Shown piece after piece: positions 1 through 64,000 of a stretch of 64,000 bases of DNA (positions within the stretch are counted from its first letter, which is position 1; each line of letters opens with the position of its first letter). The stretch spans positions 374,563-438,562 of the forward strand of contig NC_009635.1 of assembly GCF_000017185.1 (NCBI RefSeq). The letters are read 5' to 3'. Origin of the DNA: Methanococcus aeolicus Nankai-3. Lineage in GTDB: Archaea > AGJL01 > Methanococci > Methanococcales > Methanococcaceae. Both the position numbers and the translations under genes were made by a program. A model generated the notes under the pieces. The model did not search any database. It saw nothing but the letters and a program-made list of their open reading frames with translations, and was not told the origin of the DNA.

Positions 1-1
1 T

Positions 2-472
2 GTGCTAAATAAAGAAAATGCAGAAATTAACCAGTATAAAGGAGTTAAAAAGGCATTGGAATTAGGCTATAAAAAAATAGGGGTAAGCATAGGTAATTTG
101 GAGGATGCCAAAAAAATTAAAGAGTTGGAAAACCAAATAATTACTAATGCCGAATGTTCTATAAAGGCTAAATCCGACCCAGTTCAAGATGTAAAAATAA
201 TAACTTTTGGAGTTCATACAACAGGATATAGCAAATTAGAATTTAAAAAATTTGTCAAATATTTTGATTTGACAACATGCTGTGCTTCAAAAGGTGTTTT
301 AGGGGCAGTTAAAGGTCATGTAAAGATTCAAGTTGGAAAATCCGTTCCGATATTTGCACTTTCTCAAAATGGGAAAGAATTAATAATAGAACGAATGAAA
401 GAATTGGAACGACCATTATTAATTACACCAAATGATGAATTGCCTGTGGTCAAGGGAGATTTTTATATTTAA
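2..472 (+). CDS. Probable methanogenesis marker protein 8, C-terminal part
   Basis: The reading frame is open at the left edge, so this is the last ~156 residues of a longer protein. It contains a GVHTTG motif followed about 25 residues later by a TTCCASK segment and a KVQVGKSVPIFAL-like stretch (seen as IQVGKSVPIFAL). I associate this arrangement with the methanogenesis marker 8 family, whose biochemical role is unknown. The two adjacent cysteines near residues 93-94 could bind metal, but that is inference. The gene ends about 100 bases before the convergent argF. Family assignment is from memory of the motif pattern and is moderate. Confidence 0.55.
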   Translation: MLNKENAEINQYKGVKKALELGYKKIGVSIGNLEDAKKIKELENQIITNAECSIKAKSDPVQDVKIITFGVHTTGYSKLEFKKFVKYFDLTTCCASKGVLGAVKGHVKIQVGKSVPIFALSQNGKELIIERMKELERPLLITPNDELPVVKGDFYI

Positions 473-576
473 ATATTTATTTTTAATATATTATTACTAT
501 TTTCCTATTTTTCTATTTATATATTATAAATTTAAAATAATAAAAAAATAAAACAAGATAAACAAAAATTATTAAA

Positions 577-1491
577 TTATTTGCTAAAAATATATTTAAA
601 TACTGCTTTTTGGGCATGAAGTCTATTTTCGGCTTCATCATATACAACGGATTGTTCTCCATCGATTACCTCGTCAGTTATTTCCATACCCCTATTTGCA
701 GGTAAACAGTGCATAACAATAGCATCTTTTTTAGCATAACTTAAAAGTTTTTCATTTATTTGATATGGAGGGAATATTTTTAAAACTTCATCGATATTTT
801 TATTTTTATCACTCATACTAACCCATACATCAGTATAAAGCACATCGGCATCTTTTGCACAGATTATTGCATCATCTGTTATAGTTATACTACCCTCCCC
901 CTGTTTATCTATTATTTGTTGTGCCATTTTAACAAATTTTTCATTTGGTTCATAACCTTCGGGAGTGGCAACAAATATATCCATACCCATAATGGCACAT
1001 CCTAAAATAAGGGAATTGCAAACATTATTTCCATCTCCGAAATATGCAAATTTAAGACCACTTAATTTATTTTTATGTTCTTTGATTGTTAAAAGGTCAG
1101 CTAATATTTGGCATGGATGAGATAAATCACTTAAAGCATTTATAACTGGAACATTTCCATATTTAGTAAAGTCTTCGAGTGTACTGTGTTCTTTAACTCG
1201 GGCAACAATTACATCTACAAATCTACTTAATACTTTTGCCGTATCTTTTGTGCTTTCTTTCTTACTCACATGAGTTTCCCCCGTGTTTAATGTTAAAGAA
1301 TGCCCACCCAATTCATTTACAGCAATATCAAAGCTTATTCTCGTTCTTGTCGATGGACTTTCGAAAATCAATGCTACGGTTTTTTCTTTTAAAATATTTT
1401 CTGATTTTCTATTTTTTTTAAAATATATTGCATCATTTAATATATTTTCAATATCTTTTCTTTCTAAATTTTCAAGAGTTAGGAGATGCAC
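577..1491 (-). CDS. argF: Ornithine carbamoyltransferase
   Basis: This cytoplasmic enzyme transfers the carbamoyl group from carbamoyl phosphate to ornithine, giving citrulline for arginine synthesis. The 304-residue length is normal for the family. The carbamoyl-phosphate signature STRTR lies at residues 47-51, HPCQ at 125-128, and the ornithine-loop HCLPA motif near residue 262. The start is a GTG preceded by GGTGAT with three bases between, which fits the usual spacing in this genome. The gene is monocistronic here, with a 277-base AT-rich gap upstream that should hold its promoter. There is no sign of damage. Confidence 0.95.
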
Positions 1492-1768
1492 GGTATCACC
1501 AATAAAAAGTATATCTATTACGGCAGGTTCAGGAATTTTTTAACTTCAAAATATTTTATATTATTGATATTTTATGCCGTTATAGCAGATATGGATAATA
1601 TATAATATTAAAGGAACTGACATTTTGAACATGCTATATACGCCGATATTCTCGTAATATAATTTTATAAAATAATATATTTATAAAATAATGAGATGGT
1701 ATATTTATATAATATAGTATTTAAACCATATAGTATATTTGGGAGCTCCCTGTTAGTAAAATATTTTA

Positions 1769-2365
1769 TTATCTTTTTAACTCAATAAATTCTCCCTTAC
1801 TTAATGAATTAACTTCTTCATCCGTTAGTTTTTCATCAATTACCCCATCTCCGATTATTAAACTATGTCCAGTAGGGTCTTCAATTATCAAGGTTGCAGT
1901 TTCTTTCCCCTGTTTTATGGCCTCTAATTTTTTAGCAATTTTTTCGGCCTGTTTTTTTTCGGCCTCTGTTTCAGCCCCTCTTGATAACATCATTAAAGAT
2001 TCTTCCAATCTATTTAATACCCCCTCTACATTGGATACATACCCCTGAGATGCCGCTCCTGGTTTAACTTCAAACCCTAATTCTGGAATTCTTATAAATC
2101 CTGTGGAGCTCCTTACCACTCTTTTATTTAAATCTTCTTCATCCTGTATTTTTAAAATATATCTTTTTGGTTCCTTAACATCTGTTGGCATTATATCGCT
2201 ATTTTTGTAATTACAATTACTGCATATCATTGTAGTTTCAAGAACTTTTCCAATATATGGAATATCTAATTCATTAACTATTATTTTTAATGAATCCTTT
2301 GAACCACATATTGGACAATCTATTGTATTCACTGATTTCACTGTTTCACTTGTTCCCAATTCCAT
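1769..2365 (-). CDS. ZPR1-type zinc-finger protein
   Basis: This 198-residue protein has a four-cysteine zinc ribbon made of C17/C20 and C48/C51 (CPICG and CSNCN). It is followed by a beta-rich segment containing a GFEVKPGAASQGYVSNVEG-type stretch, then a charged helix rich in Lys/Glu. This is the single-copy archaeal form of the ZPR1 domain. The eukaryotic homologue binds translation elongation factor 1A; the archaeal role is not established and a link to translation is inference. ATG start with GGTGA upstream. It points away from the eha operon and stands alone. Confidence 0.85.
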   Translation of the reverse strand: MELGTSETVKSVNTIDCPICGSKDSLKIIVNELDIPYIGKVLETTMICSNCNYKNSDIMPTDVKEPKRYILKIQDEEDLNKRVVRSSTGFIRIPELGFEVKPGAASQGYVSNVEGVLNRLEESLMMLSRGAETEAEKKQAEKIAKKLEAIKQGKETATLIIEDPTGHSLIIGDGVIDEKLTDEEVNSLSKGEFIELKR

Positions 2366-2406
2366 GATTTCACCTTTTTTTATTGTGTATCAATTATATT
2401 ATATAT

Positions 2407-2690
2407 TATGGTTAATCTTAATTAAATGTCCTCATATATTTAATATTCATGGCCATTCATTGTCCACCCTAAGTTATTAAATAAAATCTCTTCGAGATTT
2501 TATACAAAATCGAAGATTTTATAAACAAAATCTTTTAGGAGTTCATACCAAAGCATAACTTTTGCAAACAAAATCCTTTTAGGATTTTGTACAAAATCGA
2601 AGATTTTGTAAATAACTTTCTTTATTTTTAGTAATATGGAGATTTTGCTTATGGTGGTATGGTAATGAAATTGTCCGAAAATTGACCATA
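2407..2690. repeat. MITE-like element, copy A
   Basis: An AT-rich block bounded by imperfect terminal inverted repeats: the left end reads TATGGTTAATCTTA and the right end, reverse-complemented, reads TATGGTCAATTTTC. Inside are several perfect hairpins: AAAATCTC/GAGATTTT with a TTC loop (2488-2506), ACAAAATC/GATTTTGT-type arms with a GAA loop, and AAAATCC/GGATTTT (about 2570-2587). The internal hairpin block is shared with copy C. It fills most of the 514-base gap between the ZPR1 gene and the regulator gene. An open frame through it on the minus strand is only the translated hairpins and is not a gene. Confidence 0.7.
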
Positions 2691-2751
2691 AATGTTCTAA
2701 TATATTAATCATATTCACTATGTTTTTAATTAAATCATAATAATAATATTA

Positions 2752-2800
2752 TATACTTTATATATGTTATATGGTGCAAAACTATATATATTATATCCAC
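2752..2800 (+). promoter_or_regulatory. Candidate promoter of the regulator-eha transcript
   Basis: Two TATA-like boxes, TTTATATATG at about 2757-2766 and CTATATATATTAT near 2782, lie 85-125 bases upstream of the regulator gene. No other credible promoter-length gap precedes the eha genes. This is based on composition only, in a very AT-rich background. Confidence 0.3.
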
Positions 2801-2879
2801 TATGAATAATATTATTCCTATGTGATACTTAATTATTAATCATTATATATGACGGAAGTTATATTCCTGTTGTGGTAAT

Positions 2880-3530
2880 ATGTATGAAAAACTCGATGTT
2901 ATTGAACATGCCATTTTATTAAATCCAGAATATATAAAAATATTCCGAACAAAATTAAAAATAACCCAATCAAAACTTGCGGAAGAAAGTGGCGTTAGTC
3001 AATCGCATTTAAGTATGCTTGAAAAAGGAAAGAGAGAAGCCACAAAATCTAATGCTGCCGCCATAACGCTGGGATTATTAAAATGTAGTAATATTTGGGA
3101 AAATGAAGACCCAATATTATATTTATTGGATATTCTATCACTAACAAAATTTGAATCCACAATAATTAATTTTATTATAGGGCTTGTTGGTGATGGCAAA
3201 AATAATAAAAACAATAGATTTTATAAATTAATTGACGGTTATCCTGTTGTAATTATTGACAAATATTATTTTACCGAATATATGAAAAAAAACTTAAAGG
3301 TAATAGATATATTAAGTATTGAGTTTCAAAGGGGGAAAATTAAAGGAAAGGGACAATATTCTGATAGCAAACAGGCAGATATATCATTAGATTGTTCAGA
3401 AATAAGGCGACTGGAAACAAAAATATCAAATAGTATTGGTAAGAAGATAATTATACAGATATTTCCAAAAGAGGAAATTCCTCCTATTTATTCAATTAAA
3501 AAGGATAGTATTATAATTCATTGTTGGTGA
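2880..3530 (+). CDS. Helix-turn-helix transcriptional regulator at the head of the eha genes
   Basis: A 216-residue protein. Residues ~18-65 form an XRE-type DNA-binding domain: a run ITQSKLAEESGVSQSHLSML gives the two recognition helices. The remaining ~150 residues are mixed alpha/beta, have no membrane segment and are not a family I recognise. The start ATG follows GTGGTAAT. The stop codon lies 10 bases before ehaA, so it is almost certainly co-transcribed with the hydrogenase. That position suggests it controls eha expression, perhaps by autoregulation, but no operator could be confirmed. Function as a DNA-binding protein is well supported; the target is inferred. Confidence 0.75.
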   Translation: MYEKLDVIEHAILLNPEYIKIFRTKLKITQSKLAEESGVSQSHLSMLEKGKREATKSNAAAITLGLLKCSNIWENEDPILYLLDILSLTKFESTIINFIIGLVGDGKNNKNNRFYKLIDGYPVVIIDKYYFTEYMKKNLKVIDILSIEFQRGKIKGKGQYSDSKQADISLDCSEIRRLETKISNSIGKKIIIQIFPKEEIPPIYSIKKDSIIIHCW

Positions 3531-3540
3531 CGGTGATATT

Positions 3541-3834
3541 GTGGGCGATATTATGGGAGCTCCACTATTTAATAATTTAATTTATTATGGTGGGGCCATT
3601 ATTGTATCAATAATTATTGGTTTATTGTTAAGATTGCCATTAAAAATAGATATTGATTCATTTGAAGCAAATGTCATTTTTCCAACTGTATTTATTGCAT
3701 TGGGATTATGTGCATTGGTTGAATTTTTGTTTGGCTTAAATCTTATAATGGGTATAATTATTGGATTTATTTCGGCATTATTTTCAAAATATTCGATGAA
3801 TATATTTTCTGGTGTAGATTATGGAAGTAATTGA
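3541..3834 (+). CDS. ehaA: Energy-converting hydrogenase A membrane subunit EhaA
   Basis: First gene of the energy-converting [NiFe] hydrogenase A operon, which couples ion flow across the membrane to reduction of low-potential ferredoxin with H2. The 97-residue protein has three hydrophobic segments (about residues 14-30, 45-62 and 67-85). The start is a GTG with GGTGATATT immediately upstream; an in-frame ATG four codons later is less well placed. Identification rests on size, hydrophobicity and position before ehaB-ehaO. A GGAGCTCC palindrome lies in its first codons and encodes part of the MGAPL stretch. Confidence 0.8.
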
Positions 3835-4333
3835 AATAATAACTAAACTTATCTATGTATTTATGGCAGGAATTATTTGCTGGTTGAATTTTGTTGTGGT
3901 AGATACCATATTTGGACTACCAAAAAAACCGGGCGTTGCCGGTGCCGGCGTAATAGGTAATAAGTTGGCAAAAAGTGGAGGAAATATTAATGGAGGTTAT
4001 TTTATGGGAAATATTGTATGTTCTCCCGACGCCTCAGCTGGAACCTTAATGGCTAGTATATTTTATTATTTAATGGGTTTTGAAGGAGGACTTATAGCCT
4101 CATTATTTGTGTATATCGGCAATAGATTATGCAATGACCCAGGATATGCTGGAACAATTGGAACCATAACTGCCACAATATTAATATGGATATTCTCTGA
4201 TGCCATTGGCATTATTGAGCCCCAATATTTCATAGCTGGAATGGTGTTTGCAATATTTACAATTCAAGGAGCTTATCCAGTGATGGCATCGAAATTGCTG
4301 GGCTCAATAGCTAAAAAGATGAGGGTGGTATAA
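3821..4333 (+). CDS. ehaB: Energy-converting hydrogenase A membrane subunit EhaB
   Basis: A 170-residue integral membrane protein with four or five hydrophobic segments separated by short Gly-rich loops ([19 protein letters not shown] near residues 38-56). It overlaps ehaA by 14 bases and its last base is the first base of ehaC, so translation is probably coupled. EhaB is one of the small membrane subunits specific to Eha. Its individual role is not known. Assignment is from operon position and length. Confidence 0.82.
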
Positions 4334-4578
4334 TGGATATTGCCTCAATTACAATTGAAATTATTGCTATTATTATAGCTGTTAAAGTATTTATTACTCG
4401 AAGTAGGGCTTTGAAATTGTTGTATATCTGCAATTTAAATTTTTGTATTGCAGGTTTAATAGCTTTGTATATAAAAAGCCCAATGGGAGCTCTTGTAGCT
4501 ATGGCATATTTTGTGTTTTCCACAATTTCCTCCAACGCCATTGCCCATAGTATAGGAGAAATTAAGAAAATAAAATAG
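4333..4578 (+). CDS. ehaC: Energy-converting hydrogenase A membrane subunit EhaC
   Basis: An 81-residue protein with three hydrophobic stretches. Its ATG overlaps the ehaB stop codon by one base. It resembles the small NuoK/MnhC-like subunits typical of energy-converting hydrogenases in size and topology, but the exact equivalence is not visible from sequence alone. A 69-base gap separates it from ehaD, one of the few gaps in the operon. Confidence 0.78.
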   Translation: MDIASITIEIIAIIIAVKVFITRSRALKLLYICNLNFCIAGLIALYIKSPMGALVAMAYFVFSTISSNAIAHSIGEIKKIK

Positions 4579-4647
4579 ATAAAATAAATTATTAGTGCGA
4601 AAAGAAATAAATTATAAATTTACCTTAAAACAATAAACGGTGATTTT

Positions 4648-4926
4648 ATGGAAATTCTACCACTTGTAGCTTTATTCTGCTGTGTTTTTGGTGGAATTGG
4701 TGTAATTCTCCATACAGATATACTTAATAAAATAATTATGTTTGCCTTTTTAGAGGCCGGACTTATTGGACTTGTGGCTTCATTCTATTATTTGGATGTG
4801 GCAATGGTTTCTTCCATATTAGAGCCAATATCTACCATAGTATTACTACTTGGAGCAATAAAATATACTTATCTTATAAAAACTAAGAAACGATACAGCT
4901 CGGAGCTCCCTATACTTTCTAAATAA
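4648..4926 (+). CDS. ehaD: Energy-converting hydrogenase A membrane subunit EhaD
   Basis: A 92-residue membrane protein with three hydrophobic segments (about residues 3-20, 25-45 and 52-72) and a charged C-terminal tail ending SSELPILSK. The start ATG follows GGTGATTTT. Part of the tail is encoded by a GGAGCTCC palindrome (4902-4909). The role within the Eha membrane arm is inferred from position between ehaC and ehaE. Confidence 0.78.
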   Translation: MEILPLVALFCCVFGGIGVILHTDILNKIIMFAFLEAGLIGLVASFYYLDVAMVSSILEPISTIVLLLGAIKYTYLIKTKKRYSSELPILSK

Positions 4927-4938
4927 AAGGTGAGTGTT

Positions 4939-5199
4939 ATGATACCTGATTTAATCACCCTTACGATGTATTGTGGATATATTATGCTAATTGGGGGCAC
5001 AATGGGTGCAATATTTGGACCCCAAGCTAATGACCCATTTAAGAAACTTCTAAATATGGAAGTGCCTGCCATGGGTGTAGCGTTGATATTATTATCTTAT
5101 AATCACACGCTGGCACTTATGACATTTCTTACAGTAAATACGATACTTATAATAGTATTTGTTAGAGCAATAATTAAAAATGAGGAAATAGGGAGATAA
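4939..5199 (+). CDS. ehaE: Energy-converting hydrogenase A membrane subunit EhaE
   Basis: An 86-residue membrane protein with an MIPDLITLTMYCGYIMLIGG start and two or three hydrophobic segments. The ATG at 4939 is chosen over the in-frame GTG at 4930 because the GTG lies inside the ribosome-binding sequence AGGTGA (4928-4933), which sits five bases before the ATG. Only 12 bases separate it from ehaD and 2 bases from ehaF, which supports a single translated operon. Confidence 0.78.
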   Translation: MIPDLITLTMYCGYIMLIGGTMGAIFGPQANDPFKKLLNMEVPAMGVALILLSYNHTLALMTFLTVNTILIIVFVRAIIKNEEIGR

Positions 5200-5201
5200 T
5201 T

Positions 5202-5675
5202 ATGAACCTAAATCTTGGTAAATTATTAAATTATATATCTAAACCCTCAGTAGTCCCTCGAATGTTTGCGGGATTTTTGTGTATTATCATGTTTGTTGAA
5301 TTTTTTGCTCCAACTTCATTAAATGATGACCAGCTATACCCAAAAGCCCTTCCTCAGGAGCAAATATTCAAATCCTCATTGGCACCTTATGATAGGGGAG
5401 GAATACCATTAGAACAACCTGCAAATATCAAATCCCAATATCCACAGTTTGAACCAACAATTGGAAAAATAACGGCATATTTATCTCCACTGTCGATATG
5501 GATAGCAGAAAAAACCCCCTATTTGGGAACTACCATTGTAGCAACACCAGGGGGAATTATTGATGAGATATTATATTATACAAGGGGATTTGATACAATA
5601 TTAGAATCTTTAACTTTATTGATTTCATTTATGATATTTAGCTATATCTACCTCGGTAGAAATGAGGTGGAATAA
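5202..5675 (+). CDS. ehaF: Energy-converting hydrogenase A subunit EhaF
   Basis: A 157-residue protein with one hydrophobic segment near the N-terminus (about residues 19-33), a hydrophilic, Pro-rich middle that probably lies outside the membrane, and a second hydrophobic segment near the C-terminus (about 135-150). This membrane-loop-membrane layout differs from the purely hydrophobic neighbours and fits EhaF. Its stop codon shares one base with the ehaG start. Confidence 0.78.
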
Positions 5676-6421
5676 TGGATATTACGCTATTATATAACAG
5701 CACGGTATTTACAGGTTTTATTGTTGGAATACTGTCTTTATTTGCCATTTCCAGCAGTGGAAAAAATAATAATTCTGATTTAGATATGGTAATTTATACC
5801 AATATCGTAGAATGTGCCATGGTGGTAATTATAGCCGCAGTAGGAACAGACCTTGCAGAGGCCCTTATACTTCCAGGTCTTGTTATTGGAATGGCAGAAT
5901 TATTGGCAGTTTCCGAAGTTTTAGTTAATAGAAATGAGCACAGACAAAAAGATAAAGAGATTATAGAAATTAATCAAAGATATAATTTGATTAACAAAAA
6001 TAACATAAAACAACATAAACTTCTTGAAGAATTTTTGGCCAAGGATGAAGCTCATGCAAAAATATCCATTAATAAAATGGAAGTTCTATATACGGCACCT
6101 AAATTTATGGCAATTGTATTGGTAGTTTATGGTGCAATATTAACAGGATTTACGGGCGGAGCAGTTATTGCATGTGGATTGTTATTCTATCTATTGTCCC
6201 AGAGAGTTTTAGAAAAAGAAGTTCCATTCCCTAAATTAAAAGTATATTGGGAGGGCATCTCTGGATTTTCTGGAATTATGTGGGCAATATGGATATTTGG
6301 TTTTATTGGATTGTATTTATTCCCACAACATTATATATATTTCTTATTAATTGCAGGTTGTGCATTAGCACTTAAAGTTGGCTCAAAATTGGGATTAATG
6401 GGAGATTTATTGGATAGGTAA
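5675..6421 (+). CDS. ehaG: Energy-converting hydrogenase A membrane subunit EhaG
   Basis: A 248-residue protein with about six hydrophobic segments. A charged region at residues ~92-130 ([10 protein letters not shown] followed by a Lys/Glu-rich stretch) interrupts them and probably forms a cytoplasmic loop. It is the seventh gene of the operon and overlaps ehaF by one base. EhaG is specific to Eha hydrogenases and its exact function is not known. Confidence 0.8.
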
Positions 6422-6471
6422 ATAACATAAAATAACGGCATATGGACGATATATATTAAATTGGTGATTAT

Positions 6472-7128
6472 ATGTTAGAATCAATTGCTGGGTCGTTATA
6501 TGGATATATCCCTTTTGGAGATATTGTATTTTATATGACGGATTTTTCAATGATTGCATTTGTTGTTGCATTATTTTTTACAATAATTGTAGCACTTACA
6601 AAACCCGAAAAACAAATAGAGGCACAAATTGGAGAATTGGGAGATAAATTTAATACAGTATCTTTAAAAGAGATGAAGGCAAGGCGATTAATGGCAGTTA
6701 TTTGCGGAATAACTACGGCATTTGCCATGCTAACTGGTGATGTGTTTAATTTTGCATTATTCTTAGCTGTAATTGGTATGGCAAATATTGGTATAGTTTC
6801 GGCCGTAAAAAAAGAATGGGTATTAACGGCGGCTTTCAATTATGGAATAATTGCAATGATATCTACGCTACCATTATTTGGGGCTGCATCCATTATTCTT
6901 GCAAAAACTGGTACGCTATCGATATTTGAATTATCTCGCCACCCCTATGACATATTTTATCAAAAAATTCTTTATGCAGTGGGCATGGTTGGAGAAACTG
7001 GTATTGCTCCATTTTATGCAGCTAAGGCTGAAATGTTTAGAGCTCCGGGAGCTCCCTATATTTTAATGATACATTTATCCTCGTTGCTTGTAATAGTTAG
7101 AACAGCGGAAATATTACTTAATATATAA
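6472..7128 (+). CDS. ehaH: Energy-converting hydrogenase A ion-translocating-type membrane subunit EhaH
   Basis: A 218-residue membrane protein with five or six transmembrane segments. The stretch MVGETGIAPFYAAKAEMFRAPGAP near residues 167-190 resembles the conserved lysine-containing region of NuoL/M/N and antiporter subunits, shortened as in energy-converting hydrogenases. EhaH is one of two conserved membrane proteins expected in this complex and is the likely ion-translocating part. ATG start after GGTGATTAT. The palindrome at 7048-7055 encodes part of the APGAP turn. Confidence 0.83.
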   Translation: MLESIAGSLYGYIPFGDIVFYMTDFSMIAFVVALFFTIIVALTKPEKQIEAQIGELGDKFNTVSLKEMKARRLMAVICGITTAFAMLTGDVFNFALFLAVIGMANIGIVSAVKKEWVLTAAFNYGIIAMISTLPLFGAASIILAKTGTLSIFELSRHPYDIFYQKILYAVGMVGETGIAPFYAAKAEMFRAPGAPYILMIHLSSLLVIVRTAEILLNI

Positions 7129-7141
7129 TTGGTGATTAGAT

Positions 7142-7348
7142 ATGACACCAGAGAACAAAAGCGGAATAATATCCATAATTATAGGAATTATTGGATTGGC
7201 TATTATAATATTGTATTCAAATAGTGCATTTATTACCTATATGGGGACTGCCCTATTTGTTCCATTTATAATATATGGCATTGGAATAGGATTGAATCCC
7301 CCAACAAGAAGAAAAAAAATTGGACAATTGCCATTTAGAGGGTGGTGA
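7142..7348 (+). CDS. ehaI: Energy-converting hydrogenase A small membrane subunit EhaI
   Basis: A 68-residue protein with two hydrophobic segments and a short basic C-terminus (RRKKIGQLPF). The start ATG follows GGTGATTAGAT. It ends just before or slightly overlapping the start of ehaJ, depending on which ehaJ start is used. Assigned from size and position. Confidence 0.75.
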   Translation: MTPENKSGIISIIIGIIGLAIIILYSNSAFITYMGTALFVPFIIYGIGIGLNPPTRRKKIGQLPFRGW

Positions 7349-7350
7349 TA

Positions 7351-8244
7351 TTGAGTGCAATGACTACTACAACAATTATGCAAATTATAAGCGCTTTGAG
7401 TTATGGACTATATGCCTTTTTAGTTGGTGGATTATTATTGGGATTCCACAGAAAAATATTGGCAAGAGTTCATGGGAGACCAGGACCTCCAATATTGCAG
7501 TATATAATTAATGTTTTCAAATTTTATATAAAAGAGATAACTTTCCCCATTACTTCTGCCAATCCACTATATTTATCTGTGGCATTGATGGACTTAATGG
7601 TATGGCTAAGTGCCTTATTTGTGGCTGTGGTATTTAACTATTCATTATTAATTATTGTTGGGTTGTATGTCCTTCAAAAAATAGTTGAACATGGATGTGG
7701 GCTTAGTAGTGGTTCGCCATATGGAAAAATTGGAGGAGTTAGAAGTGTATTTTCTGCCGCAGCAGAGGTTCCATTGTTTGCCGTTGTGGGTATCATATTT
7801 ATATTAACAAATTCCCTATTGGTCGGAGATATATTAAATTATCAAGCAATAAATGGGCCATTATTATTTAAATTACCACTTGCGGCATTTGCATTTTTTG
7901 TATTATTGGTATCAAAAGCCCCAACTAGTCCGTTTAGTATAGTAAAAGATAAGGCAACGGTTAGCGGATATATTACGGAGCATTATGGAACTCTTGAATC
8001 CATTATATTAATGTCTGATGCTATTGCTTGGTTTGTTCTACTGTGGTTATTTATAGCACTATTTATAGGTCCCGTTATAATTATGAGTCCAATTTTAACT
8101 CTCATAGGAATGACAATATTAACATTTATAATATCTATGATTTGTGCCACCACCCCATTATTGACTCCAAATCATTCAGTTATGATTCAGATATTAATTG
8201 CATCACTAACAATAATAGACTTGCTTTATAGGGCAACTCACTAA
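7351..8244 (+). CDS. ehaJ: Energy-converting hydrogenase A NuoH-like membrane subunit EhaJ
   Basis: A ~297-residue membrane protein with about eight transmembrane segments. Loop motifs such as RVHGRPGPPILQYI near residues 39-52 and KAPTSPFSIVKDKATVSGYITEHYG near 190-215 match the NuoH/HycD family, which links the membrane arm to the catalytic subunits. The start is uncertain: TTG at 7351 sits one base after GGTGAT, and ATG at 7360 is farther away; a GTG at 7342 is within the ribosome-binding site. I report the TTG. Confidence 0.85.
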   Translation: MSAMTTTTIMQIISALSYGLYAFLVGGLLLGFHRKILARVHGRPGPPILQYIINVFKFYIKEITFPITSANPLYLSVALMDLMVWLSALFVAVVFNYSLLIIVGLYVLQKIVEHGCGLSSGSPYGKIGGVRSVFSAAAEVPLFAVVGIIFILTNSLLVGDILNYQAINGPLLFKLPLAAFAFFVLLVSKAPTSPFSIVKDKATVSGYITEHYGTLESIILMSDAIAWFVLLWLFIALFIGPVIIMSPILTLIGMTILTFIISMICATTPLLTPNHSVMIQILIASLTIIDLLYRATH

Positions 8245-8255
8245 TTGGTGATATT

Positions 8256-8516
8256 ATGAAAAATTATATTTATTTATTATTAATTTCTTCAATTGCTATT
8301 ATTGGAGTTCTTGTAGCAATAAACCTAATCCAAGTGAGTATTTTGCCTGTTTTGGTATTATTTTTAATAGGATTAATATTAACGATGATACTATTGGCAG
8401 GAAATAAAAAAATATCCCACATAATTGAACAGGTGGAATTATTGTTTATGTTTGGGGTATTTGTTGGGCTACTGTATGCAGGATATACAATATTTACAAC
8501 TGGAATAATATTATAA
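8256..8516 (+). CDS. ehaK: Energy-converting hydrogenase A small membrane subunit EhaK
   Basis: An 86-residue, almost entirely hydrophobic protein with three transmembrane segments. ATG start with GGTGATATT directly upstream, 11 bases after ehaJ. A gap of about 110 bases, rich in AAATAA repeats, follows before ehaL. Identity is from position and length; no catalytic motif is expected. Confidence 0.75.
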   Translation: MKNYIYLLLISSIAIIGVLVAINLIQVSILPVLVLFLIGLILTMILLAGNKKISHIIEQVELLFMFGVFVGLLYAGYTIFTTGIIL

Positions 8517-8628
8517 TAGATTATAATGTGGATAAATAGCTCTAAAAACAGAAAATAAAAAAATAAAATAAGAATAAAAATAGGAGTAAAAATAAAAATA
8601 ACAACACACAACCGATACAGGTGGTTCT

Positions 8629-8943
8629 ATGAATGAAGTGCCATTTCATTTATTATTTGGTGCAATAGGGCTTGTAGTCGGGGGATTCGTTGGATTAAAT
8701 TATAGCTACAACAAATATAATCTCCCCTATGCAATAAAAAAAATTGATTCGTTGGCATTAATATGCTCCATAAGTGGAGCAATTATATTATTAGTAAATC
8801 TTCCATATTATTTAAATTACATAATAGGAGCTCCCTTACTTGGAATACCTTTTGGCATGAGACCGGGATATGGCAATATTGAGTTGTATGTTGGACTTAT
8901 AATATTAACTATCGGAATCCTATTAAAATCATTGTTATTATAA
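8629..8943 (+). CDS. ehaL: Energy-converting hydrogenase A membrane subunit EhaL
   Basis: A 104-residue protein with three or four hydrophobic segments and a [12 protein letters not shown] loop near residues 75-86. ATG start after GGTGGTTCT. The palindrome GGAGCTCC at 8827-8834 lies inside the gene and encodes part of the GAPLLG turn. Ten bases separate it from ehaM. Confidence 0.76.
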
Positions 8944-8953
8944 AAGTGATATT

Positions 8954-9403
8954 ATGGACTACGATTTAAAAACTAAACCCAAATCAGAAGATTTGGAATT
9001 TCCTAGCGGAAATAAGGAGAAAAATAAATACAAAGAACATTTAGAGCAAAAATATAACGCCATTAAAGGTAATAGATATATTATGGAAGATGTTATAGTT
9101 CCCATTGCAAATGCTCTAAAATTGCCTATTGATGATGTCATTGACATATTTGTAAATAAATATGATGGAGCTGGACTATATGAAACCCATGCCTACGGGG
9201 AACAGGCAAGAATGGGATGCTTAGGGCGAAAAGTAGATATTGATTTAGGGCTTTGCTGGGTTTGTGATTTCTTTGGTTTAATATCTAAAAAAGATGCCGA
9301 CTTAATAAGAAAAAAAGTTGTAGAAGATACCATTATGAAAAAAATACCCTATAAAACAGCACTAGAAAATGGTAGAAAAATGGTTGTAGAACTGTTGAAA
9401 TAA
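8954..9403 (+). CDS. ehaM: Energy-converting hydrogenase A hydrophilic subunit EhaM
   Basis: A 149-residue soluble protein (DUF1959-type), the first hydrophilic product of the operon. It carries an [12 protein letters not shown] stretch near residues 95-106 with two cysteines and several charged helices. It has no membrane segment and probably sits on the cytoplasmic face next to the hydrogenase module. ATG start after GTGATATT. Confidence 0.78.
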
Positions 9404-9425
9404 CACATATATATGTGGTGTAATT

Positions 9426-9887
9426 ATGATAAAAGAGTTTTTTAGAAAACGGTCAATAAACCTCTGTATAGTAAATACTGGTGGTTGCAATGGTTGCGAT
9501 ATAGAACTTGTATCCACACTTGCACCTCGGTATGATATAGAACAATACGGTGTTTATGTCCATAACAATCCACGGGAGGCCGATATATTAGTAATCACTG
9601 GACCAGTTACTCTCCCATGGAAAGATAAACTTGTAGAAATATATGAAAAAACACCAGAACCAAAAATTGTGGTGGCAGTTGGTGCCTGTGCATTAAGTGG
9701 CGGGATATTTAAAGAGGGCCATATATATGGTCCAGTTGATAAATTTATTCCTGTTGATGCTAAAATTGTAGGTTGCCCCCCAAGACCTTCTGAAATTATT
9801 GAAGCAGTGCTAAAAGTGGCACCCGATGCCCTTGCAGCAAAAGGAATAGCTCTTAAAAATGCTAACAAAGTAGCAAATGTAGAGTAG
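9426..9887 (+). CDS. ehaN: Energy-converting hydrogenase A small subunit EhaN
   Basis: The electron-transferring small subunit of the [NiFe] hydrogenase, related to NuoB. The four cluster-binding cysteines are visible as C21 and C24 (GGCNGCDIE), C88 (VGACALSGG) and C117 (GCPPRP), the pattern of the single proximal [4Fe-4S] cluster. At 153 residues it is a normal short form for energy-converting hydrogenases. It lies immediately before the large subunit, as expected. Confidence 0.93.
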
Positions 9888-9942
9888 CATATAAAATGGT
9901 ATTGATAAAATATATTAAGAAAAATTAAAAAACTGTGATAAT

Positions 9943-11079
9943 ATGAATGTAGTGCCAGTAGGACCGATACACCCGGTGCTAAAAGAACCCATAAGATTAA
10001 AGTTAATAGTTGAAGGAGAAAAAGTAATTGGTTCTGAGCTTGAAATGGGGTATGTTCATAGGGGAATTGAAAGGATAATGGAGGGAAAACATCACCTAAA
10101 AGGTATTCACCTTGCTGAAAGGGTGTGTGGTATTTGTTCATATATTCATACATACACCTTTGCAGAGTGCATAGAAAATTATTCAAAAATAGAAATCCCC
10201 GATAAAGCAAAATATTTAAGATTAATCACTTGCGAATTGGAACGGATACACAGTCATTTAATTGCATCCGCAGTTTATAATATTTCTATCGAACATGAAA
10301 CTCTTGCTATGTGGGGATTAAGTGCAAGGGAGCATGTTATGGATTTATTAGAGATGATAACTGGGAACAGAGTAAATATGGGCTATAATTTAGTAGGTGG
10401 TGTTAGGGCCGACATAAATAAAGAAATGATTGATAAAATCCATAAAAAATTAAATGAATTAAGGGAAGACCTTAAAAACCTCGTATCAGCATTTGAAACT
10501 GGTCCATTGATTGGATTAAGGGGCAAAGGAATTGGGGTTTTAAAATATGCAGACATTATGAAAACTCGTGCAGTTGGTCCAGTGGCAAGAGCTTCGGCAC
10601 TTCCAGAATGTGATTGGAGATTAAGACATCCAGTATATAAAGAACTCAAATTTAAGCCGGTTTGGTTTGAAGATGGTGACAATCATGCTCGTATGGCAGT
10701 TAGACATCATGAAGTATTGTCAAGTATTGATTTAATAGAGCAAGCTATTGAACTATATAATGAATGTTCTGGAAGAGTTAGGGTAAAACCAGAAATTAAA
10801 GGGGGAGAAGGAGAGTGGAGAAATGAGGCCCATAGGGGAGAGGTATGTTATAAAATAGCCACTACAAATAATGGATTAATTAAAAGAATAATGATAAGAA
10901 CCCCCACTGTGATGAATCTTGAAGCCATGAAAATAATGTTTAAAACTTGCCCAACTATCTCTGATGCTGTAACAACATACACATCAATAGACCCCTGTAT
11001 ATCATGCACAGAACGAACCATTGTATTAGAAGATAAAAAAACTGGAAAAATTAATAATTATTCATTTAATATGCTTTAA
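9943..11079 (+). CDS. ehaO: Energy-converting hydrogenase A large (NiFe) subunit EhaO
   Basis: The catalytic [NiFe] subunit, related to NuoD. Both metal-binding pairs are present: C62 and C65 in [11 protein letters not shown], and C352 and C355 in DPCISCTER. Residues follow after the second pair, so whether maturation removes the C-terminal tail (about 23 residues) cannot be told from sequence. The 378-residue length fits the family. With EhaN it forms the hydrogen-oxidising site whose electrons reduce ferredoxin for the first step of methanogenesis. Confidence 0.94.
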
Positions 11080-11107
11080 TTAAAAACTAAAAAAGAGTTG
11101 AGATATT

Positions 11108-12364
11108 ATGTCCTCCTCATTGTGGTATCTTTACGAGTTTGTAAGAAAAAAATGGATATCTAACTTCACCTGTGCTAAAACAGATGTAGAAAGCACAATT
11201 CCACAGAAAAGATATAGAAAAATACCTGTTATGGTGGAGCTCCCTGAGAAATGTATAAGCTGTGGAGCATGTGCTGGTGCATGCCCATGTTTTGCTATCG
11301 AAATGGTTAAAAATGATGAATATAATAAGGAGCTCCCTGTAATTGATGATGATTCATGTATAACATGTGCGTTATGTGTGGAATCATGTCCAACAGGAGT
11401 ATTAGATATTGGAACAGTTAAGGAAGATACGGACGGTAGAGCTTTCAGTGTTCCAAAATATACAAATTTAATAATTGATGAAGAATTATGTGTTAACTGC
11501 GGATTATGTAAAAATGCATGTCCAGTTGATGCCATAGATTATAATGAAAAAACCCATTATATTATTGATAATGACTGTATTGAATGTATGGAATGTATTA
11601 AAGTATGCCCTGTTAAAGATGCTATAAAGACATACGACGAAAAATTGTTGAAAGAAAAATTCGATAAAACTCAATATTTAAAATATGATAGATTGACTAA
11701 ATTAGATAATTTTAATGAAGATATTGAAGATGGCAAAAATAACAACAGTGACAATAATATCGACAATAATAGCAATGATAACAACAATGGAGATATGGAC
11801 GCAGATACCACTGCTGATATTACTATGAATAACGAGGATATGCCAAGAATAGTAAAAAGCCTATGTATTAGATGTTATAATTGTGTAGATGTATGTCCAG
11901 ATGGAGTAGATTTAGACAATTACACAGTGAATACCGATAGTTGGGAGGATATTTGTTTAGCCGTTTGTCCCACAACTGCCATGAGAATTGGGGCCGTAGA
12001 AAAAATTTCTAAAATAACAGATAAATGTTATATTGTCAATGAAGATGCCTGTATTGGCTGTAGGATTTGTTATAAAGTATGCGGTGTAGATGATACAATA
12101 AATATATCTTCTGAAACCCGTATGCCATATATTAATCCCAAATTATGCGTTAGGTGCGGACTTTGTTATAATGAATGCCCTGTTAATGCAATAGATTTAA
12201 CAGATACAAAAATTGTTGAAAATACCTGCGAAGTAAGAAAAGCAAAAGATGAATTCAGAAATGTCATAAGGCAAGATTTAGATGAGTTTTCAAAGAAATA
12301 CTTGGCATCTAAATTGGAAATTAATAAAACAATGGAAAAAACCATTAATAAATCTATTACCTGA
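11108..12364 (+). CDS. Polyferredoxin of the Eha complex
   Basis: A 418-residue iron-sulphur protein with seven full CX2CX2CX3C motifs (the first CISCGACAGACP near residue 49, the last CVRCGLCYNECP near 347) and one orphan CX3CP at about residue 284. It presumably carries electrons between the hydrogenase and its partners. An unusual Asn/Asp-rich linker at about residues 214-240 splits the protein into a four-motif and a three-motif half; its DNA (about 11745-11800) is a run of AAYAAY-like codons. Two GGAGCTCC copies lie in the gene. The symbol ehaP or ehaQ is plausible but I cannot decide which. Confidence 0.85.
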   Translation: MSSSLWYLYEFVRKKWISNFTCAKTDVESTIPQKRYRKIPVMVELPEKCISCGACAGACPCFAIEMVKNDEYNKELPVIDDDSCITCALCVESCPTGVLDIGTVKEDTDGRAFSVPKYTNLIIDEELCVNCGLCKNACPVDAIDYNEKTHYIIDNDCIECMECIKVCPVKDAIKTYDEKLLKEKFDKTQYLKYDRLTKLDNFNEDIEDGKNNNSDNNIDNNSNDNNNGDMDADTTADITMNNEDMPRIVKSLCIRCYNCVDVCPDGVDLDNYTVNTDSWEDICLAVCPTTAMRIGAVEKISKITDKCYIVNEDACIGCRICYKVCGVDDTINISSETRMPYINPKLCVRCGLCYNECPVNAIDLTDTKIVENTCEVRKAKDEFRNVIRQDLDEFSKKYLASKLEINKTMEKTINKSIT

Positions 12365-12415
12365 CAATGGGTATTTATATATAAATTTAAAATAACAAAT
12401 ATAAAAATGATTTTT

Positions 12416-12916
12416 ATGCCGACAAATACTCTAAGCATAGATAAAGTGATAAAAAAACACTTTAATAATTTGGAAGTAGATATTCAACTGGAAACACCTT
12501 TGCCAAAACGAATGATTAAAATAGATGATTCGGTATGTATTTGCTGTAATATTTGTACAGAAGTATGTCCCGTTAATGCTATGGATGCCAGAGTGTTAAA
12601 TGCTCCACGAATCAGCAATAAATGTGTATATTGCGAAATGTGTAAAGAAGCATGCCCAGTTGATGCCATAAACATTACTCGAATAGCCGGTAAATTCAAT
12701 GACAATAATATTATATTAGAGGAGTCCACGGAATACAAAGAGTTAATATATAATCAAAAAAAATGCCTTGCCTGTATGGTTTGTTTAAAAAACTGTCCGT
12801 TCTGTGCCATCAGTAAAGCAGGACCAAAGGTAAAATTTAATATGAAAAAATGTAAATTATGTGGGCATTGTGGAAAATTATGTCCTCCAAAAGCTATTAA
12901 ATTTAAATTATTATAA
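12416..12916 (+). CDS. Four-cluster ferredoxin of the Eha operon
   Basis: A protein of about 166 residues with four CX2CX2CX3C motifs (CICCNICTEVC, CVYCEMCKEAC, CLACMVCLKNC, CKLCGHCGKLC), so a 4x[4Fe-4S] protein. There is a 40-residue N-terminal extension without cysteines. The start is ambiguous: ATG 12416 has a weak TGAT upstream, while ATG 12407 three codons earlier has none; I prefer 12416. It follows the large polyferredoxin by ~50 bases and is followed by a MITE-like copy. Confidence 0.82.
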   Translation: MPTNTLSIDKVIKKHFNNLEVDIQLETPLPKRMIKIDDSVCICCNICTEVCPVNAMDARVLNAPRISNKCVYCEMCKEACPVDAINITRIAGKFNDNNIILEESTEYKELIYNQKKCLACMVCLKNCPFCAISKAGPKVKFNMKKCKLCGHCGKLCPPKAIKFKLL

Positions 12917-12953
12917 TAATTTATTTTAATATTGCCTATTATATATGTATATT

Positions 12954-13060
12954 TATAGTAAGTTCAATAACTGTCCCTTATCTGGCTTATTATTGGTAAT
13001 GGGGTATAGATTAGCTTTTAATCATAGCATATTTATGAAAAAGGCCGAAGATTGACTATA
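12954..13060. repeat. MITE-like element, copy B
   Basis: A 107-base intergenic block. The left end TATAGTAAGTTCAATAACTG matches the left end of copy C with a small deletion, and the right end CCGAAGATTGACTATA matches copy D almost exactly. The terminal bases form an inverted repeat with TA at both tips. It has no coding capacity and lies between two ferredoxin genes of the Eha cluster. A GGAGCTCC palindrome follows nine bases after its right end. Confidence 0.65.
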
Positions 13061-13145
13061 TACGCTTTGGAGCTCCCTCTGGATATATACAATTTCTGTT
13101 ATTAATTCTATTTATTAAATTATTAATGTTTATTTAGGTGGGATT

Positions 13146-13898
13146 ATGATTACTATAAAAAAACCACTGGATGAAATTATAGATACCATCTCTGAAAAAG
13201 TAGGTGGTGACAATAAATCATTTAAAGGGATTTTAAAAAATTCAAATGTCTCTGAAAAATATATATGCATAGTGCCCGATGACTGCATAAGATGTAATCT
13301 ATGTTATATCGAATGTCCAGTTGATGCCATAACAAAACCAACCGTAAGAAAACCTGCGGAAATTATTCCTGATAAATGTGTTAAATGTGAAATATGTGCT
13401 ATGACTTGTCCAGTTGATACAATAAAAGTATTGGATGCCAATGCCAAAATTGAAAACCATAGCGTAGTTTATACCATTAAGGAACAAGATACAGAACATA
13501 GAACCATAAAATTAAATAACTATCATATTGATGTTGAAAAATGTATATTTTGTGGATTATGCGATAAATTCTGCCCCACAAATGCCATAACTGTGGAAAG
13601 ACGAAAAAGTTTTGATATTGATTTAAATAAATGTGTGGGCTGTAATGCCTGTGCCAGCGTATGCCCTAAAAAAATTATAACTGTTGATAATGAGTTAGGG
13701 GAGCTCCCATTTAATAAATCAATTAGTGTGGATAATGATGTATGCGTTAAATGTCTTGTATGTGTGGAAGAATGTCCGATTAACATAATTAAGGAGATAG
13801 CCGAAGGAGTAGAAATAGATAAATCAAATTGTATGTATTGTGGAAGATGTGAAGGGTCCTGTCCAGTTCATGCAATTGAAATTAAAAATAAAGAATAA
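13146..13898 (+). CDS. Six-cluster polyferredoxin of the Eha cluster
   Basis: A 250-residue protein with six CX2CX2CX3C motifs: CIRCNLCYIEC, CVKCEICAMTC, CIFCGLCDKFC, CVGCNACASVC, CVKCLVCVEEC and CMYCGRCEGSC. It is therefore a 6x[4Fe-4S] polyferredoxin like the one reported in Eha operons. ATG start after AGGTGGGATT. A 229-base gap with a MITE-like copy separates it from the upstream ferredoxin gene, so it may now have its own promoter. The last base of its stop codon is the first base of a possible ATG for the CBS gene. Confidence 0.88.
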   Translation: MITIKKPLDEIIDTISEKVGGDNKSFKGILKNSNVSEKYICIVPDDCIRCNLCYIECPVDAITKPTVRKPAEIIPDKCVKCEICAMTCPVDTIKVLDANAKIENHSVVYTIKEQDTEHRTIKLNNYHIDVEKCIFCGLCDKFCPTNAITVERRKSFDIDLNKCVGCNACASVCPKKIITVDNELGELPFNKSISVDNDVCVKCLVCVEECPINIIKEIAEGVEIDKSNCMYCGRCEGSCPVHAIEIKNKE

Positions 13899-13927
13899 TG
13901 ATTAAAAATAAAATTTGGGGGAAAATT

Positions 13928-14557
13928 ATGAAAGTAAAAGATTTAATGGACACAAATATTTTAAAAATTTATCCTGACTTCACCGCAAAAAAAACTGTTG
14001 AATTAATGTATAAAAGAAAAAGATTCAGCACAGCAGTTCTTGACGATGAGGATAGGTTAATTGGGTGGATTATGTCTCTTGATTTGGCAATACTTGATGA
14101 TAAAACCATTTTGATAAAGGATATCATGCACCCATTGGATAAAATAATAACGCTGCATGAAAATGACCCTGCACGAGATGCCGTTGTAAAAATCGTAAAG
14201 CATAAGGTAATTAGTATCCCTGTGCTAAATAATGAGAGAAATGTTATAGGAATGGTTAGAAACTGCGATATAACAAAAACTCTTGCAAAATTATATGATA
14301 TACCACTTGATAGTTTGTTTAAAACACTCCAAAAAGAGATAAAGGGCATAACTTGGGAGGAACTTATGGATGCCTCAACAATAATTACAAAACAAACCAC
14401 CAACGAAGAAATTACGGCCGAAGAATATGAAAAAAAATTAAAAAATACCACCTTTGGTCAGGCAATATGGGCATGCGGAGGGCTGGAAAAATTCTTCGCG
14501 GGATTAATTAAAATTGGGGAAGTGGCAATAGCAAGAAAAATAGCAAGAAGAAAATAA
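13928..14557 (+). CDS. CBS-domain protein linked to the Eha cluster
   Basis: About 209 residues. Two tandem CBS domains are visible: the first begins MKVKDLMDTNI, the second contains IKDIMHPLDK and a VISIPVLNNERNVIGMV strand. A C-terminal region of about 80 residues (from about residue 130) has no recognised motif. CBS pairs bind adenine nucleotides, so it may sense energy charge for the hydrogenase; that is inference. ATG 13928 is preceded by GGGGGA; an earlier ATG at 13898, overlapping the upstream stop, would add ten residues. Its stop is six bases from the convergent ksgA stop. Confidence 0.78.
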   Translation: MKVKDLMDTNILKIYPDFTAKKTVELMYKRKRFSTAVLDDEDRLIGWIMSLDLAILDDKTILIKDIMHPLDKIITLHENDPARDAVVKIVKHKVISIPVLNNERNVIGMVRNCDITKTLAKLYDIPLDSLFKTLQKEIKGITWEELMDASTIITKQTTNEEITAEEYEKKLKNTTFGQAIWACGGLEKFFAGLIKIGEVAIARKIARRK

Positions 14558-14563
14558 TTTGTA

Positions 14564-15379
14564 TTATTTTGATTTATTTATTATTTTATATAAATTATTA
14601 CATAAAACACCTATTTCTTTTAAGGATAGCGTATATACCTTTTTACCCAATAAATCATTAAATTCCATTATTTCATTTGAATTTAATAATTCTTTTAATT
14701 TATCCCTATCCATGTTAATTTCATGTGCCGAATGAATAAGTGCCTTTTTTGTATTTTTATTTCTATGCTGAAACAATGCCCTATTAAATCCATCAAAAAA
14801 TTCCCAATTGTCTATATTATGTATTGGTTCATTTTTTTTAGTTATTTTTACAATTGCAGAATCTACCTTTGGTTTTGGAGAAAATGCAGAAGGCGAAACT
14901 TTACATACATAATCCACGACAGCCCTATATTGCACGGAAACACTTAATCTACTATATTCTTTTGTTCCCGAGGGAGCTCCCATTCTTTTAGCAAATTCAT
15001 ATTGATACATCAAAACAGCAACTTCAAAATCACAATCTAACAATTTAAATGTAATTGGGGAAGATATTTGATATGGTAAATTTGCCACAACTTTATTAAA
15101 GCCCAATTCCTTTAAATTAACTTTTAAAGCGTCATTCCAAATTATTTCAACATTGGGATATTCTTTAATTATATCTTCCCAAAATATTTCTAATTTTTTA
15201 TCTAATTCGATAACTATTACTTTTTTACATTGTTTAGCCAATTCTTTTGTTAATATTCCTTTTCCCAATCCAATTTCTAAAACTATATCATTTTTATTTA
15301 TATTGGCTGCATTAATTGCCTTTTTCACTATATTTTTATCTTTTAAAAAACATTGTCCTAATTTTTTATTTTGCTGCAT
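14564..15379 (-). CDS. rsmA: 16S rRNA dimethyladenosine transferase
   Basis: Also called ksgA/Dim1. It dimethylates two adjacent adenosines near the 3' end of 16S rRNA using S-adenosylmethionine. The 271-residue protein has the substrate-binding motif I ([12 protein letters not shown] near residues 34-45), an acidic IELD motif, and the catalytic NLPYQISSP near residues 119-127. Length and motif order are normal. It converges on the Eha cluster and is divergent from galU. Confidence 0.95.
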
Positions 15380-15519
15380 AATTCCACTAAATACCTTGAT
15401 AAGTTAATTATTTGTGTTTATAAATAATAATATATAATATTACTTTTATAATAATATATGTAATTAATATTTGATTAAATAAATAATATATGGATCATTG
15501 TTATTCTTTTGGTGATAGG
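15380..15519. promoter_or_regulatory. Divergent promoter region between rsmA and galU
   Basis: A 140-base AT-rich gap between divergent genes. TTTATAAATA at about 15417-15426 is the best TATA-like candidate. The GGTGAT at 15511-15516 is the galU ribosome-binding site and decides the ATG at 15520. No factor-binding repeat was seen. Confidence 0.3.
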
Positions 15520-16377
15520 ATGGAAAAAATGATAAAAAAAGCAGTTATACCGGCGGCGGGATTTGGAACAAGATTATTGCCCCTAACAAAGGCAAAACCA
15601 AAAGAGATGTTATCAGTAGTGGATAAACCCATAATTCAATATGTAATTGAAGATTTGGCTGATGCAAGCGTTGATAATATATTAATAGTTACAGGAAAGG
15701 GAAAAAGTGCAATAGAAAATCATTTTGATAGAAATTATGGGCTTGAAAATAAATTAAAAGAAGGCGGGAAAACAGAATTATTAAATATTATTGGTAAAAT
15801 AGATAATTTGGCAAATATATTTTATACCAGACAAAAACAACAAAAAGGACTGGGGGATGCCATATACTGCGGAAAAGAATTTGTCGGAAAAGAATATTTT
15901 TTAGCACTTGTTGGAGATACAATATATACTGGCAATGTAGTTCAAAAAATGCTTGAAGTGTATGAAAAATACAGATGTTCCGTAATTGTTCTTGAAAGAG
16001 TGCCAAAAGAATTAGTTTATAAATATGGGGTAATTTCTGGAAAAGAAATTGAGGAGGGAATATTTGAATTAGATGATTTAGTTGAAAAACCATCTGTTGA
16101 GGGAGCTCCCTCAAATTTAATAATCACGGGGGCATATTTATTATCGCCAAAAATATTTGACCATTTGGAAACCATTGAAATTGGTGCTGGAGGGGAGCTC
16201 CAATTAACCGATGCAATGAAATCATTATTAAAAGAGGAAAAAATAATGGGTGTTGAGGTGGATTGCACCCGATATGATATAGGAGATATTGAGGGATGGT
16301 TAAAGGCAAATGTTGAAATTGCCATGGAAAAAATTCCCAATTTTAAGGATTATTTAAAAGAAGTTGTTAATAAATAA
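15520..16377 (+). CDS. galU: UTP-glucose-1-phosphate uridylyltransferase
   Basis: Makes UDP-glucose, the precursor for the UDP-sugar genes at both ends of this window. About 285 residues. The nucleotidyltransferase signature AAGFGTRLLPLTKAKPKEML is at residues ~11-30, followed by VDKPIIQYVIED. The ATG at 15520 is chosen because GGTGAT lies three bases before it; an ATG 30 bases upstream has no ribosome-binding site. Two GGAGCTCC palindromes lie within it, the first embedded in an 18-base perfect palindrome. Confidence 0.92.
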   Translation: MEKMIKKAVIPAAGFGTRLLPLTKAKPKEMLSVVDKPIIQYVIEDLADASVDNILIVTGKGKSAIENHFDRNYGLENKLKEGGKTELLNIIGKIDNLANIFYTRQKQQKGLGDAIYCGKEFVGKEYFLALVGDTIYTGNVVQKMLEVYEKYRCSVIVLERVPKELVYKYGVISGKEIEEGIFELDDLVEKPSVEGAPSNLIITGAYLLSPKIFDHLETIEIGAGGELQLTDAMKSLLKEEKIMGVEVDCTRYDIGDIEGWLKANVEIAMEKIPNFKDYLKEVVNK

Positions 16378-16455
16378 TATTCATTTGGGCAGTGTTATGG
16401 GAGCTCCCGTGATGCCATAACAAATAATATAATTATTTTTAAAAAAGGTGAAATA

Positions 16456-17364
16456 TTGAAAGTTCTCATAACTGGTGGAGCAGGATTTATTGGAAGTCAT
16501 ATAGTAGATAAATTTTTAGAAAATAACCACGAGGTTGTAGTTTTAGACAATTTAACCACGGGCAATTTAGATAATATTAAACGAAATAATGATAATATTG
16601 AATTTATAAATAAAAGCATACGAGATAATGATTTAAATTTTGAAGATATTGATGTGGTAATACATCATGCTGCACAAATAAATGTTAGAACCTCTGTTGA
16701 AAATCCTGTTTTAGATGGAGATATAAATATTTTAGGATTAATAAATATTTTAGAGAAGATAAAAAAATATGGGGTTAAAAAAATAATATTTGCATCTTCG
16801 GGAGGGGCTGTTTATGGGGAACCAGAATATATGCCCGTTGATGAAAATCATGTCGGAGCTCCAATGAGTCCTTATGGAGTAAGTAAATTTTGTGGGGAAG
16901 AATATATAAAATTATACAATAGATTGTATGGCATTGATTATACTATTTTGCGATATTCAAATGTATTTGGGGAACGGCAAGACCCATTGGGTGAAGCCGG
17001 AGTAATCTCTATATTTATCGATAAAATGGTTAAAAACGAAAAAGCCACAATATTTGGAGATGGTGGCCAGACAAGAGATTTTGTTTATGTTGGTGATGTG
17101 GCAGAGGCAAATTTAAAGGCCTTGGATTGGAAAAATGAAATTGTAAATATTGGAACAGGAATAGAAACCTCTGTAAATGAATTATATTCAGTAATTGCAA
17201 ATGAATTAAATTATAATGATAAACCAATATATGATAAACCAAGAGAAGGAGAGGTTTATAGAATTTCATTGGAGATAAATAAGGCTAAAAAATTAGGTTG
17301 GAAACCTATTGTTGATTTAAAAGAAGGCATAAAAAGAACTGTTGAATGGACGAAAAATAAATAA
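16456..17364 (+). CDS. NAD-dependent sugar epimerase/dehydratase (UDP-glucose 4-epimerase type)
   Basis: A 302-residue extended short-chain dehydrogenase. The Rossmann motif GGAGFIGSH is at residues 7-15, and the catalytic SSGGAVYG and YGVSK motifs lie near residues 114 and 140. TTG start eight bases after the GGTGA. Its position after galU suggests UDP-glucose to UDP-galactose conversion or similar. The family contains several activities that cannot be told apart by eye. A GGAGCTCC copy encodes part of the HVGAPMSP loop. Confidence 0.8.
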   Translation: MKVLITGGAGFIGSHIVDKFLENNHEVVVLDNLTTGNLDNIKRNNDNIEFINKSIRDNDLNFEDIDVVIHHAAQINVRTSVENPVLDGDINILGLINILEKIKKYGVKKIIFASSGGAVYGEPEYMPVDENHVGAPMSPYGVSKFCGEEYIKLYNRLYGIDYTILRYSNVFGERQDPLGEAGVISIFIDKMVKNEKATIFGDGGQTRDFVYVGDVAEANLKALDWKNEIVNIGTGIETSVNELYSVIANELNYNDKPIYDKPREGEVYRISLEINKAKKLGWKPIVDLKEGIKRTVEWTKNK

Positions 17365-17428
17365 TATAAAAAAATATCGATAATATAAAATTCCCAAAAA
17401 AGAGGAATAAATTTCTACGAGGTGCAAA

Positions 17429-18307
17429 ATGAAAGGTATAGTTTTAGCAGGAGGTTCTGGGACTAGGTTATATCCCATTACATATGCAGGAAATAAACAT
17501 TTAATGCCACTATATAATAAACCAATGATATATTATTCACTGTCAATTTTAATGCTATCTAAAATTAAAGATATTTTAATAATTACAACGCCCAATGACA
17601 TATCACAATATAAAAAATTATTGGGCAATGGGGCGCACTACGGAATAAATATACAATATAAAGAACAGTCTGAACCAAAAGGACTTGCAGATGCGTTTAT
17701 TATCGGAGAGGACTTTATTGGGGAGGATACCGTATGTTTGATACTTGGAGATAATATGCTATATGGTAGTGGATTAACTGGATTTTTAATTGATGCGAAA
17801 GAAGAAATTTCAAAAAATGGGGGTAGTATTGTATTTGGGCAATATGTAAAAGACCCAGAACGATATGGAGTAATTAAATTTGATGAGCAAGGGGAAATTG
17901 AAGAAATTATAGAAAAACCAAAAAATGCTCCATCAAATTATGCTGTTATAGGTCTTTATTATTATGACAACAAAGTTATTGATATTGCTAAAACCATAAA
18001 ACCATCTAATAGAGGAGAATTGGAAATAACTGATGTAAATAATGAATATTTAAAAAATAAAAAATTAAGCGTAAAATTATTGCCAAGAGGAACGGCATGG
18101 TTTGATGCTGGAACTCATGACAGTTTTTTAGAGGCAAGTAATTTTATATCTGCTGTTGAAAAAAGAATGGGATTAATGGTTGGATGTTTAGAGGAAATAG
18201 CATATCATAATGGATGGATAACAGACAAAGAACTTTTGAACTTAGCCGAACCGTTGATGAAAACAGAATATGGGAAATATTTAGAAAAACTTGTTAATGA
18301 GAAATAA
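17429..18307 (+). CDS. rfbA: Glucose-1-phosphate thymidylyltransferase
   Basis: First enzyme of dTDP-L-rhamnose synthesis: couples dTTP and glucose 1-phosphate. The 292-residue protein opens with MKGIVLAGGSGTRLYPIT and has KHLMPLYNKPMIYY and the LGDNMLYG motif near residue 108, all typical of RfbA/RmlA. ATG start after GAGGTG. It is followed directly by rfbB and rfbD, confirming the pathway. Confidence 0.94.
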   Translation: MKGIVLAGGSGTRLYPITYAGNKHLMPLYNKPMIYYSLSILMLSKIKDILIITTPNDISQYKKLLGNGAHYGINIQYKEQSEPKGLADAFIIGEDFIGEDTVCLILGDNMLYGSGLTGFLIDAKEEISKNGGSIVFGQYVKDPERYGVIKFDEQGEIEEIIEKPKNAPSNYAVIGLYYYDNKVIDIAKTIKPSNRGELEITDVNNEYLKNKKLSVKLLPRGTAWFDAGTHDSFLEASNFISAVEKRMGLMVGCLEEIAYHNGWITDKELLNLAEPLMKTEYGKYLEKLVNEK

Positions 18308-18353
18308 TATTTGTATAATTTATATTTTATTTTATAATTTATTTGGTGAAATA

Positions 18354-19292
18354 ATGAAAATAGTAATTACTGGGGGAGCAGGATTTATTGGCTGCAATTT
18401 TGTTAGAATGATGGTAAATAAATATCCCGATTATGAAATTAAAGTTTTAGATAATTTATCCTATGCTGGAAGCTTGGATAATTTAAAAGATATTTCGGAT
18501 AAAATAGAATTTATTAAAGGAGATATCACCAACAAAGAGGCCGTAGAAAACTCATTAAAAGATGCCGATGCAGTTATACATTTTGCAGCTGAATCTCATG
18601 TTGATAATTCTATTGAAAATCCAGAAAATTTTGTTAAAACCAATGTATTTGGAACATATAATCTATTAGAATGTGCTAGAAAAAATGATATTGATAAATT
18701 TTTACATATTTCCACAGATGAAACTTATGGAAGTATTGAAAGAGGTTCCTTTAAAGAAACCGATAGATTAGATCCTGCATCACCATATTCTGCTTCAAAA
18801 GCAGGTAGTGATTTATTAGTTAGTGCATATCATACAACCTATGGATTAAATACATTAATTACTCGTTCAAGCAATAATTTTGGACCATATCAATATCCTG
18901 AAAAACTTATACCAGTTTTAATAAAAAATGCGATATACAATAATCCCCTTCCAATATATGGAGATGGATTAAATGTTAGGGATTGGATTTTTGTAGAGGA
19001 TAATTGTAGTGGTGTTGATGTGGTGTTCCACAAGGGGGAAATTGGAGAGGTATATAATATAGGAGGGGGCAACGAAAAAACAAATCTTGAAATCACCAAA
19101 TTAATATTAAAAGAATTAAATAAGCCAGAAGAATTAATAACATTTGTGAAAGATAGATTGGGGCATGATAGAAGATATTCGATAGATACAAATAAAACAA
19201 AAGCTCTTGGATGGGAACCTAAATGGGAATTTGAAGATGCATTAAAATATACTGTAAAATGGTATTTGGAAAATAAATGGTTTTGGGAATAA
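18354..19292 (+). CDS. rfbB: dTDP-glucose 4,6-dehydratase
   Basis: Second enzyme of dTDP-rhamnose synthesis; it forms dTDP-4-keto-6-deoxyglucose using bound NAD. About 312 residues with GGAGFIGCNFVRMM at the N-terminus, the STDETYGS motif (catalytic Asp-Glu pair after Thr) near residue 120 and YSASKAGSD (catalytic Tyr and Lys) near residue 145. The ATG at 18354 follows GGTGAAATA; the open frame extends further upstream over the rfbA stop but has no ribosome-binding site there. Confidence 0.94.
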   Translation: MKIVITGGAGFIGCNFVRMMVNKYPDYEIKVLDNLSYAGSLDNLKDISDKIEFIKGDITNKEAVENSLKDADAVIHFAAESHVDNSIENPENFVKTNVFGTYNLLECARKNDIDKFLHISTDETYGSIERGSFKETDRLDPASPYSASKAGSDLLVSAYHTTYGLNTLITRSSNNFGPYQYPEKLIPVLIKNAIYNNPLPIYGDGLNVRDWIFVEDNCSGVDVVFHKGEIGEVYNIGGGNEKTNLEITKLILKELNKPEELITFVKDRLGHDRRYSIDTNKTKALGWEPKWEFEDALKYTVKWYLENKWFWE

Positions 19293-19329
19293 TTAATTTT
19301 TACCCAAAATTATTTAATTTGGTGGAATT

Positions 19330-20247
19330 ATGGAAAAAATAGCAATTATTGGTTTGGGAATGATTGGATATGAAATCACTAAAAAATATAATGAATTGGG
19401 ATATGATACACATATTATAAATCGTAGTGATAAAGGTTTTTTTAAAAATAATGATAATATAACTAATCATTTTGTAGATATTACCGACGAAAATAAAATA
19501 AAAAAAACCATTGAAAATATAAATCCTGATTTTGTTGTAAATACGGCGGCATTTACCAATGTGGATTTATGCGAAACTGAGAAGGAGCAGGCATATAAAA
19601 CCAACGCTCTTTCTGTTGGATATGTGGGAGCTCCCTGTAAAAAATTAAATATTCCATTGTGCCATATATCCACTGACTATGTTTTTGATGGGGAAGATGG
19701 TAATTATGTGGAAAATGATGAAATAAATCCAATAAACTATTATGGATATACAAAAGCTGAGGGGGAAAAGATTTTAAATGAATTAAATCATGATTTAACC
19801 TCGATTGTTAGAATTTCAGTTCCTTACTGCATAAGTCCTGTTAAAGTCAATTTTTTTATGTGGGTATTGGACATGCTTAAAAAAGGAGAGGATATGAATA
19901 TTTTGATTGACCAGTGGAATACCCCAACATTCATAAATGAATTGGTTGATGGTATTGTGATAATTCATAAAAAAGATGCTTCTGGGTTGTTTCATTTTGG
20001 AGGTGGCGAAAAAGTAAGCAGATATGAATTTGCCTTAAAGGTTGCCGAAATATTTGAAATGGATAAAACCCCAATAAATCCTGTTGAAAGCTCTGAAATG
20101 AATTGGAAAGCAAATAGACCAAAAGATACGACTTTAAATAATGGTAAAATCGAACGAAAATTAAAAATAAAATTGAAAACTGTTGATGAATGTTTAAAGG
20201 AAATTAAAGGGAGCTCCTATAAATTTATATCGGAGCTCCACCACTAA
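19330..20247 (+). CDS. rfbD: dTDP-4-dehydrorhamnose reductase
   Basis: Final enzyme of dTDP-L-rhamnose synthesis. A 305-residue reductase with a GLGMIGYE nucleotide-binding loop, HISTDYVFDGEDG near residue 113 and the catalytic YYGYTKAEGE near 137. Two GGAGCTCC palindromes only 22 bases apart (20210 and 20232) encode most of the last twelve residues, so the C-terminus may have been remodelled by these insertions. An AAA ATPase gene now separates it from rfbC. Confidence 0.9.
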   Translation: MEKIAIIGLGMIGYEITKKYNELGYDTHIINRSDKGFFKNNDNITNHFVDITDENKIKKTIENINPDFVVNTAAFTNVDLCETEKEQAYKTNALSVGYVGAPCKKLNIPLCHISTDYVFDGEDGNYVENDEINPINYYGYTKAEGEKILNELNHDLTSIVRISVPYCISPVKVNFFMWVLDMLKKGEDMNILIDQWNTPTFINELVDGIVIIHKKDASGLFHFGGGEKVSRYEFALKVAEIFEMDKTPINPVESSEMNWKANRPKDTTLNNGKIERKLKIKLKTVDECLKEIKGSSYKFISELHH

Positions 20248-20274
20248 ATCACAACTATTATATAACATGTCCAA

Positions 20275-20310
20275 CATATTTGACATAATAACGATAGGGT
20301 GTCAAATATG
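20275..20310 (+). promoter_or_regulatory. Perfect inverted repeat over the start of an ATPase gene
   Basis: CATATTTGACA at 20275-20285 and TGTCAAATATG at 20300-20310 are exact reverse complements separated by 14 bases. The right arm contains the ATG at 20308 and the loop contains most of the ribosome-binding site. It could be a protein operator, or an RNA hairpin hiding the start codon. No terminator-like T run follows. Confidence 0.55.
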
Positions 20311-21600
20311 ATAGACAAAAAAATAATATTTGAAGAAGTAATATTAGATAATTTGGAAAAAGCTAAAAATACCAAAATAATCAATAGGGATATAAATATA
20401 CCATTACTATCAAATAAAATAAAAGCAATTTATGGAGTAAGAAGAAGTGGAAAGACATACTTCTTATTTCAGATGATAAACAGCAATTATAACAACGATT
20501 TTATATACATAAATTTTGAAGATGAAAGATTAATAAATATTACAGTAGATGAATTAAATGATTTCTTAAAAATAGCACTATCTATAAAAGATACAAAGAA
20601 TTTATTTTTTGATGAGATTCAAAATATTAACAACTGGGAGAAATTTATAAGAAGATTGAATGATGAGGGATACAATGTTTTTATTACGGGCTCTTCTTCT
20701 AAATTATTATCAAAAGAGATTGCAACATCTTTAAGAGGTAGAAGTTTAAGTAGGGAGATACTTCCATTAAATTTCAAAGAATTTTTAAAATTCAACAATG
20801 TCTATTATAAACCATACCTATCTACTGCGGAAAAATCAGAACTACTATCTTATCAAAATAATTTTTTTGAATTTGGAGGTTTTCCAGAATTAACTTTTTT
20901 AGATGACGATGGCTTAAAAAAGGAAATTCTTAAAGAATATTTAGATGGGATATTTTATAGAGATATTGTCGAAAGATATAATATAAGAAATATAAAAGAA
21001 GTAAGGGTTTTAAGAAATATTTTAATAAATCTCTATTCAAATGAAATATCTGTTAAAAAAATTACAAATTTTTTAAAAGAATACAACACCAAAATTAGTA
21101 GGGAAAGCATTTACACATATTTATCTTATTTTGAAGATGCATATTTAATATTTTCATTGGAAAATTTTTCCTACAAAACAAGAACAACTTCAAATTCAAA
21201 ATTATATATAATTGATGGAATATGGAATTTTTCATTAAATGTTGGCGGTAAAAATAAAGGTAAAATTTTAGAAAATATGGTTTTCTTGGAGTTAAGAAAA
21301 AATGGATTTATTGAAAATGAAAATATATTTTATTGCAAAGGTAGAAACTATGAAGTTGATTTTTTAATATTAAATGGTGATGAAAGGGAGCTCCTTCAAG
21401 TTTGTTATGAATTAAATGAAATAAATAATGATAGAGAGTTTGGAGCATTTAAAAAGGCAATTAATGATTTAGGGTTGGAAAATGTCAAATTAAAAGTCAT
21501 TACACATAATGATGAAGGTTTTAAAAATATAACTGTGGGCGATAAAGAATATACTGTTGAAATACTTCCTTTTTGGAAGTGGAGTTTATTTATATTATAA
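20308..21600 (+). CDS. AAA ATPase with DUF4143-type C-terminal domain
   Basis: About 430 residues. Walker A is AIYGVRRSGKTYFL near residue 47, Walker B is NLFFDEIQN near residue 100, and FITGSSSKLLS (sensor region) follows. The C-terminal half (KEYLDGIFYRDIVERYNIRN, then a YEVDFLI segment resembling a PD-(D/E)XK-like fold) is typical of this widespread archaeal and bacterial family. Its function is unknown. It interrupts the rfb gene order, and a MITE-like copy follows it. The ATG at 20308 is preferred to GTG 20299 because AGGGTG acts as its ribosome-binding site. Confidence 0.85.
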   Translation: MIDKKIIFEEVILDNLEKAKNTKIINRDINIPLLSNKIKAIYGVRRSGKTYFLFQMINSNYNNDFIYINFEDERLINITVDELNDFLKIALSIKDTKNLFFDEIQNINNWEKFIRRLNDEGYNVFITGSSSKLLSKEIATSLRGRSLSREILPLNFKEFLKFNNVYYKPYLSTAEKSELLSYQNNFFEFGGFPELTFLDDDGLKKEILKEYLDGIFYRDIVERYNIRNIKEVRVLRNILINLYSNEISVKKITNFLKEYNTKISRESIYTYLSYFEDAYLIFSLENFSYKTRTTSNSKLYIIDGIWNFSLNVGGKNKGKILENMVFLELRKNGFIENENIFYCKGRNYEVDFLILNGDERELLQVCYELNEINNDREFGAFKKAINDLGLENVKLKVITHNDEGFKNITVGDKEYTVEILPFWKWSLFIL

Positions 21601-21647
21601 TATAGAATATAGTATATTAATAATGATTTAAGAATAATTAATAAAAA

Positions 21648-21819
21648 TATAGTTAATCTTCAATAACTGTCCATATCCGTCCCAAATCATTAAATAAAAT
21701 CTCTTCGAGATTTTGTACAAAATCGAAGATTTTGTAAATAAATTTCTTCGTTTTTTAGTACTGGATAAATATTTACATATAATAGGCGATTTAGGGAAAT
21801 ATTTCGAAGATTTACTATA
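21648..21819. repeat. MITE-like element, copy C
   Basis: A 172-base element with the clearest ends of the family: left TATAGTTAATCTTCAATAAC, right CGAAGATTTACTATA, forming a 14-base terminal inverted repeat with one mismatch and TA at both tips. The interior carries the same AAAATCTC/GAGATTTT and ACAAAATC/GATTTTGT hairpins as copy A. It ends 25 bases before the rfbC start, so it replaces or forms the leader of rfbC. No open frame of its own. Confidence 0.75.
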
Positions 21820-21843
21820 AATAAAAGAAAGGTGTGTGATACT

Positions 21844-22401
21844 ATGCCATTTGAATTTATGAAAACCAAAATTTCAGAAGTGATATTAATAAAACCAAAA
21901 ATTTTTGGAGACGAAAGAGGATTTTTTTTAGAAACATATGAAAAAGAAGATTTTGAAAATGCAGGCATTAAAGGAGAATTTGTTCAGGACAATCATTCTA
22001 AATCTTGTCATGGTGTGTTAAGAGGATTACATTTTCAAAAAGAACCTTATGCACAAGCTAAAATAGTTAGGTGTATTAAAGGAGTTATTTTTGATGTTGC
22101 TGTGGATTTAAGGGGGAGCTCTCCAACATTTGGGCAGTGGGTAGGGGTTGTGCTGTCAGAGTATAATAAACATCAATTGTATATTCCAAGGGGATTTGCC
22201 CATGGTTTTTGCGTTTTAAGTGATGAGGCAGAGGTAGTATATAAGGTGGATAATAAATATGCTCCTGAATGTGAATGCGGAGTAATTTGGAATGATGAAG
22301 ATATTGGTATTGACTGGCTTATTGATGAACCAATACTGTCCGATAAGGATAAACAATGGCATACTTTAAAGGAGTTGGATGAGAAGGGTGAGCTCTTTTA
22401 A
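21844..22401 (+). CDS. rfbC: dTDP-4-dehydrorhamnose 3,5-epimerase
   Basis: Third enzyme of dTDP-L-rhamnose synthesis, a cupin-fold epimerase of about 185 residues. Motifs include [17 protein letters not shown] near residue 55, the [11 protein letters not shown] strand and [10 protein letters not shown] near residue 116 (catalytic His region). ATG 21844 follows TGTGATACT; an in-frame GTG four codons earlier lies in the ribosome-binding sequence. It is separated from rfbD by the ATPase gene and a MITE-like copy, so the rhamnose genes are no longer contiguous. Confidence 0.93.
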
Positions 22402-23561
22402 TTAGAGAAAGTGAAATTAAAGAAATACTATCAATTTTAGAGGGAGAACCTAACTTAATATATTTCATCTACGGTTCTATAAATAGTGGAAAATCTACTT
22501 TAATTAGAGAAATTATAACAAATAAGTTGGATAAATCAAAATATATACCATTTTTTATAGATTTTAGAACAAGGAATGTATTAAATGTGGATAACTTTAT
22601 TGAATGTTTATTTGAAGTGGATGAAAAATCAAAAGTGGATGATTTTAGAGAGTATGCCAAATCATTGGCTGATTTATTGGTTAATGGGTCTGAGGAGTTA
22701 AGCAAGTATTATTTGGGAGCTCCCATAAGAATTCCAAAATCACTTTTTGATAAGATTTTTGCTAAAAAAGATAAATCTGGCGATGTTTATCAATATATGG
22801 AGTATTTATTTGCTAAATTAAATGAAAAAGGGAAAATACCAATATTGATATTCGATGTCTTGGAAAACTTCGTTTTCCAAAATCTTTGTCGCTCCGCTCC
22901 AAAGAATCTCCAAATGATTAAAGAATTAACATTAAATGGAAATAGATTACTATTGTGGAGTTTATTCCAATTCTTAGTGGCATTAACTAAGGTTCAACAC
23001 TTATGTCATGTATTTTGTTTAAGTTCTGATAGTTTATTTATTGAGTATGTTTATAATACTGGTGAGCTCGAAGGAAGGGCAAAATATATATTAATAGAAG
23101 ATTTTGATAAAGAAACATCTTTAAAATTTATGGACTTTTTGGCAAAAGAATTATTAAAATCAGAATTATCAAAAGAACAGAAAGAGTTAATTTATTCCTA
23201 TGTTGGTGGAAAACCCATTGATATAATCTATACAATTAATGAAATGAAATATAGGAAATTAGAAGATATTTTAAATGAAATGTTAAATGATAGTATTCAA
23301 AAATTAGACATGCTTCTAAATAAATTAGATTATATAACACCAAAAATATCCATTGAAAATGAAATTATTGAAATTAAGAAAGAAGATGTTGTTAATGCAC
23401 TAAAATTATTTAAAACTAAATATGAGATTGATAAAAAGGCTATTAGCACGCCTGTATATATTTACTTAATCAAAGAAAATATTTTATTCCTTAATCCACA
23501 AAAAGGGATATTAAAACCGCAGTCATATTTGGTATGGAATGCTATTAAAGAGATAGTTTAA
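22401..23561 (+). pseudogene. Archaeal ATPase gene with lost start codon and disrupted Walker B
   Basis: The frame encodes a member of the archaeal ATPase family found in many copies in Methanococcales. Walker A ([12 protein letters not shown]) lies at about 22470-22505, upstream of the first TTG (22527), so the gene must start earlier, but no ATG, GTG or TTG exists before it; the frame opens at 22392. A TTA at 22398 or ATT at 22401 sits after GGGTGAG. The family normally has an aspartate-glutamate Walker B followed by LQ. Here the glutamate is replaced by a 51-base hairpin-rich block (22857-22907), adding 16 residues net. The rest, including [19 protein letters not shown], is intact. It may be a decaying gene or a protein using a rare start. 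Confidence 0.6.
22857..22907 (+). repeat. Hairpin block inserted in frame in an ATPase gene
   Basis: The block contains TTGGAAAAC/GTTTTCCAA arms around a TTC loop (22860-22880), then CTTTG and CAAAG arms around a GC-richer loop (22884-22903). It splits what would otherwise read as a normal Walker B in this family. The length is a multiple of three. The AACTTCGTTT core resembles hairpins at 53.9 and 54.3 kb. Confidence 0.6.
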
Positions 23562-23828
23562 TTTTTGTTTATAGGAGCTCCGATGATTTTCATTTAGTTT
23601 ATATAATAGGTGAGCTCTAACATTATGAAATTTTTAATTTTTTATTATGGGAGCTCCTATAAGTGTCTATATATTTTTAAAGATACATTTCCTTTCATTT
23701 TGAAAATTGAATAAATTTAAATATGATAACTGTCGTATATACATAATTAGATATAATACTCCGTATGATTAACAATATGATGGAATTTTTTATAACATTT
23801 ACTTTAAATTAGGCGTAATGGTGAAATC
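23562..23828. promoter_or_regulatory. Palindrome-rich gap with candidate promoter of the CDP-sugar genes
   Basis: A 267-base gap. It holds two GGAGCTCC copies (23574, 23650) and a GTGAGCTC variant (23612). A TTTAAATA TATA-like stretch at about 23716-23723 could drive rfbF. These are the last palindromes before a 14-kb stretch without any. Confidence 0.35.
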
Positions 23829-24602
23829 ATGAAAGTAGTAATTTTAGCAGGAGGATTTGGAACAAGATTGTCAGAAGAAACTCACAAGATACCAAAACCA
23901 ATGGTGGAAATTGGGGGAAAACCAATTTTATGGCATATTATGAAAATATATTCTACTTATGGATATAATGACTTTGTGATATGTCTCGGATATAAAGGAT
24001 ATGTAATAAAGGAATATTTTGCCAATTATTTTTTACACAACAGTGATGTAACAATAGACATTAAGAATAACACTATGGAAATACACAACAACTATTCTGA
24101 ACCATGGAAGGTTACTCTCGTAGATACAGGACTTAATACAATGACGGGAGGTAGAATTAAGAGAGTTGCCAAATACTTGGATGATGAAACATTCATGCTA
24201 ACTTATGGTGATGGAGTGGGAAATATTAACATAAAAGAACTTGTTGAATTTCACAGAAACCATGGTAAATTGGCAACAGTTACTGCAACACAGCCCGAAG
24301 GAAGGTTTGGGGCATTAAGATTAGAGGATAATAAAGTTACAAGTTTTGCTGAAAAAATGGATAATAAAGACAGCTGGATAAATGGCGGTTTTTTTGTATT
24401 GGAACCAGAAGTAATTAACTACATAAAAGATGACACTACAATATGGGAAAGGGAACCGCTGGAAAAATTATCAAAAGATGGGGAGTTAATGGCGTATTTC
24501 CATAATGGTTTCTGGAAACCTATGGATAAATTAAAAGATAAGATGGAATTGGAAGAAATGTGGAATTCAGGTAATGCACCATGGAAAATATGGGGTGAGT
24601 AA
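23829..24602 (+). CDS. rfbF: Glucose-1-phosphate cytidylyltransferase
   Basis: Makes CDP-glucose from CTP and glucose 1-phosphate, the entry step to CDP-3,6-dideoxyhexoses. A 257-residue protein opening [18 protein letters not shown] with [17 protein letters not shown], the [12 protein letters not shown] segment and [12 protein letters not shown], all characteristic of RfbF/DdhA. ATG start after GGTGAAATC. It begins a tightly packed six-gene cassette with matching pathway enzymes. Confidence 0.95.
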
Positions 24603-24604
24603 TA

Positions 24605-25501
24605 TTGTCTAAAACAATATTATTAACAGGGGCCACTGGGTTCTTGGGAAGTCATTTATTGGAAATGTTGGTAAAAGAAGGGAATAATGTTATCATTTTA
24701 AAGCGTAGTTTTTCCAATATATCAAGAATTAGACATCTCTTAGGGGATGTTAAGTATTACGATATTGATAAAGTTGAATTAAAAACACCTTTTGCAGAAA
24801 ATGAAATAGATATGGTAATACATACTGCCACATCCTATGGTAGAAAAAACGAAAAAATTAGTGAAATTGTAGAAACTAATCTAATGCTTCCATTAAAACT
24901 ATTAGAATTATGCACATTTTTTAATACTGACACATTTTTTAATACTGACACAATTTTACCTAAAAACTTAAATTACTATGTGTTATCAAAAAAGCAATTT
25001 TTAGAATATGGGAAAAGAATAAGTGATGAATGTAAATTAAGATTTATAAATATGAAGTTAGAACACATGTATGGTCCAAAAGACGATAATACAAAATTTA
25101 TCCCATATATAATTGAAAAGATGTTAAAAAATGAGAAAGAAATCAACCTAACAAAAGGGGAACAGAAAAGGGATTTTATATATGTTGAGGATGTAGCTAA
25201 CGCATATGCAACTATTCTGTCCAAAATAAATAGTTTTGATAAAAAGTTTTATGATATTGAAGTAGGGACTGGTAACCCAGTTAAAATAAAAGATTTAGTT
25301 ATGCTGATAAAAAATTTATGTAATTCAAATATAAAATTGAATTTTGGAGCAATTCCATATAGAAAAAATGAAATTATGAACTCTGACGCAAATCCTGAAT
25401 TTTTAAGGAATTTGGGATGGTTTCCTAAGTTTTCATTGGATGAAGGTTTAAGAAAAACAATATCTTACTATCAAAAACATCTGGTGAAGAATGATGAATA
25501 A
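24605..25501 (+). CDS. NAD-dependent reductase, probable CDP-paratose synthase type
   Basis: A 298-residue extended short-chain dehydrogenase beginning with GATGFLGSHLLEML. TTG start after GGTGAGTAATA, two bases after rfbF. The catalytic tyrosine is in NYYVLSKKQFLEYG. In CDP-tyvelose and CDP-abequose clusters the remaining step is reduction of the 4-keto group of the 3,6-dideoxy intermediate. This is the only unassigned reductase in the cassette, so that role (RfbS/RfbJ type) is inferred from context. An 18-base tandem duplication (24913-24948) repeats TFFNTD. Confidence 0.72.
   Translation: MSKTILLTGATGFLGSHLLEMLVKEGNNVIILKRSFSNISRIRHLLGDVKYYDIDKVELKTPFAENEIDMVIHTATSYGRKNEKISEIVETNLMLPLKLLELCTFFNTDTFFNTDTILPKNLNYYVLSKKQFLEYGKRISDECKLRFINMKLEHMYGPKDDNTKFIPYIIEKMLKNEKEINLTKGEQKRDFIYVEDVANAYATILSKINSFDKKFYDIEVGTGNPVKIKDLVMLIKNLCNSNIKLNFGAIPYRKNEIMNSDANPEFLRNLGWFPKFSLDEGLRKTISYYQKHLVKNDE
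24913..24948 (+). repeat. In-frame 18-base tandem duplication
   Basis: CACATTTTTTAATACTGA occurs twice in direct succession, giving the repeated residues TFFNTD in the reductase. The copies are identical, so the event looks recent or is a replication-slippage hotspot. Confidence 0.85.
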
Positions 25502-26597
25502 TAATGCAAATGATTCTTTGTGCAAATTTTTCAAAGGAAAAAAAATTCTCATTACAGGACATACAGGGTTTAAAGGTAGTTGGCTAACACAGGTTTTATT
25601 GAATTCTGGGGCAGATGTTATAGGGTACTCCTTGAAACCAAACACCGACCCAAATTTATTCAATATTTTAAATTTGGAAAAGAAAATAAAAAATTATTTT
25701 GAAGATGTTAGGGACTATAGCAAAATTAAAGAAATCATTGAAAAAGAAAAACCGGAAATTGTTTTTCATCTTGCTGCCCAACCATTAGTTAGAGATAGTT
25801 ATGATGATCCACTATTTACCTATGAAACAAATGTGATTGGAACTGCAAATATCCTTCAAGCTATAAAAGAGACTAAATGTGTTAAATCAGCGGTAATAAT
25901 AACCACAGACAAAGTTTATGAAAACAAGGAATGGATTTGGGCATATAGGGAGAATGATGAACTTGGAGGGTATGATCCATACAGTACATCAAAGGCATGT
26001 GCTGAATTGGTGGTTAGGTCATATATAAGAGCATTTTTTAATACAAAAGATTATGGAGATAGACACAACACATTAATAGCATCTGTAAGGGCAGGGAATG
26101 TAATAGGGGGAGGAGATTGGTCAAAAGATAGATTGATTCCAGATATTATTAGAGCAATATTTGAGAAAGACGAACAAATAATCATAAGAAGTCCTGAAAG
26201 TATAAGACCTTGGCAGCATGTGTTAGAACCTTTACTGGGTTATTTATTATTGGCACAGCATCTCTACAATGGAAAAAAAGAATTCGTCGGTGCGTGGAAT
26301 TTTGCACCAAATGAAGAAAACTTTATAAATGTTGAGAAATTGGTGAAAAAGGGAATCGAGATACTTGGAACAGGAAAATATACTGTAAAACGGGATGATA
26401 GCAAGCATGAAATGAAAATTTTAAAGTTAGATGCCACAAAGGCTAAAACTTATTTAAAATGGAAACCTGTATTGAATATTGATGAAACATTGAATTGGAC
26501 TTTTGAATGGTATAGGAAATATTACGATAATGAAGACATATCATCATTTACAAATAATCAAATAAATTCGTTTTTTGATAGGTGGAAAAATGTCTGA
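25491..26597 (+). CDS. rfbG: CDP-glucose 4,6-dehydratase
   Basis: Converts CDP-glucose to CDP-4-keto-6-deoxyglucose. A 368-residue protein with TGHTGFKGSWLTQVL near residue 21 (the GFKGSW variant is diagnostic of this enzyme), HLAAQPLVRDSY, TTDKVYENKEW and YSTSKACAELV. ATG 25491 follows GGTGAAGA; it overlaps the upstream gene by 11 bases. It is next to rfbF and rfbH as in O-antigen clusters that make 3,6-dideoxyhexoses. Confidence 0.95.
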   Translation: MMNNNANDSLCKFFKGKKILITGHTGFKGSWLTQVLLNSGADVIGYSLKPNTDPNLFNILNLEKKIKNYFEDVRDYSKIKEIIEKEKPEIVFHLAAQPLVRDSYDDPLFTYETNVIGTANILQAIKETKCVKSAVIITTDKVYENKEWIWAYRENDELGGYDPYSTSKACAELVVRSYIRAFFNTKDYGDRHNTLIASVRAGNVIGGGDWSKDRLIPDIIRAIFEKDEQIIIRSPESIRPWQHVLEPLLGYLLLAQHLYNGKKEFVGAWNFAPNEENFINVEKLVKKGIEILGTGKYTVKRDDSKHEMKILKLDATKAKTYLKWKPVLNIDETLNWTFEWYRKYYDNEDISSFTNNQINSFFDRWKNV

Positions 26598-27888
26598 TGA
26601 AATTAAAAATAAAATTTTAGAATTGGTAAAGGAATATTACGTTAAATCCTATGAAAAATTACCTGATAATAAAGTCCCAGTCTCCGGGAAAGTTTATGAT
26701 GAAAAAGAGTTGCAAAATTTAGTTGAAGCTTCATTAGAAGGTTGGTGGACAGAAGGTAAGTGGAACTCATTATTTGAAGAAAAATTAAAAAATTTCTTAA
26801 ATATAGATTATGCTCTAACAGTAAATTCAGGCTCATCTGCAAATCTTATTGCACTTAAAACATTAACATCTATAAAATTAGGGGATAAGCAAATTAAACC
26901 TGGCGATGAAATAATTACAGTAGCAGCCGGATTCCCAACAACTGTTAATCCAATTATCGAAATTGGTGCAACTCCTGTTTTTGTAGATGTTGAGTTAGGG
27001 ACTTATGATGCAAAAGTAGAGGAAATAAAAGAGGCAGTATCTTCAAAAACAAAGGCCATATTTATGGCACATACTTTAGGGAATCCATTTAATATTAAGG
27101 CAATTAAAGAAATTTGTGAAGACCATAATTTATGGCTTATTGAAGATAACTGCGATGCTCTCGGTTCAAAATATGATGGAAAATATACTGGAACATTTGG
27201 GGATTTAGCAACATTGAGTTTTTACCCTGCACACCATATCACAACAGCAGAAGGGGGGGCAGTTTTGACAAACGACCCACAACTGTATCAAATATCCCGT
27301 TCAATAAGAGATTGGGGAAGGGATTGTTGGTGTCCAACAGGAAAGGATAATACTTGTGGAAGAAGATTTAATTGGCAGTTAGGAAAATTACCTTATGGTT
27401 ATGACCATAAATATATTTATTCCGAAATAGGATATAATTTAAAAATGACTGATTTGCAGGCATCAATTGGTGTGGCACAGATGGATAAATTAGAATCATT
27501 CACTAAAAAAAGAAAAGAAAATTTTGAATATTTATATAACAAATTAAAAGAATTTGAAGATTATTTCATTCTTCCTAAGGCAACTGAAAATTCAGAACCA
27601 TCATGGTTTGGATTTTTACTAACTATAAAAGAAGGTAGTAATATAAATAGAACCAAATTTATGCAGTATCTGAATGATAATGGTATTGGAACAAGATTGT
27701 TATTTGGTGGAAATTTAACAAAACAGCCGTATTTTATCGATTATCGTGTTAAATATAGACAAATTGGAGATTTAAAAAATACTGATATTGTAATGAACAA
27801 CACATTTTGGATTGGTGTTTATCCTGCACTGGAAAAGGGACATTTGGATTATGTTTATGATGTGTTTAAGAAATATTTAGAAAGGTGA
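26590..27888 (+). CDS. rfbH: CDP-6-deoxy-4-hexulose-3-dehydrase (E1)
   Basis: A PMP- and [2Fe-2S]-dependent enzyme that removes the C3 hydroxyl. About 432 residues. SFYPAHHITTAEGG has histidine where related aminotransferases have the PLP-binding lysine, the hallmark of E1. Several cysteines around residues 250-260 (RDCWCPTGKDNTCG) fit the iron-sulphur site. Normally a separate reductase (E3) supplies electrons; none is seen nearby. The ATG at 26590 has GGTGGA four bases before it. Confidence 0.95.
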   Translation: MSDEIKNKILELVKEYYVKSYEKLPDNKVPVSGKVYDEKELQNLVEASLEGWWTEGKWNSLFEEKLKNFLNIDYALTVNSGSSANLIALKTLTSIKLGDKQIKPGDEIITVAAGFPTTVNPIIEIGATPVFVDVELGTYDAKVEEIKEAVSSKTKAIFMAHTLGNPFNIKAIKEICEDHNLWLIEDNCDALGSKYDGKYTGTFGDLATLSFYPAHHITTAEGGAVLTNDPQLYQISRSIRDWGRDCWCPTGKDNTCGRRFNWQLGKLPYGYDHKYIYSEIGYNLKMTDLQASIGVAQMDKLESFTKKRKENFEYLYNKLKEFEDYFILPKATENSEPSWFGFLLTIKEGSNINRTKFMQYLNDNGIGTRLLFGGNLTKQPYFIDYRVKYRQIGDLKNTDIVMNNTFWIGVYPALEKGHLDYVYDVFKKYLER

Positions 27889-27893
27889 AAAAA

Positions 27894-28919
27894 ATGAAAA
27901 TTCTTATAACGGGAGGATTAGGATTTTTGGGGAGCAATCTTTCACATGAAAGTATAAACCGCGGATATGAGACAATAATAATGGATAATTTTTTTAGAGA
28001 AGGGACTACATTAAATTATAACTGGTTAAAGGAGCAGGGGGATTTTACCCTTGAAAATAAGGACATACGACAGTGGTATGATATAGAAGAAATGATAAAA
28101 AAATATAAACCAGATGTTGTGTTCCATACAGCAGGTCAAGTTGCAATGACCACATCATTGAATAATCCAAGGTTAGATTTTGAAGTTAATGCATTGGGGA
28201 CTTTTAACTTACTTGAAGCAATTAGAAAATACAGTCCAGAAACTATGGTATTATTTTCTTCGACAAATAAGGTTTATGGGGATTTAGAATATATCAAATA
28301 TGTGGAAAAAGAAACAAGATATATTGCCCCAGATTATCCAAATGGATTTGATGAGAATTTATGTTTAGATTTCCATTCGCCTTATGGATGCTCAAAAGGA
28401 ACAGCAGACCAGTATTTATTAGATTATAATAGAATGTTTGGCATAAAAACAGTTGTTTTTAGGCATTCTTCAATGTATGGAGGAAGGCAATTTGCCACCT
28501 ATGATCAAGGATGGATTGGATGGTTCGTTAAAGAAGCATTAAGGATTAAGAGCGGAGAAATTGAAGGTGTCGAAATACATGGGAATGGAAAACAGGTGAG
28601 GGATGTTTTACATGCTGATGACATGGTAAATCTGTATTTCAAAACTGTTGAAAATATTGATAAATGTGCAGGTGAAGCGTTTAATATTGGTGGGGGGATG
28701 AACAATAGTTTATCTTTGTTGGAATTATTTGGATTTCTGGAAGATGAACTAAGTATTAATATAAATATAAACAAAAAGCCTTGGAGATGCAGTGACCAAA
28801 AGGTATTTGTTGCAGATGTTGGAAAAATAAATAAATATGCTGGATGGAAACCAAAGATATCTAAGGAAGAAGGATTAAGAAAAATGATTAAATGGTGTGA
28901 GGAAATTTTGGGTGAGTAA
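27894..28919 (+). CDS. rfbE: CDP-paratose 2-epimerase (CDP-tyvelose epimerase)
   Basis: About 341 residues. GGLGFLGSNLSHESINRG at the N-terminus, FSSTNKVYGD near residue 120 and HSPYGCSKGTADQYLLDY near 160 are characteristic of the RfbE family, which epimerises CDP-paratose at C2 to CDP-tyvelose. The GMYGGRQ-like HSSMYGGRQFATYDQGW segment also fits. ATG 27894 is used because GGTGA lies five bases upstream; an in-frame GTG is part of that site. Its presence points to tyvelose as the end product. Confidence 0.92.
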   Translation: MKILITGGLGFLGSNLSHESINRGYETIIMDNFFREGTTLNYNWLKEQGDFTLENKDIRQWYDIEEMIKKYKPDVVFHTAGQVAMTTSLNNPRLDFEVNALGTFNLLEAIRKYSPETMVLFSSTNKVYGDLEYIKYVEKETRYIAPDYPNGFDENLCLDFHSPYGCSKGTADQYLLDYNRMFGIKTVVFRHSSMYGGRQFATYDQGWIGWFVKEALRIKSGEIEGVEIHGNGKQVRDVLHADDMVNLYFKTVENIDKCAGEAFNIGGGMNNSLSLLELFGFLEDELSINININKKPWRCSDQKVFVADVGKINKYAGWKPKISKEEGLRKMIKWCEEILGE

Positions 28920-28921
28920 TT

Positions 28922-29947
28922 ATGACAGATAAACCACTGTTATCAATTTGTATTCCTACATATAATAGGGCTGAATTTTTAAAGGATGCATTAGATTCAA
29001 TATTGAGGCAGATTAACGAGAACAATAAAGATAAAGTAGAGATTTGTATATCTGATAATGCTTCTGAGGATAATACAGAAGAGTTAGTTAATGAATATCA
29101 AAAGAAATCACAAATTCCTATAATTTATCATAAAAATGAAAAAAATATGGGTGCTGATTATAATTATTTAAAAGTTGTTGAAATTGCTAATGGTGAGTAT
29201 TGTTGGTTATTGGGCAGTGATGATATTATTGAAGATGGTGGAATTGATACTGTTTTGGAGGAGATTGAAGGGAATGGGGATGTTGTGGATATTTTTATCG
29301 TAAAACAGAAAGGATATGATAAAGAATTAAAGAAGAAAATAAACCTCCGTTCTCCATTAATTAATGATGATGGAAATGATGTACTATTTAATAACTCAGT
29401 TAATGCACTAAATAGAGTAGAATTATGGGATTGGGGCTATATCTCAGCAATGGTTATCAATAGAAAAAAATGGTTATCCATTAAAGGATATGAAAAATGG
29501 ATAGGAAGTGCTTATGTTCATGTTTATATTATTTATTCCATGATGAAGCAGAGTTCAAAAGTTAAATTTATTAATAAATACTTAGTAGGTTGGAGAAGTG
29601 ATAATGACAGTTTTTTAAATGAATTAAAGGAATATGGTAGATTTAAAATAGATTTAAATTACATATCTATTGCAAAAGAAGTTTTTGGTAAAAATTCCGA
29701 AGAATATAAAATAATTGAAAAAATGTTAATTAATACACCAGTATTATCTGGAAGAATAGTATCCTTCAAGTTAAGTGGGTTATCATATAATATATATATC
29801 AAAATGTTTAAAGACCTCTATCCCATAGGTCATAAATACCCGAGATTTTGGGTATGGTATATTCCATTATTTTTAACCCCATCTTTTGTATATAAAATTG
29901 TGCGACCCATAGTAAAAGGAATAAAAAATACAAAACATAAAATTTAG
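28922..29947 (+). CDS. Family 2 glycosyltransferase (abequosyl/tyvelosyltransferase type)
   Basis: A 341-residue GT-A enzyme. The N-terminus reads LLSICIPTYNRAEFLKDAL, with the nucleotide-sugar motif ISDNASEDNTEEL and a WLLGSDDII motif in place of the usual DxD, a form I associate with RfbV-like dideoxyhexosyltransferases. A hydrophobic stretch near the C-terminus may anchor it to the membrane. It is two bases downstream of rfbE and is the best candidate to use the CDP-dideoxyhexose made by the preceding genes. Confidence 0.82.
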   Translation: MTDKPLLSICIPTYNRAEFLKDALDSILRQINENNKDKVEICISDNASEDNTEELVNEYQKKSQIPIIYHKNEKNMGADYNYLKVVEIANGEYCWLLGSDDIIEDGGIDTVLEEIEGNGDVVDIFIVKQKGYDKELKKKINLRSPLINDDGNDVLFNNSVNALNRVELWDWGYISAMVINRKKWLSIKGYEKWIGSAYVHVYIIYSMMKQSSKVKFINKYLVGWRSDNDSFLNELKEYGRFKIDLNYISIAKEVFGKNSEEYKIIEKMLINTPVLSGRIVSFKLSGLSYNIYIKMFKDLYPIGHKYPRFWVWYIPLFLTPSFVYKIVRPIVKGIKNTKHKI

Positions 29948-29971
29948 AGTATATTAAAAAAGGGGATACAT

Positions 29972-31402
29972 TTGGGTACTATAAAGATAATAGCTAAAAA
30001 TACAACAATATTGTATATTTCCGAAGTTCTTAGCAAATTTTTAGGATTTTTATATGTAATGTACATGGCAAGATATTTAGGGGCAGAAGGATATGGGATC
30101 ATATCTTTTGCCATGGCATTTACAGGAATATTTGCCATATTTATGGATTTTGGAATAAATCAGCTGAGTATTAGAGATATTTCCAGAGATAAAACAATTA
30201 CTGAAAAATACTTAGATAATATACTAATGTTAAAGGTTATAATTGGTATTATTGTATATTTATCAATTATAATCATAATGAAAGTTATAGATTACAATAC
30301 TACAACAATATTTGTTGTATATATTATTGCATTAAGTACTTTATTTAATTCATTTAACCAAACTATTTACTCAATATATCAATCTTATGAGAAAATGGAA
30401 TACATGGGTATCGGAAAAATTTTGAATAGTATTTTAATGTTCTCGGGTGTATTTTTAGCTGTCTTTTTGAATTTGGATATTGTAAAATTCGCATATATTT
30501 ACCTAATGGCATCAATAATAAACTTTATATATTGTATATGTGTATTATCTATTAAGTTTGTAAAACCAAAATTAAGTGTAGATTTGAAATTTTGGAGATG
30601 GCTTTTAAAAGAGGCGATACCATTTGGATTGGGCGGGATTTTTATAAGCATATATTTTAATATAGATTCAGTAATGTTATCTGCAATGAAAGGAAATATA
30701 TATGTCGGATGGTATAATGCACCTTATAAATTAATATTAATTTTATTATCGGTTCCTGCAATATATACTGCATCAATACTGCCCACAATATCAAAGAATT
30801 TTAATAATATTAATAATTTAAAAAAAATATATTCTACATCCTTTAAATTTCTATTTTCAATGTCTTTATTGATATTCGTTGAAATATATTTATTTGCCGG
30901 CGATATCATAAATTTTATTTATGGGATAGATTATAAGCCATCTGTTACGGCACTAAAAATTTTAATATTTGTAATACCTATAATGTATCTTACATATTTA
31001 TCAGGTAGTTTTCTTAGCGTCACAGGCAAACAAAAATATTTATGCAATGTTGTAATGTTAAATGCAATATTTAATGTCTTGCTGAATTATTTATTAATTC
31101 CTCGGTTTGATATTTTGGGTGCATCGCTTGCTACTGTATTAACTGAGTTAATTGGATTATTTTTAATGGTATATTGTATAATTAAATATTTTTTTAAATT
31201 ATCTGCTATTGATTTGATGCTAAAGCCATTATTTTGTGGAGGGCTTGTATTTTTAATAAGTTATATGTTAAAAGAGTCTGTTGATTGGATATTTTTAAGT
31301 ATTTTTGGGAGTTTAGTTTATGGGGTAATGTTAATTGTTGCAGATAAACAGATTAAAAAAATAGTATTTGATTTATATAATGAATTTAAAGCTAAAATTT
31401 GA
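29972..31402 (+). CDS. Polysaccharide flippase (Wzx/RfbX type)
   Basis: A 476-residue membrane protein with about 12-14 hydrophobic segments. The N-terminal ARYLGAEGYGIISFAMAFTGIFAIFMDFG segment is typical of lipid-linked oligosaccharide flippases (described here by key residues YLGAEGYG). TTG start after AGGGGATACA. It closes the CDP-sugar cassette and likely moves the lipid-linked glycan to the outer face. A second flippase is encoded at 60.96 kb. Confidence 0.9.
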   Translation: MGTIKIIAKNTTILYISEVLSKFLGFLYVMYMARYLGAEGYGIISFAMAFTGIFAIFMDFGINQLSIRDISRDKTITEKYLDNILMLKVIIGIIVYLSIIIIMKVIDYNTTTIFVVYIIALSTLFNSFNQTIYSIYQSYEKMEYMGIGKILNSILMFSGVFLAVFLNLDIVKFAYIYLMASIINFIYCICVLSIKFVKPKLSVDLKFWRWLLKEAIPFGLGGIFISIYFNIDSVMLSAMKGNIYVGWYNAPYKLILILLSVPAIYTASILPTISKNFNNINNLKKIYSTSFKFLFSMSLLIFVEIYLFAGDIINFIYGIDYKPSVTALKILIFVIPIMYLTYLSGSFLSVTGKQKYLCNVVMLNAIFNVLLNYLLIPRFDILGASLATVLTELIGLFLMVYCIIKYFFKLSAIDLMLKPLFCGGLVFLISYMLKESVDWIFLSIFGSLVYGVMLIVADKQIKKIVFDLYNEFKAKI

Positions 31403-31403
31403 A

Positions 31404-33584
31404 TTAATTTGAAAGGAAAATTTGGCTACCTTTATTATCGTAGATTTTGTTTTTACCTCTTAACAGGGGTTTTACATCCGAAAAATTAAAATAATACCAT
31501 ATCATCGTATAACGATTAATATCAAATCCTATATTTTTAATATTTGCATACTTCAGCCAAATGTAAGTATTACTTTCTATATTTTTTATGTGTGGATTTA
31601 ATCCAATTATTTTTAAAGACCTGTCTCCATAATTGTCAAATGTGGCTCCAACAGATGACGGCAATTCATTATTACGAGAAATATTCTTTTTTCCATACGC
31701 AGATGCCCATTTTGCCGCATGTACATCATAAACATCTGTTAATAGCCTATAAAATGCTGATTTGTCTTCTAAATTTCCAAAATTATCTATGGATTTTTGA
31801 CTTAATGCTATTGATCGCGGATGATTTTTTGTAATTTCTTGAATAAATCCAACATTTAGTAACATTAAGATTATTATATAAATATGCATAATCTTTAAAA
31901 TATTAGTTGTAGTAATATCTCTTTTAAACCCCTTTAAAATCAATTTAATAAAAAATATGCCTCCTATGGAAAAAAATGGTGATGTAGCCACCAGTGACAG
32001 TGTAAATAGTCTATCTGGTCCCATAACTGCAAAAAATGGTAAAACTATCGCCGCCACTAAAATTGCTAAAAAATATAATGAAATTCCAATATATATTAAA
32101 CCAAATTTAAATTTCGATTTTTTATTAAATAGATTTAATAGGCATTTGATCATTCCCAATATTATAAAAAATGCTACTCCAAAGTTCATATATTTTCGAA
32201 TTAACAATAACCCGGATACTTGTTTAGTCATCATGTATGCCCCTCTTGATGTATCAGGACTTAAAAATTCTGTCCAAATTGAATTTAAAACATTATTTCC
32301 AATACTTATTATTGTACAAAATAATGAAGAATCAGATATATATACATACCAGGACAAGTATAATGTGACATATATTCCAACTAATGAGAAAACCTCTTTT
32401 AAGTTATTATTATTTTTATTATATAATCCGGGAATCTTTAAAAACAAAGCAGTAAATAATAATCCTGCCATAAATATGGATGAAGTACCATAATGGGACC
32501 AAACTATGCTAAATCCAATTAAAATAGTCAATATTTTTTTTTTAAATTTATTCATATTATTGTATATTGTAATAATAAATAGTATTATGAAAAATTCTGC
32601 CATAAATTGCTTAGTAGTAATTGCAAATATCATTATATACCCCATGCTATTTATTATCAGAGAAGATAAAAATGCAATTTTGTCAGCTAAATATATTTTA
32701 ACAAATATATAAATTGCAACAGGGAATGTAGAAATCCATAGTGGAAATATTACCTTATAAATCCAAATTAAATTAAGGCCACAAATGAAACATATTAATG
32801 GTGTGAATATCTTACTGCTCAACACTGAATTGTAATTTCCAAAATTATTATAGTTCCAAAACCCATTTTCTATTGTCGTTTCAGCACCATACATTTCACC
32901 ATCATAATTAAGCGCATAAGGTGTTATCAACATTATATGCCATACTAATGCAATAGTTATTATCCAAATAGCATAAGGATAATATTTTTTATCAATCCAA
33001 TTTGTAAATCCGATAATTAAAGCAACTAATGCAATAACAACAATCATAATCATTAACAAAATATTGTTATGGTAATAATTTACCAAATAGGTTCCAAATA
33101 TTGCCATAAATGGAATTAAACTTAAAAATAAAACCTGTGGATTTAGAATATCTTTTAAATCTATAAAATCGGGATTGTTATAATTTTTATCTCTAAGATA
33201 TGCAATAATACATAATAAAAACACAACTCCCGCCATAGTTAAAACTATTGGAATTTCTGAGATTGGTTTATCTGTAATACCTAAAATCGGATAAAGCATA
33301 TTCATTAAAAATCCAACAAACATATCCATAAATAAACTCAGCCCAAGAGCATATAAAAAACTCTCAATACTGTTTAACTTATGCAATCTCAAAATTCTTA
33401 ATAATAAATAACCTGGAATAAATGACAAATAAATAAATCCTATTAACGGTCTTATAATTGGAGTATTAACTCCCAATTTATTTAGTGCAAATAATCCCAA
33501 TAAAGATATTTGAAAAAATAAAATAGCCATTAAAAATTTTTTAATCTTCCAATTTTGTAATTTAAATGGATTTTCAAATTTCAT
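31404..33584 (-). CDS. Large polytopic membrane protein, DUF2206-like
   Basis: A 726-residue protein with about 15 transmembrane segments over the first 570 residues and a hydrophilic C-terminal tail of about 130 residues. The topology (many helices, then an extracytoplasmic tail) resembles GT-C glycosyltransferases and the archaeal DUF2206 family, but no catalytic DxD/ExD could be assigned with confidence. It overlaps the downstream-strand glycosyltransferase (start ATG inside its stop region) in a minus-strand operon. A role in transferring a lipid-linked sugar is a guess from context. Confidence 0.6.
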   Translation of the reverse strand: MKFENPFKLQNWKIKKFLMAILFFQISLLGLFALNKLGVNTPIIRPLIGFIYLSFIPGYLLLRILRLHKLNSIESFLYALGLSLFMDMFVGFLMNMLYPILGITDKPISEIPIVLTMAGVVFLLCIIAYLRDKNYNNPDFIDLKDILNPQVLFLSLIPFMAIFGTYLVNYYHNNILLMIMIVVIALVALIIGFTNWIDKKYYPYAIWIITIALVWHIMLITPYALNYDGEMYGAETTIENGFWNYNNFGNYNSVLSSKIFTPLICFICGLNLIWIYKVIFPLWISTFPVAIYIFVKIYLADKIAFLSSLIINSMGYIMIFAITTKQFMAEFFIILFIITIYNNMNKFKKKILTILIGFSIVWSHYGTSSIFMAGLLFTALFLKIPGLYNKNNNNLKEVFSLVGIYVTLYLSWYVYISDSSLFCTIISIGNNVLNSIWTEFLSPDTSRGAYMMTKQVSGLLLIRKYMNFGVAFFIILGMIKCLLNLFNKKSKFKFGLIYIGISLYFLAILVAAIVLPFFAVMGPDRLFTLSLVATSPFFSIGGIFFIKLILKGFKRDITTTNILKIMHIYIIILMLLNVGFIQEITKNHPRSIALSQKSIDNFGNLEDKSAFYRLLTDVYDVHAAKWASAYGKKNISRNNELPSSVGATFDNYGDRSLKIIGLNPHIKNIESNTYIWLKYANIKNIGFDINRYTMIWYYFNFSDVKPLLRGKNKIYDNKGSQIFLSN

Positions 33585-34731
33585 GATTATCCCTTAATTT
33601 TTTAAATGCCTTAAATATTGTTTCAGGTTTTATATTTTCCATACATATATGTTTATCTGCTAAACACTCAAAACTTTCGCAAGGATAAAAATGACAACTT
33701 TTATCTTGAAAAATTATTTTTTTTTCAATATATGGTTCCCATTCATATAAATAGTTAGTACCAGAATATATTCCAATTAATGGTTTGTTAAATGCTGTTC
33801 TAACATGGATTGCAAAGGTATCAACACTTATTAACAAATCACACAAATCAATTAATGCAAAATATTCCTTTAAAGATAATTTGCCGGCAATGTTAAAGAT
33901 ATTTTTATTATGCATATTAATGTTTTTACTTATATCGTCATAATCATTTTTTGAACCGCCATAGAGAATTATTATATTTTTATTTTCTTTAATAATTAAG
34001 TTATTTAATTTATTCCAGTAACTAAATAACCAATTTTTACATTTATTTCCACTTATAGGATGGCATAATATAACCAAATCTTTATCAAAATTTATAAAAT
34101 CTAATTTATTCTTTAAACTTTCATAATATTTTTTATCAACTTTTAGCTCCAATTTTCCATTATCAACAGGTAAATTTAATATTCTCAATACATCTAAGTT
34201 TCTTTCTACTATATGCTTTGGCTTATTTTCCCAAATAGCTTCTTTATTTAGTAAAAATCCTAATCCTTTACACCCATATCCCATAGAATACTTACCAACT
34301 AATGAGACCATAATATTATGAATAGGATTTCCTCTCAAGTCAATAGCTAAATCATATTTTTTATAGTGTTTAATTAGAAATCTTAAAATGTTTTTCCAAC
34401 CTTCACTATCATTTCTTGATAGCCAGGAAGTATTTAATATCTGAATAGTATCAATATATGGAATACATTCTAAAACATCATTTGTCATTTTTCTGCATAA
34501 AACTGTTATTTCGGAATTTGGAAAATTATTTTTTAAATTTCTAAGAAACGAAGATAATAAAACCATATCTCCAATGTGGTCTAACCTTACAACTAAAATT
34601 TTTTTTATATTTTCTTTATTAAATTTTTTTCTTTTCTTATAAAAAAATATAGTATCTCCCATACAATCTATAATTTTTATAATTCCCATATATTTTTCTA
34701 AATTTTTGGAATTTTTATAAATTCTTTTCAT
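33574..34731 (-). CDS. Family 9 glycosyltransferase (heptosyltransferase type)
   Basis: A 385-residue GT-B protein. The N-terminal VRLDHIGDMVLLSSFLRNLK is the characteristic opening of family 9 enzymes such as WaaC/WaaF, and LCDLLISVDTFAIHVRTAFNK-type residues near 325 (key SVDT..H) form the donor-binding end. Bacterial members transfer ADP-heptose. A matching ADP-heptose pathway is encoded 5 kb away on the same strand, which makes a heptosyl transfer role likely here. Confidence 0.85.
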   Translation of the reverse strand: MKRIYKNSKNLEKYMGIIKIIDCMGDTIFFYKKRKKFNKENIKKILVVRLDHIGDMVLLSSFLRNLKNNFPNSEITVLCRKMTNDVLECIPYIDTIQILNTSWLSRNDSEGWKNILRFLIKHYKKYDLAIDLRGNPIHNIMVSLVGKYSMGYGCKGLGFLLNKEAIWENKPKHIVERNLDVLRILNLPVDNGKLELKVDKKYYESLKNKLDFINFDKDLVILCHPISGNKCKNWLFSYWNKLNNLIIKENKNIIILYGGSKNDYDDISKNINMHNKNIFNIAGKLSLKEYFALIDLCDLLISVDTFAIHVRTAFNKPLIGIYSGTNYLYEWEPYIEKKIIFQDKSCHFYPCESFECLADKHICMENIKPETIFKAFKKLRDNHEI

Positions 34732-34740
34732 TTTTTCCCC

Positions 34741-35865
34741 TCATTTCATATTATAAACTTCTTCATAAACCTTCAAATGTTCCTCAGCACATTTTTTCCA
34801 ACTAAATAATTTAGCTCTTTCTATACCTTTTTTAGATAGTTCTTCTCTTATTCCATCGTTGGTTAAAACTTCATACATTTTATTTGCCAATTCATCAACA
34901 TCATAGGGATTAACCATTATTCCAGCATCTCCAACAACCTCAGGTAATGAAGAAGTATTTGAAGTAATTACTGGTGTTCCGCATTGCATAGCTTCCAATG
35001 GTGGCAATCCAAAGCCTTCATAAAGAGAAGGATAAACGAATAAATCCGCTGCATTATATAAAGCTGGTAAGTCTTCATCTGGAACATAACCAGTAAATAT
35101 AACATCCTTTTGTAAGTTTAGTTTTTCTATGGTTTCGAAGATGGATTTGTATTTCCAACCTTTTTTACCTGTGATTACTAATTTATGTTTTATACTATGT
35201 TTTTTAAGTTTGTAAAGTGCTTTTAATAAGTTTGGAATGTTCTTTCTAGGTTCCAATGTTCCAACATATAAAATAAATGGATAATTTAAATTGTATTTTT
35301 GTTTTATATTGTTTATTTCATTTTCTTTTAATGGTTTGTAGTTTTCATTTGCTGCTAAGTGTATTACTTTTATTTTATCTTCTGAGATTTTAAAGTGTTT
35401 TATTAAGTCTTGTTTTGTGTGGTGTGAGATTGAAATTATTTTATTTGAAGTGTTCAGGGTTTTTGAGAATAATAATTTATATCTAAAAACTGTTATTTTT
35501 GCATATGTTTCTGGAAACTGTAATGGTATAACATCATAAACAGTAATAATTTTCAACTGATTTTTTAATTTAGTGAATAATGATGAGTTTTCGGGACTAT
35601 GAATTATATCTAAATCTAACTTTTTTTTATTGAGATAATAATTTAAAAACAAATGCCAAAAATAAAAAGGTCTCTTTGGAAATTCTTCAAAAGGATTTTT
35701 TATAAAAATTCTATTTAGATCTGGAAATAAATTATTTTCTTCATAATTTATTAAACAAATATTTTCTTTATCAATTTTTGAAAGTTCGTTTATTAGATTA
35801 TAAACGTAATTTCCTATCCCTGTTAATGGTCTATTTAATCGATCTGAAATAATCCCTATTTTCAT
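34741..35865 (-). CDS. Family 4 glycosyltransferase
   Basis: A 374-residue GT-B protein. N-terminal [18 protein letters not shown] is an acceptor-side Gly-rich loop. [15 protein letters not shown] starts the donor domain, and [20 protein letters not shown] carries the E-x7-E motif of retaining family 4 enzymes. Donor and linkage cannot be read from sequence; GDP-mannose is a reasonable guess. It abuts the next family 4 gene with a one-base overlap. Confidence 0.88.
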
Positions 35866-37001
35866 TATTCCACCAAATTTTCAATATCTTTAATTAATTT
35901 TTCCCAGGAAAATTCTTTATTTTTAATTTTGATATTTTCCGTAAATTTCCTTTCTTTATCATTTTTAAAATAATTGATTATGGCACTAGCCAATTCTTCT
36001 GAATTTTCTGACTTAACAATAATGCCTGTTTTATTGTCATCAACAACATCTGGTAACCCACCAACATTGGTAGTAATAACAGGTTTTTCAAATGCATAAG
36101 CAGTTTGGATAACTGCACTTTGAGTAGCGGAAATATAGGGTAGAACAACAACATCAGCAGCAGAAAAATAAATTCCAACTTCTTCATCAGGAATATATTT
36201 ATCAATTATTTTTATATGGTTTTTAATACCTAATTTTTTAATTTCATCAATATATTTGTCCTTATCATCCCAGAATTCACCAACAATTAATAAATTAATA
36301 TCATCAACTTCGTTTATAATTTTAGGCATGGATTTAATAAGATATATTAATCCCTTATATTCCCTAATGATACCAAAAAACAATATTATTTTTTTATTCC
36401 TATCAATGTTTAAAGATTTTCTTGTATCTTCTTTTGATGTCTTTTTTGTTTTAAATATATTATATGTTGGAAGAACGCTTTGTTTTACTTTTGCATTAGG
36501 AATTATTTTTTTTAAATTATTATAATCTTCTTTTGAATGAACTATAAAATAATCCACATTTTTAAAAGCCATTTTTATTAAAAACTCATCTATTTTTGTT
36601 CTCTCATGAGGTAAAACATTATGGCATATATATAATATTTTTATGTTGGTGAATTTCTTTAATAAGTATGTAATTGTAAAAAATACAAATGTAAAAAATG
36701 GATGTACCCATTGAAAAATTACTAAATCAGGATTTTCGTTTTTGATTTTTGAATATGTTTTAATCCAGGTTAATGGATTTATAGTATCTATTATATATTC
36801 AAAATTTGTAGTTTCATTTACTTTTATGTTGCTATCTTTATTTATCTGTTCTTTCCCAGGATACAAAAATGATGGATACTGCCTTTTGTAAGAAATCAAA
36901 AATACATTATGCCTTTTTGATAATTCATTACATAATGTAGTGTTATAATGGGATATTCCTCCTTTATATGGATATGTAGGACCGACTAAACATATTTTCA
37001 C
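35865..37001 (-). CDS. Family 4 glycosyltransferase
   Basis: A 378-residue GT-B enzyme with GPTYPYKGGISHYNTTL at the N-terminus and a FGIIREYKGLIYLI donor-domain start near residue 205. The E-x7-E region is divergent (SATQSAVIQTAYAFEKPVI), lacking the first glutamate of the usual EGFG box. GTG start with AGGTGAAACT upstream. It shares the minus-strand operon with its neighbours; specificity unknown. Confidence 0.85.
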   Translation of the reverse strand: MKICLVGPTYPYKGGISHYNTTLCNELSKRHNVFLISYKRQYPSFLYPGKEQINKDSNIKVNETTNFEYIIDTINPLTWIKTYSKIKNENPDLVIFQWVHPFFTFVFFTITYLLKKFTNIKILYICHNVLPHERTKIDEFLIKMAFKNVDYFIVHSKEDYNNLKKIIPNAKVKQSVLPTYNIFKTKKTSKEDTRKSLNIDRNKKIILFFGIIREYKGLIYLIKSMPKIINEVDDINLLIVGEFWDDKDKYIDEIKKLGIKNHIKIIDKYIPDEEVGIYFSAADVVVLPYISATQSAVIQTAYAFEKPVITTNVGGLPDVVDDNKTGIIVKSENSEELASAIINYFKNDKERKFTENIKIKNKEFSWEKLIKDIENLVE

Positions 37002-37010
37002 AGTTTCACC

Positions 37011-37700
37011 TTATTTCCTAACCCATGCCTTTAACATCACAGGAAATGCTGTGAAAGGATACTTCAAAACCTTCAACCGAGAAACTCCATGCATCCTTTT
37101 TTCAAATACAATTGGAACTTCTTTATATCTTAAACCTTTTTTACCAGCCCTTATTATGATTTCCTGATGAATGCCCCATCTATCAGCATTTAAATCAAGT
37201 TGTTTAGCCGCATACTTGCTAACTGCAACTAAACCACTTTGTGAGTCAGTTGTTGGAACTCCCGACATAATCCTTGTTACAGTGGTGGATATGTTGTTGC
37301 ACATTATTCTAATTTTGTAGTTAATATTTGCCCCATCAGTATATTTACCAATAAATCTTGAACCTACAACTATATCTGCTTCATCATTTATAATAGGTTC
37401 GCAAACTGGCAAAATATCTTCCTTTCTATACTGCCCATCGGCATCAAAAATAAAACAAATATCATGCTCAGAATTAATAAAATATTTATAACCTTCCCTA
37501 ATTGCAACTCCCTTTCCCTTATTCTCTTCAAAGGTAATTACTTCAACACCACATTCCTTTGCAACCTCCGTGGTATTATCGGAGCTCCCATCATCAACAA
37601 CTAAAATCCCATCAACAGTATCTTTGATATTCTCAATTACCGTCTTAATAGATTCCTCTTCATTATAGGCAGGTATTAATGCTAAAAGTTTCTTATCCAT
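37011..37700 (-). CDS. Family 2 glycosyltransferase, dolichyl-phosphate mannosyltransferase type
   Basis: A 229-residue GT-A protein with ALIPAYNEEESI at the N-terminus, VDDGSSDNT (first Asp motif) near residue 36 and IFDADGQY (DxD) near residue 88. The C-terminus is short and lacks the two-helix membrane anchor of longer homologues. Such enzymes load a sugar onto dolichyl phosphate. Start ATG after GATGATACT. Confidence 0.88.
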   Translation of the reverse strand: MDKKLLALIPAYNEEESIKTVIENIKDTVDGILVVDDGSSDNTTEVAKECGVEVITFEENKGKGVAIREGYKYFINSEHDICFIFDADGQYRKEDILPVCEPIINDEADIVVGSRFIGKYTDGANINYKIRIMCNNISTTVTRIMSGVPTTDSQSGLVAVSKYAAKQLDLNADRWGIHQEIIIRAGKKGLRYKEVPIVFEKRMHGVSRLKVLKYPFTAFPVMLKAWVRK

Positions 37701-37794
37701 AGTATCATCTTAAAATTTTTAAAAATTAAAAAATATATATCGGAGCTCACATAATTCATTTTAAATCTGAACTAAATAAACTATATATTTAAAT

Positions 37795-38823
37795 TTATTT
37801 CAATTTCCCAATTCTTTCCAAATCCTTTTCAACCATCATCTTAACTAATTCTTCAAATTTAACTTTTGGTTCCCATCCGAGCTCCTTCTTAGCCTTTGAA
37901 TAATCACCAATTAATATATCAACTTCCGCAGGTCTGAAAAATTCAGGATTAACTTTTACCAAAACCTTTCCATTGTTAGCATCTTTACCAATTTCATTAA
38001 CTCCTTCCCCTTCCCATTCTATGTCGATTCCAACAACCTTAAAGGCATTTTCAACAAATTCCCTAACTGTATGGGTTTCATTTGTTGCTAAAACAAAGTC
38101 ATCTGGCTTATCGTGCTGTAATATTTTCCACATGCCATAAACATAATCTCCAGCATAACCCCAATCCCTTTTAGCACTTAAATTTCCTAATTCAACAAAA
38201 TCCTGTAATCCATGAGATATTTTAGCAACAGCCATTGTTATTTTTCTTGTTACGAATTCTGGGCCACGCATGGGGCTCTCGTGATTGAACAGGATACCAT
38301 TGCTCATAAATAAGTCATAGCTTTCCCTATAATTCTTAATAGTCCAAAATCCTGCCAACTTGGAAACCCCATAAGGGCTCCTTGGGTAAAATGGTGTAGT
38401 TTCCTTCTGCGGAATTTCCTGAACCTTTCCATACAATTCAGATGTTGCAGCAAAATAGAGTTTTGAAGATGGTGCATATTCCTTTACTGCATTAGTTACA
38501 TTTAAAGTTCCACCAATATTAACATCATAGGTAAATCTTGGATTTTCAAAAGAGAATCCAACAAAACTTTGAGCAGCTAAATGATAAACTTCATCAGGTT
38601 GCACCGCTTTAACAACATTATCCATGAATAAATTGTCTGTAATATCCCCCCAGTGAATATTTATTTGTTCCAATTCTTCCTTTGGTAGGTGTTCCAAGTT
38701 TCCCAAGGAATTTTGGCTATTTCTTCTAACAATTCCATGAACTTCATATCCTTTTTCCAAAAGTAATTTTGTTAAATAGTATCCATCCTGTCCGGTTATT
38801 CCCGTAATAATTGCCTTTTTCAT
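37795..38823 (-). CDS. gmd: GDP-mannose 4,6-dehydratase family protein
   Basis: A 342-residue short-chain dehydrogenase with ITGITGQDGYYLTKLLLEKG at the N-terminus, the AATSELYGKVQEIPQ active-site strand and YPRSPYGVSKLAG. NHESPMRGPEFVTRKI corresponds to the product-binding loop of Gmd. It probably forms GDP-4-keto-6-deoxymannose from the manC product. No reductase for the next step is evident nearby, and relatives that act on GDP-heptose exist, so the true substrate is open. The ATG is set by GGTGAT upstream; an upstream in-frame GTG lies inside that site. Confidence 0.82.
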   Translation of the reverse strand: MKKAIITGITGQDGYYLTKLLLEKGYEVHGIVRRNSQNSLGNLEHLPKEELEQINIHWGDITDNLFMDNVVKAVQPDEVYHLAAQSFVGFSFENPRFTYDVNIGGTLNVTNAVKEYAPSSKLYFAATSELYGKVQEIPQKETTPFYPRSPYGVSKLAGFWTIKNYRESYDLFMSNGILFNHESPMRGPEFVTRKITMAVAKISHGLQDFVELGNLSAKRDWGYAGDYVYGMWKILQHDKPDDFVLATNETHTVREFVENAFKVVGIDIEWEGEGVNEIGKDANNGKVLVKVNPEFFRPAEVDILIGDYSKAKKELGWEPKVKFEELVKMMVEKDLERIGKLK

Positions 38824-38844
38824 ACATATCACCCAATAATATTT

Positions 38845-39762
38845 TTAAATATACCTATTTTCCTTTAACCATTCAACATAATCTTTAACCCCATCTTCAA
38901 AATTCCATTTGGGTTCATAATCTAAATATTTTTTAGCATTGGTTAAATCCGCCTGAGTAAAATCTTGATAAAACTCTTCATAAGGGTTGTCAATATATTC
39001 AGGTTCGTAATCAAAGCCCAAAACATCATTTAAAACTTCGATAATATGATTAAAGGAAACGGCATTTCCACTACCTGCATTTACAATACAGCTCTCCTTA
39101 GCATCCAATGCCAATAAATTTATTTGAACAATATTTTTAACATAAACTTGGTCTCTCTTCTGCTCCCCCCATTTGAATATTCTTGGATTTTTTCCCTCAA
39201 CCATTTGTTTCGCCAACTGCCAAACCATTGAAGCCATTTTTCCCTTATACTGCTCCCTTGGTCCAAAAACATTAAAATATCTTAAACCAACTATATGGCT
39301 GTCAGGATACTTCTCCATATATTTTTTAGCCATGCAGTCGCATATCCATTTTGAAAAACCATATATATTATTTGGTCTTCCAGCATATTCCTCCTTTTGA
39401 GGAGATTCAGCATCACCATAAGTTGCCGCAGAGGATGCATAAATGAACTTTATATCATTTTCAACAGAAAAATCTAAAAGTCTTCTGAACCCCTCTGTAT
39501 TTATTTGCATCATTAATTTTTGGTTGCTGACTGTTGTATCTGTTATAGCGGCCTCATGAAAAATAGCATCAATATCTTTAAATCTATCTAAATCAACATC
39601 TAAAATACTATCAGAAACAACATCACCTTCATAACCCAGGAGATTTTTAAAATTCCCACTTGAAAAATCATCTAAAACAACTGTATCATAACCTTTGTCC
39701 TGCAATTCCAATGCAATATTGGAACCGATAAATCCTGCACCGCCTGTTATCATAACATTCAT
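38845..39762 (-). CDS. hldD: ADP-glycero-manno-heptose 6-epimerase-like protein (HldD)
   Basis: A 305-residue short-chain dehydrogenase. GGAGFIGSNIALELQDKG is the NAD(P)-binding loop. IFHEAAITDTT, YASSAATYGD, YGFSK, NVFGPREQYKGKMASMVWQL and YQDFTQADLTNAKKYL follow in the order seen in HldD/RfaD, and the last two are diagnostic to my knowledge. It would convert ADP-D-glycero- to ADP-L-glycero-manno-heptose. It lies with gmhA, hldE and gmhB homologues. Substrate could still differ in archaea. Confidence 0.8.
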   Translation of the reverse strand: MNVMITGGAGFIGSNIALELQDKGYDTVVLDDFSSGNFKNLLGYEGDVVSDSILDVDLDRFKDIDAIFHEAAITDTTVSNQKLMMQINTEGFRRLLDFSVENDIKFIYASSAATYGDAESPQKEEYAGRPNNIYGFSKWICDCMAKKYMEKYPDSHIVGLRYFNVFGPREQYKGKMASMVWQLAKQMVEGKNPRIFKWGEQKRDQVYVKNIVQINLLALDAKESCIVNAGSGNAVSFNHIIEVLNDVLGFDYEPEYIDNPYEEFYQDFTQADLTNAKKYLDYEPKWNFEDGVKDYVEWLKENRYI

Positions 39763-39934
39763 TTAATCACCCTATGCTAAAAAAATTAAACTAAATTACA
39801 ATGTGTTTTATATAATATTTAAAGTTTATCCCTTATATTATAGTTAATGAAAAAGGCAGCCATTTAAAGTTCATCATATCTATTTTTTTTCTATAAAGAC
39901 GAAATCAAAACCAGCACGAGATTTATTGATAATT
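39763..39934. other. Gap between gmhB and hldD
   Basis: A 172-base AT-rich gap on the minus-strand cluster, containing no palindrome, MITE end or clear hairpin. It probably holds a promoter for hldD-gmd. Confidence 0.3.
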
Positions 39935-40447
39935 TTATAATATATTAATACAATCAAACAATTGTTTGGAAGTATAATTTGAATTAGTCTTCCGTTCCCT
40001 GTCATTTCGTATTATTTTTACAGTTTTGCATCCCACACTATTCCCACAAATTATATCGCTTTCACTATCTCCTATCATCCAACTTTTATTAAAATCAATA
40101 TTCCACTTATCCTTTGCCTTTAAAAGCATTTCATTTTTAGGTTTTCTACAATTGCAAGTTCCATCTAAATGAGGACAATAGTATATATCATCAATTTCAG
40201 GCAATAATTTAGTCATATAATTATGCACAATTTTTAAATCATTTTCGCTCATTAAACCTTTTCCAATTCCTTGCTGATTTGTTATTACAATTAATAAATA
40301 ACCTTTATTTTTAAATTCTATTAAGGCTTCTTTTACTTTTGGTAGCAATTCAAACTCATCAGTGGATTTAACATAATCTCCTTCAAGTTTTTTATTTATG
40401 ACTCCATCCCTATCAAGAAATATGGCTTTATTTGCTGGATTATTCAT
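39935..40447 (-). CDS. gmhB: Heptose-1,7-bisphosphate phosphatase (HAD family)
   Basis: A 170-residue HAD phosphatase. FLDRDGVINKK carries the nucleophile and acid/base aspartates (DxD), ITNQQGIGKG is motif II, and CPHLDGTCNCRKPK contains the cysteine/histidine zinc loop typical of GmhB and histidinol phosphatases. MIGDSESDI supplies the last acidic motif. It would remove the C7 phosphate of heptose bisphosphate. It overlaps the kinase gene by eight bases; GGAGGAG lies before the ATG. Confidence 0.88.
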   Translation of the reverse strand: MNNPANKAIFLDRDGVINKKLEGDYVKSTDEFELLPKVKEALIEFKNKGYLLIVITNQQGIGKGLMSENDLKIVHNYMTKLLPEIDDIYYCPHLDGTCNCRKPKNEMLLKAKDKWNIDFNKSWMIGDSESDIICGNSVGCKTVKIIRNDRERKTNSNYTSKQLFDCINIL

Positions 40448-41348
40448 TAAATAACTCCTCCAAATTAACTGTTGCAGTTCCTATTTTTCCAACTACTATT
40501 GAGCTCGCCTTATTTGCCAATTTAACGGCATCTATTAAATCATGCCCTTTGTCAAGAGCATAGCCAATTGTTGCTATATATGTATCTCCTGCACCAGAAA
40601 CATCGTGGAGCTCCATGACCTCTGTTGGAATATGATATATTTTTTTATCTTTGGTAATTAGCGTTGAACCTTTTTCACTTCTTGTAATTACTACATTTGC
40701 ATTATAGTTATCTACAATTTCCATACCTGCTTTTTCAACATCTTTATCGTTGTTTTTTATTTCTCTTCCAACGATTCCTGAAGCCTCTTTTAAATTTGGT
40801 TTTATTAAAAACACATTTTTGCACAAGGCAATATTTTCTGGTTTTGGGTCCATTAATATTTTGCCTTTAAATTGTTTTTTTAGGAGCTCCATCAATTCTT
40901 CTGTAACTAATCCCTTTGCATAGTCTGAAATTATTAATATATCCGGATTTAATTCTAAAATTTTATCGACAAATAATTTTATATATTTGTTCCCAATATT
41001 ATGTTTTTCTTCATAATCTACCCTTATAAGTTGCTGATTATATCCCAATGCTACAAACCTATGTTTTACAATGGTGGGTCTTCCATCAGATACAAAAAAT
41101 GAATTTATATTCATTTTATTACATAATTCCATAATTTGTTTTCCAAAATAATCATTTTTATTATATATGCCCATCAACACAACGGATTCTTTTAACGATA
41201 CTATATTGTTTGCAACATTTCCTGCTCCCCCAATGGCGTATTTTTCTTCAACCACCTGTAATACTGGCACAGGAGCTTCTGGATTTATTCTTTCAACTTT
41301 TCCATAGGTATATTTATCAAGCATTATATCCCCCAAAACACAAATCAT
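40440..41348 (-). CDS. D-glycero-beta-D-manno-heptose 7-phosphate kinase (HldE N-domain type)
   Basis: A 302-residue PfkB-family kinase corresponding to the first half of bacterial HldE (RfaE domain I). It has GDIMLDKYTYGKVERINPEAP at the N-terminus (key GDIMLD and PEAPVPV), the GGAGNVANN substrate loop near 40 and DVSGAGDTYIATIGYA (catalytic GAGD) near 252. In many bacteria this is fused to the nucleotidyltransferase; here the two are separate genes 53 bases apart. GGAGG precedes the ATG. Two GGAGCTCC copies lie inside. Confidence 0.88.
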   Translation of the reverse strand: MICVLGDIMLDKYTYGKVERINPEAPVPVLQVVEEKYAIGGAGNVANNIVSLKESVVLMGIYNKNDYFGKQIMELCNKMNINSFFVSDGRPTIVKHRFVALGYNQQLIRVDYEEKHNIGNKYIKLFVDKILELNPDILIISDYAKGLVTEELMELLKKQFKGKILMDPKPENIALCKNVFLIKPNLKEASGIVGREIKNNDKDVEKAGMEIVDNYNANVVITRSEKGSTLITKDKKIYHIPTEVMELHDVSGAGDTYIATIGYALDKGHDLIDAVKLANKASSIVVGKIGTATVNLEELFNE

Positions 41349-41401
41349 TTTTTACCTCCTTTTATAGTTTTTAAAAGTTGTTTCTTAATCAATTAAAATT
41401 A

Positions 41402-41878
41402 TTAAGATTTATATTTTTCCAAAACCCATTCAATTACGGTAGTTGTGGAAAATCCTTCAATAAATGGGATTATCTTTATTTTTCCGCCGTATTTTTTAAT
41501 TATTTTTGATTCGGGTAAATCTTCCACAGAATAATCTCCACCCTTTACATGCACAGCTGGTTTTATAATTTCAATTAGGTCCATTGGAGTATCCTCTTCA
41601 AATGGAACTATAAAATCAACCGATTTTAAACTGTCCAAAACATACATTCTTGACTCCAATGGTATAATTGGTCTTTTATCTCCTTTTATATTTTTTATTG
41701 ATTTATCTGAATTAATTCCAACTATTAATATATCTCCAAATTTTTTAGCATGATTTAAATATTCCACATGTCCTTTATGTAGTATATCAAAACATCCATT
41801 TGTAAAAACTATTTTTAAATTTTGATTTTTTAATTCATTTACCATATTATTAAGTAAATTTTTATTTTGTATTATCAT
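41402..41878 (-). CDS. Heptose-1-phosphate adenylyltransferase (HldE C-domain type)
   Basis: A 158-residue nucleotidyltransferase matching the second half of HldE (RfaE domain II). [22 protein letters not shown] holds the nucleotide-binding HxGH motif (here HKGH), and [18 protein letters not shown] and VEWVLEKY complete the pattern (each cited by key residues). It would attach AMP to heptose 1-phosphate. Its start overlaps the gmhA stop by four bases, indicating coupled translation. Confidence 0.88.
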
Positions 41879-42435
41879 AATTTTACCAATTCTTTTTCTA
41901 CTTCTTCACATATAACATGATATATTGTTAAATGACATTCCTGTATTCTTGGGGTATTATTTGAATTAACTATTAGTGATAAATCAGCACAATCTTTTAA
42001 TTTCCCTCCGTCTTTTCCAAGTAAAGCTATTGTATATAGCCCCATTTCTTTTGCTTTTTCTATGGCCTTAATAACATTTTCAGAGTTTCCACTTGTGGAT
42101 ATGCCGACTAAAATGTCACCATCATTTCCCAAACTTTCAACCTGCCTTTCAAATATTTTTTCAAATCCATAATCATTACCTATTGCTGTTAATATGGATG
42201 TATCTGTTGTTAAGGCAATTGCTGGAAATCCCCTTCGTTCTAATTTAAATCTCCCTACAATTTCTGCTGCAAAGTGTTGAGCATCTGCGGCACTTCCACC
42301 ATTTCCACATATTAATATCTTATTTCCGTTTTTTAAACTATTTTTAATTATTTCAATAGATTTTTTTAAATTTTCTTCGTTATTTTGTATAAAATTTATT
42401 TTAACTTCTGCACTTTCTTTAAATTGGTTATTCAT
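41875..42435 (-). CDS. gmhA: Sedoheptulose-7-phosphate isomerase
   Basis: First enzyme of heptose synthesis: converts sedoheptulose 7-phosphate to glycero-manno-heptose 7-phosphate. A ~186-residue SIS-domain protein with [20 protein letters not shown] near residue 45, [17 protein letters not shown] and [15 protein letters not shown], all typical of GmhA. The ATG at 42435 is preceded by GGTGGATATT; the frame extends upstream but without a ribosome-binding site. TATA-like TATAAAAATATATTATC lies about 80-95 bases upstream on this strand. Confidence 0.92.
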
Positions 42436-42597
42436 AATATCCACCACATTATAGATTTTAAACATATGAATATATTGACAGTATTTAACCATATGAACGA
42501 AATTTTTTAAAAAGATAATATATTTTTATAATGGTTTTAAAATATTCTAAATTAATTTTGGAGCTCCCCTACACACATTTTCCAAACACGCCTCCCC

Positions 42598-44016
42598 TTA
42601 TTTTCTACCAAAATCATCGTCAAATCTAATAATATCGTCCTCTTCTAAATATTCTCCCACCTGTATTTCTATAACTTCCAAAGGTATTTTACCATGATTT
42701 TCTAACCTATGTTTTAATCCACTTTTTACAAAAATACTTTCCCCACTTCTAACAAGCATTTCATTTCCTTCAATAGTTACGCTTGCTGTTCCTTTTACTA
42801 CTACCCAGTGCTCGCTTCTATGGTGGTGAAGCTGATAACTTAGTTTTTTACCCTGATGAACCGTGATTCTTTTAATTTTATAAAATAGTCCTTCCTCCAA
42901 TATTGTATATGTTCCCCATGGACGATATACAGTTGTGTGGAATTGAATTCTATCATCTTTTTTATTTTTTAGGTATTTAACTATATCTTTTACTTTTTGA
43001 GATTCCCCCTTATTACATACCAATAAAACATCCTTAGTATCCACCACTATCGTATCTTCAATACCAATTAATGATACAAGTTTTCCGTCTGAGGTATTAA
43101 TTAAATTATTTTTAGAATCTATGGATATATTATCTCCATATATTACATTCCCTTGGTCATCCTTCTCAAAATATTCATAAAAAGAGTCAAAACTTCCCAT
43201 ATCATTCCAAATAATATTTAATGGAATTACTGCAACTTTATCGGATTTCTCCATAATTCCATAATCCACCGAGATATCTGGAACATTTTCATAAATTTCC
43301 TCAACACTATTGAATTTAAAAGCCTCATACACATCTGGACAGTGTTTTTTAACTTCATTTTTAAAAATATTTGCATCAAAAAGAAACATTCCACTATTCC
43401 ATAAATAATTATTTTCAATATATTGTTTGGCAGTTTTTAAATCTGGTTTTTCTTTAAATTCCCCTACAATATATCCTCCATTCAATTTTTCAGCGGGTTT
43501 TATATATCCATATCCTGTATTTGGTTCGGTTGGTTTAATTCCGAATGTAATCATATATTCTTTTGCCAATTCTTGCCCAGACAATACCGCAGATATAAAT
43601 TCTTCTTCATTTTCAATCAAATGGTCAGATGAAAATACTCCAACTATGGTATTACTATTATTTTCTTTGTTATTTTTGCTATTTTCCAAACCATAATAAA
43701 TCGCAGGAAGTGTATTTCTACCAATTGGTTCAATTAATATATTGTCCTCATTAAAACCACCATTATTTCCATTGTTATTGATTTCATAACCCAATTCCTC
43801 AATTTGCCCCAATACTAAAAATTTATGTTTTTCATTTGTGATTATATATATTTCATCAATATTTGATAATTTTAAACATCTTTCAAAAGTCATTTGAAAT
43901 AATGATTTATCAAATTTTTTTAATTTTATAAATTGTTTTGGATAGTGCTCCCTACTTAATGGAAATAATCTACTACCCACTCCCCCGGCTAAGATTAATG
44001 ATTTTATTTTTTGCAT
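42598..44016 (-). CDS. manC: Mannose-1-phosphate guanylyltransferase / mannose-6-phosphate isomerase
   Basis: A 472-residue bifunctional enzyme. The N-terminal domain starts LILAGGVGSRLFPLSREHYPKQF, the guanylyltransferase signature. The C-terminal cupin has YRPWGTYTILEEG and KRITVHQGKKLSYQLHHHRSEHW (key QLHHHRSEHW), the type II isomerase site. Both domains look intact. It supplies GDP-mannose to gmd and to mannosyltransferases. ATG after GGTGAAAAA. A run of Asn codons near residues 82-91 is an unusual loop. Confidence 0.93.
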   Translation of the reverse strand: MQKIKSLILAGGVGSRLFPLSREHYPKQFIKLKKFDKSLFQMTFERCLKLSNIDEIYIITNEKHKFLVLGQIEELGYEINNNGNNGGFNEDNILIEPIGRNTLPAIYYGLENSKNNKENNSNTIVGVFSSDHLIENEEEFISAVLSGQELAKEYMITFGIKPTEPNTGYGYIKPAEKLNGGYIVGEFKEKPDLKTAKQYIENNYLWNSGMFLFDANIFKNEVKKHCPDVYEAFKFNSVEEIYENVPDISVDYGIMEKSDKVAVIPLNIIWNDMGSFDSFYEYFEKDDQGNVIYGDNISIDSKNNLINTSDGKLVSLIGIEDTIVVDTKDVLLVCNKGESQKVKDIVKYLKNKKDDRIQFHTTVYRPWGTYTILEEGLFYKIKRITVHQGKKLSYQLHHHRSEHWVVVKGTASVTIEGNEMLVRSGESIFVKSGLKHRLENHGKIPLEVIEIQVGEYLEEDDIIRFDDDFGRK

Positions 44017-44098
44017 TTTTTCACCACGATTATACCGTCTATCCGCATATCGAATTTATATTCTAAAAATAGTTTAATATATATAGTGTTGTGTTTGT

Positions 44099-44158
44099 TA
44101 ATAGTCAATCTTCGGACTATCGGGTCTAACAAGGGACAGTTATTGAAGATTAACTATA
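44099..44158. repeat. MITE-like element, copy D (minimal)
   Basis: About 60 bases consisting almost only of the two ends: TAATAGTCAATCTTCGGAC on the left and TTGAAGATTAACTATA on the right, which are inverted repeats of each other. Read on the minus strand it begins TATAGTTAATCTTCAATAAC and continues with ACTGTCCCTT as in copies B and C. It lies in the 307-base gap downstream of the secreted-protein gene and upstream of manC. Confidence 0.65.
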
Positions 44159-44205
44159 CTCCATATAATTATTATGGAATTTGAAAATATAAAAGCTTTT
44201 GCATA

Positions 44206-44222
44206 CAAAAGCTATGCTTTTG
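44206..44222. repeat. Hairpin in the manC upstream gap
   Basis: CAAAAGC and GCTTTTG arms with a TAT loop form a perfect 7-base-pair stem. Flanking AAAAGCTTTTG increases self-complementarity. Apart from copy D, this hairpin and a GGAGCTCC at 44307, the 44017-44323 gap shows nothing that looks coding. Confidence 0.5.
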
Positions 44223-44323
44223 TTCAAAATCACAAATCATTTTACAGTCATAAAACGAAATATAAAAAAATAAAAATAAAAATATATTTTAATTTTGTTC
44301 TGTATGGGAGCTCCCTACGAAAT

Positions 44324-45790
44324 TTAAAATTTTCCAATAAAATGTTTAATAACATTTATAATTATTTTAACAATTGATATTATTTGCTCAATTGGTGATT
44401 TATTATTTTTAACTGCTGTCTCTTCTTTAAGGGCATAATATCCAGATTTTGTTATTTTTGATGTTATGGTATTGTTATTGTATGTATAAGGTATAGTGGT
44501 CCATACTTTGGATTTCTCATCATAATATATCATTCGTAATATTTTATCTTTGGTGGTATCTATCTTTATTTTTAGGATTAGAGGTTTGCTAAACTCGGCA
44601 TCTTTTGGAGATATTAAATATGCCATCGTAGTATTTGGGAGCTCCACCTTATTAATAGATATGTCACCATCTGTGCTAATTTCAGTTTCATCATTTATTA
44701 TTAACGATGCATTGCCTATTTTTTTTATTACTGTGCCATATATTATATTTGGAGTTGTTGATGGTTTTTTAATACTATTGTTTTCTGATATGGGAGAATT
44801 GTTTTCCGGTGTTGAATTGTTTTCTGATATGGGAGACTTGTTTTCTGATATGGGAGACTTGTTTTCTGATATGGGAGCTCCCTGTTTTGGAATAATATAA
44901 TCCAAGTATATGGTTTTAGTATTTTCATTGTTATATGAGTCTTTTGCAGTTATTTTAAATATATTTTTATTTTCAATTAAATTAATTGTTCCGGTGTATC
45001 TGTTGCCATTTTTTGAATAGGTCAATTTATTATTGTTTATATAAATATCAACGGTATAGTTGGAATTATCGTCTATCAATATTTCATAATTTAAATTAGA
45101 TATATTATATGTCCCCTGATTAGGGGATAGAATTGTTATTTTCGGAGGTTCATTATCTGTGTCATTTATATTATTGACCACAGGCATTACTGGTGGAGCT
45201 GGCGTATCCCCTTTGATTATTATTTCTTTATTTACTCCCCCAATACTCAAATATACTGTGGTTCCTTCTGGAATGTTATTTGTTTTGTAGGAATATTTGA
45301 AATTCCCATTTTCATCTGCTTTTATGGTTGTAGATGCGATAATTTTTAGTTTTACAGGTTTTGATTGATTTTTAATCTTTCCTCCAATTTTCATATCGTA
45401 GGTTCCAGCAGGAACATTTGATTTAGAAACTGTTGCTACGCCATTGCTGTTTGCAGTCGCATCTATTGTAATCCACGCCCCCATATTTACACTTACAGAT
45501 ATATCTCTTACATTTTCTCCAATAACCTTAAATGTATTTGGTGGGGTAGGAATATCTACACCATACATAAGATATCCATAATATGGATATGATACTATTG
45601 GATTAACTTCAAACCATGCTTGACAATTTATATCTTCATTTGGATTTGCCATTCCTGTTATTGTTATGGTGTCTCCTACTTTTGGGTTTGAAGGAGTTAT
45701 TTGAACATCTGAAACTGCTGCATAAATTGGAGAAATTAAAAATCCAAAAATAATAAGCATAAAAAATAATGTTTTTTTAATATAAACCAC
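44324..45790 (-). CDS. Secreted protein with Ig-like and repeat regions
   Basis: About 485 residues. A textbook signal peptide (KKTLFFMLIIFGFLISPIYA) is followed by a beta-rich region (VQITPSNPKVGDTITITG), a Pro-rich linker, a second Ig-like domain, a tandem PISENKS repeat and a hydrophobic C-terminal segment (about 20 residues) that may anchor it. The formal start is a GTG at 45790, but that GTG is inside the ribosome-binding sequence GGGTGG; an ATT at 45781 has better spacing and gives MKKTLFF. Function unknown; probably an envelope protein near the cell surface. Confidence 0.75.
   Translation of the reverse strand: MVYIKKTLFFMLIIFGFLISPIYAAVSDVQITPSNPKVGDTITITGMANPNEDINCQAWFEVNPIVSYPYYGYLMYGVDIPTPPNTFKVIGENVRDISVSVNMGAWITIDATANSNGVATVSKSNVPAGTYDMKIGGKIKNQSKPVKLKIIASTTIKADENGNFKYSYKTNNIPEGTTVYLSIGGVNKEIIIKGDTPAPPVMPVVNNINDTDNEPPKITILSPNQGTYNISNLNYEILIDDNSNYTVDIYINNNKLTYSKNGNRYTGTINLIENKNIFKITAKDSYNNENTKTIYLDYIIPKQGAPISENKSPISENKSPISENNSTPENNSPISENNSIKKPSTTPNIIYGTVIKKIGNASLIINDETEISTDGDISINKVELPNTTMAYLISPKDAEFSKPLILKIKIDTTKDKILRMIYYDEKSKVWTTIPYTYNNNTITSKITKSGYYALKEETAVKNNKSPIEQIISIVKIIINVIKHFIGKF
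44783..44876 (-). repeat. 21-base coding tandem repeat
   Basis: Four to five imperfect copies of a 21-base unit encode PISENKS or close variants in the secreted protein. Two adjacent copies are identical. The array ends at a GGAGCTCC palindrome (44874). Confidence 0.75.
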
Positions 45791-45908
45791 CCATTATTAA
45801 CTGTGAATTTATTTTTAATAATATATTATAAAAAATTTAACATATTTATAATTTTACAAAATTTTTAGAAAATATCTATAAAACAAAAAAAAGAAAAATA
45901 AATATATT

Positions 45909-48900
45909 TTATTGCTGTTCTACTGCAACAATCTTTTTATCTACTGTATCGTAGGCTATTCCTATTACATTACTATTAGGTATATTTTGAAGCTTTAATA
46001 TGGCTGTGCTGTTAGTTGTTGGACTACTATACTTCACTGATGCAGTGCCATTAAATATTGCTTCTGATATGTTTTTCATTTTTTCAGAACTTAATGTTAT
46101 GAAATCATTGTTTTCCACAATTATTTCGCTTCCACTATTTCCTCCCAATGATACATTAAATAAGTTGTTGTTTGGATTTGTTCCAACCACATTTAATGTT
46201 ATTCCTGTATTTTTATCTATCATTGCCAATCCATATCTTATATTATTTGAAGGGGTATCATTTATTAAAATATTGTATGTTGAATCATTAGTTATAGGAT
46301 TTGTTCCAACGAATGTTAATGTCATATTGTATTTCATTACTTCAAATCCACCTACTGCAAGGATTTTAACCTCATTATTGGTAGGCATAACCATATTTCC
46401 TTCTGTGATTACTACAACATGGTCTGCATTGCTGTCATCAGCAGAGATGGTAAATGTTGCTTTACCACTTGATACTGTTTCTGTGCTTATATGACTCATG
46501 TGTAATGTATCTATTAATCCTGTTGCATCGCCACCCAATAGTTCATTCATATCGTTTCTAAAGGTCTTTCTTGTGGTAATTATATTTAATGAAACATTCT
46601 TTCCATTCATATCTGCATTATTGTATGTTATTGTAATGGTATCTCCGTTGTATGCAACTTTATTGTAGTTGTTCATAGCTTCAATAATTGATTTCACACT
46701 TACATTATCTTTGAAGTATATTTCTACGGCATTTGTTTTTTTATCTACAACATTTACGGTTGCTGTTATTGTAGGTATGGTTATATTTTTAGTAGTATCG
46801 ATTGTTATCGTATTACTATTTTGCCCTACAAATTCAATAAATTTACTGTTGCTATTTGCCACAACCTTTATTGCTGGTTTCTCTGCAACTGGCTGAGCTA
46901 CTGAAACTGTTATTACGGATGAAACATCATATACTCCATCTGATATGGTTAATGTAGTATTATAGGTTCCATCTGCTGGATAGGTTATGTTAATTGTTTT
47001 TCCACCATCAAGGTATGAAACACTCTGATTTCCCGGTGCTAACCATGTGAATGTTAAAGGAGCTCCTTCTGGGTCAGATGATTTTGATGCATTTATTAGT
47101 ATATTTAATCCATCTTCAATATATGTATAAGATATTGTTGGTGGCTCATTTATTGCCTTTACAGTTACCGTAATACTTATCACGGGGTCTTCCTTCATAA
47201 ATAGTATCAAAATACCATTAGTTGCATCATATTTATAGTATTTTGTTTGATTTCCCGTTCCGTCGTATTCTGGAATGGCCATATTATTTTTAGATATTCC
47301 ACTTACTGAGTTATTACCGATAGGTATGGCAACTACAACGAATGTATCGTTAGTATTGTTAAATTTAATTTCTGTGTTTATTGTTGATTTATTTGTAGTT
47401 TCATCAAATGTGATGTTTTTAATATCGACTGATACATTGTCTACGGCTTTACTTGCAACAACCACTGGTTTTATAAGTGCTTCTGTCAAGGTTGAAGTAT
47501 TTTGAATTTCTTCTGCCCTATTAAATGCATCTTTAATATTTTCCAAATGAATTGTTGTGTTTACTATTGTAGTCGTATTTGTCGTATTTGTTGTTGGTAT
47601 TGTAATATCTAATGATTTAGCTCCTACTGTTGTGTTTATAACAAATGCATTGTTTGTAGCATTGTCATCTATTGTAATGCTTGTATTTTCTGCTACTGTT
47701 GTATTTACAACCTGTAATGAAACGGAACTATTTCCTGTTGTGGTTATAGTTTCTTGTTTTGGAACTGTAATATCCAATACAAATGTCTTATTTATTTTTG
47801 GATAACCATTTAAAGCAAATACAACTTTTGCTTGGTATGATTTTCCATCAGGTAGTGCCGATATATTTGTTATATTATAGTTTATCGTTTTTGCGGTATT
47901 TGCCGGGATTGTTAAATTTCCACTCATTGAAACTGCAAGGTTTGCACTTGTTCCCGTGGTAGTATTTGTAATAGATATGCTTGTATTTTGATGATTTGTA
48001 ATTGTTATTGGTATAACCTCATTTACGGCTCCATTGATTCTTTTTGAAATAGATGCTGGGTCTATATTGAAGTATTTCAAATTTACCTCTTTAGTGGATG
48101 GCGTAGATTTCTGGTTGTTATTGTCGTATGCCGTTATCGTGGCAGTATATACTGTTTGCATTAAGTAATTTTTGGATATTGTTGTAGCATATGATTTTCC
48201 AGATATGTTTATTTCCCTTTCCGTTCCATCTCCATATTTTAATACAATCTTTTTTAATCCATTATCATCACTTACATTTATTGTATATGATACATCCAAT
48301 CCATTGGTTGAAACATCAAATTTATTTATTGTCGGTTTATTGTCCTCTTCTGCTGCGGATGGTGCTCCCCCGCCCCCACTTGATGGAGTAGTTTTTATTG
48401 TAGTGGCAGACAGTCCAAATTTATTTGCGACATTTGATATAACATTTGAGATAGATGGACTATCACTTGAAATTGAAACCTCTGATGCAAATGTAAGTTT
48501 TGAAATTATTTTATCTACTATATCTTCTTTTGGTACTGAAATTGGAGCTATTGCACCTACGAAACCATTACCAAAACTTACTACTGCATCCAATATTGGA
48601 TTGTTGGTTTTTTCTGCATAAACTACTGCAACAGCTTTGTTTTCAGCGTTTGGGTTTATTTTTGAAACATATGACAGAGCATTTTTTATCACTGTTTCAT
48701 CATTACCTGATGCAATCATAATATTTGAAGCTCTATTTTGGGCTACTTTTTGAACTGCACTTGGAATGTTCCCCAATAATACTACGGTTTCTGGTTTTAT
48801 GGATTTCTCCATCGTTTCTATTATTTGATTATCCTTATTTAATCCAGTGTATAATATGGGAGCTCCATAGCTTACAGCCACAGGAATTATTTTTTCATTA

Positions 48901-49301
48901 AACCCATCTACAACTATTACATTTTTAACCATTTCAGGTTTATCCTGTTTAATTCTATCAAACATCTTTTGTGATGTTTCCACTCTAGTTTCCCCTGCAA
49001 TTCTTTCCGTTTTTAAGTTTAATGATTTTAAACTATTTTCTACGGATTCACTGACTGCAATCGGTCCCCCGACTATTATTGCCTTATCAATATTTGTTAA
49101 TTTTCTTTTAGCATCTTCCGATAGCTCATTAGTTGGAGTATATATTAACTCATACCCCATTGCCCTAGCATAAGGTGCTGCAATAACAGCATCTGCTGGC
49201 GTAGATACTATAATAGCTATATTATCAGTAGTTGAAGCAAGACTTAAAGGAATTGCCCCAAATACTATCAATAAAGATAGTAATATCGCATGAATTTTCA
49301 T
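45909..49301 (-). CDS. Large S-layer-like surface protein with cell-wall-binding-2-type N-terminus
   Basis: About 1130 residues with a signal peptide (MKIHAILLSLLIVFGAIPLS). Residues ~25-270 contain AIIVGGPIAVSESVENSLK and ERIAGETRVETS, the pattern of cell wall binding repeat 2 domains, then a GGGG linker. Later come a PKD-like domain (SSDPEGAPLTFTW) and several Ig-like domains with many N-X-S/T sequons. It is a likely N-glycosylated envelope protein. The ATG at 49301 has GGAAGGCGA upstream; an earlier in-frame ATG lacks one. No C-terminal anchor is visible. Confidence 0.82.
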   Translation of the reverse strand: MKIHAILLSLLIVFGAIPLSLASTTDNIAIIVSTPADAVIAAPYARAMGYELIYTPTNELSEDAKRKLTNIDKAIIVGGPIAVSESVENSLKSLNLKTERIAGETRVETSQKMFDRIKQDKPEMVKNVIVVDGFNEKIIPVAVSYGAPILYTGLNKDNQIIETMEKSIKPETVVLLGNIPSAVQKVAQNRASNIMIASGNDETVIKNALSYVSKINPNAENKAVAVVYAEKTNNPILDAVVSFGNGFVGAIAPISVPKEDIVDKIISKLTFASEVSISSDSPSISNVISNVANKFGLSATTIKTTPSSGGGGAPSAAEEDNKPTINKFDVSTNGLDVSYTINVSDDNGLKKIVLKYGDGTEREINISGKSYATTISKNYLMQTVYTATITAYDNNNQKSTPSTKEVNLKYFNIDPASISKRINGAVNEVIPITITNHQNTSISITNTTTGTSANLAVSMSGNLTIPANTAKTINYNITNISALPDGKSYQAKVVFALNGYPKINKTFVLDITVPKQETITTTGNSSVSLQVVNTTVAENTSITIDDNATNNAFVINTTVGAKSLDITIPTTNTTNTTTIVNTTIHLENIKDAFNRAEEIQNTSTLTEALIKPVVVASKAVDNVSVDIKNITFDETTNKSTINTEIKFNNTNDTFVVVAIPIGNNSVSGISKNNMAIPEYDGTGNQTKYYKYDATNGILILFMKEDPVISITVTVKAINEPPTISYTYIEDGLNILINASKSSDPEGAPLTFTWLAPGNQSVSYLDGGKTINITYPADGTYNTTLTISDGVYDVSSVITVSVAQPVAEKPAIKVVANSNSKFIEFVGQNSNTITIDTTKNITIPTITATVNVVDKKTNAVEIYFKDNVSVKSIIEAMNNYNKVAYNGDTITITYNNADMNGKNVSLNIITTRKTFRNDMNELLGGDATGLIDTLHMSHISTETVSSGKATFTISADDSNADHVVVITEGNMVMPTNNEVKILAVGGFEVMKYNMTLTFVGTNPITNDSTYNILINDTPSNNIRYGLAMIDKNTGITLNVVGTNPNNNLFNVSLGGNSGSEIIVENNDFITLSSEKMKNISEAIFNGTASVKYSSPTTNSTAILKLQNIPNSNVIGIAYDTVDKKIVAVEQQ

Positions 49302-49368
49302 ATTTTCGCCTTCCTTTATTTTTTCGTTATGCATTAATATGTGGCATAGTTATTCATAATTAATATAT

Positions 49369-50097
49369 TCACTCCAATGTATTTATAGTTTTTTGAGTTA
49401 CCCATATTCCGAATATATAGAGCATACTAAAACCAATTAACACCAAAATTTGTAATAGGTAACTATATTGTAATATCTCTTTATACAGAGTCATTATTGC
49501 ATATATTAATGGTAAAATAGATATTAATATTAAAAATACTGATTTACTATATGCCTTATTGTATATTATTATTGCCAAGTGGCATAAAGCAAGAAATATA
49601 AAAAAATATATATTAATATATGACAGTATATACAATACTCCAAATAGGCCGTCTAAATTAATATTTTTGCTATTATTTTTTGAAAATAATCTGTCTGCTT
49701 GTTTAGGTATATTATTGCTAATTACTAATTTTAAGCTATTATATTTAGGATTTAATAATTTATCCAAAAAAATAATATTGGGTATGACAATAACAATAAA
49801 AGAGATTATATTCCAAAAATCATAAAATTCATTAATTTTAATAAAAAACCCAATAGACAATAAATACAATACAAATAATATTAATGAGAATTTATATTGT
49901 TTCAAGTATGATAATATATATATTATTATATATACAAATGCTATAAAATATCCTTCATAATAATTAACAAGTAATGCCCCAATTATTGCAGAAATTAATG
50001 GTGCAATTTCAAATTTCAAATTATCTACAAAACTCTTTGGATTTGGATTTTGTCTTATACCGGAGTTGTAATTGCAAAGCGATTTTGGAGTATTCAT
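49369..50097 (-). CDS. Polytopic membrane protein of the MoxR/DUF58 cluster
   Basis: A 242-residue hydrophobic protein with six to eight predicted membrane segments. No motif was recognised. Its ATG overlaps the DUF58 gene stop by four bases, so it belongs to the same operon as the MoxR and DUF58 genes. It may help assemble the complex in the membrane; that is only inferred. Confidence 0.6.
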   Translation of the reverse strand: MNTPKSLCNYNSGIRQNPNPKSFVDNLKFEIAPLISAIIGALLVNYYEGYFIAFVYIIIYILSYLKQYKFSLILFVLYLLSIGFFIKINEFYDFWNIISFIVIVIPNIIFLDKLLNPKYNSLKLVISNNIPKQADRLFSKNNSKNINLDGLFGVLYILSYINIYFFIFLALCHLAIIIYNKAYSKSVFLILISILPLIYAIMTLYKEILQYSYLLQILVLIGFSMLYIFGIWVTQKTINTLE

Positions 50098-51341
50098 AAT
50101 TTGCCCCCTATTTTATCTTTTGGTCCGATATCTATTGTAGGACATAAATAATTTAATTGATTAATAATTTGTTCTCTTTCAATATATTTTTTATATATTT
50201 TTGGAATTGTATCTTTATTTAATTGACTGTCCCCCAAATATAAAATTGAATTTAATGAAATAATATATAAATCTGTATTTTTATTTTTTAATTCTTTATG
50301 CAAATTTATTAATTCATTATATCTTAATGCTCCGTCAGTAATGATAATAACATTGCCGCCAACTATATTTTTATTTATTTGATATATTAATTTATTTTCT
50401 TTTCGTTTTCTAAAATTTAAATTGGGAAATCCCCTAATAGGTTTTAAATATTTATTTATTGTTTTTTTAACAGAATCTATATTATATACCTGCATCGTTT
50501 CTTTAATTGAATTATTGTCAAAAAATATAACGATACATTGTTTTTTTCTAGCTACTACTGAATTTATCATTCCCTGAACTATTGCAGATATATGTTTTAC
50601 TTTTGATTTGTTTAACTGCAATTCCCGTCTAAATTCACTGCTAACATCTACCAATATATAGGTGGGTGCCTCTTTTTCACTTAAAAATGTTTTAACAATT
50701 AATCTATCTTTTTTTGAGGAGGCATTCCAATCAATAAATCTATAATCCTCTCCAACCACATAATCCCTCAATTCTTCAAATTCTACATTTCTAACTCCCA
50801 TCTTTATATCGTCCAACATTTCTTTTCCAAGCTTAATATTTTTATTTATTTTCATTTGCTTTTTCAAACTATCTATTGAAGGATATACCTCAAAAGCATA
50901 TTCATAATTTAATTTAATATCTTTGAAATATATATTATTTATATCGGATATTCTAAACTCAAAATCTTTAAAATTGAAACTACCTGTTTTTTTAGGTGTT
51001 AGTTTTACCCCATATTCTATTTCTTCCTGTTTATTGACTGTTGTTTTTTCAAAATCCCAATCAAAATAAAAATTATTATTTTTAATTTCAATATTATATG
51101 GAATTTTTGAATTATTTTTTATTTTAAATTTTAAATTGATATATTCATTATCAACGAATTCATATTTTGGATTAATCATGGCAATTTCTATTTCTGGATT
51201 AAATGATATTCTAATTGTTAATATATACAACAATATACCTATTCCAATCATGACTGGAATTATATTTACATACAAATATCCCTGCACAAATAATAACAAT
51301 GAAGTAATAACTAATATCTCTTCTTTATTTCCTTTACCCAT
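50094..51341 (-). CDS. DUF58 protein with von Willebrand A-like fold
   Basis: A 415-residue protein with two N-terminal membrane segments (about 10-42), an Ig-like region, then the DUF58 signature VGEDYRFIDWNASSKKDRLIVK near residue 196 (key DYRFIDWNASS). ILVDVSSEFR begins the vWA-like part with a MIDAS-like DxS. DUF58 proteins occur beside MoxR ATPases and are thought to act in assembly or maturation of envelope or enzyme complexes. ATG start after GGTAAA, eight bases after the MoxR gene. Confidence 0.87.
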   Translation of the reverse strand: MGKGNKEEILVITSLLLFVQGYLYVNIIPVMIGIGILLYILTIRISFNPEIEIAMINPKYEFVDNEYINLKFKIKNNSKIPYNIEIKNNNFYFDWDFEKTTVNKQEEIEYGVKLTPKKTGSFNFKDFEFRISDINNIYFKDIKLNYEYAFEVYPSIDSLKKQMKINKNIKLGKEMLDDIKMGVRNVEFEELRDYVVGEDYRFIDWNASSKKDRLIVKTFLSEKEAPTYILVDVSSEFRRELQLNKSKVKHISAIVQGMINSVVARKKQCIVIFFDNNSIKETMQVYNIDSVKKTINKYLKPIRGFPNLNFRKRKENKLIYQINKNIVGGNVIIITDGALRYNELINLHKELKNKNTDLYIISLNSILYLGDSQLNKDTIPKIYKKYIEREQIINQLNYLCPTIDIGPKDKIGGKL

Positions 51342-51348
51342 TTTACCA

Positions 51349-52281
51349 CTATTTTGGAACTTCTATATTTATTATATCTTCCATAATTTTTCCCCCTGTT
51401 AATCCTTCCATTTCATATTCTAATTTTACTTTTATCCTATGTATTAACACATATTTAAATAAATATTTAATATCATCAGGTATTACATAATTTCTACCTT
51501 CTACGAATGCCAAAGCTTTCGAAGCCATCATTAATTGTTCCGACGCCCTTGGCGATACCCCATATAATAACCTATTATCATTTCTTGATGCATTTGCTAT
51601 ATTGTGTATATATAACATTATTTCAGGGCTCACTTTAACCTTTTTAACACAAATATTGGCCAATCTTAAATCTCTTTCAGAAATTATACTTATTGTATTT
51701 TTAAATGTTCCTTCCTGTTTTCTGTTTAACATTTCTAATTCATCTTGTTTATCAATAGCCAAAATATCTATTTTAAACATAAATCTATCCATTTGAGCTT
51801 CTGGAAGGGCATAAACACCCTCATGTTCCAATGGGTTTTTTGTAGCAATTACCATAAATGGATTTGGGAGCTCCATGTATTTACCATCTATTGTGATGCT
51901 ACCTTCTTGCATTGCCTCCAATAATGCCGACTGGGTTTTAGGAGGTGTCCTATTTATCTCATCGGCAAGTAAAATGTTTGTAAATATTGGCCCAGGCCTT
52001 AATTCAAAATCTGATTTTTTTTGATTATAAAAATAAAATCCCAATATATCCGAAGGCATGGTATCGGGCGTGAGCTGAATTCTTTTAAAATCTAATCCAA
52101 ATAATCCTGCAAAGTTTTTTGCGATTATGGTTTTACCAATTCCCGGAAATCCTTCCAATAGCACATTACCATTTGATAATACTGCCACAGTTAATAATTT
52201 TATGACTTCATCATTTCCCACTACACTTTTAGTCATCTCTTTTTTAATGGCATTGTAAAATTCTTTTCCATTTATGTCCAT
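51349..52281 (-). CDS. MoxR-family AAA ATPase
   Basis: A 310-residue AAA+ ATPase. Walker A is LLEGFPGIGKTIIAK near residue 36, Walker B is ILLADEINRTPPK near 104, and LEHEGVYALPEAQMDRF is the MoxR sensor region. Length and motif order are typical. With the DUF58 protein it forms a chaperone-like pair. ATG start after GGGCGATATA. One GGAGCTCC lies inside the gene. Confidence 0.93.
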   Translation of the reverse strand: MDINGKEFYNAIKKEMTKSVVGNDEVIKLLTVAVLSNGNVLLEGFPGIGKTIIAKNFAGLFGLDFKRIQLTPDTMPSDILGFYFYNQKKSDFELRPGPIFTNILLADEINRTPPKTQSALLEAMQEGSITIDGKYMELPNPFMVIATKNPLEHEGVYALPEAQMDRFMFKIDILAIDKQDELEMLNRKQEGTFKNTISIISERDLRLANICVKKVKVSPEIMLYIHNIANASRNDNRLLYGVSPRASEQLMMASKALAFVEGRNYVIPDDIKYLFKYVLIHRIKVKLEYEMEGLTGGKIMEDIINIEVPK

Positions 52282-52314
52282 TATATCGCCCTTTTAAGTT
52301 AATAATTCGTTATA

Positions 52315-53232
52315 TTAATCTTTAATTTTTTGAATCATTTTTGCTAATTTATCGTATTCAATATTATTTTCTTCGGATATCTTTTTTAAATTAATTTTTT
52401 TCTTAAATAAAAAATTGAAAATATCCAAATCAATTCGTTTTATTAAATAGAATATTAGCACCATAATTATAAACAGTACAAATTTTGCATCATTTGAAAT
52501 ATTGTTCTGCACATACGATGTCCCAATATCATAAACAGCATTGGTTGAACGATGGGCCTCATCGATGTATATGGTTTTACCTTTGTAATCATTTAATAAA
52601 TATGTCCAAAAGTCTTTATTGTGGTTTTTCATACCATTTATAAATATATCTGGGTCAGATATTACAATAATTTTTCCATTAGAATAATTAATTTCCTCCA
52701 TTAGTATTTTGTTTGAAATAGAGCTTGTTCTTATAATCTCCCCATTTTTTGAATCAATATATGATGGTTTGTTTGTTATTATTTTTCCATCAAATCCTTT
52801 AATATTGGGGGTAATTAATAAATCGTCATCTTTTAAATAAAATAAATCTTTTGGTTGGTTATTTATTATTTTCACAGGTAATTGTAATTCTTTATATATA
52901 TTGTTGGTATTTCCTGTATCGTCTGCAATTATAACGACATTGCCCCGGTTTAAAAATTCTTTTATTATAGATATACTTGAATCAGAATATTTGATATCAG
53001 AAGCTATTATAATCAATACCCCATCATTAAACTCATATTCTGAATAAGGGAGCATTAATGGAACAGGTTTTCCTGTTGCATATATTATTTTTCCAAATTC
53101 AGAGCATCCATTCCATTCTTTATTAAATATATTATATTCTTGGTTGGTTTGAATAAACGGAATAGACAGTGGAAGAGATAATAACGAAATCCCAACAATG
53201 GCATAGGATATATATTTAATATAATTATTCAT
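52315..53232 (-). CDS. Membrane-anchored DUF4350-like protein
   Basis: A 305-residue protein with an N-terminal membrane segment, an extracytoplasmic Rossmann-like domain (LIIASDIKYSDSSISIIKEFLN and VIIADDTGNTNN; cited by key residues), a second membrane segment near residue 255 and a short cytoplasmic tail. This layout matches DUF4350 proteins commonly found next to MoxR/DUF58 genes. Overlaps the next gene by one base. Confidence 0.7.
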   Translation of the reverse strand: MNNYIKYISYAIVGISLLSLPLSIPFIQTNQEYNIFNKEWNGCSEFGKIIYATGKPVPLMLPYSEYEFNDGVLIIIASDIKYSDSSISIIKEFLNRGNVVIIADDTGNTNNIYKELQLPVKIINNQPKDLFYLKDDDLLITPNIKGFDGKIITNKPSYIDSKNGEIIRTSSISNKILMEEINYSNGKIIVISDPDIFINGMKNHNKDFWTYLLNDYKGKTIYIDEAHRSTNAVYDIGTSYVQNNISNDAKFVLFIIMVLIFYLIKRIDLDIFNFLFKKKINLKKISEENNIEYDKLAKMIQKIKD

Positions 53233-55211
53233 TAAAGTTCCCCCAATATCTTTTTAATTTTTTCAAAATATTCTGTTTTCACAGATTTATCCAATCGTGC
53301 TCTTTCATAAGTGATTTTTTCATGTATTGCCGTAATAAAATTTAAGTCAGGATATAATTCAGGATAATTCTCTTTTATTTTAAAAAGGAGCTCCCTTGGA
53401 GTTAATTGTTTTGAAATATTATATTTTTTTACCAACTCCCCAAATAATATTTTATATGCCTCTTCAATTAATTCAAATGATAAATAATCATCAATTTGAG
53501 TTTCTTCTGCAATATTTAAAGGCTGTTTCCCCGCTTCTTCTTTTTCCGATAAATCAATTATTTTATTATCATTGTCGGAGGATTCTTTATTATTTATTAA
53601 ATTATTTCTTTTGAAATATATCAATATAATTAATATAATTGCCATTAACATTAATAAATAAGAGAATATCCCAATTCCATCCTCTACGAATAACCTTATT
53701 TCATTGGATTTTGAAGGAGCATATATATTGTCCCCGCCATAAGTGGCATAAATTATATAATTTCCAGAATTATTAATTGAAATATTTACATCAAATTTAT
53801 CTTTTGATTGTATTGTGGCATATTTTGTATTATTAACAAATATATTAATACATTTATAATCATTTGCCCCCTCGGGTCTTTGATTTTGTTCAAAAGACGA
53901 AGTCTTTGGTGTGTAAATTTGCCCAACTATTTCTATATTTTCCCCCTTTGAAATAGCATTATTTTTATTATTATTTTTTGTTTCAATTACAATATTCACA
54001 GGATATCTTAAAAATTCAACTTTTACGGATTTATTGGATTTTTGATATATTGAAGTTCCATTGTATTTTAACGGTAAATCAGTAATTCCTCCGATATTGG
54101 ACTGTTTTATTATAGAAAATTTTCCATTATTTAATTTATAATATTTGCCATTCTCCGATATATACCCATCAACTGGATTATCATTTTTATCTACCACCAC
54201 CCCATTTATTCTGACGGTTTTATTTACGAATGCAATATATTTTGGTTCTGTCAATATGTAGGTGGGAATTTTTGAAACTTCTACAACTACCACATTTGAA
54301 GTTAAATTATTTTGTGTATCAAATCTTTGAGATGGTTCAAAATACGAAGTCTTTTGTGTAGCATAAATTTCATAATATCCAGTTTCATTAAAGGAATAAT
54401 TCATTGAAAATATATTGTCTGTATTATTGACCTCATAAATATTATTTCCTACTGTTAATTCTATTGAAGTATTGGGAGCTCCCCCTCCACCATATATAAT
54501 TATATTATCAAATAATGCTGGTTTTTCATTTGAAACTTTAATATATAAACCTGTGGAATTAACTGGGAGCTCCATATATCTGCTATCTACAATATTTTTA
54601 TATTGTTCATATCCCCCAATATATAATTTAATTATGTTCCTTATATTTGAGGTATTAAAATATAGTGTATTATTCTTCTGTTTTAAATTAGAAATATTGT
54701 TAATATTATCTAAATTATTGTATAATAATTCAATAGTATCATTTATTTCTACAACTGTTAATTTAGCATTTTTGATACTATTGGTCGTATTTTCATTTAA
54801 ATCATTGATTAAATTGTAATTTAATTCACATAATTTATTTAAATTATTTGAAAAATTATAAAAAGGACCAATTACCAACATTGATGGAGACGATATATTT
54901 TTAGACTGATAATATATAATCTCCTGCTGGGTTAATTTTGTTTTATTGTATACTAAAATAGAATTATTTAAATATGAGGGGTCTTCCTGTACCATCTGTC
55001 CAATAATTGTAGAATAATCATTCAATATATCACTGAAATATTGATGAGTATATGAATCGTCTTGTTCTAACAATGAAGGATTTACAGAATTTCCATTTAT
55101 AGGATTTAATATTATCATTAATATTAAAAAAGCATATATTGTTGTTCGTTTCGAAACTTGTTTTATTGTATTATGCTTTTTTACGCCCAATTTAAATATA
55201 TTTTTTTTCAT
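53232..55211 (-). CDS. Membrane-anchored Ig-like protein with DUF4129-like C-terminus
   Basis: A 659-residue protein with an N-terminal membrane segment, a long helical region, two or three Ig-like domains outside, a transmembrane segment near residue 525 and a ~120-residue cytoplasmic end containing LTPRELLFKIKENYP and ITYERARLDKS, as in DUF4129. Two related hairpin-containing segments are in frame: KTSYFEPSQRFDT and KTSSFEQNQRPEG. ATG after GGTAGT. It starts the MoxR/DUF58 operon. Confidence 0.68.
   Translation of the reverse strand: MKKNIFKLGVKKHNTIKQVSKRTTIYAFLILMIILNPINGNSVNPSLLEQDDSYTHQYFSDILNDYSTIIGQMVQEDPSYLNNSILVYNKTKLTQQEIIYYQSKNISSPSMLVIGPFYNFSNNLNKLCELNYNLINDLNENTTNSIKNAKLTVVEINDTIELLYNNLDNINNISNLKQKNNTLYFNTSNIRNIIKLYIGGYEQYKNIVDSRYMELPVNSTGLYIKVSNEKPALFDNIIIYGGGGAPNTSIELTVGNNIYEVNNTDNIFSMNYSFNETGYYEIYATQKTSYFEPSQRFDTQNNLTSNVVVVEVSKIPTYILTEPKYIAFVNKTVRINGVVVDKNDNPVDGYISENGKYYKLNNGKFSIIKQSNIGGITDLPLKYNGTSIYQKSNKSVKVEFLRYPVNIVIETKNNNKNNAISKGENIEIVGQIYTPKTSSFEQNQRPEGANDYKCINIFVNNTKYATIQSKDKFDVNISINNSGNYIIYATYGGDNIYAPSKSNEIRLFVEDGIGIFSYLLMLMAIILIILIYFKRNNLINNKESSDNDNKIIDLSEKEEAGKQPLNIAEETQIDDYLSFELIEEAYKILFGELVKKYNISKQLTPRELLFKIKENYPELYPDLNFITAIHEKITYERARLDKSVKTEYFEKIKKILGEL
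53880..53920. repeat. Hairpin repeat in a coding region, copy 1
   Basis: AAAGAC and GTCTTT arms around a GAA loop; the coding strand reads CAAAGACTTCGTCTTTTGAA. The longer unit, about 35 bases, resembles the one at 54.33 kb at about four of five positions and encodes KTSSFEQNQR. Confidence 0.55.
54325..54365. repeat. Hairpin repeat in a coding region, copy 2
   Basis: The coding strand reads CAAAAGACTTCGTATTTTGA, an imperfect hairpin around a TTC loop, and encodes KTSYFEPSQR. It is the partner of the copy at 53.9 kb in the same gene. Confidence 0.55.
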
Positions 55212-55298
55212 ACTACCACAACCATAACAATTGAATTACTCTGCCTTATGAAAGGGAGCTCCTCGCCGAAAAATTAAATGGCCTATGGCCAACAATAA

Positions 55299-55424
55299 AT
55301 ATATTATTATATATTTTATATAATACTAAGTTTATATATATATTATTATATATTTTATATAATACTAAGTTTATATATATATTATTATATATTTTATATA
55401 ATACTAAGTTTATATTATATATTT
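55299..55424. repeat. 39-base tandem repeat between divergent genes
   Basis: Three near-perfect copies of an AT-only-like unit, marked by AATACTAAG at 55322, 55361 and 55400. The rest of each unit is TATATATTATTATATATTTT. It occupies the promoter region between the minus-strand DUF4129-like gene and a plus-strand membrane protein gene, so copy number could affect expression. No spacers, so it is not a CRISPR array. Confidence 0.85.
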
Positions 55425-55472
55425 TATGCCATTATATTATCATAATATCATACTAACTATCGTGGTGAAATT

Positions 55473-56318
55473 ATTTATAATTACAAACGGAATAATAAAA
55501 TCATAAGTGGAATATGTATTGCAATTGGAATTTATTTAATATATGAAGGTATTTATTATAATGTAATATCCCATATAAATTTAGGGGTTATAGGAATATT
55601 TATTGGACTAATGATATTGTCTTTTGTGCCTTCTAACTTAATTGATATTAAATTATATGATGATTCAATTCATTATTATGGGGAATTTTTTAAAAAATTT
55701 ATACAAAACAACAATTTAAACGGAAATGCCATATATATTCCCCCATATACAAATTTACCAAATGGTGGTGTATTCATATTAAATGAAGAACATTTTAAAA
55801 TACATTTGGGCAATTTTGATGAGGAAACATACAAAATTACATCTGGAAATCATTCGGGAATTTTAATTACTCCATTTCCATATTATAAATTTATAAAATC
55901 AATAGAGGAATTTTCAAATACTTCTTTTAAAAATTCTGATTTAAATACTACAATATCAATACTATCCTCTACATTAAAATCGCAAGGATTAATTGATACA
56001 ATAGATTATGATGGTTATGACGAATATGATGAAGTAGATAATGATGAAAGGGAAATAGACAATTACAATACAGATAATAGAAATAACAATAATACTAATA
56101 ATACTATTACGATAACAATAGAGGATATAAAACTAAAATCATGTTTAAATATGGATGGAAAAACGGCAGGAATTGCATGCCCAATAATTTCATCAATATT
56201 ATGTTCCATAACTTTAACAACAAATCAACTAATATTACTTGAAGATATCAAAAAAGAAGGAAATTATATAATAATAACAGTTAAAAAAATGGGAACTATT
56301 GACGAATATATATGGTGA
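55473..56318 (+). CDS. Membrane-anchored protein of unknown function, probable ATT start
   Basis: About 281 residues if translation begins at ATT 55473. An in-frame ATG at 55611 would cut through a transmembrane hairpin (two hydrophobic segments after KRNNKII), which makes the longer form more likely. GGTGA at 55464-55468 sits four bases before the ATT, the normal spacing here. The body is hydrophilic with an acidic, Asn-rich stretch (DNDEREIDNYNTDN) near residue 195. It has no recognised family. It lies upstream of a small membrane protein and the DUF1616 gene. Confidence 0.6.
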   Translation: MYNYKRNNKIISGICIAIGIYLIYEGIYYNVISHINLGVIGIFIGLMILSFVPSNLIDIKLYDDSIHYYGEFFKKFIQNNNLNGNAIYIPPYTNLPNGGVFILNEEHFKIHLGNFDEETYKITSGNHSGILITPFPYYKFIKSIEEFSNTSFKNSDLNTTISILSSTLKSQGLIDTIDYDGYDEYDEVDNDEREIDNYNTDNRNNNNTNNTITITIEDIKLKSCLNMDGKTAGIACPIISSILCSITLTTNQLILLEDIKKEGNYIIITVKKMGTIDEYIW

Positions 56319-56364
56319 AAAAATTCCTACACAAAGCTGGCGAATTTTTACGAGAGGTGCAAAA

Positions 56365-56607
56365 ATGCGGGTTAAGGATAGTATTATTTTATATTTCTCG
56401 GGATGGGCATTAATAAGTGCATTATTTGCACCATCTGTTGATTTATTTTTTACATTGTTGTTAATCGGATTTTTAATATTTATAGAAATAGGGGATTTTT
56501 TTATAGATAATAAAAGTAAAGAAATTTTAAAATCTTTTAAATATGTGTTAATAGCAATATTTGTATTTATTGTTGTGGATAAAATTAAAACCATATTGGT
56601 GAAATAA
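56365..56607 (+). CDS. Small membrane protein
   Basis: An 80-residue protein with three hydrophobic segments. The ATG at 56365 follows GAGGTGCAAAA. An upstream ATG overlaps the preceding gene but has no ribosome-binding site. It ends exactly where the DUF1616 gene begins, so it may supply membrane helices to that partner; this is inference. Confidence 0.65.
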   Translation: MRVKDSIILYFSGWALISALFAPSVDLFFTLLLIGFLIFIEIGDFFIDNKSKEILKSFKYVLIAIFVFIVVDKIKTILVK

Positions 56608-57255
56608 ATGAATTTAAAAAGATACTTAGCTAATTTAAAAGAGGGACTGGACTGGAATAATCGAAGTAAATTAAATAAATTTTTAACTATATTTTTTCTT
56701 ATTTTATTGGTGTCATCATTAATTGCCACAATATATATTATTGAAAATCCAAAACAAACAGAATATTTCACAGAATTTTATATATTGGGTCAAACAGGAA
56801 AGGCATATGATTATCCAACCAATTTATTTGCTGGCCAAAATGGAACTGTGATAATTGGTGTGGTGAATCGGGAAGGCAAAGAAATGAATTATACCGTCGA
56901 AATTTATTTGGTAAATGCAACATATAACGATATAAATATCACCGAAAATATCACAAATGACACATATGGCACAAACAGCATTATTATAAATAATATAACG
57001 AGACTAGATAAATTTGATAATATATTACTATATCCAAAACCAATTGTGGTTGAAGGAAATTGGAGCTCCCAATGGGAAACACCATATATGATTAACATAA
57101 ATAAATCTGGAAATTACCAATTATGGTTTTTATTATTTGAAAATGAAACATATAAAAATGACAGTGAAACTCAAAAAATATATCATGGCATTAATAACGA
57201 TATTCTTAGCTTAAAATTAAATATTGAAGTTAAAAAATCATATATGTGGGGTTAA
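56608..57255 (+). CDS. DUF1616-domain membrane protein
   Basis: A 215-residue protein with one membrane segment (about residues 27-47), then an outside domain starting TEFYILGQTGKAYDYPTN and VIIGVVNREGKEMNYTV, the pattern of the DUF1616 C-terminal half. Longer family members have several N-terminal membrane helices; here there is only one, with an 80-residue membrane protein encoded just before. Several sequons suggest glycosylation. It ends three bases before the UDP-glucose dehydrogenase gene. Confidence 0.75.
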   Translation: MNLKRYLANLKEGLDWNNRSKLNKFLTIFFLILLVSSLIATIYIIENPKQTEYFTEFYILGQTGKAYDYPTNLFAGQNGTVIIGVVNREGKEMNYTVEIYLVNATYNDINITENITNDTYGTNSIIINNITRLDKFDNILLYPKPIVVEGNWSSQWETPYMININKSGNYQLWFLLFENETYKNDSETQKIYHGINNDILSLKLNIEVKKSYMWG

Positions 57256-57258
57256 TTT

Positions 57259-59979
57259 ATGAAAATTTCAGTAATAGGAACAGGATATGTTGGCTTAATT
57301 CAAAGTGTAGGTTTGGCAGAGTTTGGATTTGATGTAGTAGGTATAGATATAGACGAAACTAAGGTAAAACGACTTAATGAGGGTAAATGTCCATTGTATG
57401 AAGATGGTTTGGAGGAGCTCCTAACAAATAATATAAATAAAAACTTAAAATTTACAACCTCATACCAGGAGATAAAAGATAGTGATATTATTTTTCTATG
57501 TGTGGGGACCCCCCAAGATGAAAAAGGAAATGCAGATTTAAGATTTATTTACTCCGCCACAGAATCGATTAAAAAACAGCTAACAAAGGACAGTTATAAA
57601 GTTATAGTTCTAAAATCCACAGTACCAATTGGAACAAATAGAAAAATTAAGGAATCGTTAAAGGATTATATCGTTGATGTTGTTTCAAATCCTGAATTTT
57701 TAAGGGAGGGAATTGCAGTAGATGATTTCTTTAATCCTGAAAGAATTGTATTGGGATTTGAAAATTTAGAAAATAAAAAACCAATTGAAGCGATGAAAAA
57801 AATATATGGGGAATTTGAAGATAAGGGAGCTCCCATAATTATCACAGATTGGGAAAGTGCTGAAATGATAAAATATGCTTCCAATGCCTTTTTAGCTACA
57901 AAAATTTCCTTTGCAAATGAATTATCAAAATTATCCGATGAAGTTGGTGCAGATATAAAAACCATAAGTGAGGCCATGGGAATCGATAAAAGGATTGGAA
58001 ACAAGTTTTTAAACGCTGGAATAGGCTATGGCGGAAGCTGCTTCCATCCTGATGAAATACTATTTGTGGATTTTGGAGATGGATTAGAATGTATGGCATT
58101 TAAAGAACTATTTGACGAGCTCAGTAGAGACAATAATAGAAGTGTGAAAATATTATCCATCAATAAAAATTTAAAATTGGATTTAGCAAATCTAAAATTA
58201 ATAACAAAAAGAGATTACTCTGATGATTTAATTGTTTTAAAAACGACAATGGGAAGAGAAATAAAAATAACAAAAGACCATCCTGTTGTTGTGTTGAATG
58301 GAGATAAACTACATGTTAAATTAGCGGAAAATATTAAAGAAGGGGATGAAATAGCACTACCTAAGGGGGAATTTAATAGTAATAGTAATATTAATAATAT
58401 AATTACAATCGATATATTGGAAGAAATAAAAAATACCCCATTAATTGAAAAAACATATTTAAATAATAAAAATATGGTGTTAAATGAATTTGAGAATATA
58501 AGAGCTCATCTATCAAACAAATATATTCACGATATAAAGAAGAATGGAACCGTAAGAGCAAAGGATATGTTACCAATAAGAAGCATATTAAATAAATATA
58601 ATTATAATTCAAATAGGCTATTCACCGTTAGAAGCAAATCTACAACAATTCCATCAGTTATAAAAATAGACGGCGATTTTGCTAGATTAATAGGATATTA
58701 TTTAGCAGAAGGTTGGATTTCAGAGGATGGTAAAAAAAATGGTGCTATTAGAAAAAGAATTAGTTTTTCATTCGGAGCTCATGAGGAAGAATATATCAAC
58801 GATGTTAAAAATATATTGAATAAATTGGATATAAATTATATCGAAAAAATTAGAAATGGTTCCCATTCCATAATAATATCTTCAAAATTGTTGGCATATA
58901 TCTTCGAAGAGGCATTAAAATGTGGAAATAATTGTTATAACAAGCAAATACCGCCACAAATATTTAATTCACCATCAGATATTAAATGGGAATTCTTAAA
59001 AGGTATTTTAAGGGGAGATGGAGGTATTGTTAAATTAAATAATAACAAGAACCTAAACATTGAATATGGAACAGTCAGTAAAAAATTGGCAAATTCTTTG
59101 ATGATATTATTACAATCGTTGGGCATAATCACATCATTAAAAAGATGCTACAATAACAAAAGCACAACATTAACCTATATTATAAGGATAAACGGATTAA
59201 ACCAGGTTAAAAAAATCGGAGAATTATTTGGGGATAAATGGAACAATTACAAAGAAATTGCAGATAATTATGAAAGAAATATAAAACCTATTGGTTATAA
59301 AAAATTTGATAACTATGCATCATTAAAGGTTAAATCCGTTGAAAGAGAATATTATGGCGGAGAAGTATATAGTGTAGAAACAGATAATAATTTGTTAATA
59401 TCTTCTTATGGATTGTTAATTCATAACTGCTTCCCAAAAGATGTTAGGGCACTTATAAATCAGTTTGAAAACCACAATATCTCCCCAAAATTGATTAAAG
59501 CCACAGATGAAGTAAATGATGAACAAATAAAATGGTTCTTCGATAAAATTAAAAATTATTATAACAACGATATTAATCAAAAAACCTTTGCAGTGTTGGG
59601 ATTGGCATTTAAGCCAAATACTGATGATTTAAGAGAAAGCAGAGGTATAAAATTAATTGATTTGCTGTTAGAAGATGGTGCAATAGTTAAGGGCTTCGAT
59701 TATGTTGAGAAAGCGAGAGAAAATACCATTAATAAATATAAGTTGGATAAATCAAAAGCATTTTATGGATATAATTTATATGTATTAGATGATTTATACG
59801 AAACTGTAAAAGATGTTGATGCCATTATAATAACTACGGAATATGATTTCAATGATGAAGATTGGGAAAAAATAAACAAATTAGTTAAGGATAAAGTTGT
59901 ATTTGATGGTAGAAATATTCTCGATATGGACAAAATAAAGAAATTGGGATTTGAGTATTATGGGGTAGGTAGGAAATGA
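57259..59979 (+). CDS. UDP-glucose 6-dehydrogenase precursor with intein
   Basis: The 906-residue precursor contains a 443-residue host enzyme split by a 463-residue intein. The host starts MKISVIGTGYVGLIQSVGLA with the NAD loop, has IFLCVGTPQ and SNPEFLREG, and its active site is GYGGSC, where the intein begins at Cys261. After the intein the host resumes CFPKDVRAL at Cys724, so splicing rebuilds GGSCFPKD. It makes UDP-glucuronate (or a related uronate) from UDP-sugars. It shares four bases with the epimerase gene that follows. Confidence 0.95.
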   Translation: MKISVIGTGYVGLIQSVGLAEFGFDVVGIDIDETKVKRLNEGKCPLYEDGLEELLTNNINKNLKFTTSYQEIKDSDIIFLCVGTPQDEKGNADLRFIYSATESIKKQLTKDSYKVIVLKSTVPIGTNRKIKESLKDYIVDVVSNPEFLREGIAVDDFFNPERIVLGFENLENKKPIEAMKKIYGEFEDKGAPIIITDWESAEMIKYASNAFLATKISFANELSKLSDEVGADIKTISEAMGIDKRIGNKFLNAGIGYGGSCFHPDEILFVDFGDGLECMAFKELFDELSRDNNRSVKILSINKNLKLDLANLKLITKRDYSDDLIVLKTTMGREIKITKDHPVVVLNGDKLHVKLAENIKEGDEIALPKGEFNSNSNINNIITIDILEEIKNTPLIEKTYLNNKNMVLNEFENIRAHLSNKYIHDIKKNGTVRAKDMLPIRSILNKYNYNSNRLFTVRSKSTTIPSVIKIDGDFARLIGYYLAEGWISEDGKKNGAIRKRISFSFGAHEEEYINDVKNILNKLDINYIEKIRNGSHSIIISSKLLAYIFEEALKCGNNCYNKQIPPQIFNSPSDIKWEFLKGILRGDGGIVKLNNNKNLNIEYGTVSKKLANSLMILLQSLGIITSLKRCYNNKSTTLTYIIRINGLNQVKKIGELFGDKWNNYKEIADNYERNIKPIGYKKFDNYASLKVKSVEREYYGGEVYSVETDNNLLISSYGLLIHNCFPKDVRALINQFENHNISPKLIKATDEVNDEQIKWFFDKIKNYYNNDINQKTFAVLGLAFKPNTDDLRESRGIKLIDLLLEDGAIVKGFDYVEKARENTINKYKLDKSKAFYGYNLYVLDDLYETVKDVDAIIITTEYDFNDEDWEKINKLVKDKVVFDGRNILDMDKIKKLGFEYYGVGRK
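58039..59427 (+). other. Intein in UDP-glucose dehydrogenase
   Basis: Residues 261-723 of the precursor. It starts with Cys and ends with His-Asn (LLIHN) followed by Cys, the classical splicing residues. Block B-like TKDHPVV follows near residue 335. Two LAGLIDADG-type motifs, LIGYYLAEGW (477-486) and LKGILRGDGG (580-589), mark a homing endonuclease domain with apparently intact acidic residues (E484, D587). Its host site is the catalytic cysteine region, where excision is essential for activity. Confidence 0.95.
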
Positions 59980-60956
59980 AATATAAAAATATTTTAATAA
60001 CTGGAAGTGCGGGATTTATTGGATTTCATTTAAGCAAATATTTATTGGAAAATTATAATAATGTCCAAGTCATTGGGATTGATAATCTAAATAATTACTA
60101 CAATCCCCTTTTAAAGGAAAAGAGAAATGATATCTTAAAAAATTATGAAAATTACAACTTTATTAAAGCTGATTTTTCTAACTGGAATGATTTGGAAAAT
60201 AATCTAAAAAATAAAGATATTGATTTAATAGTTCATCTCGGAGCTCAGGCTGGTGTGAGGTACTCTTTGGAGAATCCTTGGGCCTATGAAAAATCAAACC
60301 TATTAGGAACGATGAATATATTTGAGCTCGCTAGAAAGCTAAATATAGAAAAGGTTGTTTATGCTTCTTCATCATCAGTATATGGAGGGAATAAAAAGAT
60401 TCCATTTAGTGAAGATGATATCGTGGATAAACCTGTTTCTTTATATGCTGCAACAAAAAAATCAAATGAATTAATGGCACATACTTACCACCATTTATAC
60501 GACATTAAGATGATAGGATTAAGATTTTTTACAGTTTATGGGGAGTATGGAAGACCTGATATGGCATATTTTAAATTTGCAAAAAAAATACTGTCAAATG
60601 AACCTATTGACATATATAACTATGGAGATATGGAAAGAGATTTTACCTATATATCCGATGTTGTGGACGGCATAATTTCATCAATTGAAAAAGATTTTGA
60701 TTATGAAATTTTTAATTTGGGAAACTCCCGACCTGTTAAGTTGATGTATTTTGTGGAGCTCCTTGAAAAATACCTTAACAAAGAGGCAGAAAAGAACTTT
60801 TTGCCCATGCAAGATGGGGATGTTTTAAGAACTTATGCGGATTTAAATAAAAGCAGTAAATTATTAAATTATAATCCAAAGGTTTCTATTGAAGAAGGGC
60901 TGAAAAGGTTTTGTAATTGGTTTTTAGAGAATAAGGAGTGGCTATTGGTGTTGTAA
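59976..60956 (+). CDS. UDP-glucuronate 4-epimerase type enzyme
   Basis: A 326-residue short-chain dehydrogenase. GSAGFIGFHLSKYLLE is the NAD loop, HLGAQAGVRYSLENPWAYEKSN is characteristic of the glucuronate epimerase group (key AGVRYS), and ASSSSVYGG and YAATKKSNELMAHTYHHLY carry the active-site residues. It would convert UDP-glucuronate to UDP-galacturonate. It overlaps the dehydrogenase by four bases, giving a two-step uronate module. One GGAGCTCC lies near the end. Confidence 0.9.
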   Translation: MKYKNILITGSAGFIGFHLSKYLLENYNNVQVIGIDNLNNYYNPLLKEKRNDILKNYENYNFIKADFSNWNDLENNLKNKDIDLIVHLGAQAGVRYSLENPWAYEKSNLLGTMNIFELARKLNIEKVVYASSSSVYGGNKKIPFSEDDIVDKPVSLYAATKKSNELMAHTYHHLYDIKMIGLRFFTVYGEYGRPDMAYFKFAKKILSNEPIDIYNYGDMERDFTYISDVVDGIISSIEKDFDYEIFNLGNSRPVKLMYFVELLEKYLNKEAEKNFLPMQDGDVLRTYADLNKSSKLLNYNPKVSIEEGLKRFCNWFLENKEWLLVL

Positions 60957-60958
60957 AT

Positions 60959-62479
60959 ATGGACTATAAAGAAAGGGCAATAAAAGGTATTAGTTGGAAT
61001 TTTCTATTATTAATATTGGCGGCTCCCATTGGCTATTTAGTCAGGATGTTATATGCAAATGAAATTCCTAAATTGGAAGTTGGTCTATTTTATGCTGTTT
61101 TGGATTTTTGTTGTATGGTTGCTATTTTTAAAGATTTGGGTTTAAGTGCTGCATTAGTTAGGTTTATTCCAAAATTTATACATGAAAAAAGAAATGATTT
61201 AGTCAAATCAGCGATAGTAAGTGTTGGTATTTTACAGAGCTCTGTATCGTTGTTAATAACCATTGGAATTATTTTACTTTCTCCTTTAATAGCGAAATAT
61301 TATATAAACAATCAGGGGCAATTTATAGGGCATTTAGATTTGGTTATTAATGTTTTAATTATTTTGAGTATAGGATATTGGTTTCAGAGTATAATGGATG
61401 TCATTAGAAATGCCATACAGGGCTTTCAAAATCAGAAGTATTTTGGAACTAGTAATTTTGTTAAGATTTCTTTAGTTTTGATTTCATCAGTAATATTCAT
61501 CTATATTTTAGATATACACAATGTTTTTGCTCCAAGTTATGCATACACCATAACCCCAATATTAATGATATTAATCTATGCTTCCATATTTATTAAAAAG
61601 ATTTTTCCAGAGTTTTTTAAGGGGAGATTTATTTTCTCAAAAAAACTAATTAAAGATTTATTTTCTTATGGGCTACCTGTTATGATGGGTAGTGCAGGGA
61701 GTTTAATTTTAGGCTATGTTGATGGAATTTGTTTAACTTACTTTACAGGTTTAAATGCAGTTGCTGATTATAGAAATGTGGCAATGCCTACGGTTAGTAT
61801 TTTAGGTTATTTTGCAAGTGCTGTTGGTGCAGTCTTATTTCCAATGAGTTCCGAGTTATGGGAAAAGGGGCATAAAGAAGCATTAAGGTATGGAGTTGAA
61901 AGGATTTGTTTGTATTCTTTTGTTTTAGTTTTACCGATGGCAATATTGATGGCATATTTTCCAACAGTTGTTGTTAATTTACTATTTAACGCTCAATATT
62001 TGCCCGCAGCAGACGCCATAAGAATATTAAGTTTAGGAACCGTTTTTATGACTTTAAATGGGATTGGATTTACAGTATTAAATGGTATTGGAAAGCCTTC
62101 ATTATCAACTAAAATTTTATATTTTGGGGCGACATTTAACTTAATTTTCAATCTTTTATTAATTCCAAAATTTGGAATTATTGGAGCATCTATAACCACC
62201 GTCTTAGGATACTTCATAATGTGGATTTTTCAGATGAAATATTTATCTAAATTTTTAGAGCATAAATTTTTAAATAAAAATTGGATATTAATTATATTCA
62301 TTGGAATTTTTAGTTTAATTCCAATTATATTCATCAAAGATTTAATCAATAATATGTTTTTAGAGTTGGCTGTTTGCGGAATTGTTTATTTTGGAATATA
62401 TATGTTGGGAATATTTGGACTAAAAATAATAAATATAAATGAGATTAATGATATTATTGGCAAAATTATAAAGAGGTAA
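60959..62479 (+). CDS. Second polysaccharide flippase
   Basis: About 506 residues and 12-14 hydrophobic segments, with an RAIKGISWNFLLL N-terminus and a VGLFYAVLDF segment similar to the flippase family. ATG 60959 is preceded by GGTG with eight bases between, inside the end of the epimerase frame; an upstream GTG is less suitable. The protein contains long hydrophobic repeats but no catalytic motif, as expected for a transporter. Confidence 0.88.
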   Translation: MDYKERAIKGISWNFLLLILAAPIGYLVRMLYANEIPKLEVGLFYAVLDFCCMVAIFKDLGLSAALVRFIPKFIHEKRNDLVKSAIVSVGILQSSVSLLITIGIILLSPLIAKYYINNQGQFIGHLDLVINVLIILSIGYWFQSIMDVIRNAIQGFQNQKYFGTSNFVKISLVLISSVIFIYILDIHNVFAPSYAYTITPILMILIYASIFIKKIFPEFFKGRFIFSKKLIKDLFSYGLPVMMGSAGSLILGYVDGICLTYFTGLNAVADYRNVAMPTVSILGYFASAVGAVLFPMSSELWEKGHKEALRYGVERICLYSFVLVLPMAILMAYFPTVVVNLLFNAQYLPAADAIRILSLGTVFMTLNGIGFTVLNGIGKPSLSTKILYFGATFNLIFNLLLIPKFGIIGASITTVLGYFIMWIFQMKYLSKFLEHKFLNKNWILIIFIGIFSLIPIIFIKDLINNMFLELAVCGIVYFGIYMLGIFGLKIININEINDIIGKIIKR

Positions 62480-62485
62480 GCAATC

Positions 62486-63175
62486 ATGAAAAATAAAATC
62501 CTTGCATTAATCCCCGCAAGAGGGGGAAGTAAAGGACTTCCAAGAAAAAATATAAAACCACTGTTGGGAAAGCCTTTAATTGCTTGGACAATTGAGCAAG
62601 CAAAGAATAGCAAGTATGTAGATAAGGTTGTTGTATCTACTGATGATGAAGAAATTGCAGAAATTTCAAGAAAATATGGAGCAGAAGTTCCATTTTTAAG
62701 GCCGAAAGAATTGGCAAGAGATGATTCCCCTACAATTGATACAATTATGCATGCAACAAACTGGTTTGAAGAAAGAGGGGAAATTTTTGATATTATTGTA
62801 TTACTTCAGCCAACATCACCATTAAAAACTACTGAGGATATTGATAATGCAATTGAACTATTTTTAAATAATAAAAATGCTCTATCATTAGTTAGTGTTA
62901 AAGAAAATGAACATCCGCCATTTTGGAGTTTTAAAATTGAAAACGACTATATAAAACCACTATTTGGAAATGAATATATTAATAAAAGGAGACAAGAACT
63001 CCCAAAATGCCATATACCAAATGGTGCAATATTTATATCCTATATTAAGGTATTAAAAGAATATAGGACATTTTACACTCCAAAAACAATATCCTACATA
63101 ATGCCACCAGAAAGAAGTGTTGATATTGATAATGAATTTGATTTTCTATTGGCTGAATTTATCTTAAAAAAATAA
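62486..63175 (+). CDS. Acylneuraminate (nonulosonate) cytidylyltransferase
   Basis: A 229-residue enzyme that activates a nonulosonic acid as its CMP derivative. ALIPARGGSKGLPRKNI is the CTP-binding signature, LLQPTSPLKTTEDID and CHIPNGAIFIS follow, and PPERSVDIDNEFDFLLAE is the metal-binding end. Whether the substrate is sialic, legionaminic or pseudaminic acid cannot be told. No NeuB-type synthase is visible in this window; it may lie beyond the right edge. Confidence 0.9.
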   Translation: MKNKILALIPARGGSKGLPRKNIKPLLGKPLIAWTIEQAKNSKYVDKVVVSTDDEEIAEISRKYGAEVPFLRPKELARDDSPTIDTIMHATNWFEERGEIFDIIVLLQPTSPLKTTEDIDNAIELFLNNKNALSLVSVKENEHPPFWSFKIENDYIKPLFGNEYINKRRQELPKCHIPNGAIFISYIKVLKEYRTFYTPKTISYIMPPERSVDIDNEFDFLLAEFILKK

Positions 63176-63186
63176 AAAGTGATACA

Positions 63187-63858
63187 ATGAAAAATTCTGT
63201 ATATTCCCATCAACTTGTTATATATAAGATCATAAAAAATTTATGTACAAATAAAATATTATATGGCATATTTAGAATTTTAGAAGAAGCCAGATGGGAA
63301 TACGAATATAAAAGATATCGGGAAAAATACGATATTCATCCAACATTTAGATTCAATGGTCCAGGAATTACTCTTTACGGCAATGGTAAAATAATATTGG
63401 GGGAAAATTCATATATTGGTAGATACAGCTCTATTCAATCGGTAGATGGATGTATTGTGAAAATTGGTAATAATTGTGCAATTAGTCATTATGTTATGAT
63501 TTATACTGCAAATGCTGTTGCTGATCAAGATTTTAATAAGCCCAGAGACCAAAGAAAAATTAAAAAGGGTAATGTAATAATAGAAGATTTTTGTTGGATT
63601 GGTGCTCAAACATTTATTACTGAAGGAGTAAATATAGGTCAAAATGCTGCTGTTGTTGGAGCGAATTCTGTTGTTACAAAAGATATTCCCCCACATTCAA
63701 TTGCAGTAGGATGTCCCACAAAAGTTATAAAATTTAAATCTTATTTAAATGATAAAGACATAATAAAATTAGCAAAAGATTACTGGAACATTTTACATCA
63801 AAATCTTAAAAAACATTTACTTACCCAATATGAAGAACTAAATAATTTAGGGGATTAA
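63187..63858 (+). CDS. Hexapeptide-repeat acyltransferase
   Basis: A 223-residue protein whose middle forms a left-handed beta-helix: GPGITLYGNGKIILGENSYIG, then IGNNCAISH, VIIEDFCWIGAQTFITEGVNIGQNAAVVGAN and SIAVGCPTKVIK (cited by key residues). These are the repeats of sugar O- or N-acetyltransferases. The N-terminal 55 residues are helical and basic. It follows the nonulosonate gene by 11 bases and probably acetylates a glycan or nucleotide sugar. Confidence 0.88.
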   Translation: MKNSVYSHQLVIYKIIKNLCTNKILYGIFRILEEARWEYEYKRYREKYDIHPTFRFNGPGITLYGNGKIILGENSYIGRYSSIQSVDGCIVKIGNNCAISHYVMIYTANAVADQDFNKPRDQRKIKKGNVIIEDFCWIGAQTFITEGVNIGQNAAVVGANSVVTKDIPPHSIAVGCPTKVIKFKSYLNDKDIIKLAKDYWNILHQNLKKHLLTQYEELNNLGD

Positions 63859-63868
63859 AATGTGAGAC

Positions 63869-64000
63869 ATTCAAAAGGAATTAATTAAAAAGATTCTAAA
63901 ATATAAAATAACGAGAAAACTAGTAATTAAATATGGCCACACAATAACATGGTTAAAATATGTTAGATATTTTATTAAACCTCCAAAAGTTCCAAAAACT
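63869..64000 (+). CDS. Start of an unidentified gene running off the window
   Basis: An open frame from 63866 to the window end reads IQKELIKKILKYKITRKLVI and continues with an aromatic-rich stretch, plausible for the N-terminus of a glycan-related enzyme. The only ATG nearby (63860) is followed at once by TGA in this frame. An ATT at 63869 lies after TGTGAGAC. Too short to classify. Confidence 0.4.
   Translation, partial: MQKELIKKILKYKITRKLVIKYGHTITWLKYVRYFIKPPKVPKT

Follow-up and report, generated by a model that had tools for sequence, protein, structure and literature searches.

RUP of Streptococcus pneumoniae, an element of about 107 bp present in about 108 copies, inserts at TA and is sited between genes (PMC2229807), and Correia/NEMIS elements of Neisseria, with more than 100 copies, possess TA-tipped inverted ends, duplicate TA, fall into length classes and give rise to structured transcripts (PMC10969869, PMC2229807). 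In archaea, 19 orphan MITE-like structures that lack an autonomous partner have been described (PMC3852290). Here, we show that four repeats in a 64,000-nucleotide stretch of the Methanococcus aeolicus Nankai-3 genome (the window; bases 374563-438562 of a single 1,569,500-bp contig) are part of a family of about 145 gene-less mini-transposons that occupies approximately 1.5% of the genome. The family matches RUP in size, copy number, TA insertion and intergenic siting; however, RUP has a transposase-bearing relative in its genome, whereas none was found here, and an interior hairpin mosaic such as the one reported below is not described for RUP. Copy number, TA-tipped ends, TA duplication and length classes are likewise shared with Correia/NEMIS, but the sequence is unrelated and the interior unlike. 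As in the orphan archaeal elements, the copies are repeated and have inverted ends, and a transposase partner was not found, although the present family is far larger and its target rules are mapped. BIMEs, the combinations of REP sequences, are also mosaics of short palindromic units; here, in contrast, the palindromes lie inside transposon copies and almost always in one orientation, and hence, judged on their placement and orientation, they do not form the free-standing, RAYT-linked mosaics of the REP/BIME kind. Within the same order, Methanocaldococcus jannaschii reportedly carries MJRE, short palindromic high-copy repeats that are mostly extragenic; compared by description rather than by sequence, the family resembles them in these respects but differs in that its inverted ends are defined and flanked by TA, its left end comes in two types and a single copy may hold as many as eight hairpins. 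Thus, the family is ordinary in kind, a MITE, and unusual in its density, its hairpin mosaic and its one-sided target rule. In the partial literature collection available to us, we found no paper describing repeats of M. aeolicus as MITEs.

A family of mini-transposons between host genes

The genes of the window and their relatives (polyferredoxins and related genes) point to the Methanococcales. The initial annotation, a reading of the letters of the window, had placed four copies with common ends and internal hairpins there, and its coordinates hold except for the start of the last copy (44100, not 44099). Copy 3 (21648-21819, plus strand, 172 bp), located upstream of an rmlC-like gene (21832-22401), has left-end type A and both 14-bp ends exact. 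Its left terminal inverted repeat, TATAGTTAATCTTC (21648-21661, plus strand), opens with the outer TA (21648-21649) that represents the target duplication, the core beginning at TAG, and its right terminal inverted repeat, TATAGTAAATCTTC (21806-21819, minus strand), carries the second target copy as its outer TA. Between them lie two hairpins, module a1 (AAAATCTC-TTC-GAGATTTT, 21696-21714, plus strand) and module a4 (ACAAAATC-GAA-GATTTTGT, 21717-21735, plus strand). Copy 1 (2407-2690, plus strand, 284 bp) has decayed ends, which depart from the end patterns at 4 and 2 positions, and several a-type hairpins; copy 2 (12954-13060, plus strand, 107 bp) has left-end type B, TATAGTAAGTTC, and lies between two polyferredoxin-like genes; and copy 4 (44100-44158, minus strand, 59 bp) is a minimal form that consists of the left end, AATAACTGTCC, a short linker and the right end.

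With up to two mismatches allowed, the 14-mer gave 11 matches when only the window was searched, barely above chance (shuffles: mean 5.3, largest 11), whereas genome-wide the end TATAGTNAATCTTC had 172 exact matches and the reversed control pattern had none; hence, it is the genome that settles the reality of the family and of its common ends. With one mismatch allowed, the end pattern matched 257 times and the control 6 times, and a 172-base query, the length of copy 3, matched 57 times in the same genome. Counting copies as inverted, correctly spaced end pairs within 667 kb fetched around the ends (stretches making up about 42% of the chromosome, so that copies elsewhere with both ends decayed are undercounted), we obtained at least 143 paired copies with a total length of 22.8 kb, or 1.45% of the 1,569,500-bp chromosome. 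The right end GAAGATTGACTATA is present in all 143 pairs and is common to two left-end types, TATAGTYAATCTTC or a near form of it in 103 pairs and type B in 40; both ends are within one mismatch of their patterns in 82 pairs. The copies have a median length of 134 bp (range 59-340 bp), contain no ORF, and are scattered across the whole chromosome in both orientations (69 plus, 74 minus). Identity between nearest copies reaches 97%, which points to fairly recent movement.

Although ORFs of at least 90 codons make up 78% of the DNA, 142 of 143 copies lie outside them, and they favour none of the three classes of gap (convergent, divergent or tandem) between neighbouring genes. About 20 long open frames, counted as frames rather than as individually confirmed genes, run into a tip of the element and stop there, mostly at the TAG of TATAG. 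For the copy at 500865, a paralogous operon has no copy, and the paralogue of the gene whose frame enters the right tip is the longer of the two. The polyferredoxin-like genes that flank copy 2 are separated by 229 bp in this genome and by 20-24 bp in each of five relatives. Both empty-site comparisons stand at the level of genes rather than bases, and the genomes compared include no other strain of the species; thus, the empty sites that the initial annotation proposed to look for were seen in relatives at gene level and in no strain.

The window is also rich in a palindrome, GGAGCTCC, which occurs 40 times (e.g., at 1742, 2105, 13069 and 44307; shuffle mean 0.17). In 667 kb it is found 552 times, 616 times the expectation (the next 8-base palindrome reaches 25-fold), with 415 occurrences inside and 137 outside genes, and relatives have almost none of it, with 1 occurrence in about 78 kb of homologous DNA. 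It resembles HIP1, the highly iterated palindrome of cyanobacteria; a review of HIP makes no mention of archaea.

TA duplication and target choice

Two arrangements resolve the duplicated target to the base as TA. Inside the copy at 1359121-1359348, a decayed 60-bp copy is nested; its removal with one TA kept yields GTTTATTGAAAAAGACC (17 bases), which is uninterrupted in 3 other copies, whereas keeping zero or four bases does not restore an intact family sequence. In a tandem pair (1066748-1067136, resolved at 1066917), the junction at 1066905-1066930 reads CTA-TA-TAG, from which it follows that the core extends from TAG to CTA and that the neighbours have one TA in common. These two arrangements together rule out a duplication of TATA or none at all. 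Moreover, the copy at 726082 is inserted into an older copy at that same internal TA, and its removal with one TA kept gives GTTTAGTGAAATTGTCC, intact in four copies, provided that a mutation is assumed, since the right-hand TA reads CG; in a further nested case, at 157704, the length agrees with the TA model only approximately. Three head-to-tail tandems (364285-364667, 1136402-1136634 and 1214685-1214874) have instead the junction CTATC(T/A)GT, not CTATATAGT, as if one mechanism had made them.

A longer duplication of 3-10 bp outside TATA was also considered, and no register gave a consistent signal apart from an identity between positions -1 and +1, which reflects target choice. The left -1 base equals the right +1 base in 79 of 125 copies (50 expected), and the same base stands on either side of TA in 77% of copies compared with 49% of background intergenic TA sites, the preferred target being T-TA-T or, on the other strand, A-TA-A. 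In addition, the left flank has a GC-rich patch at positions -7 to -4 (1.67 versus 0.70 of 4 bases; z = 12, 18,778 background sites), with GC contents of 49, 50, 35 and 33% at -7, -6, -5 and -4 against 18% at -8; the right flank, examined in the same respect, has none. The patch accompanies both end types and short as well as long copies. It is not carried by the element, since in nested copies it is native target sequence, nor does it stem from gene ends or starts, being confined to four positions and the same across end types and length classes. From its one-sidedness it follows that the element inserts in a set orientation with respect to a target that is itself asymmetric. Tc1/mariner-type insertion does not typically show a target asymmetry linked to one end, and we have no established mechanism at hand for such an end-oriented choice.

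Hairpin modules and related elements in other genomes

The internal hairpins common to the longer copies are more varied than initially described. Among 127 well-preserved copies, 52 carry hairpin modules, with 1-8 perfect hairpins each, and 75 have no hairpin; the hairpin-bearing copies combine eleven stem types in 34 arrangements. A second, independent tally gave 1.24 hairpins per copy, compared with 0.07 in shuffled interiors, and loops of exactly three bases in 146 of its 157 hairpins. The arrangements follow a certain grammar: a1 or a2 is usually followed by a3 or a4, b5 by b6, b7 or d9, and g8 by b7 or b5. Module sequences are found nearly always inside copies and in the copy's own orientation; independent mobile repeats were considered as an explanation and ruled out, as the hairpins almost never occur outside copies. 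Recombination between copies would be the simplest source of the arrangements.

Outside M. aeolicus, the 172-base query had zero matches across eleven further genomes of the genus, and none of the other genus genomes searched contained the family. Short relatives that share the family's ends are present elsewhere in the order, in three genomes of a sister family, at about 3-12 copies per genome; they measure 100-105 bp, have the core TAGTCAATCWTC...GAWGATTGACTA and contain a single hairpin in the middle. These relatives of about 100 bp may be of the MJRE kind. When seven of their hairpins were aligned by hand (one loop base being trimmed in one of them), four pairs had changed on both sides, and none had in slid controls, which is only suggestive of compensatory change in so few sequences. 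Exact-pattern scans of GTDB and viral collections returned nothing or chance 16-mers, and plasmid and phage records gave no match to the family.

The search for a transposase and competing explanations

We found no pair of family ends that encloses a transposase gene in the M. aeolicus genome, the searched relatives, plasmids or phages, and no autonomous transposon there with these ends; the intact transposase-bearing element that the initial annotation proposed to seek did not turn up, and the family is an orphan MITE. Two facing right ends 1.1 kb apart (18304 and 19403) were rejected as an autonomous element, since both belong to truncated copies and an ordinary membrane-protein-like ORF lies between them. 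The whole-genome transposase search covered PF13358 (DDE_3) and PF01609 (DDE_Tnp_1), and control genomes confirmed that the profile search works. PF13358 is absent from M. aeolicus and from the three sister-family genomes with related elements, and the only remnants found in M. aeolicus were two broken PF01609 matches at 551-553 kb.

Given these results, we consider the repeats very probably to be a non-autonomous DNA transposon (MITE) family of high copy number that duplicates TA and whose candidate DDE-type transposase is not recognisable in the genome today. In such a model, a mobile core, TAG(T/C)AATCTTC...GAAGATTGACTA, would be mobilised in trans by a cut-and-paste transposase that recognises roughly 12-14 bp of the ends; as the copies show, insertion duplicates TA, prefers T-TA-T/A-TA-A and leaves the left end facing a GC-rich patch at a distance of 4-7 bp. 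The transposase may have been lost, may have come from a plasmid or relative, or may belong to a family outside our searches. Interiors range from almost empty (59-60 bp) through simple (110-135 bp) to those with up to eight perfect hairpins with 3-base loops, presumably shuffled between copies, and surviving copies are nearly all intergenic or at gene ends, the tip often supplying a stop codon. The inverted ends, the base-resolved TA duplication, the roughly 145 dispersed copies, the lack of coding capacity and the absence at gene-pair level in relatives all support the MITE reading; the orphan state, the target asymmetry tied to one end, the want of a strain-level empty site, the CG in place of TA at 726082 and the merely approximate length at 157704 speak against it. 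The initial annotation was to be abandoned if the genome held no further copies, or if relatives had no empty sites and TA was not duplicated; the search with the ends revealed about 145 copies, and gene-level empty sites and the duplication were both found. The family size, second left-end type, hairpin mosaic and asymmetric target were beyond what that annotation could see.

As to the mover, the proposed action in trans of an IS630/Tc1-mariner-like transposase is borne out as regards TA duplication, but no link to such an enzyme emerged from the searches. An origin from such a transposase, now lost from the genome, is plausible from TA: ISY100, itself of the IS630/Tc1-mariner group, inserts almost exclusively at TA, which it duplicates (PMC2170065), and RUP, itself a TA-inserting MITE, is attributed to IS630-Spn1 (PMC2229807). 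Moreover, another genome of the genus, G009, has about ten DDE_3 matches, several of them broken, and no further genome of the genus has any. However, the DDE_3 loci of G009 and of G023 showed no such ends in the fetched DNA, and the family shows insertion at and duplication of TA but not the ends of a DDE_3-bearing IS630 element. Other families, IS5-group elements for example, can also duplicate TA, and, with PF13358 missing from all element-bearing genomes, we regard this origin as possible rather than probable. It is unlikely that an IS5/IS4-type (DDE_Tnp_1) transposase moved the copies and left the fragments at 551-553 kb, the only remnants available for this explanation; near them, no ends resembling TATAGTNAATCTTC were found beyond chance similarity, and the ends of the original element were not recovered.

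Strong hairpins with perfect stems and loops of a uniform three bases, changes on both sides of sister-family stems and locations at gene ends would suit non-mobile, REP-like structured sequences, regulatory or 3'-end RNA/DNA, that spread by recombination and are kept for a function. Nevertheless, the discrete inverted ends with duplicated TA, the base-resolved nested insertions, the many hairpin-free copies, the indifference to gap orientation, the absence from all other genomes of the genus and the failure of an Rfam search of the window to return a match make this very improbable. More speculatively, and in our view rather doubtfully, a transposase of a family unrecognised in these archaea may read an asymmetric target (GC patch, then T-TA-T) with a fixed left-end orientation, and the hairpins may be exchanged cassettes with a role in transposition or in host RNA.

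Returning to the orphan MITE family as such, its load is among the densest that we have met for an archaeal chromosome of this size. The approximately 145 natural insertions serve as a readout of the rules of an unrecognised transposase, namely the duplicated TA, the T-TA-T preference and the one-sided GC patch, and the tips of the mini-transposons supply stop codons for about 20 open frames. The hairpin cassettes raise the question of whether they meet a structural need of mobility or are RNA processing sites, a question that is open to test in a cultivable methanogen order with genetics.

Follow-up and report, generated by a model that had tools for sequence, protein, structure and literature searches.

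Probable in-frame copies of a short palindromic repeat in protein genes of Methanococcus aeolicus, and a second hairpin insert in ATPase genes of Methanococcales

The host gene and its two repeat segments

The window analysed here is a 64,000-nt stretch of the Methanococcus aeolicus Nankai-3 genome. One of its genes, predicted to encode a membrane protein, carries two similar short segments (Table 1). The AlphaFold model of its product (mean pLDDT 75.7, pTM 0.52) predicts, in this order, a helical N-terminal part, an Ig-like beta region, a transmembrane-type helix and a helical C-terminal domain. In the model, copy 1 occupies a coil between strands 425-433 and 453-459, and copy 2 spans the last part of strand 278-290 and the coil after it. 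Only two stretches of the modelled beta region have pLDDT <50 (residues 295-298 and 437-444), and each lies within one of the two inserts.

The first-pass annotation had described two segments of about 35 bases, each with an ACTTCGT hairpin core, in one reading frame and 445 bases apart. Both segments indeed share one frame of the 659-aa ORF, and the core-to-core distance was measured as 447 nt (149 codons). Their similarity also stands, since 27 of 32 bases are equal in copies 1 and 2 and the next best place in the window reaches 22 of 32. However, the ACTTCGT heptamer alone is not significant: the window contains it four times and shuffled sequences 1.55 times on average, and 9 of 100 shuffles reach four. 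As a link between the parts it was rejected, being by itself without enrichment in the window; beyond the two copies it occurs only at 22867, in an ATPase gene, and at 36307. Neither copy folds better than shuffled sequence (z -0.44 and +0.30). Both window copies are degenerate and have lost the hairpin fold, and the hairpin nature ascribed to them applies to fuller copies elsewhere in the genome, whose hairpins are intact.

Rfam gave no match over the two copies at E values up to 1, and two CRISPR-repeat hits elsewhere in the host gene fell below the gathering cut-off. Near the start of this gene, positions 55148-55184 scored 38.4 bits for RF01378, a CRISPR repeat family with a cut-off of 43 (E 0.00014 in a small search). 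In a host-protein scan of the named genomes, 202 stretches fitted the pattern and none was confirmed. Elsewhere in the window, a nucleotide-sugar dehydrogenase-like ORF of 906 aa (57259-59979) has an apparent mid-protein intein, as judged from its translation.

Table 1. Features of the window and further repeat copies in the genome (window positions unless marked as genome positions)
Feature	Position	Strand	Remarks
Host gene, 659 aa	53232..55211	minus	ORF; AlphaFold model; Pfam Big_3_5 match below cut-off only
Copy 1, 42-nt in-frame insert encoding TPKTSSFEQNQRPE, residues 434-447	53871-53912	minus	gap in orthologues
Copy 2, 42-nt in-frame insert encoding TQKTSYFEPSQRFD, residues 285-298	54318-54359	minus	gap in orthologues
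ATPase gene, PF01637 ATPase_2 and MJ1010-like C-terminal domain	22527..23561	plus	carries 48-bp insert
48-bp double-hairpin insert	22858..22905	plus	placed one base past the Walker B Asp codon
Row of three triloop hairpins (2481-2503, 2568-2590, 2590-2610)	2481..2610		outside ORFs of at least 100 aa
Two triloop hairpins (21696-21714, 21716-21736)	21696..21736		outside ORFs of at least 100 aa
Triloop hairpin ACAAAAGC-TAT-GCTTTTGT	44205..44223		degenerate linker, one mismatch, at 44240-44255
Precorrin-2 dehydrogenase gene	60.5-61.1 kb of genome		three copies: long unit at one site; short and long unit in tandem at the other
GMC oxidoreductase gene	184.8 kb of genome		one copy
Intergenic copies	720.4 kb and 760.7 kb of genome		no start-to-stop ORF of at least 60 aa spanning them

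Copies in the genome and empty sites in orthologues

The genome-wide search for the 35-base unit that had been proposed as a check was done on the whole genome (1,569,500 bp, one contig). The repeat family has eight known copies in M. aeolicus Nankai-3, of which six lie in frame, distributed over five sites of three unrelated genes, and two are intergenic. A pattern search recovered seven of them, and a DNA search added the eighth, at 760.7 kb, in which the first hairpin is altered. One hairpin tip of this copy (L011) is inverted, with GGC-TTT-GC for GGC-AAA-GC, as if the loop had flipped. An 18-base core of the repeat was found at seven places with no or one mismatch and at three more with three mismatches, whereas the reversed control pattern was found at one.

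Units occur in two lengths. The shorter (42 nt) is made of the hairpin CAAAAGAC-TTC-GTCTTTTG, a spacer and the hairpin CAAATC-AAA-GATTTG, and reads TQKTSSFEPNQRFD. The long unit (102 nt) has an additional 60-nt two-hairpin module in the middle of the short unit and reads TQKTSSFEPSQTFPEEKFYDCKNGKAILKNQRFD. Fuller copies carry several intact hairpins with a three-base loop. The sequence of copy 2 (..CCATCTCAAAGATTTG..) would be explained if a long unit had lost the stretch between two of its TCAAA repeats. Both units are stop-free multiples of three; four of six frames are open in the short unit and three in the long unit, and one identical frame is used in all six coding copies, which always read TQKTSSFE..QRFD. 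Moreover, copies in unrelated genes have codons in common, including TCG for serine. This is an uncommon codon (18 of 242 serine codons in 11 window ORFs, host gene included) and it occurs in most copies.

At all five coding sites in the three genes, the element is absent from every informative orthologue aligned. A match to the host gene was present in 8 of 22 genomes, own genome included, and both segments are 14-residue gaps in six of six aligned orthologues (an orthologue fragment, L081, and a second piece, L082, were excluded from the alignment). The expected absence of KTS(S/Y)FE from orthologous proteins was thereby borne out. For the precorrin-2 dehydrogenase, all 18 informative relatives are without the element at both sites, L066 not being counted because of a wrong frame. 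Three of the 18 relatives have unrelated extra residues at the second site, suggesting that this loop tolerates any kind of insertion. For GMC oxidoreductase, 21 relatives had a match and the segment is absent in all 11 aligned orthologues. The peptide itself matched at nine places in its own genome and, in the family's other 21 genomes, at a single place with weak support (E 0.6, G014). The repeat is nearly limited to one genome, and for this reason no strain-to-strain empty site is available for it.

Related hairpins and the ATPase insert

The annotation had also connected the two segments with an ATPase block at 22.86 kb and with MITE hairpins through a common core. ACTTCGT is present in the ATPase block, but the block is a different, 48-bp element, which folds as two hairpins (z -4.6). 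The other window hairpins (Table 1) share the style of a three-base loop and do not contain ACTTCGT, so that part of the connection fell away. The ATPase block and these hairpins follow the same plan as the 35-base unit but are elements in their own right, not copies of it.

Perfect hairpins with three-base loops are abundant in this genome: 264 kb contain 72, where Markov controls have about 6 and hairpins with four-base loops number 9. The window contributes 10 (Markov mean 1.0; loops of 4-8 bases: 1, 0, 1, 0, 1), and 200 kb of sampled stretches contribute 62 (Markov mean 4.9; loops of 4-8 bases: 8, 4, 0, 0, 3), these 10 stretches being hand-picked and four of them containing loci already examined. 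Outside ORFs of at least 100 aa lie 63 of the 72, though such ORFs cover 79-92% of the sequence, and only two of the nine inside them are recognised elements. A linker, TTTTACAGTCGTAAAA, joins many of the hairpins, with 21 matches at up to two mismatches compared with 2 for the control. Among 13 relatives sampled at 40-60 kb each, G016 is also hairpin-rich, with 16 in 60 kb (Markov 1.3), although its hairpin sequences differ; 40 kb of G012 and of G026 yield 5 each (Markov 0.8 and 0.6), G019 and G023 have 3 each, and the remaining eight have 0 or 1. Hairpin chains from 10 loci had no Rfam match at the gathering cut-off.

In WecB, too, the 60-nt module probably lies in frame, and residues 26-51 of this protein have no counterpart in 4neq. 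Another candidate gene for this module is a disulphide oxidoreductase, whose matches begin near residue 34, which a wrong start codon may also explain; a tRNA methyltransferase and HycI are further putative cases. Searches of solved structures gave no coverage of the insert regions of the GMC protein and the tRNA methyltransferase, and the MAFFT alignment of 60-nt modules is very gappy.

Two further repeats were observed. Three identical 23-base hairpins, CAATAACTCT-GAA-AGAGTTATTG, recur at an interval of 56 bases in L086:14806-14969. The palindrome GGAGCTCC occurs 40 times in the window, whereas five Markov sequences contain 0-1 each; ten own stretches have 11-21 and G011 has 5-7 per 20 kb (window and L083-L095). 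It is reminiscent of the highly iterated palindromes known from cyanobacteria, and the listings of a literature search showed no archaeal case.

The ATPase insert occurs eight times in 4 of 36 Methanococcales genomes (own 1, G011 1, G003 3, G014 3); a phylum-level search covered the same 36 genomes, and none was found in the viral contigs searched. All eight inserts sit at one site, after the Walker B Asp codon. The G011 orthologue of the window ATPase (94% identical protein) has the same flanks and a clean gap in place of the insert. Similarly, the carrier G003_C74 and the empty G011_d are identical in 1136 of 1161 ungapped columns (about 98%), with a net difference of 48 bp at the insert site, and the insert is the sole difference among sizeable gaps. 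The insert edges are ambiguous, with empty genes reading GAY-GAR-(L codon) and filled genes GAYG-48 bp-AY-(L codon); hence the Walker B Glu codon is always lost in carriers. Frames are broken in 5 of 8 carriers against 0 of 21 empty genes (p 0.0005), a biased comparison, because the empty genes were picked from good matches with an intact motif.

How this insert came to lie in several paralogues may be read in different ways. A single ancient insertion with vertical descent and many precise losses would account for the constant site, and the tree is unable to tell gain from loss. This history is nonetheless very unlikely. The insert is 92-100% identical among carriers where the 150-bp flanks are mostly 61-80% identical (own versus G003_C65 reach 88 and 90, and G014_C26 versus C33 reach 94 downstream), and each carrier genome has its own version, common to its paralogues. 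For example, the three G014 copies have in common a paired stem change, from AAAAC-TTC-GTTTT to AAACC-TTC-GGTTT. Moreover, in a tree of 29 ATPase genes built without the insert, from which the empty locus L168 of G016 had been dropped for want of the motif, carriers require 7 changes, 6 of them forced by well-supported branches, and shuffled carrier labels require 7.1 on average, so that the real carriers are equally scattered.

Spread from paralogue to paralogue by short gene conversion, that is, homologous recombination with no site-specific insertion machinery, has about even odds in our judgement. All three G003 carriers have GAC before the insert and TTGCAG after it, whereas two of their empty orthologues (G011_a, G011_c) have GAT and one (G011_a) has CTCCAA. 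Two of these carriers thus have flank bases in common with the third that their own empty orthologues lack, pointing to short gene conversion in G003. One G014 carrier pair is 94% identical downstream and 66% upstream. On the other hand, the flanks of the G014 carriers resemble those of their own empty relatives, and conversion would require tracts barely exceeding 48 bp between genes that are 61-80% identical. It is also conceivable, though we consider it rather doubtful, that hairpin micro-elements of Methanococcales invade protein genes and that the 48-bp kind repeatedly re-enters the Walker B codon in several species, with genome-specific versions carrying paired stem changes. We lean slightly towards homology-driven transfer between paralogues over site-specific insertion.

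Origin of the repeat and its relation to known elements

We consider the two segments of the host gene to be degenerate copies of a short palindromic repeat, inserted in frame and spread by DNA copying, with a probability of roughly 0.8. Scattered copies and empty sites are seen directly, and from these we infer movement. The suggestion that a small palindrome moves or is copied and can sit at coding positions is thus supported. The alternative, protein-level conservation of KTS(S/Y)FE as a motif repeated within the Ig-like region and without DNA copying, would fit the position of both segments in the beta-rich part of one protein, but it is extremely improbable and was rejected. Both segments are missing from all six orthologues, where this alternative would have the same residues in unrelated codons; the peptide is nearly confined to its own genome, and the same codons recur in the dehydrogenase, in the GMC oxidoreductase and between genes. 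Empty sites in orthologues, common codons and the constant use of one reading frame favour DNA copying over protein-level conservation.

A less remote candidate, which we nevertheless hold to be somewhat unlikely, is a classical MITE or REP-type element mobilised in trans by a DNA transposase or a Y1/RAYT enzyme. Small size, hairpins and scattered copies agree with it, and hundreds of similar triloop hairpins would be expected genome-wide by extrapolation from the counted 264 kb. However, no target-site duplication is consistent in the flanks of the eight copies, and their terminal inverted repeats are weak, the ends having only CAAA/TTTG in common. The transposase search covered PF01797, the Y1 type. 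In the own genome it found two fragments in different frames (319142-319464; L116, L118), in G014 an intact gene (L115) and in G003 a fragment at a contig end, and none in the hairpin-rich G016. A REP/RAYT system with an active Y1 transposase was rejected, the own-genome PF01797 gene being broken. With no consistent target-site duplication and the sole Y1-type transposase found in the genome broken, we judge template switching to be somewhat likelier than a dedicated transposase.

According to the DNA-copying model, new copies would be made from existing units, possibly by template switching at short homologies, and would land at many places. Selection would then remove copies that are out of frame, contain stops or fall in the protein core. 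Copies in surface loops may persist as harmless extra peptide while their hairpins decay.

By analogy, the closest known kind would be the Rickettsia palindromic elements (RPE). These are outlined as elements of about 150 bp in ten families, with 44 copies in R. conorii, nearly half of them in ORFs, and in-frame fusions among them (PMC10969869), and genes with RPE domains have been listed across rickettsiae (PMC2635572). As in that outline, short palindromic repeats are here scattered in one lineage and lie in frame in unrelated genes with a recurring peptide (PMC10969869), and copies are also intergenic, 2 of 8 in M. aeolicus. Hairpin DNA is present in the fuller copies, and in-frame copies are absent from orthologues at 5 of 5 coding sites in 3 genes. 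However, the archaeal repeat is built of units of 42 or 102 nt with three-base-loop hairpin modules in place of about 150 bp, and a sister element recurs at one codon of one gene family. The host, by gene content and relatives, is a Methanococcales-type archaeon and not Rickettsia; the repeat would not be counted among the RPE families proper, and the likeness is one of kind, drawn from descriptions of RPE. The repetitive hairpin elements of sponge mitochondria (RHE/DHE), as summarised in PMC2800124, are likewise scattered chains of short hairpins (single, double, multiple) whose spreading mechanism is not established. They lie mainly in mitochondrial intergenic regions and rRNA genes according to the same summary (PMC2800124), whereas some archaeal units are read as protein.

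Hairpin inserts inside protein genes also recall the bypassing elements (byp). These are hairpin-bearing inserts of about 50 nt in protein genes and are described as mobile. Those of Magnusiomyces mitochondria receive mention in PMC8211752. Unlike byp, the archaeal inserts are stop-free multiples of three, 5 of 8 ATPase carriers have a broken frame, and take-off and landing codons do not match in a conserved way at the ATPase insert: TTG stands early in the insert and is followed after it by TTG in 3 carriers, TTA in 3, CTC in 1 and CTT in 1. RNA splicing or bypassing of the ATPase insert is not supported, since matching codons are lacking and many carriers are frame-broken. With MITEs and REP/REPIN, which are non-coding, the repeat shares small hairpin elements in many copies. 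However, the combination of terminal inverted repeats and target-site duplication that marks MITEs was not found in the eight copies, the search for PF01797 gave no intact partner transposase, and the intact Y1 gene that marks REP/RAYT systems is missing in M. aeolicus. A literature search of titles and abstract beginnings showed no such elements reported in Methanococcales, which does not prove their absence.

Protein-coding palindromic elements are known mainly from Rickettsia and relatives, and the same habit probably occurs here in a cultivable archaeon. Near-identical filled and empty sites in such an organism would make possible a direct test of element movement and protein survival. The ATPase insert is the better case for this: eight sites are filled, orthologous sites are empty and the target codon is fixed. 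Should insertion rather than gene conversion explain its recurrence at one site, the insert would rank as a very small homing-like element. If the re-entry reading is true, it would be the smallest known site-specific element of this kind, one that has no gene of its own and kills its host gene.
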